This document shows positions 1-64,000 of a stretch of DNA of 64,000 nucleotides, one piece after another. Every line of letters begins with the position of its first letter. The first letter of the stretch is position 1. A program made the translations under genes and the position numbers. The notes beneath the pieces are model-generated. The model did not search any database. It was not told the origin of the DNA and worked only from the letters and a program-made list of their open reading frames with translations. This DNA comes from Candidatus Sulfotelmatobacter sp. (lineage in GTDB: Bacteria; Acidobacteriota; Terriglobia; Terriglobales; Acidobacteriaceae), in assembly GCA_030041215.1 (NCBI GenBank), contig JASHOH010000186.1, positions 1 to 64,000 of the forward strand. Reading direction: 5' to 3'.

Positions 1-79
1 GCAGATGGTTTTCAGGAACTTGATCGTCCAGACGGAAGTAATAGAACAGCGCTTCTGAGCGAGCGTGGTGCCCCATCAT
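1..79 (-). CDS. IS1182-family transposase, N-terminal fragment (continues outside window)
   Basis: Reading down from the ATG at 79 gives 26 residues, beginning [15 protein letters not shown] and ending DDQVPENHL, before the window ends. A start followed by [16 protein letters not shown] is typical of IS1182-type DDE transposases, whose N-terminus continues into a helical DNA-binding region and then the catalytic core. None of the catalytic residues lie in the window, so activity cannot be judged. Two adjacent ATG codons (77-79 and 74-76) are possible starts. It is transcribed away from the kinase at 383. Confidence 0.6.
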
Positions 80-196
80 GATTGGCAGGCCTCCGATCGT
101 AGTGTTGAACAGCAGCATCGCGAGCTCTGGCCTGCTTATAGCGTGAACCTCGCATCGCCGCAAGCATCAACTCAGGGACTTTTTCAACAGACACAG
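1..196 (-). mobile_element. End of an IS1182-like insertion sequence, cut by the window edge
   Basis: The minus strand holds the first codons of a transposase (positions 79 to 1) that runs off the left edge. About 100 bases upstream of that start the plus strand reads gggactttttcaacag (175-190), which resembles the terminal sequence seen in this IS family. The outer boundary is therefore placed near 190-196. Only one end is visible, so neither the inverted-repeat pair nor a target duplication can be checked here. The family assignment rests on the transposase N-terminus. Confidence 0.5.
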
Positions 197-244
197 GCGA
201 TTACACTCATCATCCCGGTAGCAGCCCATTTTGAGTGTAATCGC
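197..244. repeat. 13 bp perfect inverted repeat beside the IS end
   Basis: Positions 197-209 (gcgattacactca) and 232-244 (tgagtgtaatcgc) are perfect reverse complements around a 22-base spacer. The palindrome lies just outside the IS end and about 140 bases upstream of the kinase start at 383. It could be an operator, an old terminator, or a target preferred by the element. No other function is visible in 245-382. Confidence 0.6.
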
Positions 245-382
245 GATTTTTCATCAATTGACCCGTCCCGCCAGAGGACCGTTCCCAAGTTCAGTGTGCG
301 TAGCGAGTGTGTTTACATTGACTTGCCTGAGAGTCGGGCCTACGATTTCGTCAGTGGGGCGGGGAGAAGGAGTGTCTTCTCC

Positions 383-3109
383 ATGGCGAATCGGACGGTT
401 AGTCAAGATTCGCTCAGCGGCCAGACCATCTCGCACTACCGCATCATCGAGAAGCTGGGCGGTGGTGGGATGGGTGTGGTCTACAAGGCGGAAGACGCCT
501 GGCTGCACCGCTTTGTCGCCCTGAAGTTCCTGCCCTACGACGTAGCCAAAGACTCCTCAGCGTTGGCCCGCTTTCAGCGCGAGGCGCAAGTGGCTTCTGC
601 TCTGAACCATCCCAACATCTGCACCATCTATGAGATCGGCCAGCAAGACGGCCAGCCGTTCATCGCCATGGAGTATCTGGATGGGCTGACGCTGAAGCAT
701 CGCATTGCGGGCCGACCGTTAGACCTAGAGATTCTGCTTTCGCTCGCCATTGAGATTGCGGACGCACTGGATGCCGCTCATGCCGCAGGCATTGTCCACC
801 GCGACATAAAGCCCGCAAACATCTTCGTGACGAAACGAGGTCACGCCAAGATTCTCGACTTTGGGCTGGCGAAAGTCAGCCCCGCAGTGGGCGCGGGAAT
901 GGGAGCTGGACTGCTGTCCCAGCCAACGGCAGACTCAAGCGAGCACTTGACGAGTCCGGGAACGGCGCTGGGCACCGTTGCCTATATGTCGCCGGAGCAA
1001 GTCCGCGCCAAGGAATTGGACGCACGCACCGATTTGTTCTCATTCGGTGCGGTGCTTTACGAGATGGCAACTGGCACACTTCCATTCCGTGGCGAAAGCA
1101 CAGGGGTGATTTTTGAGGCCATCCTGAACAAAGCCCCTGCTCCCCTAGTGCGGCTAAATCCCGTTCTGCCCCCTAAGGTGGAAGACATCATCAACAAGGC
1201 TTTGGAGAAAGATCGCGACCTGCGCTACCAGAGCGCGGCGGAGATGCGGGCTGATTTAAAGCGCGTGAAACGGGACACAAGTTCAGGGCACGTCCCTGTT
1301 GAGAGTACAGGGCCGGGCCTTTCGGACGTAGACTCCGGCAAGCTTTCGTCTGCTCAGCTGAGGTCCGCTTCCGTCCAGGCACATCCTGTGAAAAGGGCTC
1401 TGCTCAGAATCGTGATCGCAGCGGCGATTGTAGTCCTGGCCGCTGCTTCTTTCGTCGGCTACCGATTGCTGAACCGCTCTCGCGGTCTGAACCTGCAGAA
1501 CATGGAGATTGCAAAGCTGACGGAGAGCGGAAAGGCGGCCTTGGTGGCGATCTCCCCGGACGGGCGATACGTTGTGTACGTCCTGCGCGAAGGAGAGCAG
1601 CAGAGCCTGTGGATCCGCCATGTGGCGACCAAGAGCGACGTGCAGATCCTGCCACCCGATGTAGTGGACTTCGCAGGCCTGAGCTTTTCTCCAGATGGCA
1701 ACTATATCTATTACGTGCGTTCCGACAAAAGCACACAATTTTACCGCTGCCTGTACGCGATGCCCGTGCTGGGCGGGAACCCCAGGCAACTGATTCGGGA
1801 TGTGGACAGCCCGGCAGGCTTTTCGCCAGATGGAAAGCAGTTTGTGTTTATGCGGGGTATAACAGAAGCGGAAGCGGTGCAGCTTCGCATTGCTGCGGCG
1901 GATGGCACTGCCGACCGACTCCTGGTTCAGCTACCAGCCTTAGTAGAGGACATGTTCGGAGCCAGCTGGTCCCCGGATGGGAAGACCATCGCTGTCTCTG
2001 CCCTGCAATCCGGGAAAGAAACAAACTGGCTGCTTAATGTCATCCGTGTGGCGGATGCGAGTGTCACAGTGCTGTATTCCAGCCAAGATCGTTTGGGGCG
2101 ACCAGTATGGCTGCCCGATGGGAACTCGCTATTGGTCCCTATTGGCCTGCCCCGAGAGAATCGGACTCAACTTTGGGAGGTCTCCTATCCCAGCGGCGAA
2201 CGACGGCGGTTTACGAACGACCTATCCGACTACGGCGCCTATCTGGATCTGACCCATGACGGACGGATGCTCGCGGCACTGGTTAACACGCAGATCTCTA
2301 ATATCTGGATCGTGCCTGGAGGAAAATCGGCGCTGGCGACCCAAGTCCCTTCGGGAGGTGCGGCCGACACAGGGGTGGCACCTGGCCCTGGCGGTAAGCT
2401 GCTGGTGCGTAGTCGAGGCAGTGATCTGGTTGCAATGAATGCAGATGGCAGCCAGCGAACAATATTGATGCCCCAAGCGCGCAACCACACCTCAATCTCG
2501 ACTTGCGGCGATCGTTACTTAGTGTTCGATTCCTATGACGGAACCAAGGTGGAGCTTTTGCGGACGGATGCCGACGGCTCCAATCCTACCAAGCTCAACG
2601 CGGAGGATATCTCTCAATCCGATTGTTCACGGGATGGAAGGTGGCTGGTGTACGGCGCGCATACCCCCTCAGGAACAAAAATATATCGGCTGCCCGTGGA
2701 AGGAGGCAGTCCAACCGAAATCGCCAATGCACGCGGGGGTGGCTGGACATCTATATCACCCGATGGCAAGTTCGTCGTCTACGGCTTCCAGGAAGGAAGC
2801 CCCGTGCCCCAGACAAAAGTCGCGGTAATTCCGGCCGACGGAGGTTCTCCTCTGCATGTCTTTCAGGTGCCGATGGGCATCGTTGCGCTGCGCTGGTCTC
2901 CGGACGGTAAAGGATTGCAATACTTGCTGACGCGCAATGGCGCCACGAATGTCTGGGAGCAATCACTGGCAGGCGGAGAGCTGCGACAGGTCACCAGCTT
3001 CACCTCTGGGCTCATCTTCGATTTCTCCTGGTCGCGCGACGGCAAGCAGTTGTTGCTCGCTAAGGGAAGCCAGACCAGTGATGTGGTTCTGATCAGCAAC
3101 TTCAGATAG
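383..3109 (+). CDS. Ser/Thr protein kinase with C-terminal PD40/TolB-like beta-propeller
   Basis: This 908-residue protein combines a Hanks-type kinase (about residues 20-290) with one membrane segment (about 335-358) and a large region of PD40-type repeats carrying FSPDG/WSPDG motifs. The kinase half shows the glycine loop GGGGMGVVY, the VALKF lysine, the HRDIKPAN catalytic loop, DFG and SPE. Such proteins are common in Acidobacteriota and are inferred to signal from an outside propeller to the cytoplasmic kinase. The start at 383 is preferred because AAGGAG lies about ten bases upstream and the frame upstream runs back into the IS end. Ligand and substrates are unknown. Confidence 0.88.
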
Positions 3110-3110
3110 G

Positions 3111-3206
3111 TTCAGGGTGCAAGACTTCCTCACCCTCTGGAAAGACGCCGACCCCGACATCCCCATCCTCAAGCAAGCCAAAGCCGAGTACGCGAGACTG
3201 CAGTAG
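3111..3206 (+). pseudogene. Remnant of a TPR-type kinase C-terminus
   Basis: In a frame different from the preceding kinase, starting right at its stop codon, 3111-3206 encodes about 31 residues containing [14 protein letters not shown] and [13 protein letters not shown], then a stop. This is a tail I recognise from TPR-containing winged-helix or kinase proteins of Acidobacteria, where it closes the last TPR. There is no start codon or upstream domain, so it looks like a fragment left by recombination between paralogous genes. The family match is from memory and needs a search. Confidence 0.5.
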
Positions 3207-3246
3207 CGCACCCAAGCTGCCCGGGTGGAGGTTTTGTTAGGCGTTC

Positions 3247-4698
3247 TTAGGCTTCCTGTTCCTTCGTTGCTTTCGCCTCCGTCTTTTTCTTCTTTTTCTT
3301 GTCCCATGTAGCCGAAACCAGCGCGTCTAACAAGTCCTGCCGCCCTTTCACCCACTTCGCATAATGCCGCTCGGTAGTGGTCACGCTCTTGTGGCCTAAC
3401 AGCTTTGAGACGTGCTCCAGCGGGACACCCTTCTGCAACAGATCGACTGCAAACGTGGCGCGGAGACGGTGACTAATCATGTGCCCTTTGCTCTTCACGT
3501 CCGCCGCTGCAAACGCCTTTGCAACCTGCTCACCCATGTACCCGGCATGGCGGTATTCGGATGAGTCATCCTTCTGCCGATTCCAGAACACAAACTTTTC
3601 ATTGCCGTTGAGCACGGTCAGCAACTCATCGGCTAGGTCTTTCGGGATGGGGATATAGAGCGGCGTGCCCGTCTTGGTGCGCTCGCGGATGATGCGGTAC
3701 AGGTTTTTCCCTTTGTTGAAGTCCAGGTCCCCACGCTCCAGCGTGGACGCATCGCGGACAGCAAGCCCGCTCCAGCGCATCAGCTTTATCAGGGTGCGTG
3801 TTTTGCCCGTGGCCGCTTCAACGACTTTGTTGTATTCCGCTTCCGTCAGTGGCTCCGTTTCCGGGCCGTCAATCTTTATTGTGTCCAGCTTCGGTATGCG
3901 TGGAATCCATCCGGCGTTGTAGCAGAAGCGGAGGAAGTGGTTGAGATGTTTTTGGACAACGGCCCGGCTGTAGGATGACGGATAGGTAGACGGCCACGTA
4001 GCGCGAAGGCCGATGAGGTTGTCCAAGGTCAATGCTTGGGAGACGGTCAACAATCCCCGCCCTTCGGAGAAATTACGGAGCCGAGTTAACTCGCGCTTGT
4101 ACATGGCGAGCACACGCGGCTTGAGTCCTTGCGCCTGTTTGTTCGCTTCAAAGGTTTCGACGGCTTGCTCCAGCAAAAGCACGTCCGGCGTGGTTTCGGG
4201 GACGCGGCCCGTTAGCTGTGCCTCTAGCTCCCGCTTCTTTTCTTCTGCCGCCGCCCATGACCGCACGCCGGTCTTGCGCCGGTATTGCTTGCCGTGCTGT
4301 GTCCAGCGGAGATGCTTCCGACAGTCGCAACGCTTGTTGAACTCATCCCCGGCATACTTGCAATCTGCGGAGTGGCGAACAAAGATAGTGATGACAGGCA
4401 CGCCGCCGTTGTGTCTGTATCCGCTAGGATGTGGACGCCGGTTTGCGGCTTGCTCTGCGGGCGTGGACCATCTCACGTTGCCCCGCTCATAATGCCCGCC
4501 GTTATTCATCCGGTCTAACGAGTGTTGCGGCGTGGGCTTTGGTCCGATGCAATCCAGGAAGTCCGCGAAGGATTCAAATTTGAATTGGATTCCCCGCCCT
4601 CCATAGTTCACGTAATCGGGGTGCTGTGGGTTGCGGCAACGTCCGAAAGCTGAATAGAAAGCGCGGTACTCGGCGGATTGTGAAGTGGGCCGGTGCAT
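3247..4698 (-). CDS. Tyrosine recombinase/phage-type integrase with N-terminal HNH-like domain
   Basis: This 483-residue protein has two parts. Residues 1-90 carry NYGGRGI, HSLDRMNNGGHYERGNVRW and EQAANRR, a pattern found in small phage HNH/AP2-like proteins. Residues 100-470 are a tyrosine recombinase: a Cys/His-rich start (HSADCKYAGDEF, CDCRKHLRW), a SAM-like core-binding domain, and a catalytic domain with the arginine in AVRDAS, lysine in RTKTG, HRLR near 410, LLGH near 436 and nucleophile HY near 446. All expected catalytic residues are present. A lysine-rich tail ends the protein. An in-frame GTG at 4401 could start a conventional integrase alone. No cargo genes or att sites are evident next to it. 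Confidence 0.85.
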   Translation of the reverse strand: MHRPTSQSAEYRAFYSAFGRCRNPQHPDYVNYGGRGIQFKFESFADFLDCIGPKPTPQHSLDRMNNGGHYERGNVRWSTPAEQAANRRPHPSGYRHNGGVPVITIFVRHSADCKYAGDEFNKRCDCRKHLRWTQHGKQYRRKTGVRSWAAAEEKKRELEAQLTGRVPETTPDVLLLEQAVETFEANKQAQGLKPRVLAMYKRELTRLRNFSEGRGLLTVSQALTLDNLIGLRATWPSTYPSSYSRAVVQKHLNHFLRFCYNAGWIPRIPKLDTIKIDGPETEPLTEAEYNKVVEAATGKTRTLIKLMRWSGLAVRDASTLERGDLDFNKGKNLYRIIRERTKTGTPLYIPIPKDLADELLTVLNGNEKFVFWNRQKDDSSEYRHAGYMGEQVAKAFAAADVKSKGHMISHRLRATFAVDLLQKGVPLEHVSKLLGHKSVTTTERHYAKWVKGRQDLLDALVSATWDKKKKKKTEAKATKEQEA

Positions 4699-4724
4699 CG
4701 TCTCTTTACCACTTTACAATCTCA

Positions 4725-4751
4725 ATTATAGCACAAGAATAGAGACTACAA
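4725..4751 (-). promoter_or_regulatory. Candidate sigma-70 promoter for the recombinase gene
   Basis: On the minus strand a perfect TATAAT lies at 4730-4725, 27 bases from the ATG at 4698. TTGTAG at 4751-4746 could serve as the -35 box with a short 15-base spacer. It sits in the 62-base gap shared with the divergent HD-domain gene at 4761. Confidence 0.4.
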
Positions 4752-4760
4752 CGTAACCAT

Positions 4761-5357
4761 ATGAAAACATTGACGCGAAATGATGCATGGGAATTGCTAA
4801 CTGAGTTCACCCAATCCGAAAGCTTGCGCAAACACGCGCTCGCGGTAGAAGCGTGCATGAGAGCCTGCGCCCGCAAGTTCGCCGATGGGTCGCCCGAGAA
4901 CGTCGAGTTGTGGGGCATCGTCGGGCTCATCCACGACTTCGACTACGAACGTTGGCCCAGCCTCGAAGACCACCCCTACAAAGGCAATGCCATTCTCAAA
5001 GAGCGCGGATGGCCCGAAGTCATCACCCGCGCCATCATGTCGCATGCTGAATATTCGGGCGTACCGCGGGTCACGCCGATGGAAAAAGCCCTCTTCGCCT
5101 GCGACGAGCTGGCCGGATTCATTACAGCCGTTGCCCTGATCAAGCCGTCCAAATCGCTGGCCGAGGTCGATGCGAAATCTGTGCGAAAAAGGATGAAGGA
5201 CAAAGCCTTTGCCCGCAAAGTGAACCGCGACGACATCATCAATGGCGCCGCGGAGCTGGCCGTGGATTTGGACGAACACATCGGGTTCTGCATTGAGGCG
5301 ATGAAAGGGATTGCCGGAGAGTTGGGGTTGGATGGGAGCGCAGCAAGGTCGGCGTAG
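4761..5357 (+). CDS. HD-domain metal-dependent phosphohydrolase
   Basis: This 198-residue protein carries an HD-type fold: RKHALAVEACM at about 22-33, the metal-binding pair in LIHDFDYERWP near 57-66, AIMSHAEYSG near 92, and FACDELAGF near 113. These match the spacing of HDIG-like phosphohydrolases that act on nucleotides or other phosphorylated compounds. No output or sensor domain is attached. The substrate cannot be told from sequence. It stands alone between the divergent recombinase and the convergent hutH, so the context gives no pathway. Confidence 0.8.
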   Translation: MKTLTRNDAWELLTEFTQSESLRKHALAVEACMRACARKFADGSPENVELWGIVGLIHDFDYERWPSLEDHPYKGNAILKERGWPEVITRAIMSHAEYSGVPRVTPMEKALFACDELAGFITAVALIKPSKSLAEVDAKSVRKRMKDKAFARKVNRDDIINGAAELAVDLDEHIGFCIEAMKGIAGELGLDGSAARSA

Positions 5358-5387
5358 CAGCAAAATTTATGGCAAAGCAAAACTCAT

Positions 5388-5430
5388 GTGGGGACAGCCG
5401 CTCTCGGCTGTCCGCCGAGCGAAGCTCGGC
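5388..5430 (+). repeat. Two-hairpin palindromic repeat, copy A
   Basis: Two hairpins follow each other: 5392-5413 (9 bp stem ggacagccg/cggctgtcc, 4-base loop) and 5414-5430 (7 bp stem gccgagc/gctcggc, loop gaa). The same architecture occurs at 33933-33985 and 49879-49918 in the opposite orientation. Here it lies between the convergent HD gene and hutH, ending one base before the hutH stop, so it could also work as a bidirectional terminator. Confidence 0.75.
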
Positions 5431-5431
5431 T

Positions 5432-7006
5432 CTATATGAGCGCCCGCGCCACTTTCCCCTCGGCAATCATTTCCGCAATCCGCGCAAAATCCTTATACAT
5501 GACTCGATCTCTCTCCAGGCTCGGGCACACTTCCCGAATCTCGGCATGTGCCGCCTGCCCGCGTTTCGACGTTTTCAGCGGGGCCAGAAAGTCGATTGCC
5601 TGCGCCACCGCCATCGCTTCGATCGCCAGCACGTTGCGCGTGTTTTCGACAATGCGCTTCAGCTTGAGCGCCGCGGTCATGCCCATCGAGACGTAATCTT
5701 CTTTGTTGCCTGAGGTGGTGATCGAATCGACCGACGCCGGATGCGCCAGTACTTTGTTCTCGCTGACCAGCGCCGCTGCCACCACCTGCGCCATCATGAA
5801 CCCGGAGTTCAACCCCGCGTCTTCTGCTAGAAATGGCGGCAGGCCTTCGCTTAGTGCCGGATTCACCAACCGCTCGATCCGCCGCTCACTGATACCTGCT
5901 AGCGCGCTCAGGGCGATGCCCAGAAAATCGAGAGCGAAGGCCAAAGGCTGCCCATGAAAATTTCCGCCGGAGAGTACGTCCCCTGAAACTGCCGAGCTTC
6001 GCTCCGCCATGCGGCCGGGGGCGCCCGCCCCTACATGTTCCCCTCGGCTCACAAACACAAGGGGATTATCTACTGCCGAGTTCGCCTCGATCTCAAACAC
6101 CTCACGGCAGTGCGCCAGAGTGTCGCGCACGGCGCCGTGCACTTGGGGAATGCAGCGTAGCGAATAGGCATCCTGCACACGCCCGCAGGCGCGATGCGAC
6201 TCACGAATCTCGCTGCCCTCGAGCATCTTGCGCAGATTTGCGGCCGACTTCATCTGCCCACTGTGTGGGCGAGCCTTATGAATCCGCTCGTCATAAGCGA
6301 CATCGGTGCCTTTCAAAGCATCGCAGCTCAATCCGCCGACTACGTCGGCGGAGTCAACCAAAATCTCAGCAGCCAGCAAAGCCAGCGTGCCCACCGCCAG
6401 CATCGCCTGCGTGCCATTGATGAGAGAAATCGATTCTTTGGCTTCGAGCACAAGCGGCTTGATCTGCCCGCGCTTCAGCGCATCGACTGCGGGAATGCGC
6501 GCGCCGGAAGGCTCAACGCATTCGCCCTCGCCAATTAGCGCCAGCGCCAGATGTGCCAGCGGCGCTAAATCGCCGCTCGCGCCGACGCTCCCTTGCGACG
6601 GCACAAACGGAGTAACGCCGCGGTTCAGCATTTCGCACAACGTGTCGATCACAAGCGCGCGCACGCCAGAATGTCCCTTGGCGAGCGAGTTTGCTCGTAA
6701 CAGCATCATGGCCCGCGTTTCGGCAATCGAGAGCGGCTTGCCCACTCCGACAGAATGCGAACGCACCAGATTAAGTTGCAGTTCGCGAATCTGGTCGCCG
6801 GCAATGCGCACCTCGCTCAGCTTGCCGACTCCGGTGGTGATGGCGTACGCGACTTTGTTGCTGGCGGCGATGTCCTCGACCACCGCGCGCGCACGATTGA
6901 CAACCTGGCGCGCATCCGCCGACAGAAGCACAGCACGATGTTCGGTGGCGACTTCGCGCACATCCTCCAGTCGGAGATCGTTTCCGTTGATATGAAGTGC
7001 GTTCAA
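5432..7006 (-). CDS. hutH: Histidine ammonia-lyase
   Basis: Histidine ammonia-lyase removes ammonia from L-histidine to give urocanate, the first step of histidine breakdown. The Ala-Ser-Gly triad that forms the MIO cofactor is present in GSVGASGDLAPLAH, together with YSLRCIPQVHG and GNFHGQPLAFA. I chose TTG at 7006, giving 524 residues, close to the usual 510, because GGGAAA precedes it. An ATG at 7075 would add an N-terminus translated from repeat-like intergenic sequence. No hutU, hutI or hutG lies nearby; the gene ends a catabolic cluster on the same strand. The 5' end is the least certain part. Confidence 0.92.
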   Translation of the reverse strand: MNALHINGNDLRLEDVREVATEHRAVLLSADARQVVNRARAVVEDIAASNKVAYAITTGVGKLSEVRIAGDQIRELQLNLVRSHSVGVGKPLSIAETRAMMLLRANSLAKGHSGVRALVIDTLCEMLNRGVTPFVPSQGSVGASGDLAPLAHLALALIGEGECVEPSGARIPAVDALKRGQIKPLVLEAKESISLINGTQAMLAVGTLALLAAEILVDSADVVGGLSCDALKGTDVAYDERIHKARPHSGQMKSAANLRKMLEGSEIRESHRACGRVQDAYSLRCIPQVHGAVRDTLAHCREVFEIEANSAVDNPLVFVSRGEHVGAGAPGRMAERSSAVSGDVLSGGNFHGQPLAFALDFLGIALSALAGISERRIERLVNPALSEGLPPFLAEDAGLNSGFMMAQVVAAALVSENKVLAHPASVDSITTSGNKEDYVSMGMTAALKLKRIVENTRNVLAIEAMAVAQAIDFLAPLKTSKRGQAAHAEIREVCPSLERDRVMYKDFARIAEMIAEGKVARALI

Positions 7007-7131
7007 AGACCAGTTTCCCGTTTTTGATTTCAGCCGCGAAGCGGCGAAATACTGCAGCCCCACGGCCCAAGCCATGGGTCACGAAGCTTAGAGAATAATA
7101 AGCCCCGGAGGGGCGAAAGAAATGCTGGGGC

Positions 7132-7563
7132 CTACGACTTTCCCACAGCCGCCCGAAAGACGCTCATATATTTTTCCGGCAGGGCCATTATTTTCATATT
7201 TCCATCCGTGACAATGTGCGTGGTTTCGCCCTCCGCCAGCAACAGGCCGTCGGCGCGGCAGAGTTCATATCCAAAATGAATCACGGATTCCCGCACATTC
7301 AGTAACCGCGTGCGAATTACAACCTCATCGTCATAGCGGACCGGAGCACGATAGCGGCATTTGGCTTCGGCCACGGCGATAAAGCAACGGTCTTCGCTTT
7401 CCATATCGCGGTAGGAAAAACCGAACTGCCGAAGCAATTCGACCCGCCCCACTTCGAACCAGATAAAGTGGTTGGAGTGGTACACCACCCCCATCTGATC
7501 GGTTTCGGCGTAGCGCACGCGTATGCGCGTCTCGTTCACGCTCGCGTTCACTTTCCGCTCCAC
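7132..7563 (-). CDS. Hot-dog acyl-CoA thioesterase (YbgC/4HBT type)
   Basis: This 143-residue protein has the 4HBT hot-dog fold signature: RVRYAETDQMGVVYHSNH near the N-terminus, with the catalytic aspartate position in ETDQMG, followed by FEVGRVELLR. Such enzymes hydrolyse acyl-CoA thioesters in the cytoplasm. The GTG start at 7563 overlaps the end of the upstream enoyl-CoA hydratase by 16 bases, which implies translational coupling. Placement in an acyl-CoA catabolic cluster suggests it recycles CoA from pathway intermediates or dead-end thioesters. The substrate is not predictable from sequence. Confidence 0.85.
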   Translation of the reverse strand: MERKVNASVNETRIRVRYAETDQMGVVYHSNHFIWFEVGRVELLRQFGFSYRDMESEDRCFIAVAEAKCRYRAPVRYDDEVVIRTRLLNVRESVIHFGYELCRADGLLLAEGETTHIVTDGNMKIMALPEKYMSVFRAAVGKS

Positions 7564-8330
7564 ACGGGTTTGCGCTTTTCCAGAAATGAAGTGATGCCCT
7601 CGCGGAAGTCAGCGCTGGTCCGGACCGTCGCGTTATCCCGAATGGCCGCTTCAATCTGCTGATCGAGTTCGGCCCTGGCATGATCGTTCAGCAGCTTTTT
7701 GGTCGCGCGCAATGAATTCGGGCTGTTCTCCATCAGCCTGGCCGCCAAGTCGCGCGCGCGCACCATCAAATTTTCTGGAGCGACAATTTCGTTGACCAGC
7801 CCCATGCGCGCAGCTTCCTCCGCATCGATGATTCTGCCCGTAAGCAACAAATCGCGCGCGTATTTCTCGCCTGTCTGCCGCAGCAGAAAAGTCGAAACAA
7901 TCGCAGGCACGAAGCCAATGCGCACCTCGGTATAACCGAACTTGGCTTCAGGCACAGCCAAGGTGAAATCGCAAAGCAAGGCCACTCCCGTGCCGCCGGC
8001 AATCGCCGGGCCATTCACCGCCGCAATCGTCGGCTTGGGAAATTCGTATAGCGAGCGAAACATGCGGACCATGGTTCGCGAATCTTCGAGATTCTGCTGG
8101 GGATGGCGGCCGAGGAGAGCCTTCAGATTTTCCAAATCCATCCCGGCACAAAAAGCCTTGCCTGCACCGGTTACGATCAAAACCAGCGCGTCAGAATTCT
8201 CCACTTCCTTCAGCGCGCGCAGCAGATCGTCGATCAACTCGAAACTGATTGCGTTGCGCTTGTCAGGGCGATTTAGTGTGAGTGTCGCGATGCGGGAATC
8301 GTAAGCGAGTTGAACGGTCTTGTAGTCCAT
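7548..8330 (-). CDS. liuC: Enoyl-CoA hydratase/isomerase family, probable methylglutaconyl-CoA hydratase
   Basis: This 260-residue crotonase shows the oxyanion-hole regions AFCAGMDLENLKAL and NGPAIAGGTGVALLCDF, and the catalytic region FGYTEVRIGFVPAIV. Crotonases hydrate or isomerise enoyl-CoA thioesters. The assignment to methylglutaconyl-CoA hydratase is by context: the next gene upstream is HMG-CoA lyase and a biotin-dependent carboxyltransferase follows further up, giving consecutive steps of leucine degradation. It starts 10 bases after the HMG-CoA lyase stop. Another enoyl-CoA substrate is possible. Confidence 0.8.
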   Translation of the reverse strand: MDYKTVQLAYDSRIATLTLNRPDKRNAISFELIDDLLRALKEVENSDALVLIVTGAGKAFCAGMDLENLKALLGRHPQQNLEDSRTMVRMFRSLYEFPKPTIAAVNGPAIAGGTGVALLCDFTLAVPEAKFGYTEVRIGFVPAIVSTFLLRQTGEKYARDLLLTGRIIDAEEAARMGLVNEIVAPENLMVRARDLAARLMENSPNSLRATKKLLNDHARAELDQQIEAAIRDNATVRTSADFREGITSFLEKRKPVWSGK

Positions 8331-8339
8331 GTTTGGCTG

Positions 8340-9218
8340 CTAATCCGCGGCAACGGAATTCGTGTATCGGGCGCCTATTTCAGCAGTTGCCTTCAGTAGC
8401 GCATCCAGCGGCTTCAGCGGCGGCAACTGCGCGCCGCGACTCTTCAGAGCTTCAATCACTTTCTCGGTCGCAATATTTCCGACCAGCGCATCCTGCGCAA
8501 ACGGACATCCGCCCAGCCCGCCCAACGCCGAATCGAAGCGCCGGCAGCCGGCGTCGTACGCGGCAAGAATTTTTTCAGCTGCCTGCTCGGGCCGACTATG
8601 CAGGTGCACTCCAATTTCAAGGTAATCGTACTTTGCCAGCACCGCGCCTACGAGATCGCCGATGTGCTGCGGCGTTGCCATGCCAACTGTGTCGGCAAGC
8701 GAAATCATGCGAACATCTTCCGATTCCAGCAGACCAACAGCTTCCACGATCTCGTCGATACTCCACGGATCGCCGTACGGGTTGCCAAAGGCCATCGATA
8801 CATACACCACAACGTCGAGTGCCGCGTCATCCGCCTTCTTCTGAATCTTCTCCAGTTCGTCGAGCGCGTCTTCCGGAGACTGATTCTGATTCTTGCGCAA
8901 AAAAGTTTCTGAAATCGAATAGGGAAAACCCAGAGTGCGCACGGCATTCGTCTCAATCGCCCGTTGAGACCCCTTCTCGTTCACCACGATTCCGATGATC
9001 TCGACGTCATCGGGAGGATCGAGTTCTTTCAACACTTCTTCCGAATCTGCCATTTGAGGCACGGTCTTCGGCGACACGAACGACACTGCATCAATGTGCT
9101 TGAACCCTGCGCTAATTAACGCTTGCAAGTATGCCCGCTTGATATCAGATGGGATCTGCCCCTTCAGCCCCTGCCAGGCATCGCGCGGACACTCGATTAG
9201 TTTGACCACGTCGCTCAT
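8340..9218 (-). CDS. mvaB: Hydroxymethylglutaryl-CoA lyase
   Basis: This 292-residue DRE-TIM enzyme splits HMG-CoA into acetyl-CoA and acetoacetate, the last step of leucine breakdown. Support comes from IECPRDAWQGL at the N-terminus, SLADTVGMATP, the metal-binding HLHSRP, and the conserved cysteine loop GGLGGCPFAQDALVGN. In canonical members the N-terminal motif reads VGPRDGLQ; here it is ECPRDAWQ, as in other divergent members. ATG at 9218 is preferred to the ORF limit at 9242, because the upstream bases belong to a repeat. That repeat (9221-9246) also supplies the 5' leader. Confidence 0.87.
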   Translation of the reverse strand: MSDVVKLIECPRDAWQGLKGQIPSDIKRAYLQALISAGFKHIDAVSFVSPKTVPQMADSEEVLKELDPPDDVEIIGIVVNEKGSQRAIETNAVRTLGFPYSISETFLRKNQNQSPEDALDELEKIQKKADDAALDVVVYVSMAFGNPYGDPWSIDEIVEAVGLLESEDVRMISLADTVGMATPQHIGDLVGAVLAKYDYLEIGVHLHSRPEQAAEKILAAYDAGCRRFDSALGGLGGCPFAQDALVGNIATEKVIEALKSRGAQLPPLKPLDALLKATAEIGARYTNSVAAD

Positions 9219-9220
9219 TT

Positions 9221-9660
9221 CACCACGGAGACACAGAGGCACGGAGAAATCAATTTCATAAGACCTTTCGCACGATTCCGCCGTGCGTTAGCAGCGATAC
9301 GTTGAAATTCAGGATAAGGCCCACCCGTTTGCCCGTGAGCTTCAAATATGTCAGCAGTTGAGCCTCGTGAACCGGGAGGACCCGTTCGATACACTTCAGT
9401 TCGAGGATCAACGAATTCTCAACGATGAGATCGATTCGATAACCACAATCGAGATTCACCCCCTTGTACTGGACCGGGAGCGGAACCTGCCGCTGGAAAG
9501 CAATTCCATGCAAATTAAACTCGTGACATAAGCACTCTCCGTATGCTGATTCGAGCAGCCCTGGTCCGAGTGCGCGATGGACTTCGATTGCTGCCCCAAT
9601 CACACGCCCGGTGAGACCTTCATGAAGAAGCTTACTCGGTGCCTCCGTGTCTCCGAGGTG
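9221..9660. mobile_element. Inverted repeats bracketing the GxxExxY gene; candidate mobile unit
   Basis: A 26-base repeat begins caccacggagacacagagg at 9221-9246 on the plus strand. A copy with three mismatches begins cacctcggagacacggagg on the minus strand at 9660-9635. They face each other across the GxxExxY gene, and the right copy lies inside its first codons. A similar palindrome without any gene is at 41908-41972. The arrangement looks like terminal repeats around a cargo gene with deleted derivatives, but no target duplication or transposase is apparent. Confidence 0.4.
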
Positions 9661-9675
9661 AAAATATTCCGTCAC
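9256..9675 (-). CDS. GxxExxY protein, PD-(D/E)XK nuclease-like
   Basis: This 139-residue protein contains the naming motif as GLLESAY after AAIEVHRALGP. It also has a PD-(D/E)XK-like core: the aspartate in YRIDLIVE and the ELK triplet in LILELKCIE, followed by QLLTYLKLTGKRVGL. The family is known as small nuclease-like proteins of unknown role (PDDEXK_3). GTG at 9675 overlaps the mccB stop as GTGA, so it is probably translated with the catabolic operon, although nothing in its family suggests metabolism. Residues 6-14 (HLGDTEAPS) are encoded by the flanking repeat, implying arrival with it. Confidence 0.85.
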   Translation of the reverse strand: MTEYFHLGDTEAPSKLLHEGLTGRVIGAAIEVHRALGPGLLESAYGECLCHEFNLHGIAFQRQVPLPVQYKGVNLDCGYRIDLIVENSLILELKCIERVLPVHEAQLLTYLKLTGKRVGLILNFNVSLLTHGGIVRKVL

Positions 9676-11381
9676 GTTTGCAGCACTCCCACCTTGAACT
9701 CGGGAACTTCCGGATTCAGCGACGCCGCTTCCAGCGCCTGCGTGATCGCGTCCCGTGTTTCGATGGGATCGATAATCTTGTCGATCCACAACCGCGCCGC
9801 ACCATAACGAGGATCGGTCTGGTCGTCGTACGTACGCTTCACCGATTCGTACAGTTCTTTTTTCTCTTCTTCGCTTAGCTTTTTTCCGCCGCGCTCGAGT
9901 TGCTTCACTTTCACTTCCACCAAGGTTCCCGCCGCTGAATCGCCGCTCATCACCGCGTACCGGGCCGTAGGCCAGGCAAACACAAAGCGCGGATCATATG
10001 CCTTGCCGCACATGGCATAATGCCCTGCACCAAACGATCCGCCGATGATCACTGTGATCTTCGGAACTACAGAATTCGATACCGCATTCACCATTTTCGC
10101 GCCAGCCTTGATGATGCCGCTCCACTCAGCGTCGCGTCCAACCATGAAGCCGTTTACGTCGTGAAAGAAAACCAGCGGGATCAGATTCTGATTGCAATCC
10201 ATGATAAAGCGCGCGGCTTTCTCCGCCGACTCGGTGTAGATCACACCGCCGAACTCGATTCTTTTGTGGCCTTCGTGATCGGTTTGTTGCGCGTGCAGCT
10301 TCTGATTAGCCACAATTCCCACCGCGAACCCGCCAATGCGCCCATAACCGCAAATCACAGTTTTCCCGTATTCCGCTTTGTACTCATCGAAACGGCTGCC
10401 ATCGAGCACCCGTGCCAGAATTTCCTTCATATCATATGGACGCGCCGGCGAAGAATCATAAACCCCGTAAATTTCTTCTGCCGCGAGCGCCGGCTCAACT
10501 GGCTTCTTACGGTCCCAGGGAGATTGCCGTCGATATCCCCATTTCTCCACAATTGATCGGATGCGCGCCAGACACGCCTCATCTGATGCCTCACGAAAAT
10601 CGACGGTCCCGCTGATTCCCGCATGCATCGCCGCTCCGCCCAAATCTTCCGCCGAAACTTTCTGCCCAATCGCAGCCTGCACCAGCGCCGGACCAGCCAA
10701 AAACAAGCCGCTGCCATCGGTCATCAGCACGTGATCGCACATCACAGGCAGATATCCGCCGCCGGCCACGCACATGCCCATAATGGCCGCGATCTGCGGA
10801 ATGCCCATCGCCGACATCACTGCGTTGTTGCGAAAGACACGCCCGAAATCGTCTGTGTCAGGAAAAACGTCTTCCTGAAGCGGCAAAAAAACGCCGGCAG
10901 AATCCACCAGATAGATTGTAGGAATATGATCCTCGATCGCGATATTCTGGGCCCGAATCACCTTCTTCGCCGTCATCGGGAAAAACGCGCCAGCCTTCAC
11001 GGTGGCGTCGTTCGCGATGATCATCACCATGCGCGTGTGAATGCGTGCCAGTCCCGTGATTACGCCAGCCGCTGGCGCTCCGCCCCACTCTTCATACATG
11101 CCGTGGGCCGCATAAATCCCGAGCTCGAAGAACGACCCGGTATCGGCCAGCAGCTCAATCCGCTCGCGCGCTGTCAATCTTCCCTTTTTGTGCTGATTTT
11201 CAATGGCCTTTTCGCCGCCGCCCTCGCGAATTTTCTCTTCTTCATTGCGCACCTGCGACATCAAGTCGGCCATAAAGCGCATGTTGGCTTCAAAGCGCGC
11301 GGACGTGGGATCGATCTTCGTCGTCAGCACCAGCGGTTCCCGCGAGGAAAGCTCAGGAGTAGCTTCGGTACGTTCAGCCAT
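9672..11381 (-). CDS. mccB: Acyl-CoA carboxyltransferase subunit, probable methylcrotonyl-CoA carboxylase beta
   Basis: This 569-residue protein belongs to the carboxyltransferase (AccD/PccB/MccB) family, which moves carboxyl from carboxybiotin to an acyl-CoA. Two crotonase-like halves are visible: GRLTARERIELLAD, then MGMCVAGGGYLPVMCDH in the first half and FVFAWPTARYAVMSGDSA in the second. Co-location with a methylglutaconyl-CoA hydratase-like gene and HMG-CoA lyase favours methylcrotonyl-CoA as substrate; propionyl- or another acyl-CoA is possible. The biotin carboxylase/carrier subunit is not in the window. ATG at 11381 fits the family N-terminus better than the longer frame to 11432. Confidence 0.83.
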   Translation of the reverse strand: MAERTEATPELSSREPLVLTTKIDPTSARFEANMRFMADLMSQVRNEEEKIREGGGEKAIENQHKKGRLTARERIELLADTGSFFELGIYAAHGMYEEWGGAPAAGVITGLARIHTRMVMIIANDATVKAGAFFPMTAKKVIRAQNIAIEDHIPTIYLVDSAGVFLPLQEDVFPDTDDFGRVFRNNAVMSAMGIPQIAAIMGMCVAGGGYLPVMCDHVLMTDGSGLFLAGPALVQAAIGQKVSAEDLGGAAMHAGISGTVDFREASDEACLARIRSIVEKWGYRRQSPWDRKKPVEPALAAEEIYGVYDSSPARPYDMKEILARVLDGSRFDEYKAEYGKTVICGYGRIGGFAVGIVANQKLHAQQTDHEGHKRIEFGGVIYTESAEKAARFIMDCNQNLIPLVFFHDVNGFMVGRDAEWSGIIKAGAKMVNAVSNSVVPKITVIIGGSFGAGHYAMCGKAYDPRFVFAWPTARYAVMSGDSAAGTLVEVKVKQLERGGKKLSEEEKKELYESVKRTYDDQTDPRYGAARLWIDKIIDPIETRDAITQALEAASLNPEVPEFKVGVLQT

Positions 11382-11514
11382 GGGCAAGAGGTCGAAGGTT
11401 TTACGGTATACCAGGTGCGCGGGAGCGCGCAATGTAGGCGGGGTGAGTCATCAAACGGACCGCGGCCGTTGCGAAGGCATCTTGCCTGCGAGGTACGAGC
11501 GAGACGCCCCGCAG

Positions 11515-11537
11515 CCTGCCCTGAGCTTGCCGAAGGG
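11515..11537. repeat. Short dispersed repeat of the CCTGAGC-TCGAAGGG type
   Basis: The sequence cctgccctgag followed by cttgccgaaggg recurs with small changes at 27396-27418 and, degenerate, near 38176-38199. All three copies lie in intergenic DNA. The inner part is a weak palindrome. Here it fills part of the 204-base gap upstream of mccB, in which I see no gene. Confidence 0.6.
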
Positions 11538-11585
11538 ACAGCCGGCGAGACCTTCAACTTCGTTCAGGGCGGGCGCCGGCGCTAC

Positions 11586-12176
11586 TCAGTCGCGATTTGC
11601 AATTCTGGCAAAAGCTTCACCTACCGGATCTTCAGCAATCCCTTCAATCAGTCTTATCGCTAGGGCCCGCTGCACATTGACCTTCTCTGCCCCAAGGAAC
11701 ATTTGCAGGGCAACGCTTTTGCCGACTAGTCGAGGCAGGCGTTGGGTGCCTCCCCACCCGGTAATCAGACCCAAAGCCGCGCCACGATGGCCGAACACAG
11801 TATGCGGAGAAGCGATCCGTCGGTGACATGCCAGCGCCAGATCGAGCCCACCACCCATGCAATAGCCTGAAATAGCTGCGTAGACCGGCGCGGGAAATTC
11901 TTCGATGCCGCGCATCAGCTCCTGCCCCATTTTTGAGAAATCGTAAGCGGTTGTGCCGTTCAGGGCTGCAATCTCCAGCAGGTCCGCACCGACTGAAAAA
12001 GTCTTTTCATTCCCAGTGATCACCAGCGGCCGGGATGCCGCTTTGATTTTCTGTATGCAGGCGTGCAAGGACAACACACACTCGCGCGTGAGACGGTTCG
12101 TCCCGTCGGCCGATTCAAGCCGCAGCAGAAAACCATGTTCGTGATTGTGGAGTGAGATGAACCGGGACGAAATCAA
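11586..12176 (-). CDS. Short enoyl-CoA hydratase/isomerase family protein
   Basis: This 196-residue crotonase-type protein has the oxyanion-hole motifs [10 protein letters not shown] and [17 protein letters not shown], and the [20 protein letters not shown] region. The family usually runs about 255-265 residues; this one stops soon after [13 protein letters not shown] and lacks the C-terminal helices used in trimerisation. It may be a naturally short paralogue or a shortened copy. It is the furthest upstream member of the catabolic cluster, separated from mccB by a repeat-containing gap, so it may have its own promoter. Confidence 0.75.
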
Positions 12177-12302
12177 GAATTCTGTCCTGGCATTCGATGC
12201 TCTCAGCCGTGGCGCCGGAAGTCAACCCACCGAAGTCTGCTTTTATTAATGAAACCTGCAGTTCTTTCATTTCATCTGTCTAGCAAACCCACGGAGATTG
12301 AA

Positions 12303-12827
12303 ATGAGCGACCTTCGTTATCCGATCGGCAAGTTCACCTATAAGGATTCGCCCACGCCGGAAGAGCGCGTTCGACTCATTCAACAGATCGAGCAAGCTCC
12401 CGCCAACCTGCGGGCCGCGGTCAGCGGACTCTCACAGCAGCAGCTCGACACACCCTATCGTCCGGAAGGATGGACGGTGCGGCAGGTCGCGCATCACGTT
12501 CCCGACAGCCACCTCAATGCATACGTGCGCTTCAAGTTAGCGCTCACGGAGGATGAGCCCACGATCAAGCCCTATGCCGAAGACCGTTGGGCCAAATTGG
12601 CTGATACGCAAGCCACTCCGGTCGAGGTTTCACTCGCGCTGCTGGAGTCGCTGCACGACCGCTGGGTACGGCTATTGCGTTCTTTGGAGCCGCAGGATTG
12701 GAAGCGTACGTTTCGGCATCCCGAGTTGGGTGTCGTAAGTCTCGAGAAAAATCTGGCCCTCTACGCCTGGCACGGACGCCATCACGTGGCCCACATTACA
12801 TCGCTGCGTGAGCGAAACGGCTGGTAA
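12303..12827 (+). CDS. DinB/YfiT-family putative metal-dependent hydrolase or thiol transferase
   Basis: This 174-residue protein is a DinB-like four-helix bundle. Potential metal ligands are the histidines in VAHHVPDSH (after GWTVRQ) and [10 protein letters not shown] near the C-terminus, matching YfiT/bacillithiol-transferase-type members. ATG at 12303 is chosen because GGAG lies about eight bases upstream; an earlier in-frame ATG at 12249 lacks such a site. It begins divergently from the enoyl-CoA hydratase. The substrate is unknown; related proteins move thiols onto electrophiles or detoxify small molecules. Confidence 0.82.
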
Positions 12828-12895
12828 CCTGGGAACAATCTCAGGAGAAACTTTGGTCATCTTCCTGCTGTTCTCGCTGCTGGATAGCATGTAGT

Positions 12896-13552
12896 GTGCT
12901 AACTCGTTGGTCCAAGCTTGGGAGTCTCCGGCGGTCCTGGTTGGCCTTACTGGAAGTCGCTTTGCTATCAGCGGCTTGTATAGCGCAGCAATCGGCGGTA
13001 GCTCCGGCAGCCCCCGAACCCACCTCTACCGGGACTGAGCAGCCTTTGGGCACAGTTGCCAGAAACTCCAAGAAAACTGCTTCTCCGGGCAAAAGGGTAA
13101 TTACGGAAGACGATATGAATGCCATGCCGCTTCCAAAGCTACGTATGGATGGCCCGGAAAATGGCGATGAGATCGTCGCTGCGATTGGCGAATACAAGGC
13201 AAGTCACACTCCCGACGAGACGGAAGCAGCGGTGCGCGCCTGGTATGAACGATATGACCAGGACCTGGCGGCAGCCATCAAGCAGAACCAGGTTGTCAGC
13301 TCCCTAAGGGAAGAAAATTTCAGTAACGGAAACGAGATTTGCCGGCAAGGCGGCGATTACATGGCATGCGAAAATCGCCGGCGCGCCGAATATATCGGCA
13401 CACGGCACGATCAGAATACCCTACAAAACAATGTGCAGCTGGAAGTTCGCATCCAGCACGCGTTTATGAAGGTGCGGGCGGGCATTGCCCGTTACAACCT
13501 TCACTACGACTGGTTCAAAATCCGTACGACCAACGGGATCGATACCTTCTAG
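12896..13552 (+). CDS. Exported protein of unknown function
   Basis: I do not recognise this 218-residue protein. Its N-terminus has positive residues and a hydrophobic run (SWLALLEVALLSAACIAQ) that looks like a signal peptide, probably cut near the AQQ site; the cysteine does not fit a strict lipobox. A low-complexity Ala/Pro/Thr stretch follows, then a charged helical region rich in Glu, Gln and Arg. Four cysteine or aromatic-rich patches (EICRQGGDYMACENRR) could form a disulphide. The start is a GTG at 12896. It lies between two converging unrelated genes. Confidence 0.6.
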   Translation: MLTRWSKLGSLRRSWLALLEVALLSAACIAQQSAVAPAAPEPTSTGTEQPLGTVARNSKKTASPGKRVITEDDMNAMPLPKLRMDGPENGDEIVAAIGEYKASHTPDETEAAVRAWYERYDQDLAAAIKQNQVVSSLREENFSNGNEICRQGGDYMACENRRRAEYIGTRHDQNTLQNNVQLEVRIQHAFMKVRAGIARYNLHYDWFKIRTTNGIDTF

Positions 13553-13581
13553 ACCCTGAGCGCGCACTCGCCGTCAACCTC

Positions 13582-14202
13582 TCACATCGCCCCAAGTTTC
13601 CACAGTAAATAGCTGCTGGCCTCGCGCAGGATTGCATATGCACGCTGCAACAGGCTGTGTGGGCGGGAATCGGGCCGCGGCGCCACATAAACCGGGCCAA
13701 TACCCTCGTGCTCAAGCAACCGCTTGATGCGGAAGACATGGTAAGTGTCGCTTACGGCGATGCAACTACGCAAACCGTTGGCGCGCATGATTACGGCGAC
13801 ACGCACCGCCGATTGTGCGGTATCTGACCCTTGAGTTTCCGCAATCAGATTACGTTCGGGAATTCCGCGCCGTTGCAGGTAATCGTGCCCGACACCGCCT
13901 TCACTGAAGCTCGGATCGGATGCGGCGCCTCCGGTTGTGATCAGCACCGGTGCGAGCCCCTGCTTGTACAGATCAAGAGCGTGATCGAGGCGAGCGCGCA
14001 AGACTGGTGAAGGGTGTCCCGCATATTCTGCCGCGCCAAAAACCACGATGGCATCGGCCGGATGCAATTCCTGAAGCGAACCTTCACGCGCAATGCGTGC
14101 GCCAGTGACAAACAGGAAAACGGCCACAGCCGAGACAGCTCCCGCGACCAGCCATAAAAACCAGCGGCCCTGCCTATGCGCGGGAACAGAAACGTCGCTC
14201 AT
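13582..14202 (-). CDS. YdcF/SanA-type DUF218 membrane-anchored protein
   Basis: This 206-residue protein has one N-terminal membrane helix (about residues 15-35), then a DUF218 domain with ADAIVVFGAAEYAG, LITTGGAASDPSFSEG, and SDTYHVFRIKRLL. Family members (YdcF, SanA, ElyC) sit at the inner membrane and are linked to envelope integrity; some bind S-adenosylmethionine in vitro. Its ATG overlaps the tsaC stop as ATGA, so the two are translated together. The biological role in this organism is not known. Confidence 0.83.
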   Translation of the reverse strand: MSDVSVPAHRQGRWFLWLVAGAVSAVAVFLFVTGARIAREGSLQELHPADAIVVFGAAEYAGHPSPVLRARLDHALDLYKQGLAPVLITTGGAASDPSFSEGGVGHDYLQRRGIPERNLIAETQGSDTAQSAVRVAVIMRANGLRSCIAVSDTYHVFRIKRLLEHEGIGPVYVAPRPDSRPHSLLQRAYAILREASSYLLWKLGAM

Positions 14203-14906
14203 CCCTGGGCAAAAAAGGTCGAAATCTCTTCGGCGGGTATCGCGCCCTCACGGATGATGCGCCAGCGCGCTCCATCGTCGGTGAGATCAACGATTGTGGA
14301 GGCAATATCGCGCGGCGACTTGCCTCCATCGACGATGATATTGATGCGTCCCTGTAGTTGATCGCGCACTTGCTCGGCGCTGGTGCACTCCGAAGCCCCG
14401 CTCAGATTGGCCGAAGTCGCAGTGATAGGAATCGCCGCTGCGGTGACGACTGCCAGCGGAATCTTCGCATTTGGCACGCGCAACGCCACGTTCCCGGTAT
14501 TCGCCGTGACTTTGAGCGGCAGCCGGGAAGCGGCTTTGACGATGATGGTGAGTGGTCCCGGCCAGTATTTGCGCGCTAGGGCATAGAACTCTTCTGGCAG
14601 TTCTTTGGCCAGTTCCTCGGCCCGGTCGACGCTCTCGATCAAAAGTGAAAGCGGCTTGTGGCGCGAACGCGTCTTGATGTCGTACACGCGTTCGACCGCC
14701 CGCAGATTAAAGGGGTCTGCGGCAAGGCCATAAAAAGTATCGGTGGGCATGCCCAGCACTTCGCCGGCACGAATCTGATCGGCGGCGTACTTCACCAACG
14801 AAATTTCCGGAGTCTCGCTGTTAATCTTCAGGATTTCTGCGCGCACTGGCGCTCCTTTGGCGTCCACTGCATGAAGAATGTTGTTTGTGGAACTTGACAT
14901 CATCAT
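14199..14906 (-). CDS. tsaC: L-threonylcarbamoyladenylate synthase (TsaC/Sua5/YrdC)
   Basis: The enzyme makes threonylcarbamoyl-AMP from threonine, bicarbonate and ATP for the t6A37 modification of tRNA. The YrdC fold is marked by GMPTDTFYGLAADPFN, the KTRSRHKPLSLLIE nucleotide-binding motif, YWPGPLTIIVKA, LRVPNA, and PITATSANLSG. With the ATG cluster at 14898-14906 as start the protein has about 235 residues and lacks the extra Sua5 domain. A longer frame exists but overlaps the divergent methyltransferase and is unlikely. It precedes the ydcF-like gene with a four-base overlap. Confidence 0.9.
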   Translation of the reverse strand: MMMSSSTNNILHAVDAKGAPVRAEILKINSETPEISLVKYAADQIRAGEVLGMPTDTFYGLAADPFNLRAVERVYDIKTRSRHKPLSLLIESVDRAEELAKELPEEFYALARKYWPGPLTIIVKAASRLPLKVTANTGNVALRVPNAKIPLAVVTAAAIPITATSANLSGASECTSAEQVRDQLQGRINIIVDGGKSPRDIASTIVDLTDDGARWRIIREGAIPAEEISTFFAQG

Positions 14907-14961
14907 ACGGCAAAGGCTGGCAAAATGAGTAGATGGCGTATGATGCAGCCACAGGCATGGC

Positions 14962-15831
14962 ATGAGCCTATCTTCAGAAACCACTGCAATGGCGCTCGCT
15001 CGCTTGCGCCGCATTGAAGGGCGCCACAACCCTCTGGTAAAGCAACTTCGGCAGGCGTTTTCACGCGCGCAGCTCACCGAAGAAGGAGATTGCGCCATCG
15101 AGGGCTTAAGAATTGTGGAGGAAGCGATCCGCAGCGGTTTGCGCTTCCGTGCGGTATTCTTCCGCAAGTCAGCGCACGAGGTGGCCGGACGTTTACTGCC
15201 CCAAATCGGAGGACATGTAGAAACCCTGCTGCTTCCTGGCCGGCTATTCGACAGCGTTGTTCCCACCGAATCTCCGCAAGGAGTGGCTGCGCTGGTCCGT
15301 CTCAAGACATTTTCGCTGGACGACATTCTGGAGCGTTTGCACGTTGGCCCGATCGTAATTCTTGCCGGATTGCAGGATCCGGGCAATGTGGGCACCATCC
15401 TTCGCTCGGCGGAAGCTTTTGGGAGCGCAGGGGTGATCCTCGGCGAAGGCACCGTGAGTCCGTTCAATTCGAAGGTGGTGCGTGCTTCGGCGGGATCGCT
15501 GTTCCGCGTGCCTCTGATTTATGGAAATTGCGAATCGACGGCAACGAAGTCAGACGATTTTCTCGGGAAACTTCGCGCGCGCGGCGTGCGGTTGATCGCC
15601 ACCTCCTCGCACAAAGGCACAGAATTGGATCATGCTGACTTGAAAACTCCCCGCGCCATTATGTTCGGCAACGAGGGGTCCGGCCTGTCCCGCGAACTGT
15701 TGGCCAAAATGGACGAAATCATCGCCATTCCCCACGCGCCGCAGGTAGAATCACTCAACGCTGGCGTGGCCGCGAGCATCGTATTGTACGAGGCGGCAAG
15801 GCAAAAAAAGCTCTTAGCCTTTAGCTCCTAG
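14962..15831 (+). CDS. SpoU/TrmH-family RNA 2'-O-methyltransferase
   Basis: This 289-residue SPOUT methyltransferase uses S-adenosylmethionine to methylate ribose 2'-OH in rRNA or tRNA. The N-terminal substrate-binding domain is followed by the three SpoU motifs: LQDPGNVGTILRSAEAFG, IMFGNEGSGLS, and IPHAPQVESLNAGVAAS. The KVVRASAGSLFRVP segment is also typical. RlmB and other TrmH members share this layout, so the target nucleotide is unassigned. It is divergent from tsaC, which also acts on tRNA. Its final codons run into a hairpin-forming repeat. Confidence 0.87.
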   Translation: MSLSSETTAMALARLRRIEGRHNPLVKQLRQAFSRAQLTEEGDCAIEGLRIVEEAIRSGLRFRAVFFRKSAHEVAGRLLPQIGGHVETLLLPGRLFDSVVPTESPQGVAALVRLKTFSLDDILERLHVGPIVILAGLQDPGNVGTILRSAEAFGSAGVILGEGTVSPFNSKVVRASAGSLFRVPLIYGNCESTATKSDDFLGKLRARGVRLIATSSHKGTELDHADLKTPRAIMFGNEGSGLSRELLAKMDEIIAIPHAPQVESLNAGVAASIVLYEAARQKKLLAFSS

Positions 15832-15860
15832 CTCTTAGCTAAAAGCCAAGAGCCAGGAGC
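15824..15860. repeat. Imperfect hairpin overlapping the methyltransferase stop
   Basis: gctcctagctcttagct (15824-15840) pairs with 15844-15860 around three bases, 15 of 17 positions matching. It is built from repeated agctc/gagct units and spans the methyltransferase stop codon at 15829-15831. It could act as a terminator, but no T-run follows, and rarA begins 14 bases later. Confidence 0.5.
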
Positions 15861-15873
15861 CAAGAGCTCATTT

Positions 15874-17247
15874 ATGGGACTCTTCCAGTCCATTCCGAGC
15901 GAAACCAGCGCGGCCGATCGGACTCGGCCCCTGGCCGATCGCATGCGTCCGCGCACGCTGGAGGAGTTCGTCGGCCAGGAGCATCTGATCGGTCCCGGCA
16001 AACCCCTACGCACGCAGATCGAGCGCGATGACACCGGCTCACTGATTTTCTGGGGACCACCAGGCACCGGTAAGACGACGCTCGCCAAAATCATCGCCAG
16101 CCTGACTAAAGCGGAGTTCATCGAGTTTTCCGCCGTGCTCGCCGGGATCAAAGAGATCAAGCAGGTCATGGCTGACGCCGAACGCGCCCGCCAGTACGGC
16201 ACACGCACTATCGTCTTCATTGACGAAATCCATCGCTTCAACAAAGCCCAGCAGGATGCTTTCTTGCCGCACGTGGAGAAGGGAAATATTCGCCTGATCG
16301 GAGCGACAACCGAGAATCCATCTTTCGAAATCAACTCCGCTTTGCTGTCGCGCTGCCGGGTTTACGTACTGCAGCCGTTGACCGAAGAACAAGTTGTGCT
16401 GCTGTTGAAGCGGGCGCTGACCGATGCGGAACGCGGTCTGGGAGCAATGAAGCTGCACGCATCCGACGAGGCCTTTCAGAAAATTGCCGCCTACAGCAGT
16501 GGCGACGCGCGCAGCGCCTACAACGTGCTGGAAGTAGCAGCCGGACTGGCGCAGCAGGCAGGAAACTCAGGCATTACAGACGAGATCGTGCACGATGCGT
16601 TGCAGAAGCGCATTCTGCTTTACGATAAAGCCGGGGAAGAGCATTACAACCTGATTTCGGCGCTGCACAAATCTGTGCGCAACAGCGACCCGGATGCGGC
16701 GCTGTATTGGCTCGGACGGATGATCGAAGCTGGGGAAGATCCGCTCTATATCGCACGCCGCGTGGTGCGAATGTCCGTCGAAGATATCGGTCTTGCCGAC
16801 CCCAACGCCCTTGCGCTCTGCATGGCGGCCCGCGACGCAGTCGATTTCATCGGTATGCCCGAAGGCAATCTGGCCCTCGCGGAGGCAGTTGTGTACCTCT
16901 CGGTCGCACCCAAGTCGAATGCGCTTTATACGGCGTACGGCGATGTCCAGCAGGATATCGAACGAACGGCCGCGGAGCCTGTGCCTCTCCACTTGCGCAA
17001 CGCTCCAACGGGATTGATGAAAAAGCTCGGCTACGGAAAGGGCTATCAATACGCACACGATGTCGAAGGCAAAGTTGCGGACATGCAGTGTTTGCCGGAA
17101 AGCTTGCGCGATCGGGTTTACTACAGGCCGACGAACGAGGGTATCGAGAAAAGAATTCGCGAAAGGCTGGAAGAGATCAGAGACCTCAGGTCCGGCCGGT
17201 CCGTGAAACCACACACTTCGAACCGCGACTCTCGAAAGTCCCAGTAA
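15874..17247 (+). CDS. rarA: Replication-associated recombination ATPase RarA/MgsA
   Basis: This 457-residue AAA+ ATPase resembles clamp-loader proteins and works at stalled replication forks. The sequence shows LADRMRPRTLEEFVGQEHL, Walker A GPPGTGKTT, Walker B VFIDEIHRFNKAQQDAFL, sensor 1 GATTENPSFE, and SALLSRCRV. The C-terminal MgsA-type domain contains LHKSVRNSDPDAALYWL and the YGKGYQYAHD segment. Length and motif order match the family. It follows the SpoU gene by about 40 bases on the same strand. Confidence 0.93.
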   Translation: MGLFQSIPSETSAADRTRPLADRMRPRTLEEFVGQEHLIGPGKPLRTQIERDDTGSLIFWGPPGTGKTTLAKIIASLTKAEFIEFSAVLAGIKEIKQVMADAERARQYGTRTIVFIDEIHRFNKAQQDAFLPHVEKGNIRLIGATTENPSFEINSALLSRCRVYVLQPLTEEQVVLLLKRALTDAERGLGAMKLHASDEAFQKIAAYSSGDARSAYNVLEVAAGLAQQAGNSGITDEIVHDALQKRILLYDKAGEEHYNLISALHKSVRNSDPDAALYWLGRMIEAGEDPLYIARRVVRMSVEDIGLADPNALALCMAARDAVDFIGMPEGNLALAEAVVYLSVAPKSNALYTAYGDVQQDIERTAAEPVPLHLRNAPTGLMKKLGYGKGYQYAHDVEGKVADMQCLPESLRDRVYYRPTNEGIEKRIRERLEEIRDLRSGRSVKPHTSNRDSRKSQ

Positions 17248-17269
17248 ATCGTACCTCTTCTGCGCTAAT

Positions 17270-17326
17270 GTGGCTCGACAGAAGCAAAGGTCGCAGCGCA
17301 AGCCCAAGAAATCCAAGAAGAAGTGA
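17270..17326 (+). CDS. Possible tiny basic peptide
   Basis: A GTG-started frame encodes 18 residues of which ten are Lys or Arg (starts VARQKQRSQR, ends KPKKSKKK). The composition is striking in a GC-rich intergenic gap, but there is no convincing ribosome site, and an overlapping ATG at 17268 gives another short frame. I cannot name a family. Treat as a weak candidate. Confidence 0.2.
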   Translation: MARQKQRSQRKPKKSKKK

Positions 17327-17428
17327 GTGAGCGCGCCCACCCAATCGCACACGCCCTAGCAAAGAATCCTGGCACCGCCGCTTGTCATCTATAGGTGTTA
17401 GCGCTCACGTCAGCGAGGGCCGACTCCC

Positions 17429-18706
17429 ATGGGCATTGTTCCGAGTGTTTCCGCCGCCGATGCGCTGTCCTTACACCCCTTACTTGCCGACCAGGTCGAG
17501 GATCTGCAGAAGCTGCAGAAAGCGGCGCAGAAAATCACGTCGATTCTCGATCTGGATCAGCTCATCGACAGTATCGTGAATGACGTGGCGCGGTCGTTTG
17601 GCTGCCTCGAAGCGGGAATTTACCTGCACGATGAAGCGCGTGGCGAGATGGTTTTGGCGGGCGTACATGGTTGCAGCGTCAACCATAAAGGCCATCGCTT
17701 AAAGATCGGGAAAGAAGGCATGGTTGGATATGCCGCTTCGACGGGCCAGATGCGCTACGCTCCCGACGTTCGCAAGGACGAATATTACATTGCCTGCGAG
17801 CACGCGACGCTTTCTGAGGTGGTGATTCCGCTCTATGCCAGCGGGAACCTGGTGGGAGTGTTTACCGCATCTCATCCAGAACTAGATGGATTTCCTCGCC
17901 AGCAATTGAGAATGCTGAAAGGGCTGTGCGATCACGTGGCCGTGGCGATTCTAAACGCGCGACGCTTCAAATCCGAGCGCACGGAACGCGAAGCCATGAG
18001 CCGCGAAGCGCAGGAAGCGCGCGCCATGCAGCAGGCCCTGCTGCCGAAGAGTTCGCCGTATATACCGGGCTTTGCTGTATCGGGTTTCAGCCTTCCCGCG
18101 GGAGCTGTCGGCGGAGATTGGTATGATTTCATTCCCTTTCCGGATGGCCGTTGGGGCCTGGTTTTGGCGGATGTGTCAGGAAAGGGCATGGCGGCGGCTC
18201 TCTTAATGTCGGCTACTCGCGGAATGTTGCGATCATTGGCCGAAGCCTGCTGCACTCCGGGCGAAGTACTAGCCAAGCTGAACAGTTTGCTGGTAAACGA
18301 TTTTCCCGCCGGCAAGTTCGTGACCTTAGTTTATGCCGTTCTCGATCCGGCCAGCCGTACCTTGACTTTTGCCAATGCTGGGCACTTGCCGCCACTCCTG
18401 GTTAGTGGCGATCAAACTCACTTCCTCGACACAGAGCGTGGGCTGCCCCTCGGCTTAACGGCTGGCGACTATTCCGAAACTGTTGTGCATCTTTCTCTTG
18501 GCTCTCGACTGGTTTTTTACAGCGATGGCATCACGGAAGCCGTGAACGCCGCGGGCGAGGAATACGGAAGAGAGCGCCTCGTTGACCATGTATCCGGCGA
18601 TAATGCGTCCGCTATCAGTATTCTCGATGATGTTCGAGCTTACTCGAATAGTGAGGGGCTGCGCGACGATGCCAGCGTGGTATTTGTAGGCGTAAACGAG
18701 CGATAA
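17429..18706 (+). CDS. GAF domain plus PP2C-type (SpoIIE/RsbU) phosphatase
   Basis: This 425-residue protein has an N-terminal coiled start, a GAF domain (about 35-175, with LGVFTASHPELDGF-like closure), a linker helix containing QEARAMQQALLPKSSP, and a PP2C-type phosphatase with GAVGGDWYDFIPFPDGR, LVLADVSGKGMAAALLM, FANAGHLPPLLV and FYSDGITEAVNA. These are the metal-binding and core motifs of RsbU/SpoIIE enzymes that dephosphorylate anti-sigma-factor antagonists. No RsbV or RsbW partner lies close by, so the pathway is inferred only from the family. Confidence 0.88.
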   Translation: MGIVPSVSAADALSLHPLLADQVEDLQKLQKAAQKITSILDLDQLIDSIVNDVARSFGCLEAGIYLHDEARGEMVLAGVHGCSVNHKGHRLKIGKEGMVGYAASTGQMRYAPDVRKDEYYIACEHATLSEVVIPLYASGNLVGVFTASHPELDGFPRQQLRMLKGLCDHVAVAILNARRFKSERTEREAMSREAQEARAMQQALLPKSSPYIPGFAVSGFSLPAGAVGGDWYDFIPFPDGRWGLVLADVSGKGMAAALLMSATRGMLRSLAEACCTPGEVLAKLNSLLVNDFPAGKFVTLVYAVLDPASRTLTFANAGHLPPLLVSGDQTHFLDTERGLPLGLTAGDYSETVVHLSLGSRLVFYSDGITEAVNAAGEEYGRERLVDHVSGDNASAISILDDVRAYSNSEGLRDDASVVFVGVNER

Positions 18707-18737
18707 ACCGCGTCTCCAGGTTCATCTTCTGGTGGCG

Positions 18738-19727
18738 TCAGGCACTCAGTTCTTGATCGCGGCGGAGTGTAAATGCGATGACAAGGCTGATCAGGGCGAA
18801 GATAGGCAGTATCAGAATGCTGCCTTCCGGCCCTGTGGTTCCACCGCTCAGGAGCGGCTTGCCCACCGGATGCGTCGCCCGCAGGTGGTGCTGCACCATT
18901 ATTCCGCTATCAGCCACGCCGTACAGGTAGGACTGTGCCCAATCCCAGGCGGCATGAAAGCCGATCGCCCACCACAATGAACCGGTGCGCCAAAGACTGA
19001 AGCAAAACACCAGGCCCGCCAATCCGGCACAGAGCAGTCCAATGGGAGACTCGCCGGGATTGCTGCCATGCCCTAGCCCGAATAGTATCGAAAGCACGAT
19101 GGCCGCCGTCCAAAAGCCAAATGACTTGCTTTGCTCAGGCTTGAAAAAACGCCCATAGATGCCTGCCAGTCCTCGCGTGAGCGTGTAGAGCATATAGCCG
19201 CGCACGAGGTACTCCTCCAGTAAGCCAACAAAGAGGAAGCCAAGCAGCCAGATCGCTCCGTAACGCAGGATTTCGGTACCAAAGAGCAGACGGCGGTCAA
19301 ACACCAGCAGCCCCGACTTCCAGAGTGCAAAGACCAGCAGCGAAAGAAAAATCAGGCCCCACATAAAGCCGGTGAAGAAAAGTTGGCCCTTGCGGCTGCC
19401 TCCCAGCCCATACACTGAGTTCGGCCGCCGTTCAATCTTTGACATGATCCACGTCACAAGAACGGTCACTAGGAACGGAATCAGCTCATTGAAAATGCCG
19501 AATCTGGGAGCAATCTCAGAACCTGGCTTGGGCGGCTTTACCGCGGAGGGGAACACTTTTCCGATTGCGAAGAACACGGACCCCAAAATGCCGGCTAAAA
19601 GCAGCAGGAAGATCAACAATCCCCAGCCAGCTCGGAGGCCGTCTTTGCCAATAAAAACTCTGCGCAGAAGCGGCGCCTTGGGTGGTGGTTGCGGCTCGGT
19701 AGGAGGCAAAACTGGCTCGGTGCTCAC
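18738..19727 (-). CDS. CPBP-family intramembrane metalloprotease
   Basis: This protein of about 329 residues has a proline-rich cytoplasmic start, then about eight membrane segments. The CPBP/Abi motifs are present: EEYLVRG (the EExxxR signature), FGLGH, and FHAAWDW with a histidine and tryptophan in the last helix. Family members include the eukaryotic CAAX protease Rce1 and bacterial immunity or processing proteases. I chose GTG at 19727 because GAGGA precedes it; a TTG at 19757 is the other option. It follows the CoA-binding gene by 41 bases and may be co-transcribed. Confidence 0.83.
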   Translation of the reverse strand: MSTEPVLPPTEPQPPPKAPLLRRVFIGKDGLRAGWGLLIFLLLLAGILGSVFFAIGKVFPSAVKPPKPGSEIAPRFGIFNELIPFLVTVLVTWIMSKIERRPNSVYGLGGSRKGQLFFTGFMWGLIFLSLLVFALWKSGLLVFDRRLLFGTEILRYGAIWLLGFLFVGLLEEYLVRGYMLYTLTRGLAGIYGRFFKPEQSKSFGFWTAAIVLSILFGLGHGSNPGESPIGLLCAGLAGLVFCFSLWRTGSLWWAIGFHAAWDWAQSYLYGVADSGIMVQHHLRATHPVGKPLLSGGTTGPEGSILILPIFALISLVIAFTLRRDQELSA

Positions 19728-19768
19728 GGAATCCTCGATTTCCAAGAGTCTACACAAGATTCCGGAAA

Positions 19769-20179
19769 TCAGCGGAAGCGCGCACGGTGCTCCTTCAGAA
19801 TGCAGCGGTCCATCACCACGAAAATGCCGGCTTTTCGCGCTTTTTCCGCGGCCTTCTCATGGACTACACCTTCCTGCATCCAGATTGCTGGAACCTTTAA
19901 CTGAATCGCTTGATCGACGACTTCCTCTACGAACTCGGGACGGCGAAAAATGTCGACAATATCGATTTTCTCCGGAACTTGGAGCAACGAAGGATAGGAT
20001 TTTTCGCCAAGAGCGGACTCGATCTGCGGATTCACTGGAATGATGCGGTATCCCTGGCTCTGCATATAAGCCGAAACGCCATGGCTGGGCCGCAGGGGAT
20101 CGCTGGAGAGCCCAACGACGGCGATTACTTTTGAATTCTTCAATAGTCTGGTGATGGGATCGTCTTGACCTGAGATCAT
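19769..20179 (-). CDS. CoA-binding domain protein (YccU-like)
   Basis: This 136-residue Rossmann-like protein has VIAVVGLSSDPLRPSHGVS near the start, IIPVNPQ, and AIWMQEGVVHEKAAEKA near the C-terminus. These are characteristic of stand-alone CoA-binding proteins related to the CoA-binding region of succinyl-CoA synthetase. The role of the family is poorly understood; cofactor binding is predicted, catalysis is not. It starts 15 bases downstream of the conserved unknown gene at 20195-21463 and is probably in one operon with it. Confidence 0.83.
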   Translation of the reverse strand: MISGQDDPITRLLKNSKVIAVVGLSSDPLRPSHGVSAYMQSQGYRIIPVNPQIESALGEKSYPSLLQVPEKIDIVDIFRRPEFVEEVVDQAIQLKVPAIWMQEGVVHEKAAEKARKAGIFVVMDRCILKEHRARFR

Positions 20180-20194
20180 GCGCGCTTCTTAGTG

Positions 20195-21463
20195 TTACTT
20201 CTTGTTCGCCGTTTCCGCCTTTTGCTTAAACATCTTCAAGGCCAGTTTGCGCACCGTGTCGGCAATTTCTTTGTTTGAGGAAAGATTCTTCAAATCCTGG
20301 GCGAGCAGGTGTTTCATCAGGCTCAGGCTGAGATCGAGGGGTGTGCGCGGGTTGGAAACCAGATTGCGCACGACCACGTAGTTCTTCATAAACCGCCGTT
20401 TCAGCGGTATCTGCCGCAATACGGCTTCCAGCACGTTTTTCTGCAAAGCGATCTTCTCGACCTCGCCATCGGTGATTTTGGGCGCATCGAGCACGGCCAG
20501 GGCCACGACCTTCGTGCCGTCGCGAATCAGAATTGACCGCTCCTCCTTGTTGCCTTTCAAGGCAAGCTGGATGCGGCCTTTCACATCCAGCCGGTTGATC
20601 TTTTGCAGAGTATTCTCGCGCTGCTGTTCCGCATGCGCGTGCGGCTTGGTCCCTAGGGCAGCTTTTGCGGGTGCGGCCGCAGCTGCCGCCGAAGATGAAG
20701 ATTGACTGACAGCCGGCTTCGGCTCTGCGGCGATTTCTTTCACTTCGGAGATGGGAAAATATTCTGCGCCAAGCAAATCGACAACGCCACCCACGGCTTG
20801 AAACGGCCTGTTTTGTTCCGCCACGATTTCCGCCGCATGCTCCGCGAGATAAGCAGAAACTTCTTCGTCCTGGGCTTCGTCCGATTGGCTAGCGGGAATT
20901 CCCTGATTCTCAGCTTCCGAGACCTTCACCTCATCCGTGGGGTCAACTCCCTCAGCACTCTGATTGGCAGGCGCGGAATCAAATTGATGGCTCAATGCGT
21001 TCAGCAAGCGGTCGACTTCCGAGGCGCCCTCCTGCTTGAGGTATGGATTCGAACGAAGAACAGCCAGAATTGCCGATGAGCTTTGTACCCGCGTGCTCTT
21101 CAGCATGATCGCGACCAACTCCGGAGAAGCCGACATCGCCAGCCCCTGTAGTTCAGATTCCTCTACCGATGGGTTTTCCAGAAGAGCCGGCAGCAGTTTC
21201 GAACGGAGGTTTTCCGGCGAGACCATGTATTCCAGGACTTCGCGTGGGGTGTTCGGATTGGAAGCCGCCGTCAGCGAAGCGTTCTCGTCCCATCCGGCAA
21301 GCGTCATGCGGGCCAGATCGCCAAATACCTTGTTGTGCCTCGCGAGATAAACGAGGATCTCAATATTTTCGTCGGGCGGCACAGACAAAGCGCCCTTCGC
21401 CGCGAACTGCATCATGTTCGACGGCAGCCTATTGGCGCGAATCAGATCGATAGTGCGGGGCAT
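20195..21463 (-). CDS. Conserved helical-repeat protein of unknown function
   Basis: I do not recognise a defined family for this 422-residue protein. Both ends are predicted to be alpha-helical with repeat-like segments such as AASNPNTPREVLEYMV, ALLENPSVEESEL and RNLVSNPRTPLDLSL, which recall leucine-rich-repeat variant or HEAT-like units. The middle (about 160-275) is acidic and Ala/Ser-rich, including a run SSSSAAAAAA, and is probably disordered. No membrane segment or signal peptide is visible. It sits three bases from the HD hydrolase gene upstream, so an operon is likely. Confidence 0.65.
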   Translation of the reverse strand: MPRTIDLIRANRLPSNMMQFAAKGALSVPPDENIEILVYLARHNKVFGDLARMTLAGWDENASLTAASNPNTPREVLEYMVSPENLRSKLLPALLENPSVEESELQGLAMSASPELVAIMLKSTRVQSSSAILAVLRSNPYLKQEGASEVDRLLNALSHQFDSAPANQSAEGVDPTDEVKVSEAENQGIPASQSDEAQDEEVSAYLAEHAAEIVAEQNRPFQAVGGVVDLLGAEYFPISEVKEIAAEPKPAVSQSSSSAAAAAAPAKAALGTKPHAHAEQQRENTLQKINRLDVKGRIQLALKGNKEERSILIRDGTKVVALAVLDAPKITDGEVEKIALQKNVLEAVLRQIPLKRRFMKNYVVVRNLVSNPRTPLDLSLSLMKHLLAQDLKNLSSNKEIADTVRKLALKMFKQKAETANKK

Positions 21464-21466
21464 GTG

Positions 21467-22114
21467 TTAACTAGAATTCAGATTTTCGGCGGCATTCGCT
21501 AGTGCTTCCAGTTCGCGGACCGCGACTTCAAATTCCCGAACCAATCGGTTCGGCTTGCGAGCAAATTCCCTCAGCAGCGCGCGATAGTACCAGAGCGTGC
21601 CTTCGCGCCCGCCGTTAAAGCGCGCCCAGATGGACTCTCCGAGGGAGCGGTAATCGGAGATAATCGAGCGCACATTGTTCAGTTTATCCGCCGCGGAGAC
21701 CAGGCGTGTGTCTGCATCTGCGCCTTTCAGGTGACGAAGGTAATCCTCCTTGCGCGGCCGCCACGGAGGTTTAGGAATGTCGTAAGCGTCGGTGCAGCCA
21801 TCGACGATTTTCGCTACGCGATTGCCGAAGCGCTGGCGTACTTCTTCCAGCATGGCCTCACCGCCGCAATCTTCGACCACGTCGTGCAGCAAGGCGGCGA
21901 TCACCATATCCTCATCGCCGCCGAACTCGAGCACGAGAGAAGCGACTCCCATCAGATGAGCGATATAGGGGATGGTGGATGCCTTGCGCGTCTGCCCCGC
22001 ATGTTTTTCGGCGGCAAAGAAAAATGCCTGCAAGAAACGAGGGCCCAGCGGAATTGCTGCCAGTTGCTTGTTGGCTGATCTCTTCCTGGTTGGCGACTTT
22101 CGTCTCGCGCTCAC
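21467..22114 (-). CDS. Stand-alone RelA/SpoT-type HD hydrolase
   Basis: This 215-residue protein resembles the HD domain of RelA/SpoT without a synthetase domain. It has AEKHAGQTRKASTIPYIAH, ALLHDVVEDCGG (metal-binding HD pair), KIVDGCTDAYDIPKP and AADKLNNVRSI, the usual order of alarmone hydrolases. By analogy with small alarmone hydrolases it may cleave (p)ppGpp or a related nucleotide; the sequence alone does not prove it. It lies four bases from the prfB stop and probably belongs to the prfB operon, linking a possible stringent-response enzyme to translation termination. Confidence 0.8.
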   Translation of the reverse strand: MSARRKSPTRKRSANKQLAAIPLGPRFLQAFFFAAEKHAGQTRKASTIPYIAHLMGVASLVLEFGGDEDMVIAALLHDVVEDCGGEAMLEEVRQRFGNRVAKIVDGCTDAYDIPKPPWRPRKEDYLRHLKGADADTRLVSAADKLNNVRSIISDYRSLGESIWARFNGGREGTLWYYRALLREFARKPNRLVREFEVAVRELEALANAAENLNSS

Positions 22115-22118
22115 GTGT

Positions 22119-23217
22119 TTATTTCTCTGCGCGCCGCGCTAGAAGGTATGCGCGAATGAACGGTTGCAAGTCGCCGTCGAGAACGCGGTCGACGTCTCCT
22201 ACTTCTGCTTTGGTTCGATGGTCTTTAACCATTCGGTAAGGCTGCAACACATAGGAACGAATCTGTGAACCGAAGTCGCTGTCGAGCTTCGAGTCTTCAA
22301 CTTTCTTTGTCTCGGCGCGCTTTTTCTCCACCTCGAATTCGTAGAGCTTCGATCGCAACATGCTCATGGCGCGCTCGCGGTTTTTGTGCTGCGAGCGTTC
22401 GTTCTGGCAACTGGCAACAAGTCCGGTGGGAAGATGGGTGATGCGGACCGCTGAATCGGTCGTGTTCACGTGCTGTCCGCCCTTGCCGCTCGAGCGGTAA
22501 GTATCCACGCGAATGTCTTCCGGTTTGATCACGATGTCGATGCTCTCGTCGATTTCCGGCGACACAAAAACGCTGGCGAACGAAGTATGCCGCCGCTTCG
22601 CCTGATCAAACGGCGAAATTCGCACCAGTCGGTGCACACCGATTTCACTGGTGAGAAGGCCGTAAGCATACTCGCCATTCACGGCAAATGTTGCCGATTT
22701 CAGCCCCGCCTCTTCGCCCGGCTGATAATCATACAGAATAGTCTGAAATCCTTGCCGCTCCGCCCAGCGCAGGTACATTCGCAACAGCATGTCGGCCCAG
22801 TCCTGCGACTCGGTGCCTCCCGCGCCCGGATGAATCGTGACGATGGCATTGAGCGCATCATTTTCTCCGGAAAGCAGAGTTTCGGTTTCCAGCTTGTCAA
22901 CCACTTCGCGCAAAGCGTCAATCTCGCGGCGCAAGTCGCTATCGACGTTCTCGCCCTCTCGGCCCAGTTCGAAGTAGGCGTTGATATCGTCCGCGCGGCG
23001 GGCGAGGTCGGCGTCCGTGGCCAATAGGTGCTCCAGACGTTTCTTCTCCCGCATGACTTGCTTCGAGTGTTGCGGATTCGACCACAAACTTGGGTCAGCA
23101 GCCTGCTTTTCGATGTCAGCTAATTGCGGACGGAGCTTTTCCGCGTCAAAGATACTCCCGCAGATCGTGCACTTTGGTGGCCAGCGGCGCGTATTCCTGT
23201 TCGAGCTCTTGAATCAT
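22119..23217 (-). CDS. prfB: Peptide chain release factor 2, expressed through a +1 frameshift
   Basis: RF2 ends translation at UGA and UAA. Frame 0 begins at the ATG at 23217 and encodes 23 residues up to a UGA at 23148-23146. Shifting +1 at CTT-T-GAC joins the long frame 23147-22119, giving 365 residues, the normal RF2 length. The long frame contains the GGQ loop in SSGKGGQHVNTTDSAVRI and the class-I domain HPGAGGTESQDWADM. The ATG overlaps the lnt stop as TAATG, so translation is coupled to lnt. The coding sequence is therefore 23217-23149 joined to 23147-22119. Confidence 0.95.
23145..23160 (-). other. prfB: Programmed +1 frameshift site of prfB
   Basis: The minus strand reads CGGGAGTATCTTTGAC: a purine-rich Shine-Dalgarno-like CGGGAG, then the slippery CTT codon, UGA and C. 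This matches the known autoregulatory site of bacterial prfB, where scarce RF2 lets the ribosome slip forward at UGA. Confidence 0.93.
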
Positions 23218-24824
23218 TAGGAGACTACAACTTTCTTGGGTTTGATGAAGCGCGTGACGAGCACCCCTACTGAAATTATCGCACACGCAAACGCGAACCA
23301 GTCGCCGTGACGCGTGTAAAACATTGTTGAGGAGGTGAGGGCATAGGGCGCGTTCAGCACTTTTCGTTCTTTGCGCGGCAAGCGGGCGACGATTCTCCCG
23401 TAAGGATCGATGGAAGCCGTTACGCCAGTATCCGTTGTGCTCAGCAGCCAGCGGTCGTTTTCAATTGCGCGCACACGAGTTTGATTCAGATGCTGCGCGT
23501 AGGCGCCACTGTCACCATACCATCCATCATTTGAAATGTTGACCAGGATCTCGGCGCCGTTGTTCGCGAATTGACGAACTTCATCGGGGAAGACGGACTC
23601 ATAACAGATGAAAACGCCCAACTTTGTTCCGCTGGCGTCCAGTGGAGCACGCGAAGTTCCCCGCTGGAACTCGCCAACCTCCTTGGTTAGGCCTCCGGCA
23701 AAGGCAAATAAACTGGGGAAGGGAAGATATTCTCCAAAAGGCACGAGATGAACTTTGTCATAGCGCGCCGTCCAGTTTCCGTCTGGACCGATCAGTGCGG
23801 CTGAGTTGAAAACTTCCAACGACTTTCCGGGAGAAGCCGGCTTGTTGCCCACCGCTCCGGTTACCAGCCAACTGTGCGTTGCCCGCGCCATCTGGCTAAT
23901 GGGTTCTCGAAACAGCGGATCGCTCGTGAAAAAAGGCGCCGGCGATTCTGGCCAAACGATCAGGTCAGTCCGCTTGGAGCCATCCGAGCCAAGCGCAATC
24001 GATTTCTGAGTAAGATCGATCAACTCACCAAGCGTGCGCTCGAATGTATCGCGGGTCCAGTTCGCTTCTGCGGGAATATTTTCCTGCACCAGCAAGGCAG
24101 CGTGATCGGTTGGTAACTGTGGAGCATCCACCAGGCGTCCCGCTTGCAGCACGATGGCCGCTGCAAGACCGGCCATCAGCAACGTGATTCGTTTCTTGCG
24201 CGGAACGAGGAACGCTGCTGCGATCGCCACGTTCACCAGCATGATCTCAAACGAAACTCCGTAAACGCCGGTGAGGGTTGTAATACGGCTGAGTGAAATG
24301 TTATCGACCTGGGCTGTGCCCAGCAGGTTCCAGGGAAAGCCAGTGATGCGCGTTCGCGCCAACTCCATCGCAACCCACAAAAAAGGCGCTGCCGCTAATG
24401 CCCGCCGGTTGTCGCGCCCAGGGCCCGCTGTCAGCCCTACGAGCAAGCCAAAAAATCCGTGATAAAGCCCGAGGTACAAACAAAAAAGAATCAATGCCAG
24501 CAGCGCCATGGCCGCGCTGAGGCCGCCGTACTGGCGCATGGTGTCGTAGATCCAGTAACACGTTCCCGCGTACCACAAAATTCCCGAAACGTAGGCCAGC
24601 ACAAACGCCTGCCCAGGTTTCGCAGCTTCAAGATTGACAGAACCGTTGATTTCGAGCGCTCCCGCCGGCCTTGCGCGCAGCAGGCCCACGATCAGCGGAG
24701 CGAATGCGATCCAGGAAAAAACGTAAAGTCCAGGAAGAGGAAAAATGAGCACCTGCAAGAGCGAGGACAAAGCTATCAACAACCAGGCGCTGTAGTGAAT
24801 TTGCCGCAAGGGGAAGAATAACAA
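23217..24824 (-). CDS. lnt: Apolipoprotein N-acyltransferase
   Basis: Lnt adds the third acyl chain to lipoproteins at the inner membrane, allowing Lol sorting in Gram-negative cells. This 535-residue protein has an N-terminal block of about seven membrane helices and a nitrilase-like domain carrying the Glu-Lys-Cys triad: LIVWPESPAPF, YDKVHLVPFGEYLPF and GVFICYESVFP. A last helix lies near the C-terminus. The stop TAA overlaps the prfB start by one base. The following genes upstream, a P-loop protein and lpxD, support an envelope operon. Confidence 0.93.
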   Translation of the reverse strand: MLFFPLRQIHYSAWLLIALSSLLQVLIFPLPGLYVFSWIAFAPLIVGLLRARPAGALEINGSVNLEAAKPGQAFVLAYVSGILWYAGTCYWIYDTMRQYGGLSAAMALLALILFCLYLGLYHGFFGLLVGLTAGPGRDNRRALAAAPFLWVAMELARTRITGFPWNLLGTAQVDNISLSRITTLTGVYGVSFEIMLVNVAIAAAFLVPRKKRITLLMAGLAAAIVLQAGRLVDAPQLPTDHAALLVQENIPAEANWTRDTFERTLGELIDLTQKSIALGSDGSKRTDLIVWPESPAPFFTSDPLFREPISQMARATHSWLVTGAVGNKPASPGKSLEVFNSAALIGPDGNWTARYDKVHLVPFGEYLPFPSLFAFAGGLTKEVGEFQRGTSRAPLDASGTKLGVFICYESVFPDEVRQFANNGAEILVNISNDGWYGDSGAYAQHLNQTRVRAIENDRWLLSTTDTGVTASIDPYGRIVARLPRKERKVLNAPYALTSSTMFYTRHGDWFAFACAIISVGVLVTRFIKPKKVVVS

Positions 24825-24833
24825 AACGTGAGT

Positions 24834-25520
24834 TTATGAGCGGGTTTCTGGGTGCGAGGAATCGGCTCTGTGCGACCCGAGAGTTCTTCGAACGAAAGCA
24901 ACTATCTCTTCGCTCACATACCCCGGCGATGCCGGATCGGCAGTTACCTGCGTGCACCGATCTCGCGCCGGGCTGATCCGAAACACAGGCCGACCCGACA
25001 CAGGCTTTAAGGAAACATTCTGCCAGCCAGTTTCACCGTTCCCGGAGGATGAATGAAGAATGACCGCATCCGCCCGGTCAAGAAATTCCCGCGCAGAAGT
25101 TTTGAAATCCTCGGTGTTCGGATCCAGCACACTCATATACAACGTCGGCCGCACGAACTTGAGTACGCTGTTCGATTCCATAATCACGTGGCGCGAGTTC
25201 TGCAGCTTTTGCCGGAGCGCGGGCATGGCTTCGGCCAGCCTGCCCTGTTCGGTGCGGACCCACAACGCTCTCGCCGCGCCCGCCAACAGAAAACGCGAAG
25301 TATCCGATTTTCCGCTGCGATCCTGCTCTTCTGAAATCGCCCAGGTGTGATCGGCGGTGGCGCAGTCGCACGGCGCTCCATTTGCCGAGCAAACGCCATG
25401 CCCGTATTGCGTGATTTTCACCGCCGTCCAATCAAATTCACGCAAGGCAGAAATCAGTCCGGCGACAACACTGGTTTTGCCCACGCTTCGCGAATGCCCG
25501 CCGATAACCACGATTGCCAC
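24834..25520 (-). CDS. P-loop NTPase of unknown role (MobB-like N-terminus)
   Basis: This 228-residue protein begins VAIVVIGGHSRSVGKTSV, a P-loop resembling MobB and related G3E/SIMIBI NTPases. Cysteines cluster in VCSANGAPCDCATADH, a possible metal site, and an Asp-rich strand (FLDRADAVILHSS) follows. The start is GTG at 25520, with AGAGG five bases upstream and one base gap from the lpxD stop. No other molybdenum-cofactor gene is present, so the MobB name is not adopted. Location between lpxD and lnt suggests an envelope-linked job, but this is only context. Confidence 0.72.
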   Translation of the reverse strand: MAIVVIGGHSRSVGKTSVVAGLISALREFDWTAVKITQYGHGVCSANGAPCDCATADHTWAISEEQDRSGKSDTSRFLLAGAARALWVRTEQGRLAEAMPALRQKLQNSRHVIMESNSVLKFVRPTLYMSVLDPNTEDFKTSAREFLDRADAVILHSSSGNGETGWQNVSLKPVSGRPVFRISPARDRCTQVTADPASPGYVSEEIVAFVRRTLGSHRADSSHPETRS

Positions 25521-25522
25521 GT

Positions 25523-26515
25523 CTACCTCTTGCCACCCAGCTTCGCCATCGCGGCCAGTTGTTTTAGATACTGCTGAATCGGACGCGCCGGTGTCCCCCA
25601 AAAAACCACACCTTTTCCGCGAAGAATTTTGCGCGAAGGCACGCCGCCCTGCGCCCCGACGATAACGCCTTCTTCCAGCCGCACGTGATCTGCAATGCCC
25701 ACCTGACCGCCAAGTACGACGTCATTTTCAATCACCGCGCTTCCCGAGATCCCCGTCTGCGCCGCAATGACTACATTTTCCCCAAGCTGGCAGTTGTGTC
25801 CGATGTGTACCAGGTTGTCGATTTTCGTCCCGCGCCCGATGCGGGTTTCGTCGAGCGCGCCGCGATCGATAGTGCTGTTTGCGCCAATCTCCACATCGTC
25901 TTCGATGACGAGCCTTCCGACCTGGGGAAATTTCTCATAGCGTCCCGTCCGCGAATCTCGGACGTATCCAAAACCATCGCTGCCGAGAACTGCACCGGCA
26001 TGCACAATCACGTGGTCGCCCAATGTTGTTCCTGGATAAATTGTGACATTGGGATAAAACTCGCAATTGCGGCCGATTTTCACATCGCGCCCGATGCTGC
26101 ACCCAGCGCCAATGCTAGAGTTCTCGCCGACCTGCACATCTTCGGCGATTACCGCTCTTTCTTCCACCCAAACGCCCGGGCCCAGGCGTGCCGACAAATG
26201 CACTGTGGCGGTCTGGTGTATCTTGCGCTCAGTTCGAGCTTGCTTTCCTTCTGCTAATAACTTTGCTGCTCGCGCAAAGGCCAGTTTGGGATGATCAGTG
26301 ATAAGCAGTGCTTTGCCTCGAGAAGCCGCAGCAAACTCGCCTGCAATTACAGCGCCCGCGGCACATTCGAGCCCGCTGGCAAGAAATTTATGGTCCTCTA
26401 CGAAGATGAGATCGTGTTCAGAGGCTGACGTGATGCTCGCCACACCTGTGATCTCGATGTTTCCATCGCCTTGCAACCGGGCATCGACCGCGCCGGCAAT
26501 CTCGCGCAGCTTCAT
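25523..26515 (-). CDS. lpxD: UDP-3-O-acylglucosamine N-acyltransferase
   Basis: LpxD adds the amide-linked hydroxyacyl chain in lipid A synthesis. The 330-residue protein has the N-terminal uridine-binding domain (MKLREIAGAVDARLQG), then a long left-handed beta-helix of hexapeptide repeats, with the catalytic histidine in VHIGHNCQLGENV and the GSDGFGYVRD loop. A C-terminal helix closes the trimer. ATG at 26515 gives the usual start; a GTG three codons earlier is possible. It implies a lipid A-containing outer membrane. Confidence 0.92.
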   Translation of the reverse strand: MKLREIAGAVDARLQGDGNIEITGVASITSASEHDLIFVEDHKFLASGLECAAGAVIAGEFAAASRGKALLITDHPKLAFARAAKLLAEGKQARTERKIHQTATVHLSARLGPGVWVEERAVIAEDVQVGENSSIGAGCSIGRDVKIGRNCEFYPNVTIYPGTTLGDHVIVHAGAVLGSDGFGYVRDSRTGRYEKFPQVGRLVIEDDVEIGANSTIDRGALDETRIGRGTKIDNLVHIGHNCQLGENVVIAAQTGISGSAVIENDVVLGGQVGIADHVRLEEGVIVGAQGGVPSRKILRGKGVVFWGTPARPIQQYLKQLAAMAKLGGKR

Positions 26516-26605
26516 GGCTCCCACTGTATAGCAAGCACAGACATGACGAAAGTGCTGCTCCCAAGTGCTGTGCCGCGGGCGGTAACCCAGAACTAGAATG
26601 AGTCT

Positions 26606-26749
26606 GTGGAGCGGAAGATTTTCTGGATGGTTTTCGTTGTGCTCGGCCTGTTGGCAGACGTTCTGCTGCCTCTCTGGTGGGGCCTGGCCTCGACTGTCCC
26701 TATCCTGTTTATCGCATGGTGGGTAGCTTATCGCAGCGAGTGGTTCTAG
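26606..26749 (+). CDS. Small membrane protein, 47 residues
   Basis: A GTG-started frame encodes a short protein beginning VERKIFWMVFVVLGL and ending AWWVAYRSEWF. Two hydrophobic segments rich in Trp, Leu and Val are separated by a short turn, so it probably forms a helical hairpin in the membrane. Its stop overlaps the stop of the convergent lipoprotein gene by four bases. The ribosome site is weak, but an unbroken hydrophobic frame with charged ends is hard to get by chance. I know no family for it. Confidence 0.5.
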   Translation: MERKIFWMVFVVLGLLADVLLPLWWGLASTVPILFIAWWVAYRSEWF

Positions 26750-27255
26750 CTGCTAGTTGATTGCTTCATGGAGAAGCTCCCGCTCGCGCCCGCTGAATCA
26801 TTGCATCCATTCGCGCCAGTGCCGGTCAGAGTCCATGTGCCGGTGACCATTCCGTTTGAGAGTTGGGTGCCAGTCGTTCCATTTTCGGTGCCGGTGACAT
26901 TGCCATTCAGGGTGAGTACATTGCCGTTGGCACTCACCGAGAGGGTGAACGTTCCCGTGACCTGAAAGTTCGTCTGGTTTACAGTAAGCGCCATGGAACC
27001 GGTCGGGGTTAGTCCGTTGACCGGGAAGCAGGCTCCGCTGGTGAGAAATTCAAAGTTGGAAAAGCTTAAGGTCCCTCCGGCTCCGGTCACCGTGAAGTCA
27101 GCCGTAAAACTGAACCCCTGTCCCGTATCGTTTCCTCCGGACAGTTGTGCCTCCCACACCCCACCAACGGCAGTTTGAACGTCGGAAGAACTAGTGCCGC
27201 ATCCGCCCACCGGGAGCATGAGCAGTAGCAGTGGCAGAATTAAGGCCTTCTTCAT
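26746..27255 (-). CDS. Lipoprotein of unknown function
   Basis: This 169-residue protein has a classical lipoprotein signal: MKK, a leucine-rich core, and the lipobox PVGGC near residue 19. The mature part is rich in Thr, Gly, Asn and Ser with alternating hydrophobic residues (FTVTGAGGTLSF, VTGTWTLTGTG), which suggests a beta-sandwich. Two further cysteines (GACF, NGCND) could form a disulphide. No domain is recognised. It would be processed by the Lgt-Lsp-Lnt pathway; lnt is about 2 kb away. Convergent with the small membrane gene. Confidence 0.75.
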   Translation of the reverse strand: MKKALILPLLLLMLPVGGCGTSSSDVQTAVGGVWEAQLSGGNDTGQGFSFTADFTVTGAGGTLSFSNFEFLTSGACFPVNGLTPTGSMALTVNQTNFQVTGTFTLSVSANGNVLTLNGNVTGTENGTTGTQLSNGMVTGTWTLTGTGANGCNDSAGASGSFSMKQSTSS

Positions 27256-27395
27256 GAATGATTATTCCTTGCGCCTGGAACCGAACCTGGAATTGACAGG
27301 AGAAGTTCAATTCCAATTTACAAAGATGCGGGGCGAAAGGTCAATGGATGCCCCGAGGCTAGGTCGGGAGATAGCCATGTGAGACGGCCGCTAGG

Positions 27396-27418
27396 CCTGC
27401 CCTGAGATTGTCGAAGGG
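27396..27418. repeat. Second copy of the CCTGAGC-TCGAAGGG repeat
   Basis: This copy reads cctgccctgagattgtcgaa and lies in the gap between the lipoprotein gene and vapB. It resembles 11515-11537. Nothing else is seen in 27256-27470. Confidence 0.55.
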
Positions 27419-27485
27419 GCGTCTGCATGCTCGCAGGGCGAGGCCTTGGGTGCTTGATTATACAAATGATCTATATTGTGATGGG

Positions 27486-27507
27486 TATCATGTAATATAC
27501 TATGATA
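27486..27507 (+). promoter_or_regulatory. AT-rich palindromic operator candidate of vapBC
   Basis: An AT-rich stretch stands out from GC-rich surroundings just upstream of vapB. TATCAT (27486-27491) and ATGATA (27502-27507) form an inverted repeat around TA-rich sequence, 18 bases before the vapB start. AbrB-type antitoxins normally bind such palindromes to repress their own operon. Promoter boxes probably overlap it but are not clear-cut. Confidence 0.5.
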
Positions 27508-27524
27508 TACAGCACGACCTCTAT

Positions 27525-27767
27525 ATGACGAGAACCGCCAAGCTTTTTCGTAACGGCCGCAGCCAGGCCGTCCGTTTGCCAGCGGACCTGCGGTTTCCCG
27601 GATCAGAAGTCTACATCCGGCGCGACCCTGCGACTGGCGACGTCATCCTGTCGCGCCGGCCTGACTCATGGCAGGATTTCTTCGACCTGACCCGCACACT
27701 CGACATCCCTGATGATTTTCTCTCCCATCGCCGCGACGCCCCACCGCAAAAACGGAAACTGTTCTGA
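27525..27767 (+). CDS. vapB: VapB-type antitoxin (AbrB/MazE fold)
   Basis: This 80-residue protein begins [19 protein letters not shown], typical of AbrB-fold VapB antitoxins, followed by a beta-strand region and a C-terminal segment ([16 protein letters not shown]) that would wrap the toxin. Its TGA overlaps the ATG of the PIN toxin (TGATG), the normal coupled order of antitoxin then toxin. The start was set at 27525 because the upstream frame is repeat and operator DNA. Confidence 0.88.
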
Positions 27768-28177
27768 TGCCCGTCCGCTATTTGCTCGACACGAACACAG
27801 CGAGCTATGTAATCAAGGGAAAGCCGCCGGTAGTACGCGAAAATCTTCTGCGAGTGCCAATGTCCGAAGTTGGCATTTCCGTGGTGACGGAAGCGGAGTT
27901 GCGTTTCGGCGTTGCACGCAAGCCTGCAGCCACGCAACTGAGACTCGCTGTCGATGAATTTTTATTGCGAGTCGAGATTCTGCCATGGGAGTCGCCTGCC
28001 GCGCGGCACTACGCAACGATCCGCAGCTCACTTGAAGATTCAGGCACTCCCATGGGCAACCTCGATATGATGATCGCGGCGCAGGCCCTCGCCGGCGGTG
28101 CGACGCTGATCACGCACGACAGGATTTTCCGCCGGGTCGAGGAGTTGAGGATTGAGGACTGGACGAAGGCGGACTGA
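27767..28177 (+). CDS. vapC: VapC-type PIN-domain ribonuclease toxin
   Basis: This 136-residue PIN protein has the acidic catalytic residues expected for VapC: Asp in YLLDTNTAS, Glu in VTEAELRFG, Asp in GNLDMMIAA, and Asp in LITHDRIF. Family enzymes are Mg-dependent RNases that cut tRNA or rRNA when released from VapB. It is intact and coupled to vapB. The pair sits between a lipoprotein gene and a permease with no other mobile genes beside it. Confidence 0.9.
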   Translation: MPVRYLLDTNTASYVIKGKPPVVRENLLRVPMSEVGISVVTEAELRFGVARKPAATQLRLAVDEFLLRVEILPWESPAARHYATIRSSLEDSGTPMGNLDMMIAAQALAGGATLITHDRIFRRVEELRIEDWTKAD

Positions 28178-28314
28178 GAGAGCTTCGTTGCACGTGCGGC
28201 TAATTTTTGGAGTAATGCTCGAAAGAGTGGCGCTCTGATCGGCATCAGGAGAAGCAGTCAATAAGTCGTTGGAAGTGCGGTTCAGCCTTGCGCATCCATT
28301 CGGATTGGATGGCG

Positions 28315-29211
28315 TTAAATTCCCGCTTCAATGCGGGAGTGCGGATCAAGATAATCCCGCAGGGCATCCCCGATGAAGTTAAAGCTCAGCACAGCTAGCA
28401 TCACGGCCAGCGCGGGAAACAGCACAAGATGAGGAGCGTCGAACAGGTGGGCGCGGCCGTCGTTGAGCATCGTGCCCCAACTCGCGGTCGGAGGAGGCAC
28501 GCCGAGGCCGAGAAAACTCATCGTCGCTTCGGCGAGAATGGCGCCCGCCATACCGATCGCGGCCTGAACAATCACCGGTTGAATGATGTTGGGCAGAATG
28601 TGGCGCACGATGATGCGCGCGTCGCTCGCGCCCAAAGCGCGGGCGGCTTCAACGAATTCACGTTCACGCGCCGCCAGCACTTGCCCTCGAACCAGCCGCG
28701 CGTAGCCAACCCAACCTCCAAGGGAAAGCGCAAGCACTAGATTGAAAATTCCCGGTCCACGAAACGCCACAAACGCTATAGCCAGAAGAATCCCAGGGAA
28801 AGAAAGGAAAGCATTCATCAGAACTACATTGACGAAGCGGTCGATGGCTCCGCCGTAATAGCCAGCGATAGAGCCGATGATTAACCCAAGAGCCAGCGAC
28901 GTGAGTACGACGCAACTGCCCACCAGCATGGAAATGCGCGCGCCGTAGATGACCCGCGAAAGAATGTCGCGCCCCAGTTCGTCGGTGCCGAACCAATATG
29001 TATGCGATGGTCCCTGAAGCCTTACTGGCAGGTTAATGAATGCGGGATCGCGCGGTGCAATCCATGGAGCAAAAAGAGCAAACAGCACAAAAATCACGAC
29101 TAGCGCTATGCCTACTGCGGCGAGCGGATTGCGGCGAACGCTGCTGCCGATCCTCTGCCCGACCACCGAAACCTTTTCTCCGGGACGAGCCACGACCGCG
29201 CCAATGGACAT
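28315..29211 (-). CDS. Peptide/nickel-type ABC transporter permease (OppC/DppC)
   Basis: This 298-residue inner-membrane protein has an OppC-type N-terminal extension with one helix (ALVVIFVLFALFAPWIAP), HTYWFGTDELGRDILSRV, and five further helices. The EAA loop contacting the ATPase is EAARALGASDARIIVRHILPN-like (EAARALGASD). Such permeases pair with OppB and form an importer for peptides, nickel or similar cargo. No OppB, ATPase or binding protein is beside it, so it either works with distant subunits or is a leftover. Convergent with vapC. Confidence 0.85.
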   Translation of the reverse strand: MSIGAVVARPGEKVSVVGQRIGSSVRRNPLAAVGIALVVIFVLFALFAPWIAPRDPAFINLPVRLQGPSHTYWFGTDELGRDILSRVIYGARISMLVGSCVVLTSLALGLIIGSIAGYYGGAIDRFVNVVLMNAFLSFPGILLAIAFVAFRGPGIFNLVLALSLGGWVGYARLVRGQVLAAREREFVEAARALGASDARIIVRHILPNIIQPVIVQAAIGMAGAILAEATMSFLGLGVPPPTASWGTMLNDGRAHLFDAPHLVLFPALAVMLAVLSFNFIGDALRDYLDPHSRIEAGI

Positions 29212-29269
29212 GCCTGAAATATTAACCGGCCGCTACCAGATGTCCAGTTTGAATTTGCGCTAGGCAGGC

Positions 29270-29617
29270 TCAGAACTCGAAGTACCCTGAGGGTTCCGCC
29301 TGCCGGCTATCGCCCTCTGTGCCAGTGGCGGGCAGAAGAGCCCTAACGCCGCTCAGATTCTCCCAGGCAGCCTGGCTCAACGAGGGATCTGAGCCAACCA
29401 GGTCGCGCATCATGTTCCACGCGGCCATGTTGAGAGCGCCGTCAGGCGGCGGCCCCATCGCCAAAGAAACCGAACATTGCGGACAGAACGAAATGCGCTG
29501 TGCCGACGATTTCTGCCGCGGCCTGATGCCCACGGTTTGCGCGAACATATAGAGCGCAACCGATTTGTGGCCGGGCTCAATTTCGCAATTGCAGCGTAAA
29601 CACCGCATTTGTTCCAA
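29270..29617 (-). CDS. Small zinc-ribbon-like protein of unknown function
   Basis: This protein of about 115 residues has two CxxC pairs, MRCLRCNCEI and ISFCPQCS, about 40 residues apart, which would bind one zinc ion. The region between them is polar; the remainder is helical with no clear domain. TTG at 29617 is preferred because AGGAG lies six bases upstream; ATG at 29608 is the alternative. Longer frames reach into the divergent gap. I do not know the family. It is 178 bases from a divergent Nudix gene. Confidence 0.55.
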   Translation of the reverse strand: MEQMRCLRCNCEIEPGHKSVALYMFAQTVGIRPRQKSSAQRISFCPQCSVSLAMGPPPDGALNMAAWNMMRDLVGSDPSLSQAAWENLSGVRALLPATGTEGDSRQAEPSGYFEF

Positions 29618-29794
29618 GATTTTCTCCTGCTCGGCTGTGGTATGGATTTTGTCCTTGCCAGGCTCGCGACCGCAAGTATGCAGAAAGATTCCGCCGAAAG
29701 GCCTGGAAAAAAGCCCACTGGCACGCATTGAGGGAACTCGGAGGAACCAGACTTTGTTCTAGCGAGCCGGGGGGAATTCGGGCACCCTGTTGCT

Positions 29795-30643
29795 ATGAGT
29801 GTCATGAGAAACGCTTGGTCTCAAGATGAGGCATCGGCTGAACCAAGCGCAGAGAAATCACCTGGCCGATTTGTCCGCTTATCGCGGCTTCGCAAACTCT
29901 GTGCCTGCCAGCAAGTCGCGGCAGTTTGCTATCGAATCAGGTCCGGGCAAATCGAATTCCTTCTGGTTCGTACTCGCAGTGGCAGACGATGGACCTTTCC
30001 CAAAGGCAGCGCTGAACCCGGGCTTTCCCACGCCCAGGCCGCGGCTCTGGAAGCGTTTGAAGAAGCTGGAGTTCACGGGCGCATCGAGGAAGAGGCCTTC
30101 GCACGTTATCGCCGTCTCACTCGCAATGACAATGACAATGACTCGTACGGCAGTCGATCGCCCGCAGACGGAACGATCAACGCACATCTCTGCGAGGTCC
30201 TCCGGCTTAGTGCTCCGAAAGAATCAGGCCGCGGCCGCACATGGTTCTCAATCAACGACGTCAGACAGCGCTTGTGCGAAGGCCGCACACAAAAACAAGC
30301 GGCCGAGTTCGTTCGAGTCATTGACAGAGCCGTGGCGCGTATCAAGCAGTCTGCTGATTTGCATGCGGGCAAGTGCCAATCCGCGGACAAGAGTGTCCGC
30401 TTGGCACAGTCCAGATTTCAACCGGACACGCAGAGCGGGAGCGCACGAAGAGACGCCCTGCAACAGGTCAAGTTCGACTTTTCTGAAGTCTGCGGATGGA
30501 TGCAGAGCGCTTCGTTCAAGAATGACCATTCGCGGATGAATGCGGTCCAAGATAGGTCGTCATCGCGAACGCCCAGGCGCGAGAACCTGCCATGTGAAAT
30601 CCTGGAATTTGAAACCCCGGGAAGATTGAAGCTGCCCAATTGA
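29795..30643 (+). CDS. Nudix hydrolase-like protein with long C-terminal tail
   Basis: Residues about 38-165 form a Nudix domain: RRWTFPKGSAEPGLSHAQAA is followed by ALEAFEEAGVHG, so the box keeps the EE pair and G but has leucine in place of the usual arginine before the first glutamate. Nudix enzymes hydrolyse nucleoside diphosphates linked to other groups; related acidobacterial proteins resemble diphosphoinositol/diadenosine hydrolases. The last 100 residues (after about 190) are unlike any domain I know and rich in Ser, Arg and Gln. The tail may include non-conserved read-through sequence. Confidence 0.7.
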   Translation: MSVMRNAWSQDEASAEPSAEKSPGRFVRLSRLRKLCACQQVAAVCYRIRSGQIEFLLVRTRSGRRWTFPKGSAEPGLSHAQAAALEAFEEAGVHGRIEEEAFARYRRLTRNDNDNDSYGSRSPADGTINAHLCEVLRLSAPKESGRGRTWFSINDVRQRLCEGRTQKQAAEFVRVIDRAVARIKQSADLHAGKCQSADKSVRLAQSRFQPDTQSGSARRDALQQVKFDFSEVCGWMQSASFKNDHSRMNAVQDRSSSRTPRRENLPCEILEFETPGRLKLPN

Positions 30644-30658
30644 AAAATTAATCCGAGA

Positions 30659-32707
30659 TTATTCCTTGTTCTTGGGCCGCTCGTACGCTTTCTGCATATA
30701 TTTCCGGGCCTCTTCGAGAGCGCCAAAAGTGTCGTCGTTGGTCTGAACCGCCTGTCGATATTCGTTGATCGCGCGCTCGCGCTGGCCGGTGATATCGAAA
30801 ATCTTGCCCAACTGGATATGGCTCCAGACTTCCGTCCAGCGCGGTTCGCCATTGCCATTGATCGACGAACGATATGAGTTTGCCGCGGCCTGGTAGTTTC
30901 TCTGCAAAAAGAAAATCTCAGCGATTCGATAGTGCGCGAGAGAACTGTTTTTGTTCTGATCGAGCGCTTTATTAAACTCAGCCAAAGCTCCTGAGAGGTC
31001 GCCTTGCTGCTGCATAGCTTGCCCGCGCAAAATCGAACTTCGCAGCTTCACGTCGGAAGAATTCGTGAGCACATGATGATCGGGGTCCAGCACGATATGA
31101 CGCGGCCGTCCAAACGTTTCCACGGTGAACGGCGATTGCGTACCAACGACTTCAATTTTTTTGTCTTCCGTTTTTCCGTCGGTATCGATTCGTAAATCCA
31201 CCGGCATGCGGAACAGGTCAAGGTCCTGCATAATTTCTCCGGTCACTCGGAAGCCCGGTGTTTTTTCTTCCTTGGGCGATTGATTCTTGGCGCTGGCGCC
31301 GAGCCGGTAAGTCGTGTATTTCACCTTGAATTCCGGAGCGCCGGTCGAATCCAGCCACTGCGAGAAAAACCACGTCAACTGATCGCCGTAATACTTCTCG
31401 GCGATCGTCTGAAAGTCGCTCATGCTCGCTGATTTGCCCTGATAAGTCTCGGCGAACTCGCGCATGGTTTTGTTGTATTTGTCTTCGCCCATCACCCAGC
31501 GCAGCATGTGCAGGATCATCGCGCCTTTGTCGGTCACCAGCGATTGAAATTCAGTCGAGAACGGGTCGAGCTTGCTCGCGCTCGAAAGCGGAACCGTGTC
31601 ATACGCCAGCGCGCCCACCGACATGTCTTTCACAGCTTCTTCTAAACCTGCCGGGCCCGCCGCGTTCTCAACGTACATGGCTTCGGAATAACGTGAAAAA
31701 CCGTCAACCAGCCACCAGTCGTCCTTCGTCGCCGGACTCACCGAGACTCCCCACCACTGGTGCGCGATGGCATTCGCCAGCAAGCGGTAATTGGTTTTTT
31801 CCGTAATCGATGGTCCGGCCAAGGCCGCAATTTCCGGCGCCCAGGCATACGGCACCGTATCGCCTGGCAACTCAACCACGTTCAGCTTCTGAGATAACGG
31901 CGTACCGTACAGCGTGATGAAGTAGGTGAATTCCTGAACCGCTGTGGTTGTGTACTCGGGAGCGAATTTCTCATGGTCGGGTTTGAAGTAGACGTGCAAG
32001 TCCATCCCGGCCTCATCGCTTTTATATTCCTCAAAAATACCCGCGATAATCGTGCCGGGAAAGCTGGGCCTGGTGTATGCAAACGTGTACGTCTTCGTAG
32101 GTAGCCCATTCGTATTCGGCTTTGTCGACGGAGGACTGTCGCTAACCGTGCTTTTTCCGCTGCCGATCACGATCATGTGCGCCGGCACTGTGATAGCGAT
32201 GTTCGCCGTGAATCGGTTCAACCCATACCCGCTCACCGGAAACCAGCGTCCGGCATAAAGCAGATAGCTGGTGTCATCACCAATGTAGGCCAGTTTGAGC
32301 CCCGGAACCGGACTGTCATCAGCCGTTTCCAGCTCGCCTTCGTATTCGAAAGTGAGAGTGGTCGACGCATCTTTCGCCAGTCCAGAGGGCAATGGAACGC
32401 GGATGGTTGAATCCTGGGTGACGCGCTCGGCAGAGAGCGGCTGATTTCTTTCGTCGAGGACACGCCTAACGCGCAAGTCATTGTGAAGTTCGAAAATCGC
32501 AACGCTCAGATCCTGCAAAGCCGTAAATTTGACCTTGGCGCGGGCCGAAATCTGATGCAGGTGAGGCGTCAGCTCGGCCTCGATCTGGTAATCATCCACC
32601 CGCAATCGCGCCTTTTCCGCCGCCAACGAAGGAATGGCCGCTAAAACCAGCAGCAAGACAAGACAATTGGCGAGAACGCTATGGACGCGCCGGGGGTGTT
32701 TCTGCAT
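30659..32707 (-). CDS. M1-peptidase-like protein lacking zinc ligands, with C-terminal TPR
   Basis: This 682-residue exported protein (signal peptide about 1-29, ending SLAA) has the layout of M1 aminopeptidases: an N-terminal beta-saddle, a catalytic-like domain, then TPR units (about 575-670). The catalytic helix reads NAIAHQWWG where active enzymes have HExxHQW, so the first histidine and the glutamate are gone. The downstream third-ligand motif is LVDGF instead of NEGF, and the GAMEN loop is not recognisable. It is predicted to be catalytically dead. It could bind peptides or act as a scaffold. The start was taken at the codon giving the signal peptide. Confidence 0.8.
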   Translation of the reverse strand: MQKHPRRVHSVLANCLVLLLVLAAIPSLAAEKARLRVDDYQIEAELTPHLHQISARAKVKFTALQDLSVAIFELHNDLRVRRVLDERNQPLSAERVTQDSTIRVPLPSGLAKDASTTLTFEYEGELETADDSPVPGLKLAYIGDDTSYLLYAGRWFPVSGYGLNRFTANIAITVPAHMIVIGSGKSTVSDSPPSTKPNTNGLPTKTYTFAYTRPSFPGTIIAGIFEEYKSDEAGMDLHVYFKPDHEKFAPEYTTTAVQEFTYFITLYGTPLSQKLNVVELPGDTVPYAWAPEIAALAGPSITEKTNYRLLANAIAHQWWGVSVSPATKDDWWLVDGFSRYSEAMYVENAAGPAGLEEAVKDMSVGALAYDTVPLSSASKLDPFSTEFQSLVTDKGAMILHMLRWVMGEDKYNKTMREFAETYQGKSASMSDFQTIAEKYYGDQLTWFFSQWLDSTGAPEFKVKYTTYRLGASAKNQSPKEEKTPGFRVTGEIMQDLDLFRMPVDLRIDTDGKTEDKKIEVVGTQSPFTVETFGRPRHIVLDPDHHVLTNSSDVKLRSSILRGQAMQQQGDLSGALAEFNKALDQNKNSSLAHYRIAEIFFLQRNYQAAANSYRSSINGNGEPRWTEVWSHIQLGKIFDITGQRERAINEYRQAVQTNDDTFGALEEARKYMQKAYERPKNKE

Positions 32708-32837
32708 TAAGGAGAGTCTCCAGGGAACGGGCTGACCAATTCGGTATGATGAAGATTCTGACCCAAAAGATGCTGGGAGCACAAGGCCGGCAGCGCAGTT
32801 TGTGTCAAGTACGAACTCAGCCGTGCCGCACCAACCA

Positions 32838-34073
32838 CTACGGAACCGGCGCTTCAGCCCTGGTCCTTGTTTCCCGCTCGCTCACAAAATCAAGAATGAT
32901 CTCCGCCGCGCGATCTGCCGGATGCTTTGGAGTCGGGCCTTCGATTGCCCCCACCGGAACCCGCAACAGTTCTTTGACACGCCGTAGTCCCGCGATCATC
33001 CGTTCGCGAACCGGCCCATCGGGGAGAATTTTATTTATCTCGTCAGCTACATTTTTAGCGGTGAAATCCTGCTGCACCAGCTCAGGCACGATTTTTTCGC
33101 CCGCAATCAAATTGACCATGGCGAAATGCGGAACTTTGATGCGTGGTCTACCCAACAAGTAAGTGAGCGGCGAGACGCGGTAAACCATGACGAAGGGAGT
33201 CTCCATCATGGCCGCCTCCACCGTCGCCGTCCCGCTGGCAATGATGCCGGCTCGAGAATGCCGAAGGGCTGGCGATGATTCGGGAACGAGTGTTACGGCG
33301 GTGCCCGCTGTTCCTAAGAAATCTCGCAAGAAATCTCGCTCGATTGTGGGTGCGACTGGAAGCAGGAACGCGTATTCGTTTCCTAAGCCGGCGGTCGTTT
33401 CCAGAATCGTCGGCAAGTTCATCCGCACCTCTTTTACCCGGCTGCCGGGCATGAGCGTAATCCAAGGCTTCTCTGTGCTCAGCTGAAACTGCGCGGCGTA
33501 ATCCCCGCGCTCGATGGTCGACAGCGGCAACTCCGCCAACGGGTGCCCCACAAACGTGGCGTCGACCCCGCGATCGCGATAGAACTTTTCTTCGAAAGGA
33601 AAAATGACGAGCGCTTTATCAACGAAATCCCTAATCAGCTTTACGCGCCCCTGCCGCCACGCCCAGAACTGCGGCGCAACATAGTAAATGACGGGAACTC
33701 CGCGCTTCTTCATCTCCCGTGCCACACGCCAGTTGAATGCGGGCGAGTCGATCACGACGGCAAGATCGGGCTTGCGTCTATCAGCTTCATCAATCAGCAT
33801 GTGAAACAGCCGGTAAATTTTCGGAAGATGGCCGAGAATTTCCGTGATTCCGACGACAGACAGATCTTTTGCGTCGACGACGATGTCCGCACCCGCCGCC
33901 CGCATGCGTTCGCCGCCGACACCGAAGAATTGGAGCCGACTCTTCGAGTCGGCCGGACAGCCGAGGGCGGCTGTCCCCACATGAGATATGGCAGCCGCGC
34001 GCCGCAGCGCCTCCATCAACTGCGCGCCGTACATTTCGCCGGAGGCTTCGCCAGCGGAGATCAGAATTTTCAC
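32838..34073 (-). CDS. lpxB: Lipid-A-disaccharide synthase with an in-frame repeat insertion
   Basis: LpxB joins UDP-2,3-diacylglucosamine and lipid X in lipid A synthesis. The 411-residue protein has MKILISAGEASGEMYGAQL, FFGVGGERMRAAG, VIDSPAFNWRVA, YYVAPQFWAW, VGHPLAEL, MPGSRVKEV and MVYRVSPLTYLLGR, all in family order. Residues about 30-47 (HVGTAALGCPADSKSR) do not belong to the family: normally about six residues separate the first helix from FFGVGG. They are encoded by a two-hairpin repeat. The start is a GTG at 34073. The rest of the enzyme appears intact, so the insertion is probably tolerated on a surface loop. Confidence 0.92.
   Translation of the reverse strand: MKILISAGEASGEMYGAQLMEALRRAAAISHVGTAALGCPADSKSRLQFFGVGGERMRAAGADIVVDAKDLSVVGITEILGHLPKIYRLFHMLIDEADRRKPDLAVVIDSPAFNWRVAREMKKRGVPVIYYVAPQFWAWRQGRVKLIRDFVDKALVIFPFEEKFYRDRGVDATFVGHPLAELPLSTIERGDYAAQFQLSTEKPWITLMPGSRVKEVRMNLPTILETTAGLGNEYAFLLPVAPTIERDFLRDFLGTAGTAVTLVPESSPALRHSRAGIIASGTATVEAAMMETPFVMVYRVSPLTYLLGRPRIKVPHFAMVNLIAGEKIVPELVQQDFTAKNVADEINKILPDGPVRERMIAGLRRVKELLRVPVGAIEGPTPKHPADRAAEIILDFVSERETRTRAEAPVP
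33933..33985 (-). repeat. Two-hairpin repeat, copy B, inside lpxB
   Basis: Hairpins at 33936-33952 (stem ccgactc/gagtcgg, loop ttc) and 33955-33976 (stem ggacagccg/cggctgtcc, loop aggg) match copies at 5388-5430 and 49879-49918. The region is 53-54 bases long, so it keeps the lpxB frame. It has no stop codon in that frame. Confidence 0.8.
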
Positions 34074-34143
34074 GAAGCAATTGTAAGGGACACGCTGCAA
34101 CGCGGCATTGCGGCCAGCGTTACGCCGGTGCAGCGGAAGCCTC

Positions 34144-36639
34144 TCAGTGCTGAAGCTGCGCTCTCTCGGCCAGGAAGTTATCGCCGCATTGTTTGGCGGT
34201 GGCGAGAAGTTCGTTGTATTGCGGCGCGCTTCGCAACTCGGCTAGCAACGGGTCTTTCTGAAGTGCCGTGTAAGCGCAATATTTCCCCTCGACGGCGCTT
34301 TTGAGCACTCGCAACGCCGCTTCTTTCTCGCCGCAGAACGCCAGGTCAGTGGCGAAAAGATACCGGTTCTCCGGGTCAGGATTGGCCAAGAATCCGGGCA
34401 AGATGTCGCGGACAGTTTGCTCCAGTTCTGCCGAGGGTGGCGTGGAAGGCGAGTGGTCGGCGCACGCTTGCAAGAACCTGTCGGCTTTCTGCTGTACCGC
34501 CAACTTGCGGGCGGCTTCCCGAGCCTCCGCCAGCTTGCCCTCGCGCCAATAGATTCGGATCACGTTAGCGTTGAACCACTCCGAGCCTTCGTCGGCGCGC
34601 AAAAAATCCATGGCGCGCTCCGCGTTCCCAAGCTCAATAAACGTGAACATGCACTGGCGCATGGTATAGAGCGCTGGATCGAGGCGGCGCACAGCCTCGC
34701 ATTCGTTGGCCGATTCTTCGAGCAACCCGGCATAACGCAGAACGTAAGCCAATCCGATGTGTGCCGTGGCATCCTCGGGTCGCTGCCGGACAATCTCTGC
34801 GGCGTCTTTATAAGCCTGCGCGTACTCGCCCCGTTCCGTGCGGTTGGCGACGAGTTGGGATACCGCCAGCGTGAGATTCGGGTCAAGCACGATGGCGCGC
34901 TCTAGCGCGGCCGTTGATTTCTGGAACATCGCCTCGCCGCCATCCGAATACTGCGAATCGAGATAGTAGCGGCGTCCGAGCGCGCCCCAGGCGGGCGCGT
35001 AGTTGGCGTCCAGGCCGACGGCGCGCTCCAGCATCCGAATGCCGTCTTTGTTGGGCGCAGCATCGTGCGGTAGGGCAAGGCTGCGCAGGTAAAGATCGTA
35101 AGCCTCTTCGTTCTTTGGACGCGTTCCGCTCTCGCCGGATTCAGTCCCCGCGCCCAGTGCCGGAACCAATCCCTGGCGGACCTTCGCATCGATCTGGCTG
35201 CGCATGGCAATCATGTCGGGAGCGGCAGCGGTCAGGGTGTCGCGCCACAGCGTGCGGTTGTTGGCCACGTCTACAGCTTCGAGCGTGATCTGCAGATGAT
35301 CGCCTTCCTTCAAATAATGCCCGGTCACGACGTCGCTGACATGCATTTCATTTCCTGCCTGTTGTACGTCAACGCCCGGACCAACGTATTTGCTGGTAGT
35401 GGCAAACGGACGAATCGACAGCGAGTGCACGTAGCTGAGCGCGGTGGCAACCTCATCGGGCAGGGCGAGGCGCAGAAAATCGCTGCCCTTGTCGGAACCG
35501 AGGTTTTGAAAGGGCAGCACCGCCACCGTTGCTGGATTCGTGGACGTTGCCGCGGTGGTACCGGCATGTTGCCTCGATTGCCAGAAGTAAACCGCCAGCG
35601 CGATGACGGCTATCGCGGCAATGGCGATGCCGGCGATTTTGAGGTAAGGCTTGCGCGGCTGATCTGCGATCGCGCTGCTGCTAGAGACGCGATGCGCGGC
35701 GGAACTTGCCGGTCCGGCCACTGGGCTGGACTGCTGGCCCTCGGCGGCGACGGGAGATAACGTTCGACCCGTGTCGGTATCCCTCTTCAGCCTCTGCAAA
35801 TCGCTGCGCATCTCCGATGCGTGCTGGTAGCGCAGGTTGCGGTCTTTCTCCAGTGCCTTGTTGATGATGTCTTCCAGCCGCGCCGGTATGCCGCGATTCA
35901 ACCGCATGGCAGGAACAGGCGTGCGGTTCATGATCGCCTCGCAGATCACCGCCGAGCTCTCGCCATGAAACGGCACATCTCCGGTCGCCATCTCGTAAAG
36001 CACTGCACCAAATGAAAACAGATCGGTGCGCGCGTCCAGTTCGCGAGCCCGCACCTGCTCGGGCGACATATAGGCGACGGTGCCAATCATCGTTCCGGGG
36101 CTGGTCAGGTGGGCTTCGTCTAAAGTTTGTGCGTTGCCGGCCTGAGTCGCGCCAACAGAACTCCCGGAAGCGCCAACTTTCGCCAACCCGAAATCAAGGA
36201 TTTTTCCGTGACCGCGTTTAGTGAGAAAAATGTTTGCTGGCTTGATGTCGCGATGCACAATTCCCTCGGCGTGCGCTGCATCGAGCGCGTCGGCGATCTC
36301 AATCGCCATTGTCAGCAACGTGTCTGTGTCGAGAGGCCGCCCAGCGATGGCGTGTTTCAGGGTCACGCCATCGAGGAACTCCATGGCGATAAAGGCTTGC
36401 CCTTCATGCTCGTCGATTTCGTAAATAGTGCAAATATTAGGATGATTTAATGCCGATGCTGCTTGCGCCTCACGCTGGAATCGCGCCAGCGCCTGCGGAT
36501 CCTTGGCCACTGCATCTGGCAGAAATTTCAGGGCGACGAAGCGGTGCAGCTTGACGTCCTCGGCCTTGTAAACGACCCCCATGCCGCCGCCACAGAGTTT
36601 TTCGATGATTCGGTAATGCGAGATGGTCTGTCCGAGCAT
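34144..36639 (-). CDS. Ser/Thr protein kinase with C-terminal TPR sensor region
   Basis: This 831-residue protein has a Hanks-type kinase (about 5-275) with [22 protein letters not shown] and SPEQVR. The first glycine of the nucleotide loop is replaced ([10 protein letters not shown]), which may weaken ATP binding. A membrane helix ([17 protein letters not shown]) is near 335-355. Then comes a region starting [11 protein letters not shown] like the periplasmic part of adenylate-cyclase/FlgO-type sensors, followed by about eight TPR units. The start at ATG 36639 places the kinase at the very N-terminus. It lies 70 bases downstream of the lpxB start region on the same strand. Confidence 0.87.
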
Positions 36640-36785
36640 TTCGCAAATGCTATTGGTTGTCGCCGGGCACGTCAAATCGCCCCAAGTGGGCGATGACAAA
36701 CTCAAGACTAGGGGAACCGGTAAACGAAAATTCCCATCCCCAAGCTAACCATTTATCCCCTGCAACGGTCTAAGTAATTGGGAGG

Positions 36786-36802
36786 CGTCGGCTAATCGCC
36801 GA
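36786..36802. repeat. Small intergenic hairpin
   Basis: gtcggc-taatc-gccgac forms a 6 bp stem with a 5-base loop in the 296-base gap between two divergent genes. It resembles the short palindromes scattered elsewhere in the window. No gene is seen in 36640-36935. Confidence 0.45.
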
Positions 36803-36935
36803 CCCTTCCAGCACACAAGCTTTCCAGTCGTCCATTCCCAAGCGTTGGTTCGAAAAATCAGAGGGAACAAACTCTAGTTCGCCTGCGTACCAGAAAATGG
36901 CAGCCAAATAGTTCGGCCGGTTTCAGGAGGCGGTT

Positions 36936-38150
36936 GTGAACGGAAACGGCAATCATAAAAAGAAGCGGCGCAGACTGTTCATTTGGGGCGGCGTTGGTCT
37001 CGGTATCCTCCTATTAATTGTGGGAGGCGTCTTCGCTGCCACCCGCGGCGGCACCAAGATTGACCCCTCCAAGCTTGCGAAGGTAGAAAGAGGTGACTTG
37101 GCTAAGAGCGTCGTTGCAACCGGCAAGGTGACGCCTATCACAAAAGTCGAGGTCAAATCCAAAGCCAGCGGCATTGTCAAAAAGCTCTACGTCGAATATG
37201 GCGATAAAGTCAAGCAAGGACAATTGCTCGCGCAGCTCGATAAGGTCGAGATTGAGGCCCAGGTTGCGCAATCGCACGCTGCGTTGGAAGCCGCTCAGGC
37301 GAACCTGAGCAGTGCGCAGGCTGACTACGAGCGGGCCAAGGTCGACGCCGAAGGTCCTGACGTTCCCTTGCTCAAGCGCGCTTATGACCGTGCCATTGGC
37401 ATGGCGAAAGATGGGGTGGTTTCCGCCTCCGCCCTCGATGATGCCGAGAAGAACTACGAACTCGCCCTGAATAAACAAAACGTTGCCAAGGCCCAGGTAA
37501 CGGTGCTCAATGCCAAAATCGAGCAGGCCAAAGCTCAGGTATCGCAGGACCAGGCCAATTTGAAACAGCTCGAAGAGCAGCTCAGCTACACCGATATCGT
37601 TTCCCCCATCGATGGCATCGTGCTCTCGCGCGATGTCGAAGTCGGCGATGCAGTCAGTTCGATTCTTGTCTTGGGTTCCTCAGCTACGTTGGTTATGACC
37701 CTCGGCGACACGAGCGAAGTCTACGTAAAAGGCAAAGTCGACGAGAGCGACATCGGCAAGGTCTATCTCAGCCAGCCCGCGCGTATTAAAGTCGAATCGT
37801 TCAAAGACAAGACCTTCTTCGGCAAGGTCACCAAGATTTCACCCATGGGTGTTGAGAAAGATAACGTGACCACCTTTGAGGTCCGTGTGTCGATCCAAAA
37901 TCCCGGCGGCGAACTCAAAGCCGAAATGACCGCCAACGCCGAAATCATTCTGGAAGAGCACAAGAACGTTCTCCAGATTCCCGAAGGCGCGATCATCTAC
38001 GACAAAGACAAGAAAGCATCTGTAGAAGTTCCGAACCCGAAAGCCAAAGATGGCAAGGAAAAAGTTGCGGTTAACATCGGAATTTCCAACGGGGCCAAAA
38101 CGGAAGTTCTCAGCGGCCTAAAAGAAGGCGATCAGGTAGTACTGCAGTAG
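36936..38150 (+). CDS. Efflux periplasmic adaptor (HlyD/MacA-type membrane fusion protein)
   Basis: This 404-residue protein has a short basic start, one membrane helix (LGILLLIVGGVFAA), a lipoyl half (KASGIVKKLYVEYGDKVKQG), a long coiled-coil hairpin rich in Ala/Gln (about 115-205), the second lipoyl half (TDIVSPIDGIVLSRDVEVG), a beta-barrel and a membrane-proximal end (VLSGLKEGDQVV). Such adaptors join an ABC or RND pump to an outer-membrane tube. GTG at 36936 follows AGGAGG. No pump or TolC gene is next to it; a MacB-type partner would be expected elsewhere. Confidence 0.88.
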   Translation: MNGNGNHKKKRRRLFIWGGVGLGILLLIVGGVFAATRGGTKIDPSKLAKVERGDLAKSVVATGKVTPITKVEVKSKASGIVKKLYVEYGDKVKQGQLLAQLDKVEIEAQVAQSHAALEAAQANLSSAQADYERAKVDAEGPDVPLLKRAYDRAIGMAKDGVVSASALDDAEKNYELALNKQNVAKAQVTVLNAKIEQAKAQVSQDQANLKQLEEQLSYTDIVSPIDGIVLSRDVEVGDAVSSILVLGSSATLVMTLGDTSEVYVKGKVDESDIGKVYLSQPARIKVESFKDKTFFGKVTKISPMGVEKDNVTTFEVRVSIQNPGGELKAEMTANAEIILEEHKNVLQIPEGAIIYDKDKKASVEVPNPKAKDGKEKVAVNIGISNGAKTEVLSGLKEGDQVVLQ

Positions 38151-38175
38151 TGAATACGCAGCAAATGTAGCACCG

Positions 38176-38199
38176 CCTGCCCTGCGCGAAATCGAAGGG
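38176..38199. repeat. Degenerate CCTGAGC-TCGAAGGG-type repeat
   Basis: cctgccctgcgcgaaatcga followed by aggg resembles the copies near 11515 and 27396. GC-rich short palindromes follow it up to about 38280. I see no gene in 38151-38372. Confidence 0.4.
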
Positions 38200-38372
38200 T
38201 CCCGGCGGCCGTCGCGGGGGCGTTACACCCCCGCCTACCGGCGAAAGGGCTAACGCGGACGCTAAGGCAGTTTTGGCCGACGCAGAATTTGGGTGGCGTA
38301 GCGCTCCAGCGCTGCGATCAAACTCTCTTCTTGACTTGGGCTTTAGCCCCTGCGGTGCATTTGGAGCCTATC

Positions 38373-39296
38373 ATGACAAACGTTTTCTCTCGAACAATCC
38401 TGCCAATCACTTTAGTCGTTCTCATTTCAACTCTCGCCCTTGCCCATACTCCACAAGCCACCTTCGATAAAACTTTCCAGGTCACGGGACCAGTCAATCT
38501 CGAGGTCCTCACGCGATCAGGTGACATCACAGTGCGCAGAGGCCCAGCGGGCACGGTCTCAATCTACGGGAAAATCTATGTCGGAGACCGGTGGTTCACC
38601 GGCAATCGCCATTCCGATGTCGAGGAGATCGAGAAGAACCCTCCCATTCGCCAGGACGGCAACAGCATCCGCATCGACTACGTGAACGTCCGCGATATTG
38701 CGGTCGATTACGAAATCACTGTTCCGTCCGATACCTCGGTTCGCGCACACAGCGGCTCGGGAGATCAGACGATCTCAGACCTTCACGGCAGCGCCGATCT
38801 GCAAAGCGGATCTGGAGACATGCGGCTTTCGCGGCTCACCGGCGAAATCCGGATTCAAACTGGTTCGGGCGACGTTCGCGCCCATGACATCTCCGGCCCG
38901 GTTCGCGGAGGTGCGGGCAGTGGCGACATTGAGCTCGAAGAAACCAGCGCCGGCGATATCGACCTGCACACCGGCTCGGGCAACATCACTGCACGAGGCA
39001 TTCAGGGCGCATTCCGCGGCGAGGCCGGCAGCGGCGACATTACTGCCGAAGGCACGCAGACGGGAGCGTGGGAAATCCGCACCGGTTCGGGCAACGTTCA
39101 CGTCCGCCTGCCGCAGAACGCCGCCTTCGACGCCAACATCTCCACGAGTTCAGGCACGATAGATATTGGCGAGGCGATTACGATGACCGTCCAGGGGCGC
39201 GTGAATGATATGCGCAAGCAGATCATCGGCAAAGCTCATGGCGGTGGCCCGCAGCTTAGCTTGCGCACAGGGTCGGGCGATATTCATGTCGAATAG
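38373..39296 (+). CDS. Exported DUF4097-type beta-helix protein with GSGD repeats
   Basis: This 307-residue protein has a signal peptide (ILPITLVVLISTLALA) followed by beta-strand-rich sequence. Seven or so units of about 20 residues carry GSGD or GSGN (for example HSGSGDQTISDL, QTGSGDVRAHDI, EAGSGDITAEG, RTGSGNVHVRL), the hallmark of DUF4097 proteins predicted to form a beta-helix. The last GSGD is in RTGSGDIHVE at the C-terminus. Function is unknown; similar proteins are surface or periplasmic. ATG at 38373 has GGAG seven bases upstream. It follows the adaptor gene in the same direction. Confidence 0.82.
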   Translation: MTNVFSRTILPITLVVLISTLALAHTPQATFDKTFQVTGPVNLEVLTRSGDITVRRGPAGTVSIYGKIYVGDRWFTGNRHSDVEEIEKNPPIRQDGNSIRIDYVNVRDIAVDYEITVPSDTSVRAHSGSGDQTISDLHGSADLQSGSGDMRLSRLTGEIRIQTGSGDVRAHDISGPVRGGAGSGDIELEETSAGDIDLHTGSGNITARGIQGAFRGEAGSGDITAEGTQTGAWEIRTGSGNVHVRLPQNAAFDANISTSSGTIDIGEAITMTVQGRVNDMRKQIIGKAHGGGPQLSLRTGSGDIHVE

Positions 39297-39351
39297 GCGG
39301 AGCGTAGCTCCGCTGTGGGAAGAGCACACGCAAGTTCTAGGTCGACTCCGA

Positions 39352-40104
39352 CTATTTTCCCTTGCGATAGTCGCTCATCACCGGACGCGGGAAGTAAGGT
39401 AGCGGCTGACCGCTGACAATCGCCACGGGATTCGCCTCGACCAAAGCCTCGGCCGTTTCTTCTCCGCAGATTTCTGCCGCAGCATCGCGCGCGCGAGAGA
39501 GCACAGGCACGCGGTTCTCGGTGTCATGAGCATCAGTCGCGAGCACGTGCACCGCATCGTGCTCCATGAGCCACTGTGCGGCGCGCCGCACCCGCTCGCC
39601 CCAAAATCCTGTCAGGGCAGATCCCGTCACCTGAATCACGCATCCCTGCTCCGCCCATTCCACCACGCGTTGCGGGCTCTCGCGCAAAATCGGATTGCGC
39701 TCGGGATGCGTGATGATGGCCGTAATCCCGCGATCTCCGAGCTGCGTAAAACAATCGGTAATCATCTGCGGAACGCTGTAGTTACTCAGCTCGACCAGCA
39801 TGTATTGGGTGCTGGCGATCGCGTAGCGTGCAGGATTGGCCAGCACGTCCTGCAAGTTGTCATAAGAAAGATGAAAATCGCACCCCAGGCTGAGAGTGAG
39901 CGCGGAACCGATCAGCGATTGCAGATGATCGACAAGGCCTTGCAGATACACGCGGTCGTAATGGTAGCGGTCATTAGCATGAGGCGTGGCAACCTGGTGC
40001 GTGATGCCATCGGCTGCAGCCATGCGGCACATGGCGATCGAGATTTCCCACGACTTGGAGCCGTCGTCTACTTCCGGAAGAATGTGCGAATGAATGTCGA
40101 CCAC
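39352..40104 (-). CDS. PHP-type tyrosine-protein phosphatase (CpsB/YwqE-like)
   Basis: This 250-residue PHP-domain protein begins MVDIHSHILPEVDDGS and contains ATPHANDRYHYD, GCDFHLSYDN, ITHPERNPIL and VLATDAHDTENR. These supply the metal-binding histidines and aspartates of CpsB/YwqE, which dephosphorylate the tyrosine kinases controlling exopolysaccharide export. The kinase partner and polysaccharide genes are not in the window. It is convergent with the DUF4097 gene, with a 55-base gap, and upstream of it lies a MITE-like element. Confidence 0.87.
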   Translation of the reverse strand: MVDIHSHILPEVDDGSKSWEISIAMCRMAAADGITHQVATPHANDRYHYDRVYLQGLVDHLQSLIGSALTLSLGCDFHLSYDNLQDVLANPARYAIASTQYMLVELSNYSVPQMITDCFTQLGDRGITAIITHPERNPILRESPQRVVEWAEQGCVIQVTGSALTGFWGERVRRAAQWLMEHDAVHVLATDAHDTENRVPVLSRARDAAAEICGEETAEALVEANPVAIVSGQPLPYFPRPVMSDYRKGK

Positions 40105-40182
40105 GATTGTGAGAACACGCGTGTGTTGTTCTGAAATTGATTTAAGCAGATTCGGGAGGAAAGAGGAAGATCGGAAAATCGT

Positions 40183-40334
40183 TCGTGGTGGCTCAGTTTG
40201 AAATTGTCATCCTGAGCAAGCCTCTTTTGCGCCGCGAAGGATCTGGGCGAGCCGCGCGAAGCGCCGCGTTCTCTGCGGCGCAATGGTCGCGCGCTCGGCT
40301 CGCTTCCTCTTCAATTTCCAACTCAGCCACCACC
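40183..40334. mobile_element. MITE-like element, copy A (152 bp)
   Basis: The ends form long inverted repeats: 40185-40206 and the complement ending at 40333 match at 20 of 22 positions (core gtggtggct, then gaaattg). The interior contains GC-rich palindromes around gccgcgcgaagcgccgcg. AAATCGT occurs on both sides (40176-40182 and 40335-40341), a likely target duplication. The inverted copy at 61271-61421 matches along its whole length. It has no coding frame. It fills most of the gap between the PHP gene and a truncated PIN gene. Confidence 0.75.
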
Positions 40335-40340
40335 AAATCG

Positions 40341-40562
40341 TCACCAGATCGTCGGCACCGCTCGTGACTTTCGAATTTCGCGGTCAGCAGTGAGCAACGG
40401 GATATCTTTGATCAGAGCGGTCGCTCCGATGATGCGGTCGACGGGATCTTTGGGATAGTCGGGTGGCAGTTCGAACGCCTGTAGGGCGATGCTTGCCGTT
40501 ATCGGCAAGACAATGAAATGCTTTTCGACTTCGGACAGATGTATCTCTGCGCCGGGCTTCAA
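40341..40562 (-). pseudogene. Truncated PIN-domain (VapC-type) toxin
   Basis: The 73-residue frame has the C-terminal half of a PIN domain: LPPDYPKDPVDRIIGATAL followed by LLTADREIRKS, with the two late acidic residues. The N-terminal half with the first Asp (normally LLLDTH) is missing: going upstream the frame hits a stop codon within nine codons. No antitoxin is seen next to it. The MITE copy A ends at its stop codon. It is most likely a dead remnant, though a short expressed protein cannot be excluded. Confidence 0.65.
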
Positions 40563-40619
40563 GTCAATTCGTCCGTGACACTCGTTTCATTTGTCGCTAC
40601 CGTCATACGCACGAGCGAA

Positions 40620-41849
40620 TCAAAGGTTCCCGTACCGCTCCTGCATAAACTCCGCAATCCCCGCATACGCCTTGGTCAGCGTCGCCTCATCTGGCAAGAA
40701 CACAATTCTGAAATGCTGCGTACCCGGCTTCTGCCCGAAGCCTGATCCGTGCACAACCATCACGTGCTTCTGCCGAATCAGTTCTTTCACGAACGCTTCG
40801 TCGCTCTCGGGAATATCAATGCGCGGAAAAGCGTAAAACGCCCCACGCGGCGCGACGCAGCTTATGCGCGGAGTGGACTCGCACCATCTCTGCGTAAGGT
40901 CGCGGCGCGAGCGCAGTTTGCGCCGCACTTCGATTAAATGATCTTGCGGCCCTTCAAGCGCAGGCTTGATCGCATACTGCTCGGGATGGTTTGCGCACAA
41001 GCGCGCGCGCAGCAGGCGGTGAATGCCTTCGATGTAGGGTTTGATCGCCGCTGCGTCGCCTGAAGCGATCCCCCATCCAATGCGCCATCCCGGGGCAAGA
41101 TAATTTTTCGACATACCGCCGAAGGTGATGCAGGGCACGTCGGGCGCGACAGCGGCAAACGCAATGTGCGGCGTGGGGTTTTCCTCTGAACCATCCAGAA
41201 TCAGCTTGTCGTATATCTCATCGGAGAAAACGACCAAGTTATGCCGACGGGCCAGTTCTGCAATCTGCTCGAGCATTTGACGCGAACAAAGCGAGCCTGT
41301 GGGGTTGTTGGGATTGATCAGCACGATCCCGCGAGTGTGCGGTGTTAGCTTGCGCTCGATGTCGGCCAGCTCGGGCTGCCAAGCGTCTTCTTCATTCAGA
41401 TCGTAAGTATTCAGCTCAATCCCCAGCTTGCACAAAACCGCCGAATATAGCGGATAATCCGGCTTCGGCGTCAGAATGTCCTCGCCCGGATTTACCAGCG
41501 CAGAAATACAAAGATCGACCGTCTCGCTCACCCCCGAAGTGACGAACACATCCCGCACCGTGGTGATGCCCTTGCGCGCAGCCTCGCCGCGGATTGCCTC
41601 CAGCGCTTCGGGAATGCCTGGTGATGGCGCATATCCGTTCTTACCATCACGCATGGCCTTATACGCGGCCTCGATAATGTGAGGCGGCGTCTGAAAATCA
41701 AAGTTGAGCGGATCGCCAACGTTCAGCGGCAGAACTTTGTGGCCTTGTTTAATGACTTCATCGGCGACGCAGGCCAGGTCGCGGATGGCATAACGAACGT
41801 TCTCGAGGCGGCTTGCGGCGGTGATTTCGCCCGTTTGAGTGAGCGGCAT
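40620..41849 (-). CDS. PLP-dependent aminotransferase class I (alanine/aspartate type)
   Basis: This 409-residue enzyme shows the fold-type I aminotransferase pattern: LPLNVGDPLNFDF, NGYAPSPGIPEALEAI, INPNNPTGSLCS (Asn ligand), FSDEIYDKL (Asp/Tyr), GGMSKNYLAPGWRIGW (Schiff-base Lys and Arg), and HFRIVFLPDE. It would move amino groups between an amino acid, perhaps alanine, and 2-oxoglutarate. The sequence pattern is closest to AlaA-like enzymes, but the substrate needs testing. It stands 58 bases from the PIN remnant and 136 bases from the aldehyde dehydrogenase stop. Confidence 0.87.
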   Translation of the reverse strand: MPLTQTGEITAASRLENVRYAIRDLACVADEVIKQGHKVLPLNVGDPLNFDFQTPPHIIEAAYKAMRDGKNGYAPSPGIPEALEAIRGEAARKGITTVRDVFVTSGVSETVDLCISALVNPGEDILTPKPDYPLYSAVLCKLGIELNTYDLNEEDAWQPELADIERKLTPHTRGIVLINPNNPTGSLCSRQMLEQIAELARRHNLVVFSDEIYDKLILDGSEENPTPHIAFAAVAPDVPCITFGGMSKNYLAPGWRIGWGIASGDAAAIKPYIEGIHRLLRARLCANHPEQYAIKPALEGPQDHLIEVRRKLRSRRDLTQRWCESTPRISCVAPRGAFYAFPRIDIPESDEAFVKELIRQKHVMVVHGSGFGQKPGTQHFRIVFLPDEATLTKAYAGIAEFMQERYGNL

Positions 41850-41907
41850 AGGAAAATTTTAACCGCAGAGTACGCGGAGGATGCTGCGAAATTGTGCCAG
41901 AAAGCCT

Positions 41908-41972
41908 TCACCGCAGAGTCACAGAGGCACAGGCAAATTCCCTTAAAGGTTTCCTCCGTGACTCTGTGGTGA
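41908..41972. repeat. Gene-less hairpin of the caccRCRGAG repeat family
   Basis: tcaccgcagagtcacagagg (41908-41927) and the complement of 41953-41972 match at 18 of 20 positions around a 25-base loop. The arms resemble the inverted repeats that bracket the GxxExxY gene at 9221-9660. It lies between an aminotransferase start and an aldehyde dehydrogenase stop. Confidence 0.65.
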
Positions 41973-41984
41973 TTCTTGTTTTCG

Positions 41985-43520
41985 CTACTCCGCTCTATCG
42001 ATCTGCGCCTTTTGCAGCTTGTCCGAGTAATCCACGTAGACTGACTTCCACTCCGTATAGAACTCGAGTGCTCCTATGCCGCCTTCGCGATGGCCATTGC
42101 CCGTGGCCTTCGTCCCGCCAAATGGCAGATGGACTTCGGCTCCAATCGTTGGCGCGTTGATGTAAGTAATGCCGGCAGATAGATCGCGAATGGCGCCGAA
42201 TGCTTTGTTCACATCCTTCGTGTAGATCGAAGATGACAATCCATACTCAACTCCATTCGCGATTTCAATCGCATCTTCTAATCCGTCGCAGGGAAGAATC
42301 GAAACCACCGGCCCGAAAATTTCTTCCTGCGCGATGCGCATCTTCGGATCGACATCGATGAACACAGTCGGCTCCATGAAGAATCCATACTTGTACTCAC
42401 CCTGATCAAGCCGGTTTCCGCCGCACATCAGCTTTGCGCCTTCATTGCGGCCGATCTCGACGTATTCGAGATCGGTTTGAAGTTGTTTTTCATTGATCGC
42501 CGGACCCATTTCCGTTGTCTCGTCAAGCCCGTTGCCAACTTTCAGCTTCTTCGCTCGCTCAACATAGCGGTCGACGAATTCCTGGTACACGCCTTTCTGC
42601 ACGATGATGCGGCTGGTTGCGGTGCAGCGCTGTCCGGTCGTACCGAAACCGCCCCACAGTCCGCCCTCAATCGCTAAATCGAGATTCGCATCATCGAGCA
42701 CGATCATGGGATTCTTGCCGCCCAGTTCGAGCGAGCAACGTTTAAAACTCTTGGCTGCAATGGTACCGATGATGCGCCCTACATCAGAAGATCCCGTCAA
42801 TGAAACCGCGCGCACATCAGGATGCTCAGCCAGTGGTGTTCCCACCTCCGCGCCGAATCCAGTGACGATGTTAACCACTCCCTTTGGAATACCGGCGTCG
42901 GTAAAGGCGCGAACCAAATTGAAAGTCGAAAGCGGCGTATCCTGCGCGGGTTTAATGATGCACGTGTTGCCGCAAACCACGGCTGGCAGCAGCTTCCACG
43001 AAGAGATCGCCATGGGGAAATTCCACGGCGTGATCATGCCGCACACGCCCACCGGCTGCCGCACGGCCATAGCGAACTTGTTGGGCATTTCTGAGGGAAC
43101 GGTCGGGCCGAACATGCGGCGCCCTTCGCCGGCGTTGTAGTAGCCGGCGTCGATGGCTTCCTGCACGTCGCCGCGAGTTTCGGCCAGCACTTTGCCCATT
43201 TCGCGCGTCATGTCGCGCGCGTACTCTTCTTTGCGCTCAATGAGAATCTCGGCGGCCCTGAACACCAGCTCCGCGCGCCGCGGAGCCGGCACCAAGCGCC
43301 ACCTCTCAAAGGCACGCTTGGCCGCGTCGACGGCCGCGTCGACATCGGCCTTCGCCGATCTCTGGAAGATGCCGACCAGGTCGCGCGTATCAGCCGGATT
43401 GCGATTCTCAAAAGTCTTGCCGGTCGTGGCCTCGACCCATTCGCCGTCAATGAAGTTCTTGAACACTCTGGTTTGTGTGTGGCTGAGCGTCGCCGGGGAA
43501 GCAAGCGTATCAGTAGCCAT
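41985..43520 (-). CDS. NAD(P)-dependent aldehyde dehydrogenase
   Basis: This 511-residue enzyme of the ALDH superfamily oxidises an aldehyde to an acid. Visible motifs are [19 protein letters not shown], the NAD-binding [12 protein letters not shown], the general-base glutamate in [12 protein letters not shown], the nucleophile cysteine in [12 protein letters not shown], and [14 protein letters not shown] at 43520 is preceded by a strong AAGGAGG. The [16 protein letters not shown] end resembles semialdehyde dehydrogenases of amino-acid breakdown, but the substrate is open. It is unlinked to other catabolic genes here apart from the aminotransferase downstream. Confidence 0.9.
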
Positions 43521-43637
43521 AAATCCCTCCTTATGAATGCCTATTTGTGATGCTACAGCGGGGGCAAAGATGCGGCAAGGGAGCTGCGAGTCGCGAGCCG
43601 TGAGCTCTTTGCCGTGAACCAAACCATGTCGCATGAC

Positions 43638-43785
43638 GGCGTCATCCTGAAGGCCCGCGTTTTCAGGTAGACCCTCGGCTTCGGCCGAGGGCGGCGAAGC
43701 CGCATGGCGAGGAGCCTGCCAATCCCTGGTAAAGCCGGCGTCATCCCGAAGCCCCGCGTTTTCACCAGTGGGGCGAGGGATCTCC
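43638..43785. repeat. Two copies of the ggcgtcatyccgaag repeat
   Basis: ggcgtcatcctgaaggcccg starts at 43638, and a longer copy (ggcgtcatcccgaagccccg, then ccagtggggcgagggatctc) runs from 43737 to 43785. The longer one matches 58231-58279 at about 45 of 49 positions. Between them is a hairpin of ccctcggcttcggccgaggg. The 576-base region 43521-44096 contains only such repeats and AT-richer spacer; I see no gene. Confidence 0.65.
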
Positions 43786-44096
43786 TACCAAATCGGCGCA
43801 AAATGGTCGGAAAATGCGCGTTTTGGACGACAAAAACAAAAAGGCGCACGCCGCAGCGTGCGCCCAAAAATCCATCTATTATTACGATATCAAACCGCAG
43901 CCCCAATTGAGACATCCCGCCCACCAATTTATTCCGCGCAAAGCCAACAACTTAACCCAAATCCCCGCCCCACCCCCCTTGACAACAAAACCGCGCACCC
44001 TCTCCCAGTTTCCTCACCGCTCCTGCGGAGCGATTCGGAATGACATCGCTTTGAGGCCCCTTGAATCGCAGCCCGATCAATCCACATCTATCGATC

Positions 44097-45173
44097 ATGA
44101 ACCTGGAAGTTGGAAATGATTTGTCTGCTTTTCCCGCCGAGATTGCCGATGTGAATCGATCGGCACCGGAAGGAAGCGCGCAAGCAAGCATTGGTTCGCC
44201 TCGATCTGACGATTCCCTGCTCGACGCTTACTCTCGCGCCGTGACCGGCGCGGTCGAGCGCGTCAGCCCGTCGCTGGTCAATGTGGAAGTGCACCAAACA
44301 GCTGGCCGCACGCGCTCAGGCGAACCACGCGAGCGGCAAGGCGGAGGTTCAGGATTTGTATTCACTCCGGACGGGCTGATTCTTACCAACAGTCACGTCG
44401 TGCACGATGCCAAGCGCATATTTGTCACTTTGTCGGATGGGCGCCGCATGGCCGCAAGCTCGATCGGCGACGATCCGGCAAGCGATTTGGCTGTAATTCG
44501 CATCGACGAGCCACGGGTATCGGAACCGGCATTGACGGCGGCTACGCTGGGCGATTCGCAGCAGCTTCGCGTGGGGCAGCTTGTGATTGCGTTGGGCAGT
44601 CCTTACGGATTTCAGTCGACGGTGACGGCGGGCGTGGTGAGCGCTTTAGGGCGGTCGCTTCGCTCGTATTCCGGCCGGCTGATTGAAGATGTGATTCAGA
44701 CCGACGCGGCTTTGAATCCCGGGAATTCTGGCGGTCCCTTGGTAGATTCTGCTGGGCGAGTAGTCGGAGTGAATACGGCGACGATTTTGCCGGCGCAGGG
44801 AATCTGTTTCGCCATCGGCATCAACACGGCGAAGTTTGTGGCTAGCCGCCTGTTGCGCGATGGACGCATCCGCCGCAGCTATATTGGCGTCTCGGGGCAA
44901 ACGGTGCCGGTGCATCGGCGCGTGGTGCGCTTTTATGATTTGCCAAAAGAAACCGGAGCGCTGGTGCTGTCGGTGGAGGAAAACAGTCCGGCAAAGAGGG
45001 CAAGGTTGCGGGATGGCGACATCATTGTGGCGCTTGAAGGCAAGCCCGTGGCGGGTGTGGACGACCTGCACCGCCTGCTGACGGAAGTGCAGGCGGGGAC
45101 AAGCTGTTCGCTGACCGTGCTGCGATATACGGAAAAGCTGGAGTTGAGGGTGGTGCCGGAAGAGGCGAAGTAA
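44097..45173 (+). CDS. HtrA/DegP-like serine protease with PDZ domain
   Basis: This 358-residue protein has a trypsin-like domain with the catalytic triad His in LTNSHVVHDA, Asp in DDPASDLAVI, Ser in NPGNSGGPLV, and one PDZ domain at the C-terminus (GALVLSVEENSPAKRARL, GDIIVALEGKP). HtrA enzymes degrade misfolded envelope proteins. Unusually, no signal peptide or N-terminal membrane helix is visible, so it may be cytoplasmic or exported in another way. It lies upstream of uppS-cdsA-dxr-rseP, whose last member is also a PDZ protease. Confidence 0.87.
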   Translation: MNLEVGNDLSAFPAEIADVNRSAPEGSAQASIGSPRSDDSLLDAYSRAVTGAVERVSPSLVNVEVHQTAGRTRSGEPRERQGGGSGFVFTPDGLILTNSHVVHDAKRIFVTLSDGRRMAASSIGDDPASDLAVIRIDEPRVSEPALTAATLGDSQQLRVGQLVIALGSPYGFQSTVTAGVVSALGRSLRSYSGRLIEDVIQTDAALNPGNSGGPLVDSAGRVVGVNTATILPAQGICFAIGINTAKFVASRLLRDGRIRRSYIGVSGQTVPVHRRVVRFYDLPKETGALVLSVEENSPAKRARLRDGDIIVALEGKPVAGVDDLHRLLTEVQAGTSCSLTVLRYTEKLELRVVPEEAK

Positions 45174-45375
45174 GTTGGGTGGCGCCACTACGAGTGCCCG
45201 TGGAATAACGGGCTACCCTAGGTGCCTTCGAACGGGTCATGGCCGGTTCGTACTCGACATCGGCGTGAGGTCTTCTCACAGGATTTCGCGGGTAGGAGTG
45301 CCCGCGCCACATGGCCCACTCGTGCATTGCTTCCCCCTTTCCGCCCATGTTAGCCTCATACGGAAGGGGAACTCT

Positions 45376-46215
45376 TTGCACCACCAAGTTCCGGCTGGCC
45401 TGAGCGCCAAAGAAGCCGAAATCTACCGCCATCTCGATCCCGAAAAACTCCCAAGGCACATCGCCATCATCATGGACGGCAACGGGCGCTGGGCCCGGCG
45501 GCGGCACATGCCGCGCGTGGCTGGACATCGGGCCGGGGTAGCGGCGGTGCGTTCGACGGTGGAGACGGCGGCGCGCATAGGCATTCATGCGCTGACCCTG
45601 TACGCGTTTTCGGAAGAAAACTGGAAGAAGCGGCCAAAGAGCGAAGTCGATTTTCTGATGCGGCTGCTCAGCCGGTATCTGCGGGCGGAAGTGCCGACTC
45701 TGAACGAAAACAACATCCGTCTGGAATACATAGGCCGCCAGCACGAACTACCGCTCGATGTACAAGACCGCATGGCATGGGCGCGCGAGGCCACGGGACA
45801 GAACAGCGGCATGGTGCTTACGCTCGCGCTCAACTATAGCGCGCGCAGCGAGTTGGTTGACGCGTTCCGCTCGATGGTTCGCGCGGCTTCACTGAATGGC
45901 GGCATCGAGCATATGCAGATCGACGAGCAGAGCGTCGGGAATCATCTTTACACGCGCCACTTGCCCGATCCGGATCTCGTCGTGCGCACGTCAGGCGAGA
46001 TGCGACTGAGCAATTTTCTGCTGTGGCAGTTGGCCTATGCCGAAATTTACGTGACGCCCACTTTGTGGCCCGATTTTCGTGGGACGCATCTGCTCGAGGC
46101 AGTCGCCGAATACCAGAAACGTGAGCGCAGGTACGGCGGGCTGAATGGGGACGGACATGCCCCGGCGCACAAAGAACACATTGGCCAAGACCTTCTTGAC
46201 CTTCAGAAAACATAA
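45376..46215 (+). CDS. uppS: Isoprenyl transferase (undecaprenyl diphosphate synthase)
   Basis: UppS extends farnesyl diphosphate to the C55 carrier used for peptidoglycan and O-antigen. The 279-residue protein has HIAIIMDGNGRWARRR, the GHRAGVAAVR loop, TLYAFSEENWKK, and RTSGEMRLSNFLLWQ followed by AEIYVTPTLWPDF, all conserved in cis-prenyltransferases. TTG at 45376 is proposed as start, with AAGGGG about eight bases upstream; the frame extends back to 45175 without a good site. It opens a uppS-cdsA-dxr-rseP cluster on the same strand. Confidence 0.92.
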   Translation: MHHQVPAGLSAKEAEIYRHLDPEKLPRHIAIIMDGNGRWARRRHMPRVAGHRAGVAAVRSTVETAARIGIHALTLYAFSEENWKKRPKSEVDFLMRLLSRYLRAEVPTLNENNIRLEYIGRQHELPLDVQDRMAWAREATGQNSGMVLTLALNYSARSELVDAFRSMVRAASLNGGIEHMQIDEQSVGNHLYTRHLPDPDLVVRTSGEMRLSNFLLWQLAYAEIYVTPTLWPDFRGTHLLEAVAEYQKRERRYGGLNGDGHAPAHKEHIGQDLLDLQKT

Positions 46216-46280
46216 AACACGAAGGACACAGGGACACACAGGGTAATTCCTCTGTGCTAGCCTGTGTGCTCTGTGTTTTT
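46214..46280. repeat. Imperfect palindrome between uppS and cdsA
   Basis: aaaacacgaaggacacaggg starting at 46214 pairs loosely with the strand complementary to 46249-46280 (ending ctctgtgttttt). It resembles the acacagagg-rich family at 9221 and 41908. It spans the uppS stop and part of the leader of cdsA, so it may shape the start of cdsA translation. Confidence 0.4.
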
Positions 46281-46332
46281 CGCTGTTGCTGTCGTTGCGA
46301 TTTCGCCAACACCAAATTCCGGCTCATTTCAC

Positions 46333-47241
46333 TTGCTCAAGCGCGTCGCCACCGCGGTCGTTCTGATTCCGATTGTTCTGCTGCTCGTCTTGCGGGCGCC
46401 GGTGCCGGTCGTCGCAGTGGTAACTGCAGCGGTGGCGCTGGCGACGGTGCAGGAGTTTTTGAAACTCACTGAATCATACGGAATCCAGCCGTTAAGGTTG
46501 CCCACGTACATCTTTGTGGGATTGCTCTTCATCTGCCTGGCGCTGAGCGCGGCGGCGGAAACTCCGCAGATTTCCGCGCTCAAGTTTATGCTGGCAGCGG
46601 TGTTCGCCGCCGCAATTGCGCCATTTATTTTTCTAACCGTCACCATGCAGCGCACGCAGATGAGCGGAGCATATCCAGCGGCGGGCGCCTCAACGTTTGC
46701 CTTTGGTTACGTTGCCCTTCCCTTGGCCATGCTGGTACAAGTACGCCAGCAGTGGGGAGGCGCGTTCTGGCTGTTGTATCTTTTGCTCATCGTGTGGGCG
46801 GGAGACATTTTCGCTTACTTCGTCGGCCACACTGTGGGGCGGCACTTGATGGCACCGCGAATCAGTCCGAAAAAAACCTGGGAGGGCGCGGCCGCGGCGC
46901 TGGTAGCGAGTTTGCTGGTTGGAATTCTGCTGTTCACTCACGCACTCCAGATCAGTTCATTCCTGCTACGCATAGGACTGATCACCCGGCGTGACGGGCT
47001 ATTTGGTCTCGAAAAACCGGAACTGTGGCCGATCATCACTCTCACGGTCGTCCTCAATGTGGCGGCGCAGCTCGGCGATCTGGTCGAGTCTTTGATCAAA
47101 CGCGGCGCAGGGGTAAAAGACACGGGCACAATTCTTCCCGGCCACGGCGGCATGTTGGATCGCATTGACGCGCTGCTGTTCGCCGCTCCAATCATGTGGT
47201 TTTACGCGACCGTAATCTTCCCTCCCTCGCGCCCTTGGTAA
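46333..47241 (+). CDS. cdsA: Phosphatidate cytidylyltransferase
   Basis: CdsA makes CDP-diacylglycerol for phospholipid synthesis in the inner membrane. The protein has about eight membrane helices, IVWAGDIFAYFVGHTVG, RISPKKTWEGA, and the C-terminal signature GDLVESLIKRGAGVKDTG followed by PGHGGMLDRIDALLF. I placed the start at TTG 46333 (about 302 residues), because the frame upstream to 46264 passes through repeat-like sequence; this start is uncertain. Its stop lies 26 bases before dxr. Confidence 0.9.
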   Translation: MLKRVATAVVLIPIVLLLVLRAPVPVVAVVTAAVALATVQEFLKLTESYGIQPLRLPTYIFVGLLFICLALSAAAETPQISALKFMLAAVFAAAIAPFIFLTVTMQRTQMSGAYPAAGASTFAFGYVALPLAMLVQVRQQWGGAFWLLYLLLIVWAGDIFAYFVGHTVGRHLMAPRISPKKTWEGAAAALVASLLVGILLFTHALQISSFLLRIGLITRRDGLFGLEKPELWPIITLTVVLNVAAQLGDLVESLIKRGAGVKDTGTILPGHGGMLDRIDALLFAAPIMWFYATVIFPPSRPW

Positions 47242-47267
47242 CGCGTAAAATAAAAGTCTTCGACTTC

Positions 47268-48467
47268 ATGACCCGCATCTCCATCCTCGGCTCAACCGGC
47301 TCCATCGGCCGTAGCACGCTGAGCGTGGCCGAGTCTTATCCCGAGCGCTTTCAGATCGTCGCGCTAGCGGCAGGCGCGAACCTCGAGACCGCATTCGAGC
47401 AGGCGCGACGCTGGCGCCCGCAAATGCTCTCGATCGCTTCCGAGTCTGATGCCGACATTCTTCGCGCTCGACTGAAGCAAGCTGGCATCAGCGGAATTGA
47501 AGTCGTGCATGGCACACGCGGTACGGTAAGCGTAGCGACTCATCCACAGTCCGATTTTGTTGTGAGCGCCATCGTGGGCGTGGCGGGACTTGAGGCCACA
47601 TACGAAGCGGTGAGAGCCGGCAAAACGGTCGGCATTGCAAATAAAGAATGCCTGGTCGCCGCTGGCGAACTGATCACGGCCGAGGCTCGTAGGCAAGGAA
47701 AACCGCTGCTGCCGATCGATAGCGAGCATAACGCCGTGCATCAATGCCTGCGCGGCGGTCGCATGGAAGAAGTCGAGCGCGTCTGGCTGACCGCTTCTGG
47801 CGGGCCATTTTTGAACACTCCCCGCTCAGAATTTAAGAACATCACGGTGGAGCAGGCGCTCAACCATCCCACATGGAAGATGGGCAAGCGCATCACCATT
47901 GATTCCGCCACGCTCATGAACAAGGGTTTCGAGGTCATCGAAGCGTGCAGGCTGTTTCACGTCGCCCCGTCAAAAGTGCAAGTTCTTGTGCATCCGCAAT
48001 CCACAATTCACTCCATGGTCGAGTTTGTCGATGGCAGCATACTTGCTCAATTTTCGGTGACCGACATGCGGCTGCCAATCCTGTACGCGTTGACCTATCC
48101 CGAGCGCATTCAGTCGGATATGAGGTTCGATGTGGGTAACCTGCGTCATCTGGACTTCCAACAACCGGATATGAATAAATTTCCATGTCTGCGTCTGGCG
48201 TATGAGGCGGCAGAGGCCGGTGGCACGAAGACGGTCGTGCTCAATGCTGCCGATGAAGTGGCGGTGGCCGCATTCCTCGAAGGTGCCATTCGCTTTAACG
48301 AAATTCCGGGTATCATCGAAGAAGCGCTAGCTGCATCTAATAGCGGGATGCTCCGGTCGATTGCCGAGGTGCTTGAAGCGGACGGCGCAGCCCGGCGATA
48401 TGCTCAAAAGCGAATCCGCGAAAAAAGTAAGAAAAGCGCCGAACCGCGAGCAACATCGGTGGGCTAG
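47268..48467 (+). CDS. dxr: 1-deoxy-D-xylulose 5-phosphate reductoisomerase
   Basis: Dxr converts DXP to MEP, the first committed step of the non-mevalonate isoprenoid route. The 399-residue enzyme starts MTRISILGSTGSIGRSTL (NADPH site) and includes GIANKECLVAAGELI, PIDSEHNAVHQCL, LTASGGPFL, TIDSATLMNKGFEVIEAC, and VHPQSTIHSMVEF. The metal-binding acidic residues are in DSEHNA. ATG at 47268 gives the normal length. Its product reaches ispG, also in this window (55266), and finally uppS. Confidence 0.95.
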   Translation: MTRISILGSTGSIGRSTLSVAESYPERFQIVALAAGANLETAFEQARRWRPQMLSIASESDADILRARLKQAGISGIEVVHGTRGTVSVATHPQSDFVVSAIVGVAGLEATYEAVRAGKTVGIANKECLVAAGELITAEARRQGKPLLPIDSEHNAVHQCLRGGRMEEVERVWLTASGGPFLNTPRSEFKNITVEQALNHPTWKMGKRITIDSATLMNKGFEVIEACRLFHVAPSKVQVLVHPQSTIHSMVEFVDGSILAQFSVTDMRLPILYALTYPERIQSDMRFDVGNLRHLDFQQPDMNKFPCLRLAYEAAEAGGTKTVVLNAADEVAVAAFLEGAIRFNEIPGIIEEALAASNSGMLRSIAEVLEADGAARRYAQKRIREKSKKSAEPRATSVG

Positions 48468-48505
48468 CTGAATCCAAATGGGGGCATCGTTTACGTACTT
48501 TTTGT

Positions 48506-49852
48506 ATGTCTGATTTTTTCATCTCCATCGCTGCGGTGGCCGTTGTTCTCGGGTTCATGATTCTGATCCACGAGTTCGGCCACTTTGCCGTGGCCAAGCT
48601 GCTCGGCGTCCGCGTAGAACAGTTTGCCATCGGCTTCGGCAAGCGCCTGTTCGGCTTCCGCAAGGGTGACACGGACTACCGCGTCAATATCCTGCCCCTC
48701 GGCGGTTACGTCAAGATGAGCGGCGAGAACCCGATGGATGAGCGCACGGGCGATCCCGCTGAGTTTTTGTCGCATCCCCGCTGGCATCGTTTCCTCATCG
48801 CCATTGCCGGCCCAGCGATGAACATTCTGCTGGCCGTCGTGCTGCTGACAGTCGTGTACATGGTGCATTACGAATATCCAGTGTTTCTCGATCAGCCTGC
48901 GGTCATTGAAGGCGTCAAGCATGATTCGCCGGCGGCACGCGCCGGCCTTCAGCCGGGCGACCGCATTATCAAGGTGGATGGAATTTCCAACCCCACCTGG
49001 GAGCAATTACAGCCTCGCGTTTGGCTCAGTCCCAATCAGCCATTGACCATCACGGTTCAGAGAGGATCGCAGATTTTCGAGAAGACAATTATTCCCCAGG
49101 CCGTGACGTCGTCCGAAGTAGGATCCGCTGGATGGTACCCGCAAGAGCCGGTTATTGTGGGCAAGGTAGAAGCCGGCACGCCCGCCGCCAAAGCAGGTAT
49201 CCGTGAAGACGACCGCATTGTTGCCATGGACGGCCAGTCGCTGCCTTCGATCGAAAGCATGATCGAGCGCTTGCAGCAAACCAAAGACAAGCCGGTGGAC
49301 CTCACCGTGATCCGGGGCAATCAGACTCTGAGTTTTCACCTCACTCCCGTTCTTGCCGGCACGGAGGACCCAAAAGAGCAGCGCTATCGCCTCGGGTTCC
49401 TGAACAAGAGCGAAACGAAAGTGACCACACTCCCCTTTGCCCAGGCACTGAGCCTCTCGCTTGAGCAAAACAAGAAATATTCCCTGCTGATTCTGGAGCT
49501 GGCAAAGAAAATAATCGAACGCAAGGTTTCTCTGCGGGCGGTTTCCGGGCCGATCGGCATCGCTCAGGATGCCGGCTACGCAGCGCAACAAAAGGGCTGG
49601 ACGCCGTTAATGGAGTTGACCGCCGGAATCAGCCTCAATCTCGGTATCTTCAACCTGCTGCCGATTCCCATTCTCGATGGCGGCGTGATTCTTTTCCTGC
49701 TGATTGAAGGCCTGATGCGCCGCGACGTCAGCCTGCGGATCAAAGAGCGCGTCTATCAGGCAGCGTTTGTGTTCCTGGTCTTGTTCGCGGTCATGGTCAT
49801 TTACAACGATCTGATGAAAACGCTGCCGGGGATCATGGACCGTCTGCCGTAG
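48506..49852 (+). CDS. rseP: RIP metalloprotease RseP (site-2 protease)
   Basis: RseP cleaves membrane-embedded anti-sigma factors and signal-peptide remnants. This 448-residue protein has the zinc motif LIHEFGHFAVAKL in the first helix, LPLGGYVKM, two PDZ domains (about 120-200, with DSPAARAGLQPGDRI, and 215-295, with GTPAAKAGIREDDRI), and the LDG motif in NLLPIPILDGGVI. It closes the uppS-cdsA-dxr cluster. ATG at 48506 is 38 bases after the dxr stop. Confidence 0.94.
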   Translation: MSDFFISIAAVAVVLGFMILIHEFGHFAVAKLLGVRVEQFAIGFGKRLFGFRKGDTDYRVNILPLGGYVKMSGENPMDERTGDPAEFLSHPRWHRFLIAIAGPAMNILLAVVLLTVVYMVHYEYPVFLDQPAVIEGVKHDSPAARAGLQPGDRIIKVDGISNPTWEQLQPRVWLSPNQPLTITVQRGSQIFEKTIIPQAVTSSEVGSAGWYPQEPVIVGKVEAGTPAAKAGIREDDRIVAMDGQSLPSIESMIERLQQTKDKPVDLTVIRGNQTLSFHLTPVLAGTEDPKEQRYRLGFLNKSETKVTTLPFAQALSLSLEQNKKYSLLILELAKKIIERKVSLRAVSGPIGIAQDAGYAAQQKGWTPLMELTAGISLNLGIFNLLPIPILDGGVILFLLIEGLMRRDVSLRIKERVYQAAFVFLVLFAVMVIYNDLMKTLPGIMDRLP

Positions 49853-49878
49853 CGTTCTACTAGAGAATTGCAGCTAAT

Positions 49879-49918
49879 GCGGAGCTTCGCTCCGCAGGAT
49901 AGCCGAGGGCGGCTGTCC
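49879..49918 (-). repeat. Two-hairpin repeat, copy C
   Basis: Hairpins at 49879-49895 (stem gcggagc/gctccgc, loop ttc) and 49897-49918 (stem ggatagccg/cggctgtcc, loop aggg, one mismatch) match copies at 5388 and 33933. It lies between rseP and a small secreted-protein gene, 18 bases before its ATG. Confidence 0.75.
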
Positions 49919-49935
49919 CTACACGACCCGTTGCG

Positions 49936-50472
49936 ATGTCAAACTGGAAGCTCATCGCTAAAGCCGGGTTCGCTCTTTTCATCTCGTGGTTTGGAGCCCA
50001 CCCCGCCCAAACCCAAACGAGCCAGGCGAAATATCCCCTCACGCAGTTTGACAACTACGGATGCATGGCCAAAGGCCGGGTCCAAGACTGTTCGGGAAAG
50101 GTGATGCAGCAAATTCTCGCGGATGGCAGGGATGCAATTCCCACCCTGATTTCGCAACTGACCGAAACCACAATTACAAAGAACGAAATTGCCGACTATT
50201 GGGGCGGTATTCGCTCGGGGGATGTGGCCTTTGTTCTCCTCACTGACCTCTTCACCGACACCGATCTGCACACATTCGGAATGCCGGGTGTGCCCGATTG
50301 GTCAACCGTCCAGAAAGGGTGCAATTTGGCTGCGCAGGCCTGCTGGAACGAATACCTCCGCAAGCACGGCAGGAGGTCGGTGAGGCAGGCGTGGCAGCGT
50401 GCTTGGACCGTTCACAAAAGCGAAATCCATTGGGACGCCAAGGCACGGTGTTTTCGAGTGTCCAAAGACTAA
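49936..50472 (+). CDS. Exported protein of unknown function
   Basis: This 178-residue protein has a probable signal peptide (LIAKAGFALFISWFGAHPAQ, cut near AQT). The mature part is helical with three to five cysteines (NYGCMAKG, QDCSGK, KGCNLAAQACW) likely paired in the periplasm. A segment IADYWGGIRSGDVAFVLL is notable but I cannot match it to a family. The start has no strong ribosome site. It lies downstream of rseP with copy C of the two-hairpin repeat in between. Confidence 0.6.
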   Translation: MSNWKLIAKAGFALFISWFGAHPAQTQTSQAKYPLTQFDNYGCMAKGRVQDCSGKVMQQILADGRDAIPTLISQLTETTITKNEIADYWGGIRSGDVAFVLLTDLFTDTDLHTFGMPGVPDWSTVQKGCNLAAQACWNEYLRKHGRRSVRQAWQRAWTVHKSEIHWDAKARCFRVSKD

Positions 50473-50515
50473 ACCTTCACCCACTACGAGAATCTAGCTC
50501 TTTTCCTGCATTGCG

Positions 50516-50537
50516 CCATGAGATATGTATCTCATGG
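50516..50537 (+). promoter_or_regulatory. Perfect palindromic operator upstream of relB/dinJ
   Basis: ccatgagata-tg-tatctcatgg is a perfect 10 bp inverted repeat with a 2-base centre, ending 12 bases before the antitoxin ATG at 50550. Ribbon-helix-helix antitoxins bind palindromes like this to repress their own promoter. Confidence 0.7.
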
Positions 50538-50549
50538 AGCAATTCCCCT

Positions 50550-50783
50550 ATGGCTGCAACTGAAATGGTTCACGTCCGAGTGGAGAAACGCATCAAAACG
50601 CAGGCATCCAAAACCCTGGCGGCGATGGGTCTGTCCGTATCCGATGCGGTTCGCGTATTGCTCACCCGAGTAGCCAAGGAGAAGTCGTTGCCGTTTGAGA
50701 TAAAGGTTCCGAACGCCGCGACGATGGCCGCCATCCGGGAGGCGCGGAAGGGTGGATTGCATTCCTTCAAAAACGTCGGGTAG
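50550..50783 (+). CDS. RelB/DinJ-family antitoxin without adjacent toxin
   Basis: This 77-residue protein begins MAATEMVHVRVEKRIKTQA, a ribbon-helix-helix start of RelB/DinJ type, with the helix pair ALAAMGLSVSDAVRVLLTR-like (MGLSVSDAVRVLL), and a toxin-wrapping end containing VPNAATMAAIREAR. In the usual operon a YafQ/RelE toxin follows within a few bases. Here the next gene is on the other strand 20 bases away, so the toxin is absent. ATG at 50550 is chosen to begin right after the operator. Confidence 0.85.
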   Translation: MAATEMVHVRVEKRIKTQASKTLAAMGLSVSDAVRVLLTRVAKEKSLPFEIKVPNAATMAAIREARKGGLHSFKNVG

Positions 50784-50802
50784 GTACACCCAAAAGCTGC
50801 CA

Positions 50803-52554
50803 TTATCTCGCCTTTTGCTCCGTAATCCACTTATCCGTTCTCGCTTCCAACAGATCAAGCGGCAGTGTTCCCCCATCCAGCATTTCGTCATGGAATTTGC
50901 GGATGTCGAACCTCGGCCCGAGTTCTTTCGTCGCCCGCTCGCGCAGTTCGCGAATCTTCAACTGGCCGAGTTTGTAGGCCAGCGCCTGCGCCGGCCATGC
51001 GATGTAGCGGTCGGTTTCCGATTGAATCGTAGGCTCATCCACCGCTCCCGACTTGCGCATGAATTCGACCACCTGATCGCGTGACCATCCTTTAGCATGA
51101 ATTCCCGTATCCACCACCAGGCGCACGGCGCGAAACAGCTCTGACGATAACCGCCCATAATCTGAAACCGGATCCTGATAAAAGCCCACTTCTTTGCCGA
51201 GTTCTTCCGCATACAAAGCCCAGCCTTCACCATAGGCAGTAAAGAACAGGCCATGCTGCCGGAACTTCGGCAAGCCCTGAAGCTGTTGCTGCACCGAGAG
51301 CTGCATGTGATGGCCGGGAACGCCTTCGTGGTAAGCAATCGCCTCATCATCAATAAGCGAGCGGTGGGCGAAGTCAGATGTGGCAACGACGACTCGACCC
51401 GGCCGCTTGCCGTCGGGAGTGCCAGTTACATAGTGGGTTGCAGCCGCGGCTTGAAATGGCGGTATCGCCTCGACTGTTACGGGGGACTTGGGCAACAGAG
51501 TAAACAACTCCGGCAGCTTCGGCTCCATCTGCGCGATGTAATGCCGAAAATCGTCGAGAATTTGCTCCGCCGACGTCGGAATGTACTTGGGATTGGTCTT
51601 GAGAGACGCCCGGAATGAAGCCAGATCGGCAAAGCCTTCTTTTCTTGCGATGGCCAGCATCTCCGCCTGAATCCGGTCGATTTCGCGCAAGCCAAGCTGG
51701 TGAATCTCCTCCGGCGACATGTGCGTGGTGGTGCGGGCATAGATAGCATTCTCATATCGCTTTTGCCCGTCCGGTAATGATGTCACCGACAGGGTGGTGC
51801 GGCCCTGCGGAGCGTATTCGTTCTTCAGAAATTCGGCAAAGCTCTGGTAGGCGGGAATTACGTCACTGTCAATTGCGTCGGTGATTTCCTTAGTCAGCCG
51901 CTTCTGATCTTCAGCAGAAATGTCAGTAGGATATTTCGTCGTCGGTCGAAGAAACGGATCAGACTCGATGATGCCTTCACATTGCCCAGACAGCTTCTCG
52001 GCAATAAATCGCACCGGCATGAGCCTGTCTTTCATGCCCGCACGCAGCACTTCGGTAGTTTGACTAAGCACGCGCGGAATCTGGTGTAGCCGCGCGATGT
52101 AGTCTTCGTAATGCTTGACCGAATCGAGCGGCACCGAAAGGGGCAGGTCGGCCAGACTCGTGTGGATGCCGTTCTGCTGATTGATCGGCATCTCATATTC
52201 TTTGAGATCAAAATCGGCGATGCGCTGCTGAAGCACACGAATCATGAGCTCGTGCGAAAGCTGGTCCTGATCACTGAAACCCCCGGTCGAAATCGCCTGA
52301 ATCCTCGCCAGAAAATCTTCATCGGTTTTGTGGCGCGCATAAATGGCATCGACTGAGTATTCACCCAACTGGTCGTTATAGCGGTAATCGCCGTAAGAGG
52401 TTGCCCGCAGCGGATAATTTCGCAGATCGCTTTCGTACTGTTCATCGAACAAAGCGTTCTGCGCTGCGAGACGGTCGGCGAGTGATTTTGAGTTTTGTCC
52501 AAAGGACAAGTTGATGACAATGCCGAGAAAGAAAAGACTGTAGCAAGCGCGCAT
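50803..52554 (-). CDS. DUF885-family exported metalloprotein
   Basis: This 583-residue protein has a signal peptide (YSLFFLGIVINLSFG) and a long helical DUF885 domain. A zinc-binding motif of peptidase type is visible in YHEGVPGHHMQL, with a downstream glutamate in YGEGWALYAEEL. The family is predicted to be metallo-carboxypeptidase-like, but few members have been tested. The length matches other members. It is convergent with the antitoxin gene and followed 36 bases upstream by the kinase at 52590. Confidence 0.83.
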   Translation of the reverse strand: MRACYSLFFLGIVINLSFGQNSKSLADRLAAQNALFDEQYESDLRNYPLRATSYGDYRYNDQLGEYSVDAIYARHKTDEDFLARIQAISTGGFSDQDQLSHELMIRVLQQRIADFDLKEYEMPINQQNGIHTSLADLPLSVPLDSVKHYEDYIARLHQIPRVLSQTTEVLRAGMKDRLMPVRFIAEKLSGQCEGIIESDPFLRPTTKYPTDISAEDQKRLTKEITDAIDSDVIPAYQSFAEFLKNEYAPQGRTTLSVTSLPDGQKRYENAIYARTTTHMSPEEIHQLGLREIDRIQAEMLAIARKEGFADLASFRASLKTNPKYIPTSAEQILDDFRHYIAQMEPKLPELFTLLPKSPVTVEAIPPFQAAAATHYVTGTPDGKRPGRVVVATSDFAHRSLIDDEAIAYHEGVPGHHMQLSVQQQLQGLPKFRQHGLFFTAYGEGWALYAEELGKEVGFYQDPVSDYGRLSSELFRAVRLVVDTGIHAKGWSRDQVVEFMRKSGAVDEPTIQSETDRYIAWPAQALAYKLGQLKIRELRERATKELGPRFDIRKFHDEMLDGGTLPLDLLEARTDKWITEQKAR

Positions 52555-52589
52555 AGGAATAGCAGGGTAACAGAACTTGCCTATCCCAG

Positions 52590-55187
52590 CTATCGCACGC
52601 CTTCCACCAGGAACAGGTCCGACAGTTCACGCAAGAATGAGTAAGCGTACGACTTCCCGTCAGGCGTCATGCGGACGTTCAATATCGCCGTGACTCCCGC
52701 AAGGTCGCTGGGGGCAAGCGTCTTTATTAGCTCCCTCTTGCCTGTATTGAGATCGAGCTGGTATAGCGCCGCTGAGGTCTTCTCGTCGTGATAGACGTAA
52801 GCCGAGCGCCCGTCTGCGGACCACGAAATCCAAATGTCTTCCGCTGACCAGCCGGGAATGGCTCGCGATTGGCCTCCCGCTATCGCGTAGAGTCCACCTT
52901 GGCCGTTCACATCGCGCGCAAATATCACCTTGCCGTCCGGCGATAAGAGATGGGTTTCAACATGATTCTGTTTCAAAGAAATTGGGGGTGTGATGCTGTG
53001 TGGCTCTCCACCGGCGATGTCCTGCGTATACATTCGCCAGCCATGGCCATCCGCTGCCGCGAAATAAATCGCTTTCCCATCAGGCATCCATCCCGTTGAT
53101 CCGATTCCCTGCAGGGACGCGAAGCTTATCCTTTGGACTTCTCCCACTCCGGTAGGCACGAACCCCATCATTTTTACACCGATTTGCGAGGAGTCAAAAG
53201 CAACCACCCGAGTCCCCTCCGGGGAGAGAATAGGATTCGACCATGTACCCAGCTTGACGGCTGGAGATCCATCTGTCTTTCTCAGGTATGCCAGCCCTGA
53301 GGCGCCGGCCGCGGAACCCCAGTCGTCAAACGTGACCACCGTTCCGTCGGCAGAGAGGTCTCTCAAGCTTGCGTAATCAAGCCAGCTAAGGTCACGTTCT
53401 GCGCGGTCGTTTGGACCGCGGAATTGCAATCCACTTCGCCACGATTCTTTCGTCAACAAAATCCGGCCATCCTGGGAAACATCGTGCAGCCGGACGATGC
53501 CAGGCAGACGAAGAACTACCCGCTGTTTGCCCTCGCGCCCCACCCCTAAGATGGCGTCCGCCCATCCTTGAGTCTCGGTCGCAGCTGCCCACACTTCTTC
53601 GCCTGAAGGAGCCCACGCCACACCCTCCAAACTCACGAATAACGGCGAACGAATAAATTTCTTGCCGCTGCGATCGATCGCGACCACCCAACCCGCATCA
53701 CCATCGACTGCTATAAATTCACCGAAGGCCACCGCGATGCCCCGCGGTGCAATCCGCAGATATCCGAGCGCGTGGTCGCTCTCGTAGAGAACCTTTCCGC
53801 GGGGAAATTCAACACGGTACTTTCCCGCTACCTGCCGCAGTACCGCCATTTCACTGCCGTCGGCCGTCCAGTCGGCTGCAAGCACGTCTTCGGCGATTTC
53901 CCGTGGTGAACCTCCGGCAACGGGCACCAACCCTAAAGTTCCCTGGCAAAGGCCAATGTAGCGGTCTTTGCACCCCACCGAGATCGCCAGCTCCGAAGGA
54001 GATGCGGCGAACAAAGTCGAGTTGACCAAATTCAGCGGGCGCGATTCCGGACTGTCGGGCAGTGTGGAATAAAGCTGGACAGGCTGCCCGTTCCAGCTTG
54101 CACTGTAGTAGATTGAGCGCCCGTCTGGCGCGAAACGCGCCGCATACACCAGGCCGCGTTCGAAGGTGAGCTGGTGGTACAACGGCATCGATACCGGCGC
54201 GCCGCGACGCCCCAGCATCCAGGTCACCGTGGCGACAAGAACCAGCAGCAGCACACAGGCGGCGATAAGAACCCATTGCGGACGTTTCCTGACGCCCACC
54301 ACTGAGTGCTGTCCGCTGATGTGGCTTGACGACGAAACTCCAGAAAGCCCTTCCAGATTGAACGCCAAGTCGCGGGCCGATTGAAACCGTTGCAGCGGCT
54401 TTTTCTCTAGGCATCGTCGGATAATGCGATCCAGCGCCGGCGAGATCGGCTTGCCGGTCAGGCTTAATTCTGGCGGGTCCTCTTTCAGGATCGCCGTCAT
54501 GGTTTCAGCCGATGTATCGCGGCGGAAGGCACGTTGCCCGCAGAGCATCTCGTACAGAATTGTCCCCAGCGCAAAGATGTCGGAGCGCGCATCGGCTGGC
54601 TCTCCCCTCACCTGCTCGGGAGACATGTAGCCCACCGTGCCCATGACCGCGCCGGTGGATGTGGGCACGGCTTCGACGGTAGCGCCGTCATCCGATTCGG
54701 CCTCAGGCCGCGCGAGCTTGGCCAGTCCGAAATCGAGAATTTTCACCCGGCCGTCGCGGGTGACGAAAATATTCTCCGGTTTCAGATCGCGATGGATGAT
54801 GCCTTTGTCGTGTGCCGCCGCCAATCCTTGTGCGATTTGCGTGCCATACTCGATGGCGCGGCGCAGAGGCAGAGCGCCGCTGATCAATTCCATCCTCAAT
54901 GATTGACCTTCCAGGCATTCTGAAACCAGATACGGTGCGCCATTATGTGTGCCGATGTCGTGGATGGAAAGAATGTTGGGATGGTTCAGCGCAGCAACGG
55001 CACGCGCCTCGGTTTCGAACCGACGCAAGCGCTCAGCATCTCGCGCCATTTTTTCCGGCAAGACTTTAATAGCAACGTCGCGCCCGAGTCTGGTATCGCG
55101 AGCACGGTACACTTCACCCATGCCTCCCGCGCCGAGCGGAGCGACAATTTCGTAAGGTCCGATTTTCGTGCCGGAAGGGAGCGCCAT
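52590..55187 (-). CDS. Ser/Thr protein kinase with C-terminal PD40 propeller
   Basis: This 865-residue protein begins [19 protein letters not shown] and has a full Hanks kinase: [38 protein letters not shown] and SPEQVRGE. A membrane helix ([21 protein letters not shown]) is near 305-325. The C-terminal 500 residues hold TolB/PD40-like blades ([37 protein letters not shown]). Overall layout matches the kinase at 383. Its start is 78 bases from ispG, which is divergent. Confidence 0.9.
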
Positions 55188-55265
55188 CGAGTCGCGCCAT
55201 TATAAACGGATGCTGCAGCAGGGCAGAAGAAAAGCCTGTTTTTCGCATGTTAAAATATAGCTTCC

Positions 55266-56519
<1,254 letters not shown>

Positions 56520-56557
56520 CCTGAGCGGTGTTGCCCGGGCATCAGCCACACCCGGTG

Positions 56558-58120
56558 CTATTGCCCACTTAGCATGAAGATGGGGCTCTGGTTCGGGGGC
56601 TCGCCGCCGGGCGGTGCAGTTCCGCTGCTAAAAGGCGCGGGCAGATCGGTCACGAGAGTATCGGCTGGCTCGCCGCTCTGCGGGTTGTTCTGATTATTTC
56701 CGGTGGTATTGATATCGGCAATGGCGCCCGCATCGCACATGCTGACAAAAACCCGGCTGCTATCTGCTGATGCGGATGTGAAAACGCGAAAACGAATGGT
56801 CACAGGCGAGTATGGCGTCGTTACAGTGCAGGCAGGACTTTGCAGCACCGCATACTGGTTTGGGGCGAACGGTCCTTGGGTTGTGCCTGAAGGCGACCAA
56901 CTCAGCAAAGTCAACGCCGGAGTGATTTCTGGCGCCAAGCTGTTGGCATCGAACACGCTGAGCGTGGGAACTACGCAGGCAGAGCCGGAACCAATCACCG
57001 GATCTGGGCACGACGCCGCCAACTGATAACTTGCCACGTAGAACCGGCTGCCATTTGCCAAAGCTGTCACTGACTCAGGCGCGCATCCCGAAGGGCACAG
57101 GGCCGATCCTGTGCCGAAAGAAATGGCCGCCAGTTGAAGCGGCGTATCGTTCGCGCCGCCGGTGTCGGAGAATACATACACCATGCCGGTCACAGGATTC
57201 GTCACATACAGGCGGCCGAGATTCGGATCGTAGAAAATAAAGTTCGCGCCCGCTCCCACTGGCTGACTGCCCACAACGGAATCTAATACGGTGTCGATGG
57301 TCCAAAGCTGCCCATCGCCCTGCGTCACCACGTACACCTTCTGGCTATCATTCCGCGCGACCGTCCACACGGGAGTGAGCCCAGTAAATCCCGATACGAA
57401 TCCCGTCGAAGTATTCGGAGCAAGCGTAACTGTGTTCAAGGTGCTGATACTGTTGCTGCCCTGGTTCGCGACGTAGAGCTTTTGGCCGTTAGGAGTTTCA
57501 GCCAGGGCCACAGGATTTGTGCCTACGGTCGCCGTGTTACTTACCACGTTGTTGGCCACATTAATCGAGCTGACGGAATTCGTTCCAAAGTTAGCTACAT
57601 ACACCGCACTGTTCTGGGTGGTATTTACGAAAACAGGTAGCGAACCGGTTGGCAGCGCAATTGTATTCACCGGGCCAAATCCGCTTGTGCTGCCGAGCTG
57701 TGGAGCAGTCGTGAAAGACGAAACCACGTCGAGCCCGCCTGTGAATACGCTCCCCGCGCTCGCCACAAACACCCGGCCATTGTTCGGAAGAATCGCCGCA
57801 TGCGTGGGATTGTTGCCAAATTTACTGTCGTTGGAGGGAGTCTCAGCAATAATGGAATCGCCGGAAACATCAATCTGCATCGCTCCGCCGGGATAATTTG
57901 GCGTGCTGGCGCTGATGCCGTTCGGAGCGTTCGCATACAATGCATAGACCGCGTGGAAATTTGCCGAAGTCGGAAGCGGTTCAACCGGACAGCCCGGCAC
58001 TCCGCTATTTCCCGTGCAAGGAATCACTACGGGACGGTAGACCTGTCCGCAGGCCCCCCACATCATGGTGGCCAGCGCCACTGCCGCGACTCCACTTACG
58101 CGTCGAAAACTCATCGGCAC
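56558..58120 (-). CDS. Exported YncE-like beta-propeller protein
   Basis: This 520-residue protein has an N-terminal export signal (GVAAVALATMMWGACG); the cysteine after GA resembles a lipobox but the -3 residue is Trp, so lipidation is doubtful. The body has repeated propeller-like units such as AVYVANFGTNSVSSINV, KLYVANQGSNSISTLNT and RLYVTNPVTGMVYVF, as in YncE/SMP-type proteins. A C-terminal region with GTAPPGGEPPNQ is low complexity. Location is probably the outer face or periplasm; the ligand is unknown. Confidence 0.8.
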   Translation of the reverse strand: MPMSFRRVSGVAAVALATMMWGACGQVYRPVVIPCTGNSGVPGCPVEPLPTSANFHAVYALYANAPNGISASTPNYPGGAMQIDVSGDSIIAETPSNDSKFGNNPTHAAILPNNGRVFVASAGSVFTGGLDVVSSFTTAPQLGSTSGFGPVNTIALPTGSLPVFVNTTQNSAVYVANFGTNSVSSINVANNVVSNTATVGTNPVALAETPNGQKLYVANQGSNSISTLNTVTLAPNTSTGFVSGFTGLTPVWTVARNDSQKVYVVTQGDGQLWTIDTVLDSVVGSQPVGAGANFIFYDPNLGRLYVTNPVTGMVYVFSDTGGANDTPLQLAAISFGTGSALCPSGCAPESVTALANGSRFYVASYQLAASCPDPVIGSGSACVVPTLSVFDANSLAPEITPALTLLSWSPSGTTQGPFAPNQYAVLQSPACTVTTPYSPVTIRFRVFTSASADSSRVFVSMCDAGAIADINTTGNNQNNPQSGEPADTLVTDLPAPFSSGTAPPGGEPPNQSPIFMLSGQ

Positions 58121-58230
58121 CCCGAAACTCTGATTTCACCCGATTGGAATTCAACATTCTAACGGCTGGACAACAATCTGCGCCAGAGCGGCTTCATCTG
58201 GTGCGGGTTAGTTTGACCTCACACAACTGC

Positions 58231-58402
58231 GGCGTCATTCCGAAGCCCCGCGTTTTTACCAGCGGGGCGAGGAATCTCCCGCAGAAATGGCCTTTGTGCT
58301 GGGAGATCCTTCGCTGCGCCTGAGGTCCCTCGCTCTGCTCGGGATTTCGGCGCGCGGCTCGGACGCCGCGCAAACGCCTCAAGCTCCGCTCAGGATGACG
58401 CC
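58231..58402. repeat. Palindromic repeat element of about 172 bp
   Basis: The ends ggcgtcattccg (58231) and caggatgacgcc (ending 58402) are complementary at 10 of 12 positions, and the first 49 bases match 43737-43785. The interior contains several GC-rich palindromes. It lies in the 499-base gap 58121-58619, in which I see no gene. Confidence 0.6.
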
Positions 58403-58619
58403 TTGCAAGAGGAGACTGCGCTCAAATTCAAACTGAACCGCGACCCTCCGCTCGAGTTGTGGCGCTGTGCAATGTTCTGGGATGCGCAGTGAGCTGGGAT
58501 AGTTGGATGAGGTGACATGGCCGGGCGCGCAGATATAAGGAGGTAGTTGAAAGTTCAGGAGCTGCGAAGTGAAAGGCCCCGAAAATCAAAACCCGAAAGC
58601 TGAAAGTCCGAAGCCTGCT

Positions 58620-59462
58620 CTACCGTTTTCGCGATCTCGCGCCGGCGACCTTTGCCGGTGCCTCTTCCGTCGCGGTTCCCGCAGGCTTCTTCTTGCCTTC
58701 CATCTGCGCCAAGCTCTGTTTGAGTGCCGCCATCAGATCGACCACCGGGGCCAATTTCTTCGGCTTCTCCACCGCCGCGACCTCGCCGCCTTCAAGTTTG
58801 GCCTCGATCAGGTTCTTCAAATTCTCCTGGAAGGTATCCTTGTACTTCTTGGGGTCCCACTCATCTGCCAGCGCTTCGATCAACTGGTGCGCCACTTTCA
58901 CTTCCGCTTCTTTCAACTCGACATCGGGCGCTCCAAATCCCTCAACCTTGCGGACTTCCTCCTCGTAATACATCGTATGGAGCATCAACCCGCCTTCATG
59001 TGGCCGCAAGAAAACCGTGTATTCGCGGTTGTGCATGGTGATCTTTGCAATCGCTACGTAGTCGCTTTCTTCAAGCGCCTTGGTCAGCAGCGCGTACGGA
59101 CGCCGCCCAGCCTCTTCCGGAATCATGTAATAGGAAGATTCGAAGTACACCGGGTCGACATCGCTCCCCTTTACAAACTCCAGAATCTCCATGGTCTTCG
59201 CCGTCTGCGGCTCGATCTTTTTGATCTCTTCCGGCTCGATCACGATGTATTCGTCCTTGCGGAATTCGTAGCCCTTCACGATTTCGCTGCGGTCTACGAC
59301 GACCCCCTCCGCCTGGCAAACATATTGCTGTTTGAGGCGTGATTTGTCGGGACGATGCAGCATGTTGAAAGAGATTCCGCTTGACCGCGCCCCCGAAAAC
59401 AAGCGGACGGGGATAGAAATGAGTCCGAAAGTTAAGTAGCCCGACCAGACTGACGATGCCAT
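58620..59462 (-). CDS. ku: Ku-like DNA end-binding protein for NHEJ
   Basis: Bacterial Ku binds double-strand ends and recruits LigD for non-homologous end joining. The 280-residue protein begins MASSVWSGYLTFGLISIPVR and has VVVDRSEIVKGYEF, YAIAKITMHNREYTVFLR-like (IAKITMHNREYTVF), and the Ku core with LRPHEGGLMLHTMYYEEE. A basic Ala/Lys-rich tail ends it (EEAPAKVAGARSRKR). ATG at 59462 has AGAGGG upstream. No ligD is beside it, so the partner must be elsewhere. Confidence 0.93.
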   Translation of the reverse strand: MASSVWSGYLTFGLISIPVRLFSGARSSGISFNMLHRPDKSRLKQQYVCQAEGVVVDRSEIVKGYEFRKDEYIVIEPEEIKKIEPQTAKTMEILEFVKGSDVDPVYFESSYYMIPEEAGRRPYALLTKALEESDYVAIAKITMHNREYTVFLRPHEGGLMLHTMYYEEEVRKVEGFGAPDVELKEAEVKVAHQLIEALADEWDPKKYKDTFQENLKNLIEAKLEGGEVAAVEKPKKLAPVVDLMAALKQSLAQMEGKKKPAGTATEEAPAKVAGARSRKR

Positions 59463-59967
59463 AGTTCCCTCTCGTTCATGAGGTTCCGTCGCCCCAGTAA
59501 ATTCCAATCAGGTGAAAAGGATTGGGCCGGCAACCGAGCGGCGTGCGAAAGAACCTGCTGGTTCAATAGACGGATCCAGCCTGCATTCGGCCACACGTAA
59601 CCCTTAACCCGCCCAGGACTGCGAGTTTAGCCCATAATCCAACGTTCAATGCATAAATCTTCGGCCGCAGGAACCGAAATGCGAAGCCAAAGGCAATGGG
59701 GCCAGTGACCGCTTCCACCTATTAGTTGTTGTTGACCATGCAGATTCCCTTCCCCCGCGGGCAGGAGAACACGCTCTTAGAATGTTGGCCGACCAACGGC
59801 GGAAACCTGTTCGATGCGGTCGCCATCCACGGTCGCAGGAGGGGCCGATTTGCAGCAGGTTGTACGCAACCGCTACTTAGGAGGCTCTCGGCGCTCCCTG
59901 GCATGGCAAGGTAAACATGTCTTGACCCGATGACCGCGCCTGTCCCGACACAGGCGCATCCGTGATC
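59463..59967. other. Intergenic region without recognised gene
   Basis: About 505 bases between ku and a B12-binding protein gene. Short frames on both strands overlap and have no convincing family or ribosome site. No long palindrome, riboswitch-like element or repeat family member is seen. Confidence 0.5.
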
Positions 59968-60384
59968 TCAGGCCGATACGCCGGCACCCTTCACATTTTT
60001 GCGGATAAATTGGACGATGTCGTCCATGGCCGTGCCCGGCTGAAAGATTGCAGCGACCCCGCATTTTTTCAACGCCTCAATGTCCTGATCGGGAATGATG
60101 CCGCCGACAAGCACGAGGACGTCGTCCATTCTGTTCTGCTTGAGCAGGTCCATAACGCGGGGCACGATGGCATTGTGCGCGCCCGAGAGAATCGACAGCC
60201 CGATGACCTGAACGTCCTCCTGGAGCGCCGCACTGACGATCATCTCCGGCGTCTGCCGCAGCCCCGTATAGATAACTTCCATGCCGGCATCGCGCAGTGC
60301 GCGGGCAATCACCTTGGCGCCGCGGTCGTGGCCATCAAGCCCGGGCTTGGCCACAAGCACGCGTATTTTGGGGGCGTTCGCCAT
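59968..60384 (-). CDS. Cobalamin-binding protein, methylmalonyl-CoA mutase C-terminal subunit type
   Basis: This 138-residue protein is a B12-binding Rossmann domain with the base-off motif [18 protein letters not shown] (DxHxxG), then [14 protein letters not shown] (the SxL loop) and VGGIIPDQD. It matches the small subunit of split acyl-CoA mutases. The large catalytic subunit is not adjacent. Cofactor binding is well supported; the substrate (methylmalonyl-, isobutyryl- or ethylmalonyl-CoA) is not. Confidence 0.88.
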
Positions 60385-60419
60385 CGCCCTTATTTAAGCA
60401 CAAAACGGCCGGGTTTTAG

Positions 60420-60550
60420 AGGTTTCAAGGCTTCAAAGCTTCAGGATTTCAAAGCTGATGGCCGGTATGACAAATTCTGGAGAGCGGCTGCCCCTGAAAC
60501 CTTGAAGTCCCAAATCCTGAACCCCATGACACTTTGAAACCTTGAAACCT
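60420..60550. repeat. Inverted-repeat element with aggtttcaagg ends (131 bp)
   Basis: The end aggtttcaaggcttcaaag (60420-60438) and the complement of 60532-60550 match at 18 of 19 positions. Further internal copies of ttcaaag and ttgaa motifs lie between. No coding frame is evident. It fills the gap downstream of alkA. Confidence 0.6.
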
Positions 60551-60563
60551 GGAGCTTGAAAAC

Positions 60564-61223
60564 TCACATCGTCTTCATATCCAGACTTCTCCACAAATAC
60601 CAGCAAGCCACACTGCGATAAGGCACCCATGACTTGGCGATCTTCTCCATTTGGGCTGGAGTCGGCAGCTTGATCCTTCGCTTGCGTCCATTTCTTGAAG
60701 CCATGGATTTCGCTGCCTTCGCTCGCTCGGAATCGAGATAGTGCCGGTGCATCGCCATGCGCACGCCAAAATCGCCCGTGGGCAGCACGTTCTCGCGCCT
60801 GAGCGAAAACATTAGGAACATCTGCGCGGTCCACACGCCAATGCCCTTCACCTGAGTCAGGTGCCCGATGACTTCGTCATCTGGCAGGTTTGCAAGGCTG
60901 GCGAAATCGAGCGCCCCACTAGCTGTTTTTGCCGCCAGGTCCTTTAGATATGCGGATTTCTGCCTAGATAGACCGGCAGCGCGCATTTGATCATCTGTCA
61001 GCTTCAAAATGCCCTCTGCCGTGAGCGGATCGCCCGCGAGCGCCGCGAAGCGGTTGAAGATCGTCTCCGCGGCCTTGCCGTTCAGTTGTTGATAAATAAT
61101 GGCCTCGGCCAGGCCGTGAAATTCAGGAGGACTGTAGCTCATTCGGAACGGACCGATGCGCTCAATAATTGCGCGCAGGGTAGGATCAGATTTCTTGAGG
61201 TGAAGAAGGGCTTTGCGCACCAT
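60564..61223 (-). CDS. alkA: DNA-3-methyladenine glycosylase II (AlkA type)
   Basis: AlkA removes alkylated bases from DNA. The 219-residue HhH-GPD enzyme shows EAIIYQQLNGKAAETIFNR-like (IYQQLNGKAAETI), the hairpin LTQVKGIGVWTAQMFLMF, and the catalytic aspartate in LPTGDFGVRMAM. A basic segment (SRNGRKRRIKLP) follows, then WVPYRSVACWYLWR at the end. It lacks the N-terminal beta domain of the longer E. coli form, giving a compact type. Neighbours give no operon. Confidence 0.88.
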   Translation of the reverse strand: MVRKALLHLKKSDPTLRAIIERIGPFRMSYSPPEFHGLAEAIIYQQLNGKAAETIFNRFAALAGDPLTAEGILKLTDDQMRAAGLSRQKSAYLKDLAAKTASGALDFASLANLPDDEVIGHLTQVKGIGVWTAQMFLMFSLRRENVLPTGDFGVRMAMHRHYLDSERAKAAKSMASRNGRKRRIKLPTPAQMEKIAKSWVPYRSVACWYLWRSLDMKTM

Positions 61224-61270
61224 CCATATCTACCATAATTTCCCCAGGAGAATCACCGAGGAGCGACGCT

Positions 61271-61421
61271 GGGTAGTGGCCAGTTTGAAATTGAAAAGGA
61301 GGCGGGCCAAACGCGCGACTGCTGCGCCGCAAAGAACGCGGCGCTTCGCGCGGCTCGGCTCAGATCCTTCGCTCCGCAAAAGTGGCTTGCTCAGATGACA
61401 ATTTCAAACTGGCCACTACCC
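61271..61421. mobile_element. MITE-like element, copy B (151 bp)
   Basis: Its ends form a perfect 23 bp inverted repeat, gggtagtggccagtttgaaa at the left followed by ttg, and its complement at 61399-61421. The interior aligns end to end with the reverse complement of copy A at 40183-40334. The flanks gcgacgct (61263-61270) and gcgatgct (61422-61429) differ at one base and may be an 8 bp target duplication. It occupies most of the gap between alkA and the next gene and codes for nothing. Confidence 0.75.
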
Positions 61422-61465
61422 GCGATGCTGCCGTCTTGGGTCTTTTAATTGCGTGGCAAGAATGA

Positions 61466-62413
61466 CTAGTGCTTAGCCCGCGAGTGCACCAGCTTCAGGC
61501 CGTCCGCTTGCAGAATGCGCTGAATCTGATTTCGCGCATGCACCGACCACGGTCCGGTCGTGTCGAGCTTCACGTACGCTTGCCAGTGTTTCAGCGCCTT
61601 GCGCGGCTCTCGGGTTTTCTCGTAGGCGAGGGCGAGATTATAGTGCGCGTCGGCGTAGGTGGGGGCGAGTTGAATCGCCGTCTTGTAGGTCCGAATGGCT
61701 TCCTGCACGCGCCCGGTTTCGTCGAGCACATTGCCAAGATCGAAATACGCGAGTGCATATCGGGGATCGGCTTCAAGAGCGGCCCGATAATGTTTCTCGG
61801 CGAGGTTGAAATCCTGGCGATTGTAGTAAAGCGTCCCCAGATTGATGTGTGCCGCAGCGTGCTTCGGATCGCACTCAAGAACCTTCTGATACGCCGCCAG
61901 CGCCGCGGTCTGCGTAGCCGGATTTTCTTCTAAAGCGATTCCGCGGGCAAACCATACCGCAGCTTCATTCGTTTGCGGAGCAGCTTCCGGCGTGGGAATC
62001 GGCGTACTGGTCACGACTTTCTCGCCGGGTGCGAAATCCATCACAAATTGGCCGGCAATCGGCTCGAGCAGCTTACCTTCGTGGCGAAACGCGATGCGGT
62101 GCTTGTTGGTCGAAAAAACGCCGGCATCAAGCAGAGGATTAGTCATGCCCGCGGCCTGCTGCTGCATCGCTTCCAACGACTGGCGGATTACTGCCGGGCG
62201 CACGCGCATGGCGCACAGGTCACGCACTTTCTTGACCTTCAGCAGGTCTGCGAAAGAATACCCGGTTGAAGCGGCGATCAGCCCAGCTCGCTCCCAATTG
62301 CCTAACTGGCGCGGCGTGAGATGAAGAATGCGAAGTAAATCGGCTCGACTGTACACGGCTGCTGTAACCTCTCGCACTCGACAGGCAAGAGTGTTACGCG
62401 TCATTATCCGCAA
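61466..62413 (-). CDS. MerR-like HTH domain fused to TPR repeats
   Basis: This 315-residue protein has an N-terminal MerR-type helix-turn-helix (LLRILHLTPRQLGNWERAGL and the wing YSFADLLKVKKVRDL) and a middle linker. It ends in four to five TPR units (about 150-300), with HAAAHINLGTLYYNRQDF, YALAYFDLGNVLDET and YADAHYNLALAYEKT. It is expected to be a transcription regulator whose TPR part binds protein or peptide. The start is uncertain: ATG at 62413 or 62404, or GTG closer to the HTH. The TPR part ends in a possible non-TPR tail. Confidence 0.75.
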   Translation of the reverse strand: MRIMTRNTLACRVREVTAAVYSRADLLRILHLTPRQLGNWERAGLIAASTGYSFADLLKVKKVRDLCAMRVRPAVIRQSLEAMQQQAAGMTNPLLDAGVFSTNKHRIAFRHEGKLLEPIAGQFVMDFAPGEKVVTSTPIPTPEAAPQTNEAAVWFARGIALEENPATQTAALAAYQKVLECDPKHAAAHINLGTLYYNRQDFNLAEKHYRAALEADPRYALAYFDLGNVLDETGRVQEAIRTYKTAIQLAPTYADAHYNLALAYEKTREPRKALKHWQAYVKLDTTGPWSVHARNQIQRILQADGLKLVHSRAKH

Positions 62414-62523
62414 CTTGCACGGATAAACGCAACAGAGGAAGTGTGTGGAAATCGAGGGAGTAACCTGAATAATCTACATGCAGCAGAAATGGTGCAGTGG
62501 AGGGCAGGCTGAAGAAAACCGCG

Positions 62524-62643
62524 TCAGACACGGGCGGTCCAAGGATTAACGACCGCGGCTAAAATGTCCTCGAAGTCGCGAACATTCCGCGCTGCCAGGA
62601 TCGCGCAATGCGAAAGAACAATTCCCGAAATAGCGGACAGAGC
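62524..62643 (-). pseudogene. Tail of a VapC-type PIN toxin
   Basis: Just downstream of pntB the minus strand encodes about 39 residues ending in a stop: ALSAISGIVLSHCAILAARN, then VRDFEDILAAVVNPW. This is typical of the C-terminal end of PIN toxins (LSHGATLATRNVRDF and NPW). No start, N-terminal half or antitoxin is present. It lies in the same frame as pntB but after its stop at 62650-62652. I recorded it as a remnant. Confidence 0.55.
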
Positions 62644-62649
62644 AAGCCG

Positions 62650-64000
62650 TTAGTGTCCCCCGGTCAACTCCCTCACAATCGCGCCCACAAACTGCTTGGC
62701 ATCGCCAAACAGCATAAGCGTGTTGTCCAGATAGTAGAGCGGGTTGTCGATGCCAGCGAAGCCGGGGTTCATGCTGCGCTTGATCACCATGACGGTGTGG
62801 GCCTTATCGACATCGAGAATGGGCATGCCGAAGATAGGACTGGATTGGTCGGTACGCGCGGCCGGGTTAGTCACATCGTTGGCGCCGATGACAAGCGCGA
62901 CGTCGGTTTGCGGGAAGTCGCCGTTGATTTCGTCCATTTCGATCAGGCGGTCGTACGGAATGTCGGCTTCCGCTAGCAGCACATTCATATGGCCGGGCAT
63001 GCGTCCGGCGACGGGGTGAATGGCGAAGCGGACATCGACTCCTTTTTTCGTGAGCGCGTCGTACAGCTCGCGGACTTTGTGCTGCGCCTGCGCAACCGCC
63101 ATGCCGTAACCGGGAACGATCACAACTTTATTTGCTGCAGAAAGAATTGCGGCGGCTTCTTCAGGAGTAGCGCTCTTAACCGGTTTTGCTTCGGCGCCAG
63201 CAGCGGCTGAAGGCTGAACCTGTCCAAAGGCGCCAAATAACACATTCGTAAACGACCGGTTCATCGCCTTCGACATGATCACGGAAAGGATGAAACCGGA
63301 AGATCCGTCGAGCGCCCCGGCGATGATGAGTAATTTGTTGTCGAGTACAAAGCCCATGGCTGCGGCCGATAATCCGGCGTAGGAATTCAGCAAAGAAATG
63401 ACCGTGGGCATGTCGGCGCCGCCGATCGGTATTATGAGCAGCACGCCAAAGATCACTGAGATGCCTACGATGATCGGAAACAAAAATTTCGCTTCCGGAT
63501 GAAGCACCAGATAGACGGCGCTGCCAACGGCACAGCCGAACAGAATGAAATTGACGAAGTTCTGGCCCTTATACGTAATGGGCCGTTGCGGCAGAATTTC
63601 CTGCAATTTGCCCGCCGCCATCAAACTTCCGGTGAAAGTCAGTCCGCCGAGAATGACTTCCATCGACAGTACCGACATGCCGAATTTCGAACCGCTCTGC
63701 GTCCCCAGATAAAACTCTGCGGTGCCAACCAGCGTGACGCAGAGCGCGCCGAAGGCATGGCTGAGTGCGGTTCGCTGGGGCACCGCAGTCATCTGCACCA
63801 TGCCGAGCGGGACGCCAATCCCGCTGCCGAGCACGAGACCAACGGCGATCCATTTGTAATCGACGATGCCGTGGTGCAGCAGCGTGCCGCCGATCGCCAG
63901 CACCATTCCGATCTCGCCCGCCAGAATGCCGTGCCGAGCTGTCGAAGGCGAACTCATCCACTTCAGCGACAGAATGAACAGCGCGCTGGCGATCAGATAG
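62650..64000 (-). CDS. pntB: NAD(P) transhydrogenase beta subunit, N-terminus outside window
   Basis: PntB is the membrane subunit of the proton-translocating transhydrogenase that makes NADPH from NADH. The visible 450 residues begin in the first membrane helices (YLIASALFILSLKW, just inside the edge), include several further helices (MTAVPQRTALSHAFGAL), and end in the NADP-binding domain with VIVPGYGMAVAQAQHKV, PVAGRMPGHMNVLLAEAD, and LVIGANDVTNPAARTD. The reading frame stays open to position 64000, so the gene continues outside. The pntA partner, if present, is not in the window. Confidence 0.92.
   Translation of the reverse strand, partial: YLIASALFILSLKWMSSPSTARHGILAGEIGMVLAIGGTLLHHGIVDYKWIAVGLVLGSGIGVPLGMVQMTAVPQRTALSHAFGALCVTLVGTAEFYLGTQSGSKFGMSVLSMEVILGGLTFTGSLMAAGKLQEILPQRPITYKGQNFVNFILFGCAVGSAVYLVLHPEAKFLFPIIVGISVIFGVLLIIPIGGADMPTVISLLNSYAGLSAAAMGFVLDNKLLIIAGALDGSSGFILSVIMSKAMNRSFTNVLFGAFGQVQPSAAAGAEAKPVKSATPEEAAAILSAANKVVIVPGYGMAVAQAQHKVRELYDALTKKGVDVRFAIHPVAGRMPGHMNVLLAEADIPYDRLIEMDEINGDFPQTDVALVIGANDVTNPAARTDQSSPIFGMPILDVDKAHTVMVIKRSMNPGFAGIDNPLYYLDNTLMLFGDAKQFVGAIVRELTGGH

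Follow-up and report, generated by a model that had tools for sequence, protein, structure and literature searches.

A REP-like element in frame within lpxB of Candidatus Sulfotelmatobacter and the states of its site across the genus

The lpxB gene and its expanded linker

The window, the whole 64,000-nucleotide stretch of Candidatus Sulfotelmatobacter DNA analysed here, carries a gene for lipid-A-disaccharide synthase (lpxB) with a palindromic repeat inside its coding sequence (Table 1). In a profile search the product scored 248.8 bits against TIGR00215, above the curated cut-off of 190.25, and a phmmer comparison matched it to E. coli LpxB (5w8n) at E 1.7e-44; the frame is intact with no stop, and the gene assignment of the initial annotation holds. 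The GTG at 34073 is a likelier start than the TTG. Between helix 1 and the FFGVGG motif, the linker has 24 residues as against 7 in relatives with an empty site, a net gain of 17, close to the 18 or so first estimated. The repeat-encoded peptide itself, HVGTAALGCPADSKSRL, comprises residues 40-56 counted from TTG, or 31-47 counted from the GTG. Both hairpins described at the outset are present, and the frame runs open through the whole element. None of 200 shuffles was as stable as the insert DNA, which folds into two hairpins, and the corresponding RNA fold has a z-score of -4.85.

Table 1. Coordinates of the lpxB gene, its in-frame repeat and the related copies within the window
Feature	Position	Strand	Remarks
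lpxB, lipid-A-disaccharide synthase	32838..34100	-	ORF; TIGR00215; 420 aa from TTG, 411 aa from GTG at 34073
Expanded linker, 24 codons, RAAAISHVGTAALGCPADSKSRLQ	33930..34001	-	7 residues in empty relatives (e.g. RRDPQLE)
GTGG-tagged REP element, in-frame peptide HVGTAALGCPADSKSRL	33933..33983	-	Fold z -5.57
First hairpin (REP core), GGACAGCCG-CCCT-CGGCTGTCC on gene strand	33955..33976	.	64 genome places at <=3 mismatches
Second hairpin, GCCGACTC-GAA-GAGTCGGC on gene strand	33935..33953	.	Fold and pattern search
Copy of the same REP family	5385..5431	+	No through-running ORF with >=15 codons on both sides
Copy of the same REP family	49879..49925	-	No through-running ORF with >=15 codons on both sides

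An assembly error, which could have undone the finding, is unlikely, since a separate genome (G013, locus L032, on the contig also listed under the name L249) carries this insert at the identical position, with three base differences in 51. Comparison of the window lpxB with that of this nearest relative gave a dN/dS of 0.156 over 388 codons, which suggests, at the level of sequence, that LpxB with the insert still works. We set aside an intein or intron as explanations, as the gain is only 17 residues, a splicing domain is absent and the frame is open.

The AlphaFold2 model of the window LpxB (from an alignment of 46 sequences) has a mean pLDDT of 90.4. The REP peptide occupies model residues 31-47, of which residues 34-47 are predicted as coil, and the pLDDT is 55 for the block 31-40 and 75 for the block 41-50. 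A relative with a 52-residue insert is modelled with a pLDDT below 50 at residues 38-68, in the same place. In the GT-B topology a linker of this kind, leading from a helix into a strand, sits opposite the cleft. By this topology and the low-confidence coil of the model, the insert would be the surface loop that had been proposed for it. Foldseek placed E. coli LpxB structures at the top of its matches (26% identity) with an rmsd of about 20, which we ascribe to the C-terminal swap that excerpts of PMC5785501 report for the E. coli LpxB dimer. Taken together, the open frame, the TIGR00215 score, the dN/dS ratio and the AlphaFold2 model support the central proposal of the initial annotation, namely that an in-frame palindromic repeat adds a loop to a seemingly working LpxB.

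The repeat family, its transposases and its copies in other proteins

The core palindrome occurs at three places in the window at <=3 mismatches (5392, 33955 and 49897; shuffle mean 0.00, n=100), and the two outside lpxB are close to positions 5388 and 49879, where sister copies had been pointed out. For the 64 places in the source genome of the window (G000) the reversed control gave 0, and the 45 genomes of the genus have from 4 to 172 places each against reversed controls of 0 or 1. Reading the 62 G000 copies with distinct flanks, we found a tag directly before the core in 52 (GTAG in 31, GTGG in 21); the tag of the lpxB copy is GTGG. Such a tag joined to a palindrome is the mark of GTAG REPs as described in excerpts of PMC3733652. 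The family is dispersed, multicopy and mostly outside genes, and judged by these sequence features the lpxB element is a GTAG-class REP of about 51 nt.

A second hairpin follows the core within 7 bases in 37 of the 62 copies (shuffles: mean 2.3, largest 10) and stands on the core's other side in one; its stem shows paired changes among copies. The second-hairpin variant of lpxB, searched together with the core at <=3 mismatches, is found at one place in G000 and at seven in the 45 genomes. Four of the seven are in lpxB (G000, G013, G008 and G002), and three other genomes have the variant outside lpxB. On the LpxB tree, G013 and G008 are neighbours of G000. Inverted REP pairs adjoin RAYT genes and occur in lpxB of L063 and L069, whereas the copies in G000 mostly stand singly.

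That these REPs are open in all six frames proved true only in part: a 53-base stretch at lpxB is open in five of six frames, and the mean number of open frames was 5.3 for GTGG copies, 4.5 for GTAG copies, 4.25 for shuffled copies and 3.99 for random pieces of the window. The window also contains other repeats (43637-43785 and 58230-58279; 36048-36118 and 54605-54675), and the copy at 36048 falls in a kinase-like ORF.

REPs are small non-autonomous repeats of a kind thought to be mobilised by Y1 transposases (RAYTs). For the Marinomonas system, PMC8266576 reports that cleavage moves to another position when GTAG is changed to GTGG, so that GTGG copies may have a different aim. Scanning 36 Y1_Tnp loci (6 of G000, and 30 of the 41 matches in six REP-rich relatives), we found the REP on both sides of three, in G039, G004 and G020. 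The G020 RAYT protein had 51 matches at E<=1e-15, distributed over 26 of the 45 genus genomes, and 30 of these loci were fetched. All seven matches at least 71% identical to it (G020, G026, G001, G015, G004, G039 and G010) carry the core on both sides at <=3 mismatches, and none of the 23 more distant loci fetched does, so that the RAYT and the REP match as a pair. Among the more distant loci, L227 (66% identity) is bordered at both ends by a REP variant whose loop is shorter by one base, L240 (50% identity) has this shorter-loop variant on one side, and many of the 23 adjoin other GTRG hairpins. Further RAYT genes of the genus, including L084, L085, L201, L210, L228 and L230, lie beside other families of GTRG-tagged hairpins. 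None of the six Y1_Tnp genes in the G000 assembly is flanked by this REP; the best G000 match to the G020 RAYT is 51% identical and has a different REP beside it. As the G000 assembly lacks a RAYT bordered by this REP, its lpxB copy was probably inherited rather than newly acquired, with a second-hairpin variant common to the lpxB genes of G013, G008 and G002.

At least 12 of the 62 G000 copies lie in frame inside recognised proteins: MutS2, RecG, MutS, RNase R, MnmG, Tgt, UbiD, a PAD_porph-family protein, a zinc dehydrogenase, a GlpC-like protein, a molybdopterin oxidoreductase and LpxB. This is a lower bound from 20 scanned candidate ORFs plus LpxB, and it excludes copies near protein ends (PDH E1 alpha, cytochrome b, a lipid kinase and two at the end of a molybdopterin protein). 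Nine of the 12 fall within a single matched stretch; the other three, in RNase R, Tgt and zinc dehydrogenase, separate two matched parts of the same protein. The VGTAALGCP-like translation, for which a search of other proteins had been advised, turned up in MnmG, RNase R and GlpC-like proteins.

For RecG and MnmG, the best 30 loci each from the 45 genomes were read by eye. The RecG interval from DEQHRFG to MTATPIPR has 34 residues in 2 of the 30 loci and 42 to 64 in the other 28, with a clear REP peptide in 8. In the 28 MnmG loci read of 30 the loop is variable; 4 of them have a clear REP peptide there, and the rest are filled otherwise. Across the genus, this MnmG loop at the G000 REP site (L129-L158) is occupied by several peptides that resemble repeats but not one another, as though more than one kind of dispersed repeat made use of it. 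A peptide resembling SASSGQAP or STSSGQAL appears at the same loops in LpxB (L048, within the REP, and L326) and in RecG (L165), and is apparently another repeat at these sites.

States of the lpxB site across the genus

LpxB matches were obtained in 98 of 101 genomes and in 43 of the 45 within the genus, one of them (G032) as a C-terminal piece only. The LpxB match is absent from G006 and G007, and one of these two genomes is given as 99% complete. Our genus linker set comprises 44 rows from 42 genomes, with all 44 in frame and stop-free from the GEASGE-type motif to FFGVGG and with linkers of 7 to 71 residues. By regular expressions and reading, 43 rows were assigned to states: 13 empty (7 residues), 18 with the REP in orientation A, 7 in orientation B, 4 doublets (AB) and 1 other. 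The window lpxB is in the B orientation. The remaining row, L065, is B-like by eye, and was kept out of trees and tables with its motif changed. Looser or other REP variants are present in L035, L037, L039, L049 and L071, and a B remnant in L067. Absence of the insertion from close relatives, which the initial annotation had put up for checking, is thus seen in 13 of 44 rows, but REP sequence occupies the site in 30 of 44, in both orientations and as doublets. Two genomes, G009 (L059/L074) and G042 (L065/L066), each have two lpxB pieces with different linker states, suggesting mixed strains or binning errors.

Beyond the genus, 75 linkers were read from the 80 named loci kept of 159, a set that overlaps the genus and consists of metagenome-assembled genomes labelled Candidatus Sulfotelmatobacter, Acidobacteriaceae, Terriglobia and the like. 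Of these linkers, 27 have 8 residues or fewer, 4 have 9 to 12 and 44 have more than 12, and 22 of the 75 are REP-like by regular expression. Many fillers of the lpxB site beyond the genus, like most MnmG fillers, are not REPs of this family.

Changes of state were counted on an LpxB tree of 40 genus rows, with the non-REP filler left out and L071 and L074 too short for trees. The minimum is 9 changes between empty and REP and 16 among the four states, counts that cannot separate gain from loss and that come from a tree with 18 of 43 weak forks whose bootstrap had not settled. The tree of the LpxB 3' part gave the same minima (9 and 16); without L037/L054 the empty/REP count is 8, and inclusion of non-REP fillers and outgroups raises the counts to 11 and 19. 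A single clade for all 27 REP-filled rows was rejected on a quick tree (p-AU 0.0005).

One sister pair with support of 100/100 joins a filled row, L037, with an empty one, L054. They differ at 55 of 327 sites in the 5' part and at 54 of 816 in the 3' part (0 of 1000 shuffles), and the 5' excess therefore most likely reflects replacement, by recombination in one of the two, of the 5' part together with the site. Three control pairs are also uneven (1, 0 and 0 of 500 shuffles), but in these it is the 5' part that diverges less. We had considered homogenisation as the source of the low divergence in the 5' third, and dropped this in favour of constraint as the main cause: four-fold identity in lpxB is 0.45 to 0.47 in the 5' third, 0.42 to 0.45 in several other stretches, and lower in the variable middle and at the 3' end. 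No target-site signature was seen in our reading of the lpxB insert junctions.

Origin of the insert and its significance

We consider it probable that a GTAG-class REP sits in the LpxB linker as a passenger loop, at a site turned over by REP exchange, loss and recombination. The REP would have come into the short linker that joins helix 1 of LpxB to strand 2, plausibly by RAYT-driven insertion, and only insertions that kept the frame and contained no stop would have survived. With a linker tolerant of 7 to 71 residues, the inserted peptide could be carried as a floppy loop that most likely has no job of its own. The filled site would stay active, with REPs being added, swapped between subfamilies, present in either orientation and lost, and its state could be replaced whenever the 5' part of lpxB recombines with the copy of another species.

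Part of this pattern is also what a single old insertion would leave behind. The A-type left arm with its core is found at nine places in 8 of the 45 genomes, eight of the nine in lpxB, by a pattern that passes over A rows with more than 3 changed bases in the arm; in the 12 A-type rows that share the arm, its four-fold identity is 0.53, like the 0.52 of the first 375 bases of the gene. A left arm and core that are mostly bound to lpxB and show gene-like divergence favour a single old A insertion rather than many recent ones. Furthermore, the 16 aligned A/AB rows share the core reading frame, the B rows read a VGTAA-like peptide, and doublet forms exist (L063 and L069). It is nevertheless somewhat unlikely that one REP inserted in the genus ancestor and was then only inherited vertically, decayed and deleted, with the empty sites as precise losses. 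The REP core of the same 12 rows has a four-fold identity of 0.83, above that of left arm and flank; the 16 A/AB rows, four of which (L063, L067, L069 and L074) have an unrelated left arm and are omitted from the 12-row set, give 0.80 for the core, 0.52 for the arm and 0.47 for the first 375 bases. Since the core is more alike than arm or flank at four-fold sites, the site looks old and the REP sequence young. Most empty rows are outgroup-like at the linker, 12 of the 13 having D or E at position 3 and 9 of the 13 having P at position 4; the filled rows are without these residues, and exact loss would therefore have to rebuild them. REPs with a GATGGC loop, of which 6 of the 45 genomes have 11 to 14 exact copies and the others 0 to 3, occupy lpxB in four rows from four of those six genomes, matching the resident REP set; these rows form two sister pairs, and hence two independent cases at best. 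In L037/L054, moreover, it is most likely the 5' part that was replaced. Together, the mosaic pair, the core identity and the GATGGC match favour refreshing or re-entry of the REP from the resident set, with constraint on the hairpin as the alternative.

The insert could instead have been kept because its hairpins modulate the translation or the stability of the lpxB mRNA. The strong RNA fold and a likeness of the REP core at synonymous sites that exceeds that of its flanks both speak for it, but relatives with an empty site are common (13 of 44 rows), several rows have a second hairpin that is partial or of another form, similar inserts lie deep within unrelated genes such as that for RecG, and the core likeness is equally expected if REPs are refreshed from other copies. 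We regard this explanation as improbable. A function of the loop in the protein, for example in binding the membrane or a partner at the step of lipid A synthesis, seems more improbable still. In its favour, the site is filled in 31 of 44 genus rows and the A rows vary rather little in their peptide; against this, the linker varies from 7 to 71 residues with two unrelated peptides (A and B) and non-REP fillers, and the insert is predicted as low-confidence coil. The membrane face of E. coli LpxB, as reported in excerpts of PMC5785501, consists of loop 62-71 and helix 4 and does not include the linker between helix 1 and FFGVGG.

Among described elements the insert most resembles GTAG-tagged REPs with their RAYTs (REPtrons and REPINs), with which its family shares the GTAG/GTGG tag 5' of a palindrome, dispersed copies, a REP-flanked RAYT gene and inverted REP pairs beside the RAYT. 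Unlike those systems, the family has a second, variable hairpin in the 37 copies noted above, its G000 copies are mostly single, and at least a dozen are in frame in recognised proteins. For comparison, 14 of the 1,067 REP 16-mers in P. fluorescens SBW25 overlap genes, according to excerpts of PMC3116915. In the excerpts of Di Nocera et al. 2013 (PMC3733652), GTAG REPs are described inside ORFs, many of them repair genes and some tRNA-modifying genes, and recB of two Xanthomonas species has a REP at about the same site. GTAG REPs within ORFs, and within repair and tRNA-modifying genes, are common to those excerpts and to our data; relative to them, the present case has one lipid A gene site filled in most genus rows, where the REP may face either way, be doubled, belong to one subfamily or another, or be missing. 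The initial annotation had likened the insert to the palindromic elements of Rickettsia (RPEs), which excerpts of PMC10969869 describe as being about 150 bp and in frame inside proteins. The likeness stands for behaviour, both being palindromic repeats in frame within proteins, and need not mean identity: compared by description and length, the lpxB element is only about 51 nt and belongs to a GTAG-class REP family with a matching RAYT in relatives.

Among the best matches in open-licence full text, titles and abstract starts, we recognised no description of such repeats in Acidobacteria, of palindromic inserts in lpxB or of Sulfotelmatobacter repeats. In-frame REPs were known already; what looks new is that, throughout a genus, a single codon position in a lipid A gene shows such turnover. 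More tentatively, certain linkers of essential proteins (lpxB, and likely recG and mnmG) might serve as standing landing ports for REPs, open genus-wide to their entry, exchange and loss, where a coding REP is kept young by conversion or re-insertion and selfish turnover, not protein selection, writes the region.

REPs were named as extragenic, and here REP sequence lies inside the gene of a lipid A enzyme in most species examined. The natural empty, single, flipped and double forms allow direct tests of the burden that a selfish repeat in frame places on an enzyme, of the ways in which such inserts are gained and lost, and of whether coding DNA is within the reach of RAYTs. They also carry a warning: where a housekeeping protein of an acidobacterium has an unusual loop, this may be a translated repeat rather than an adaptation.
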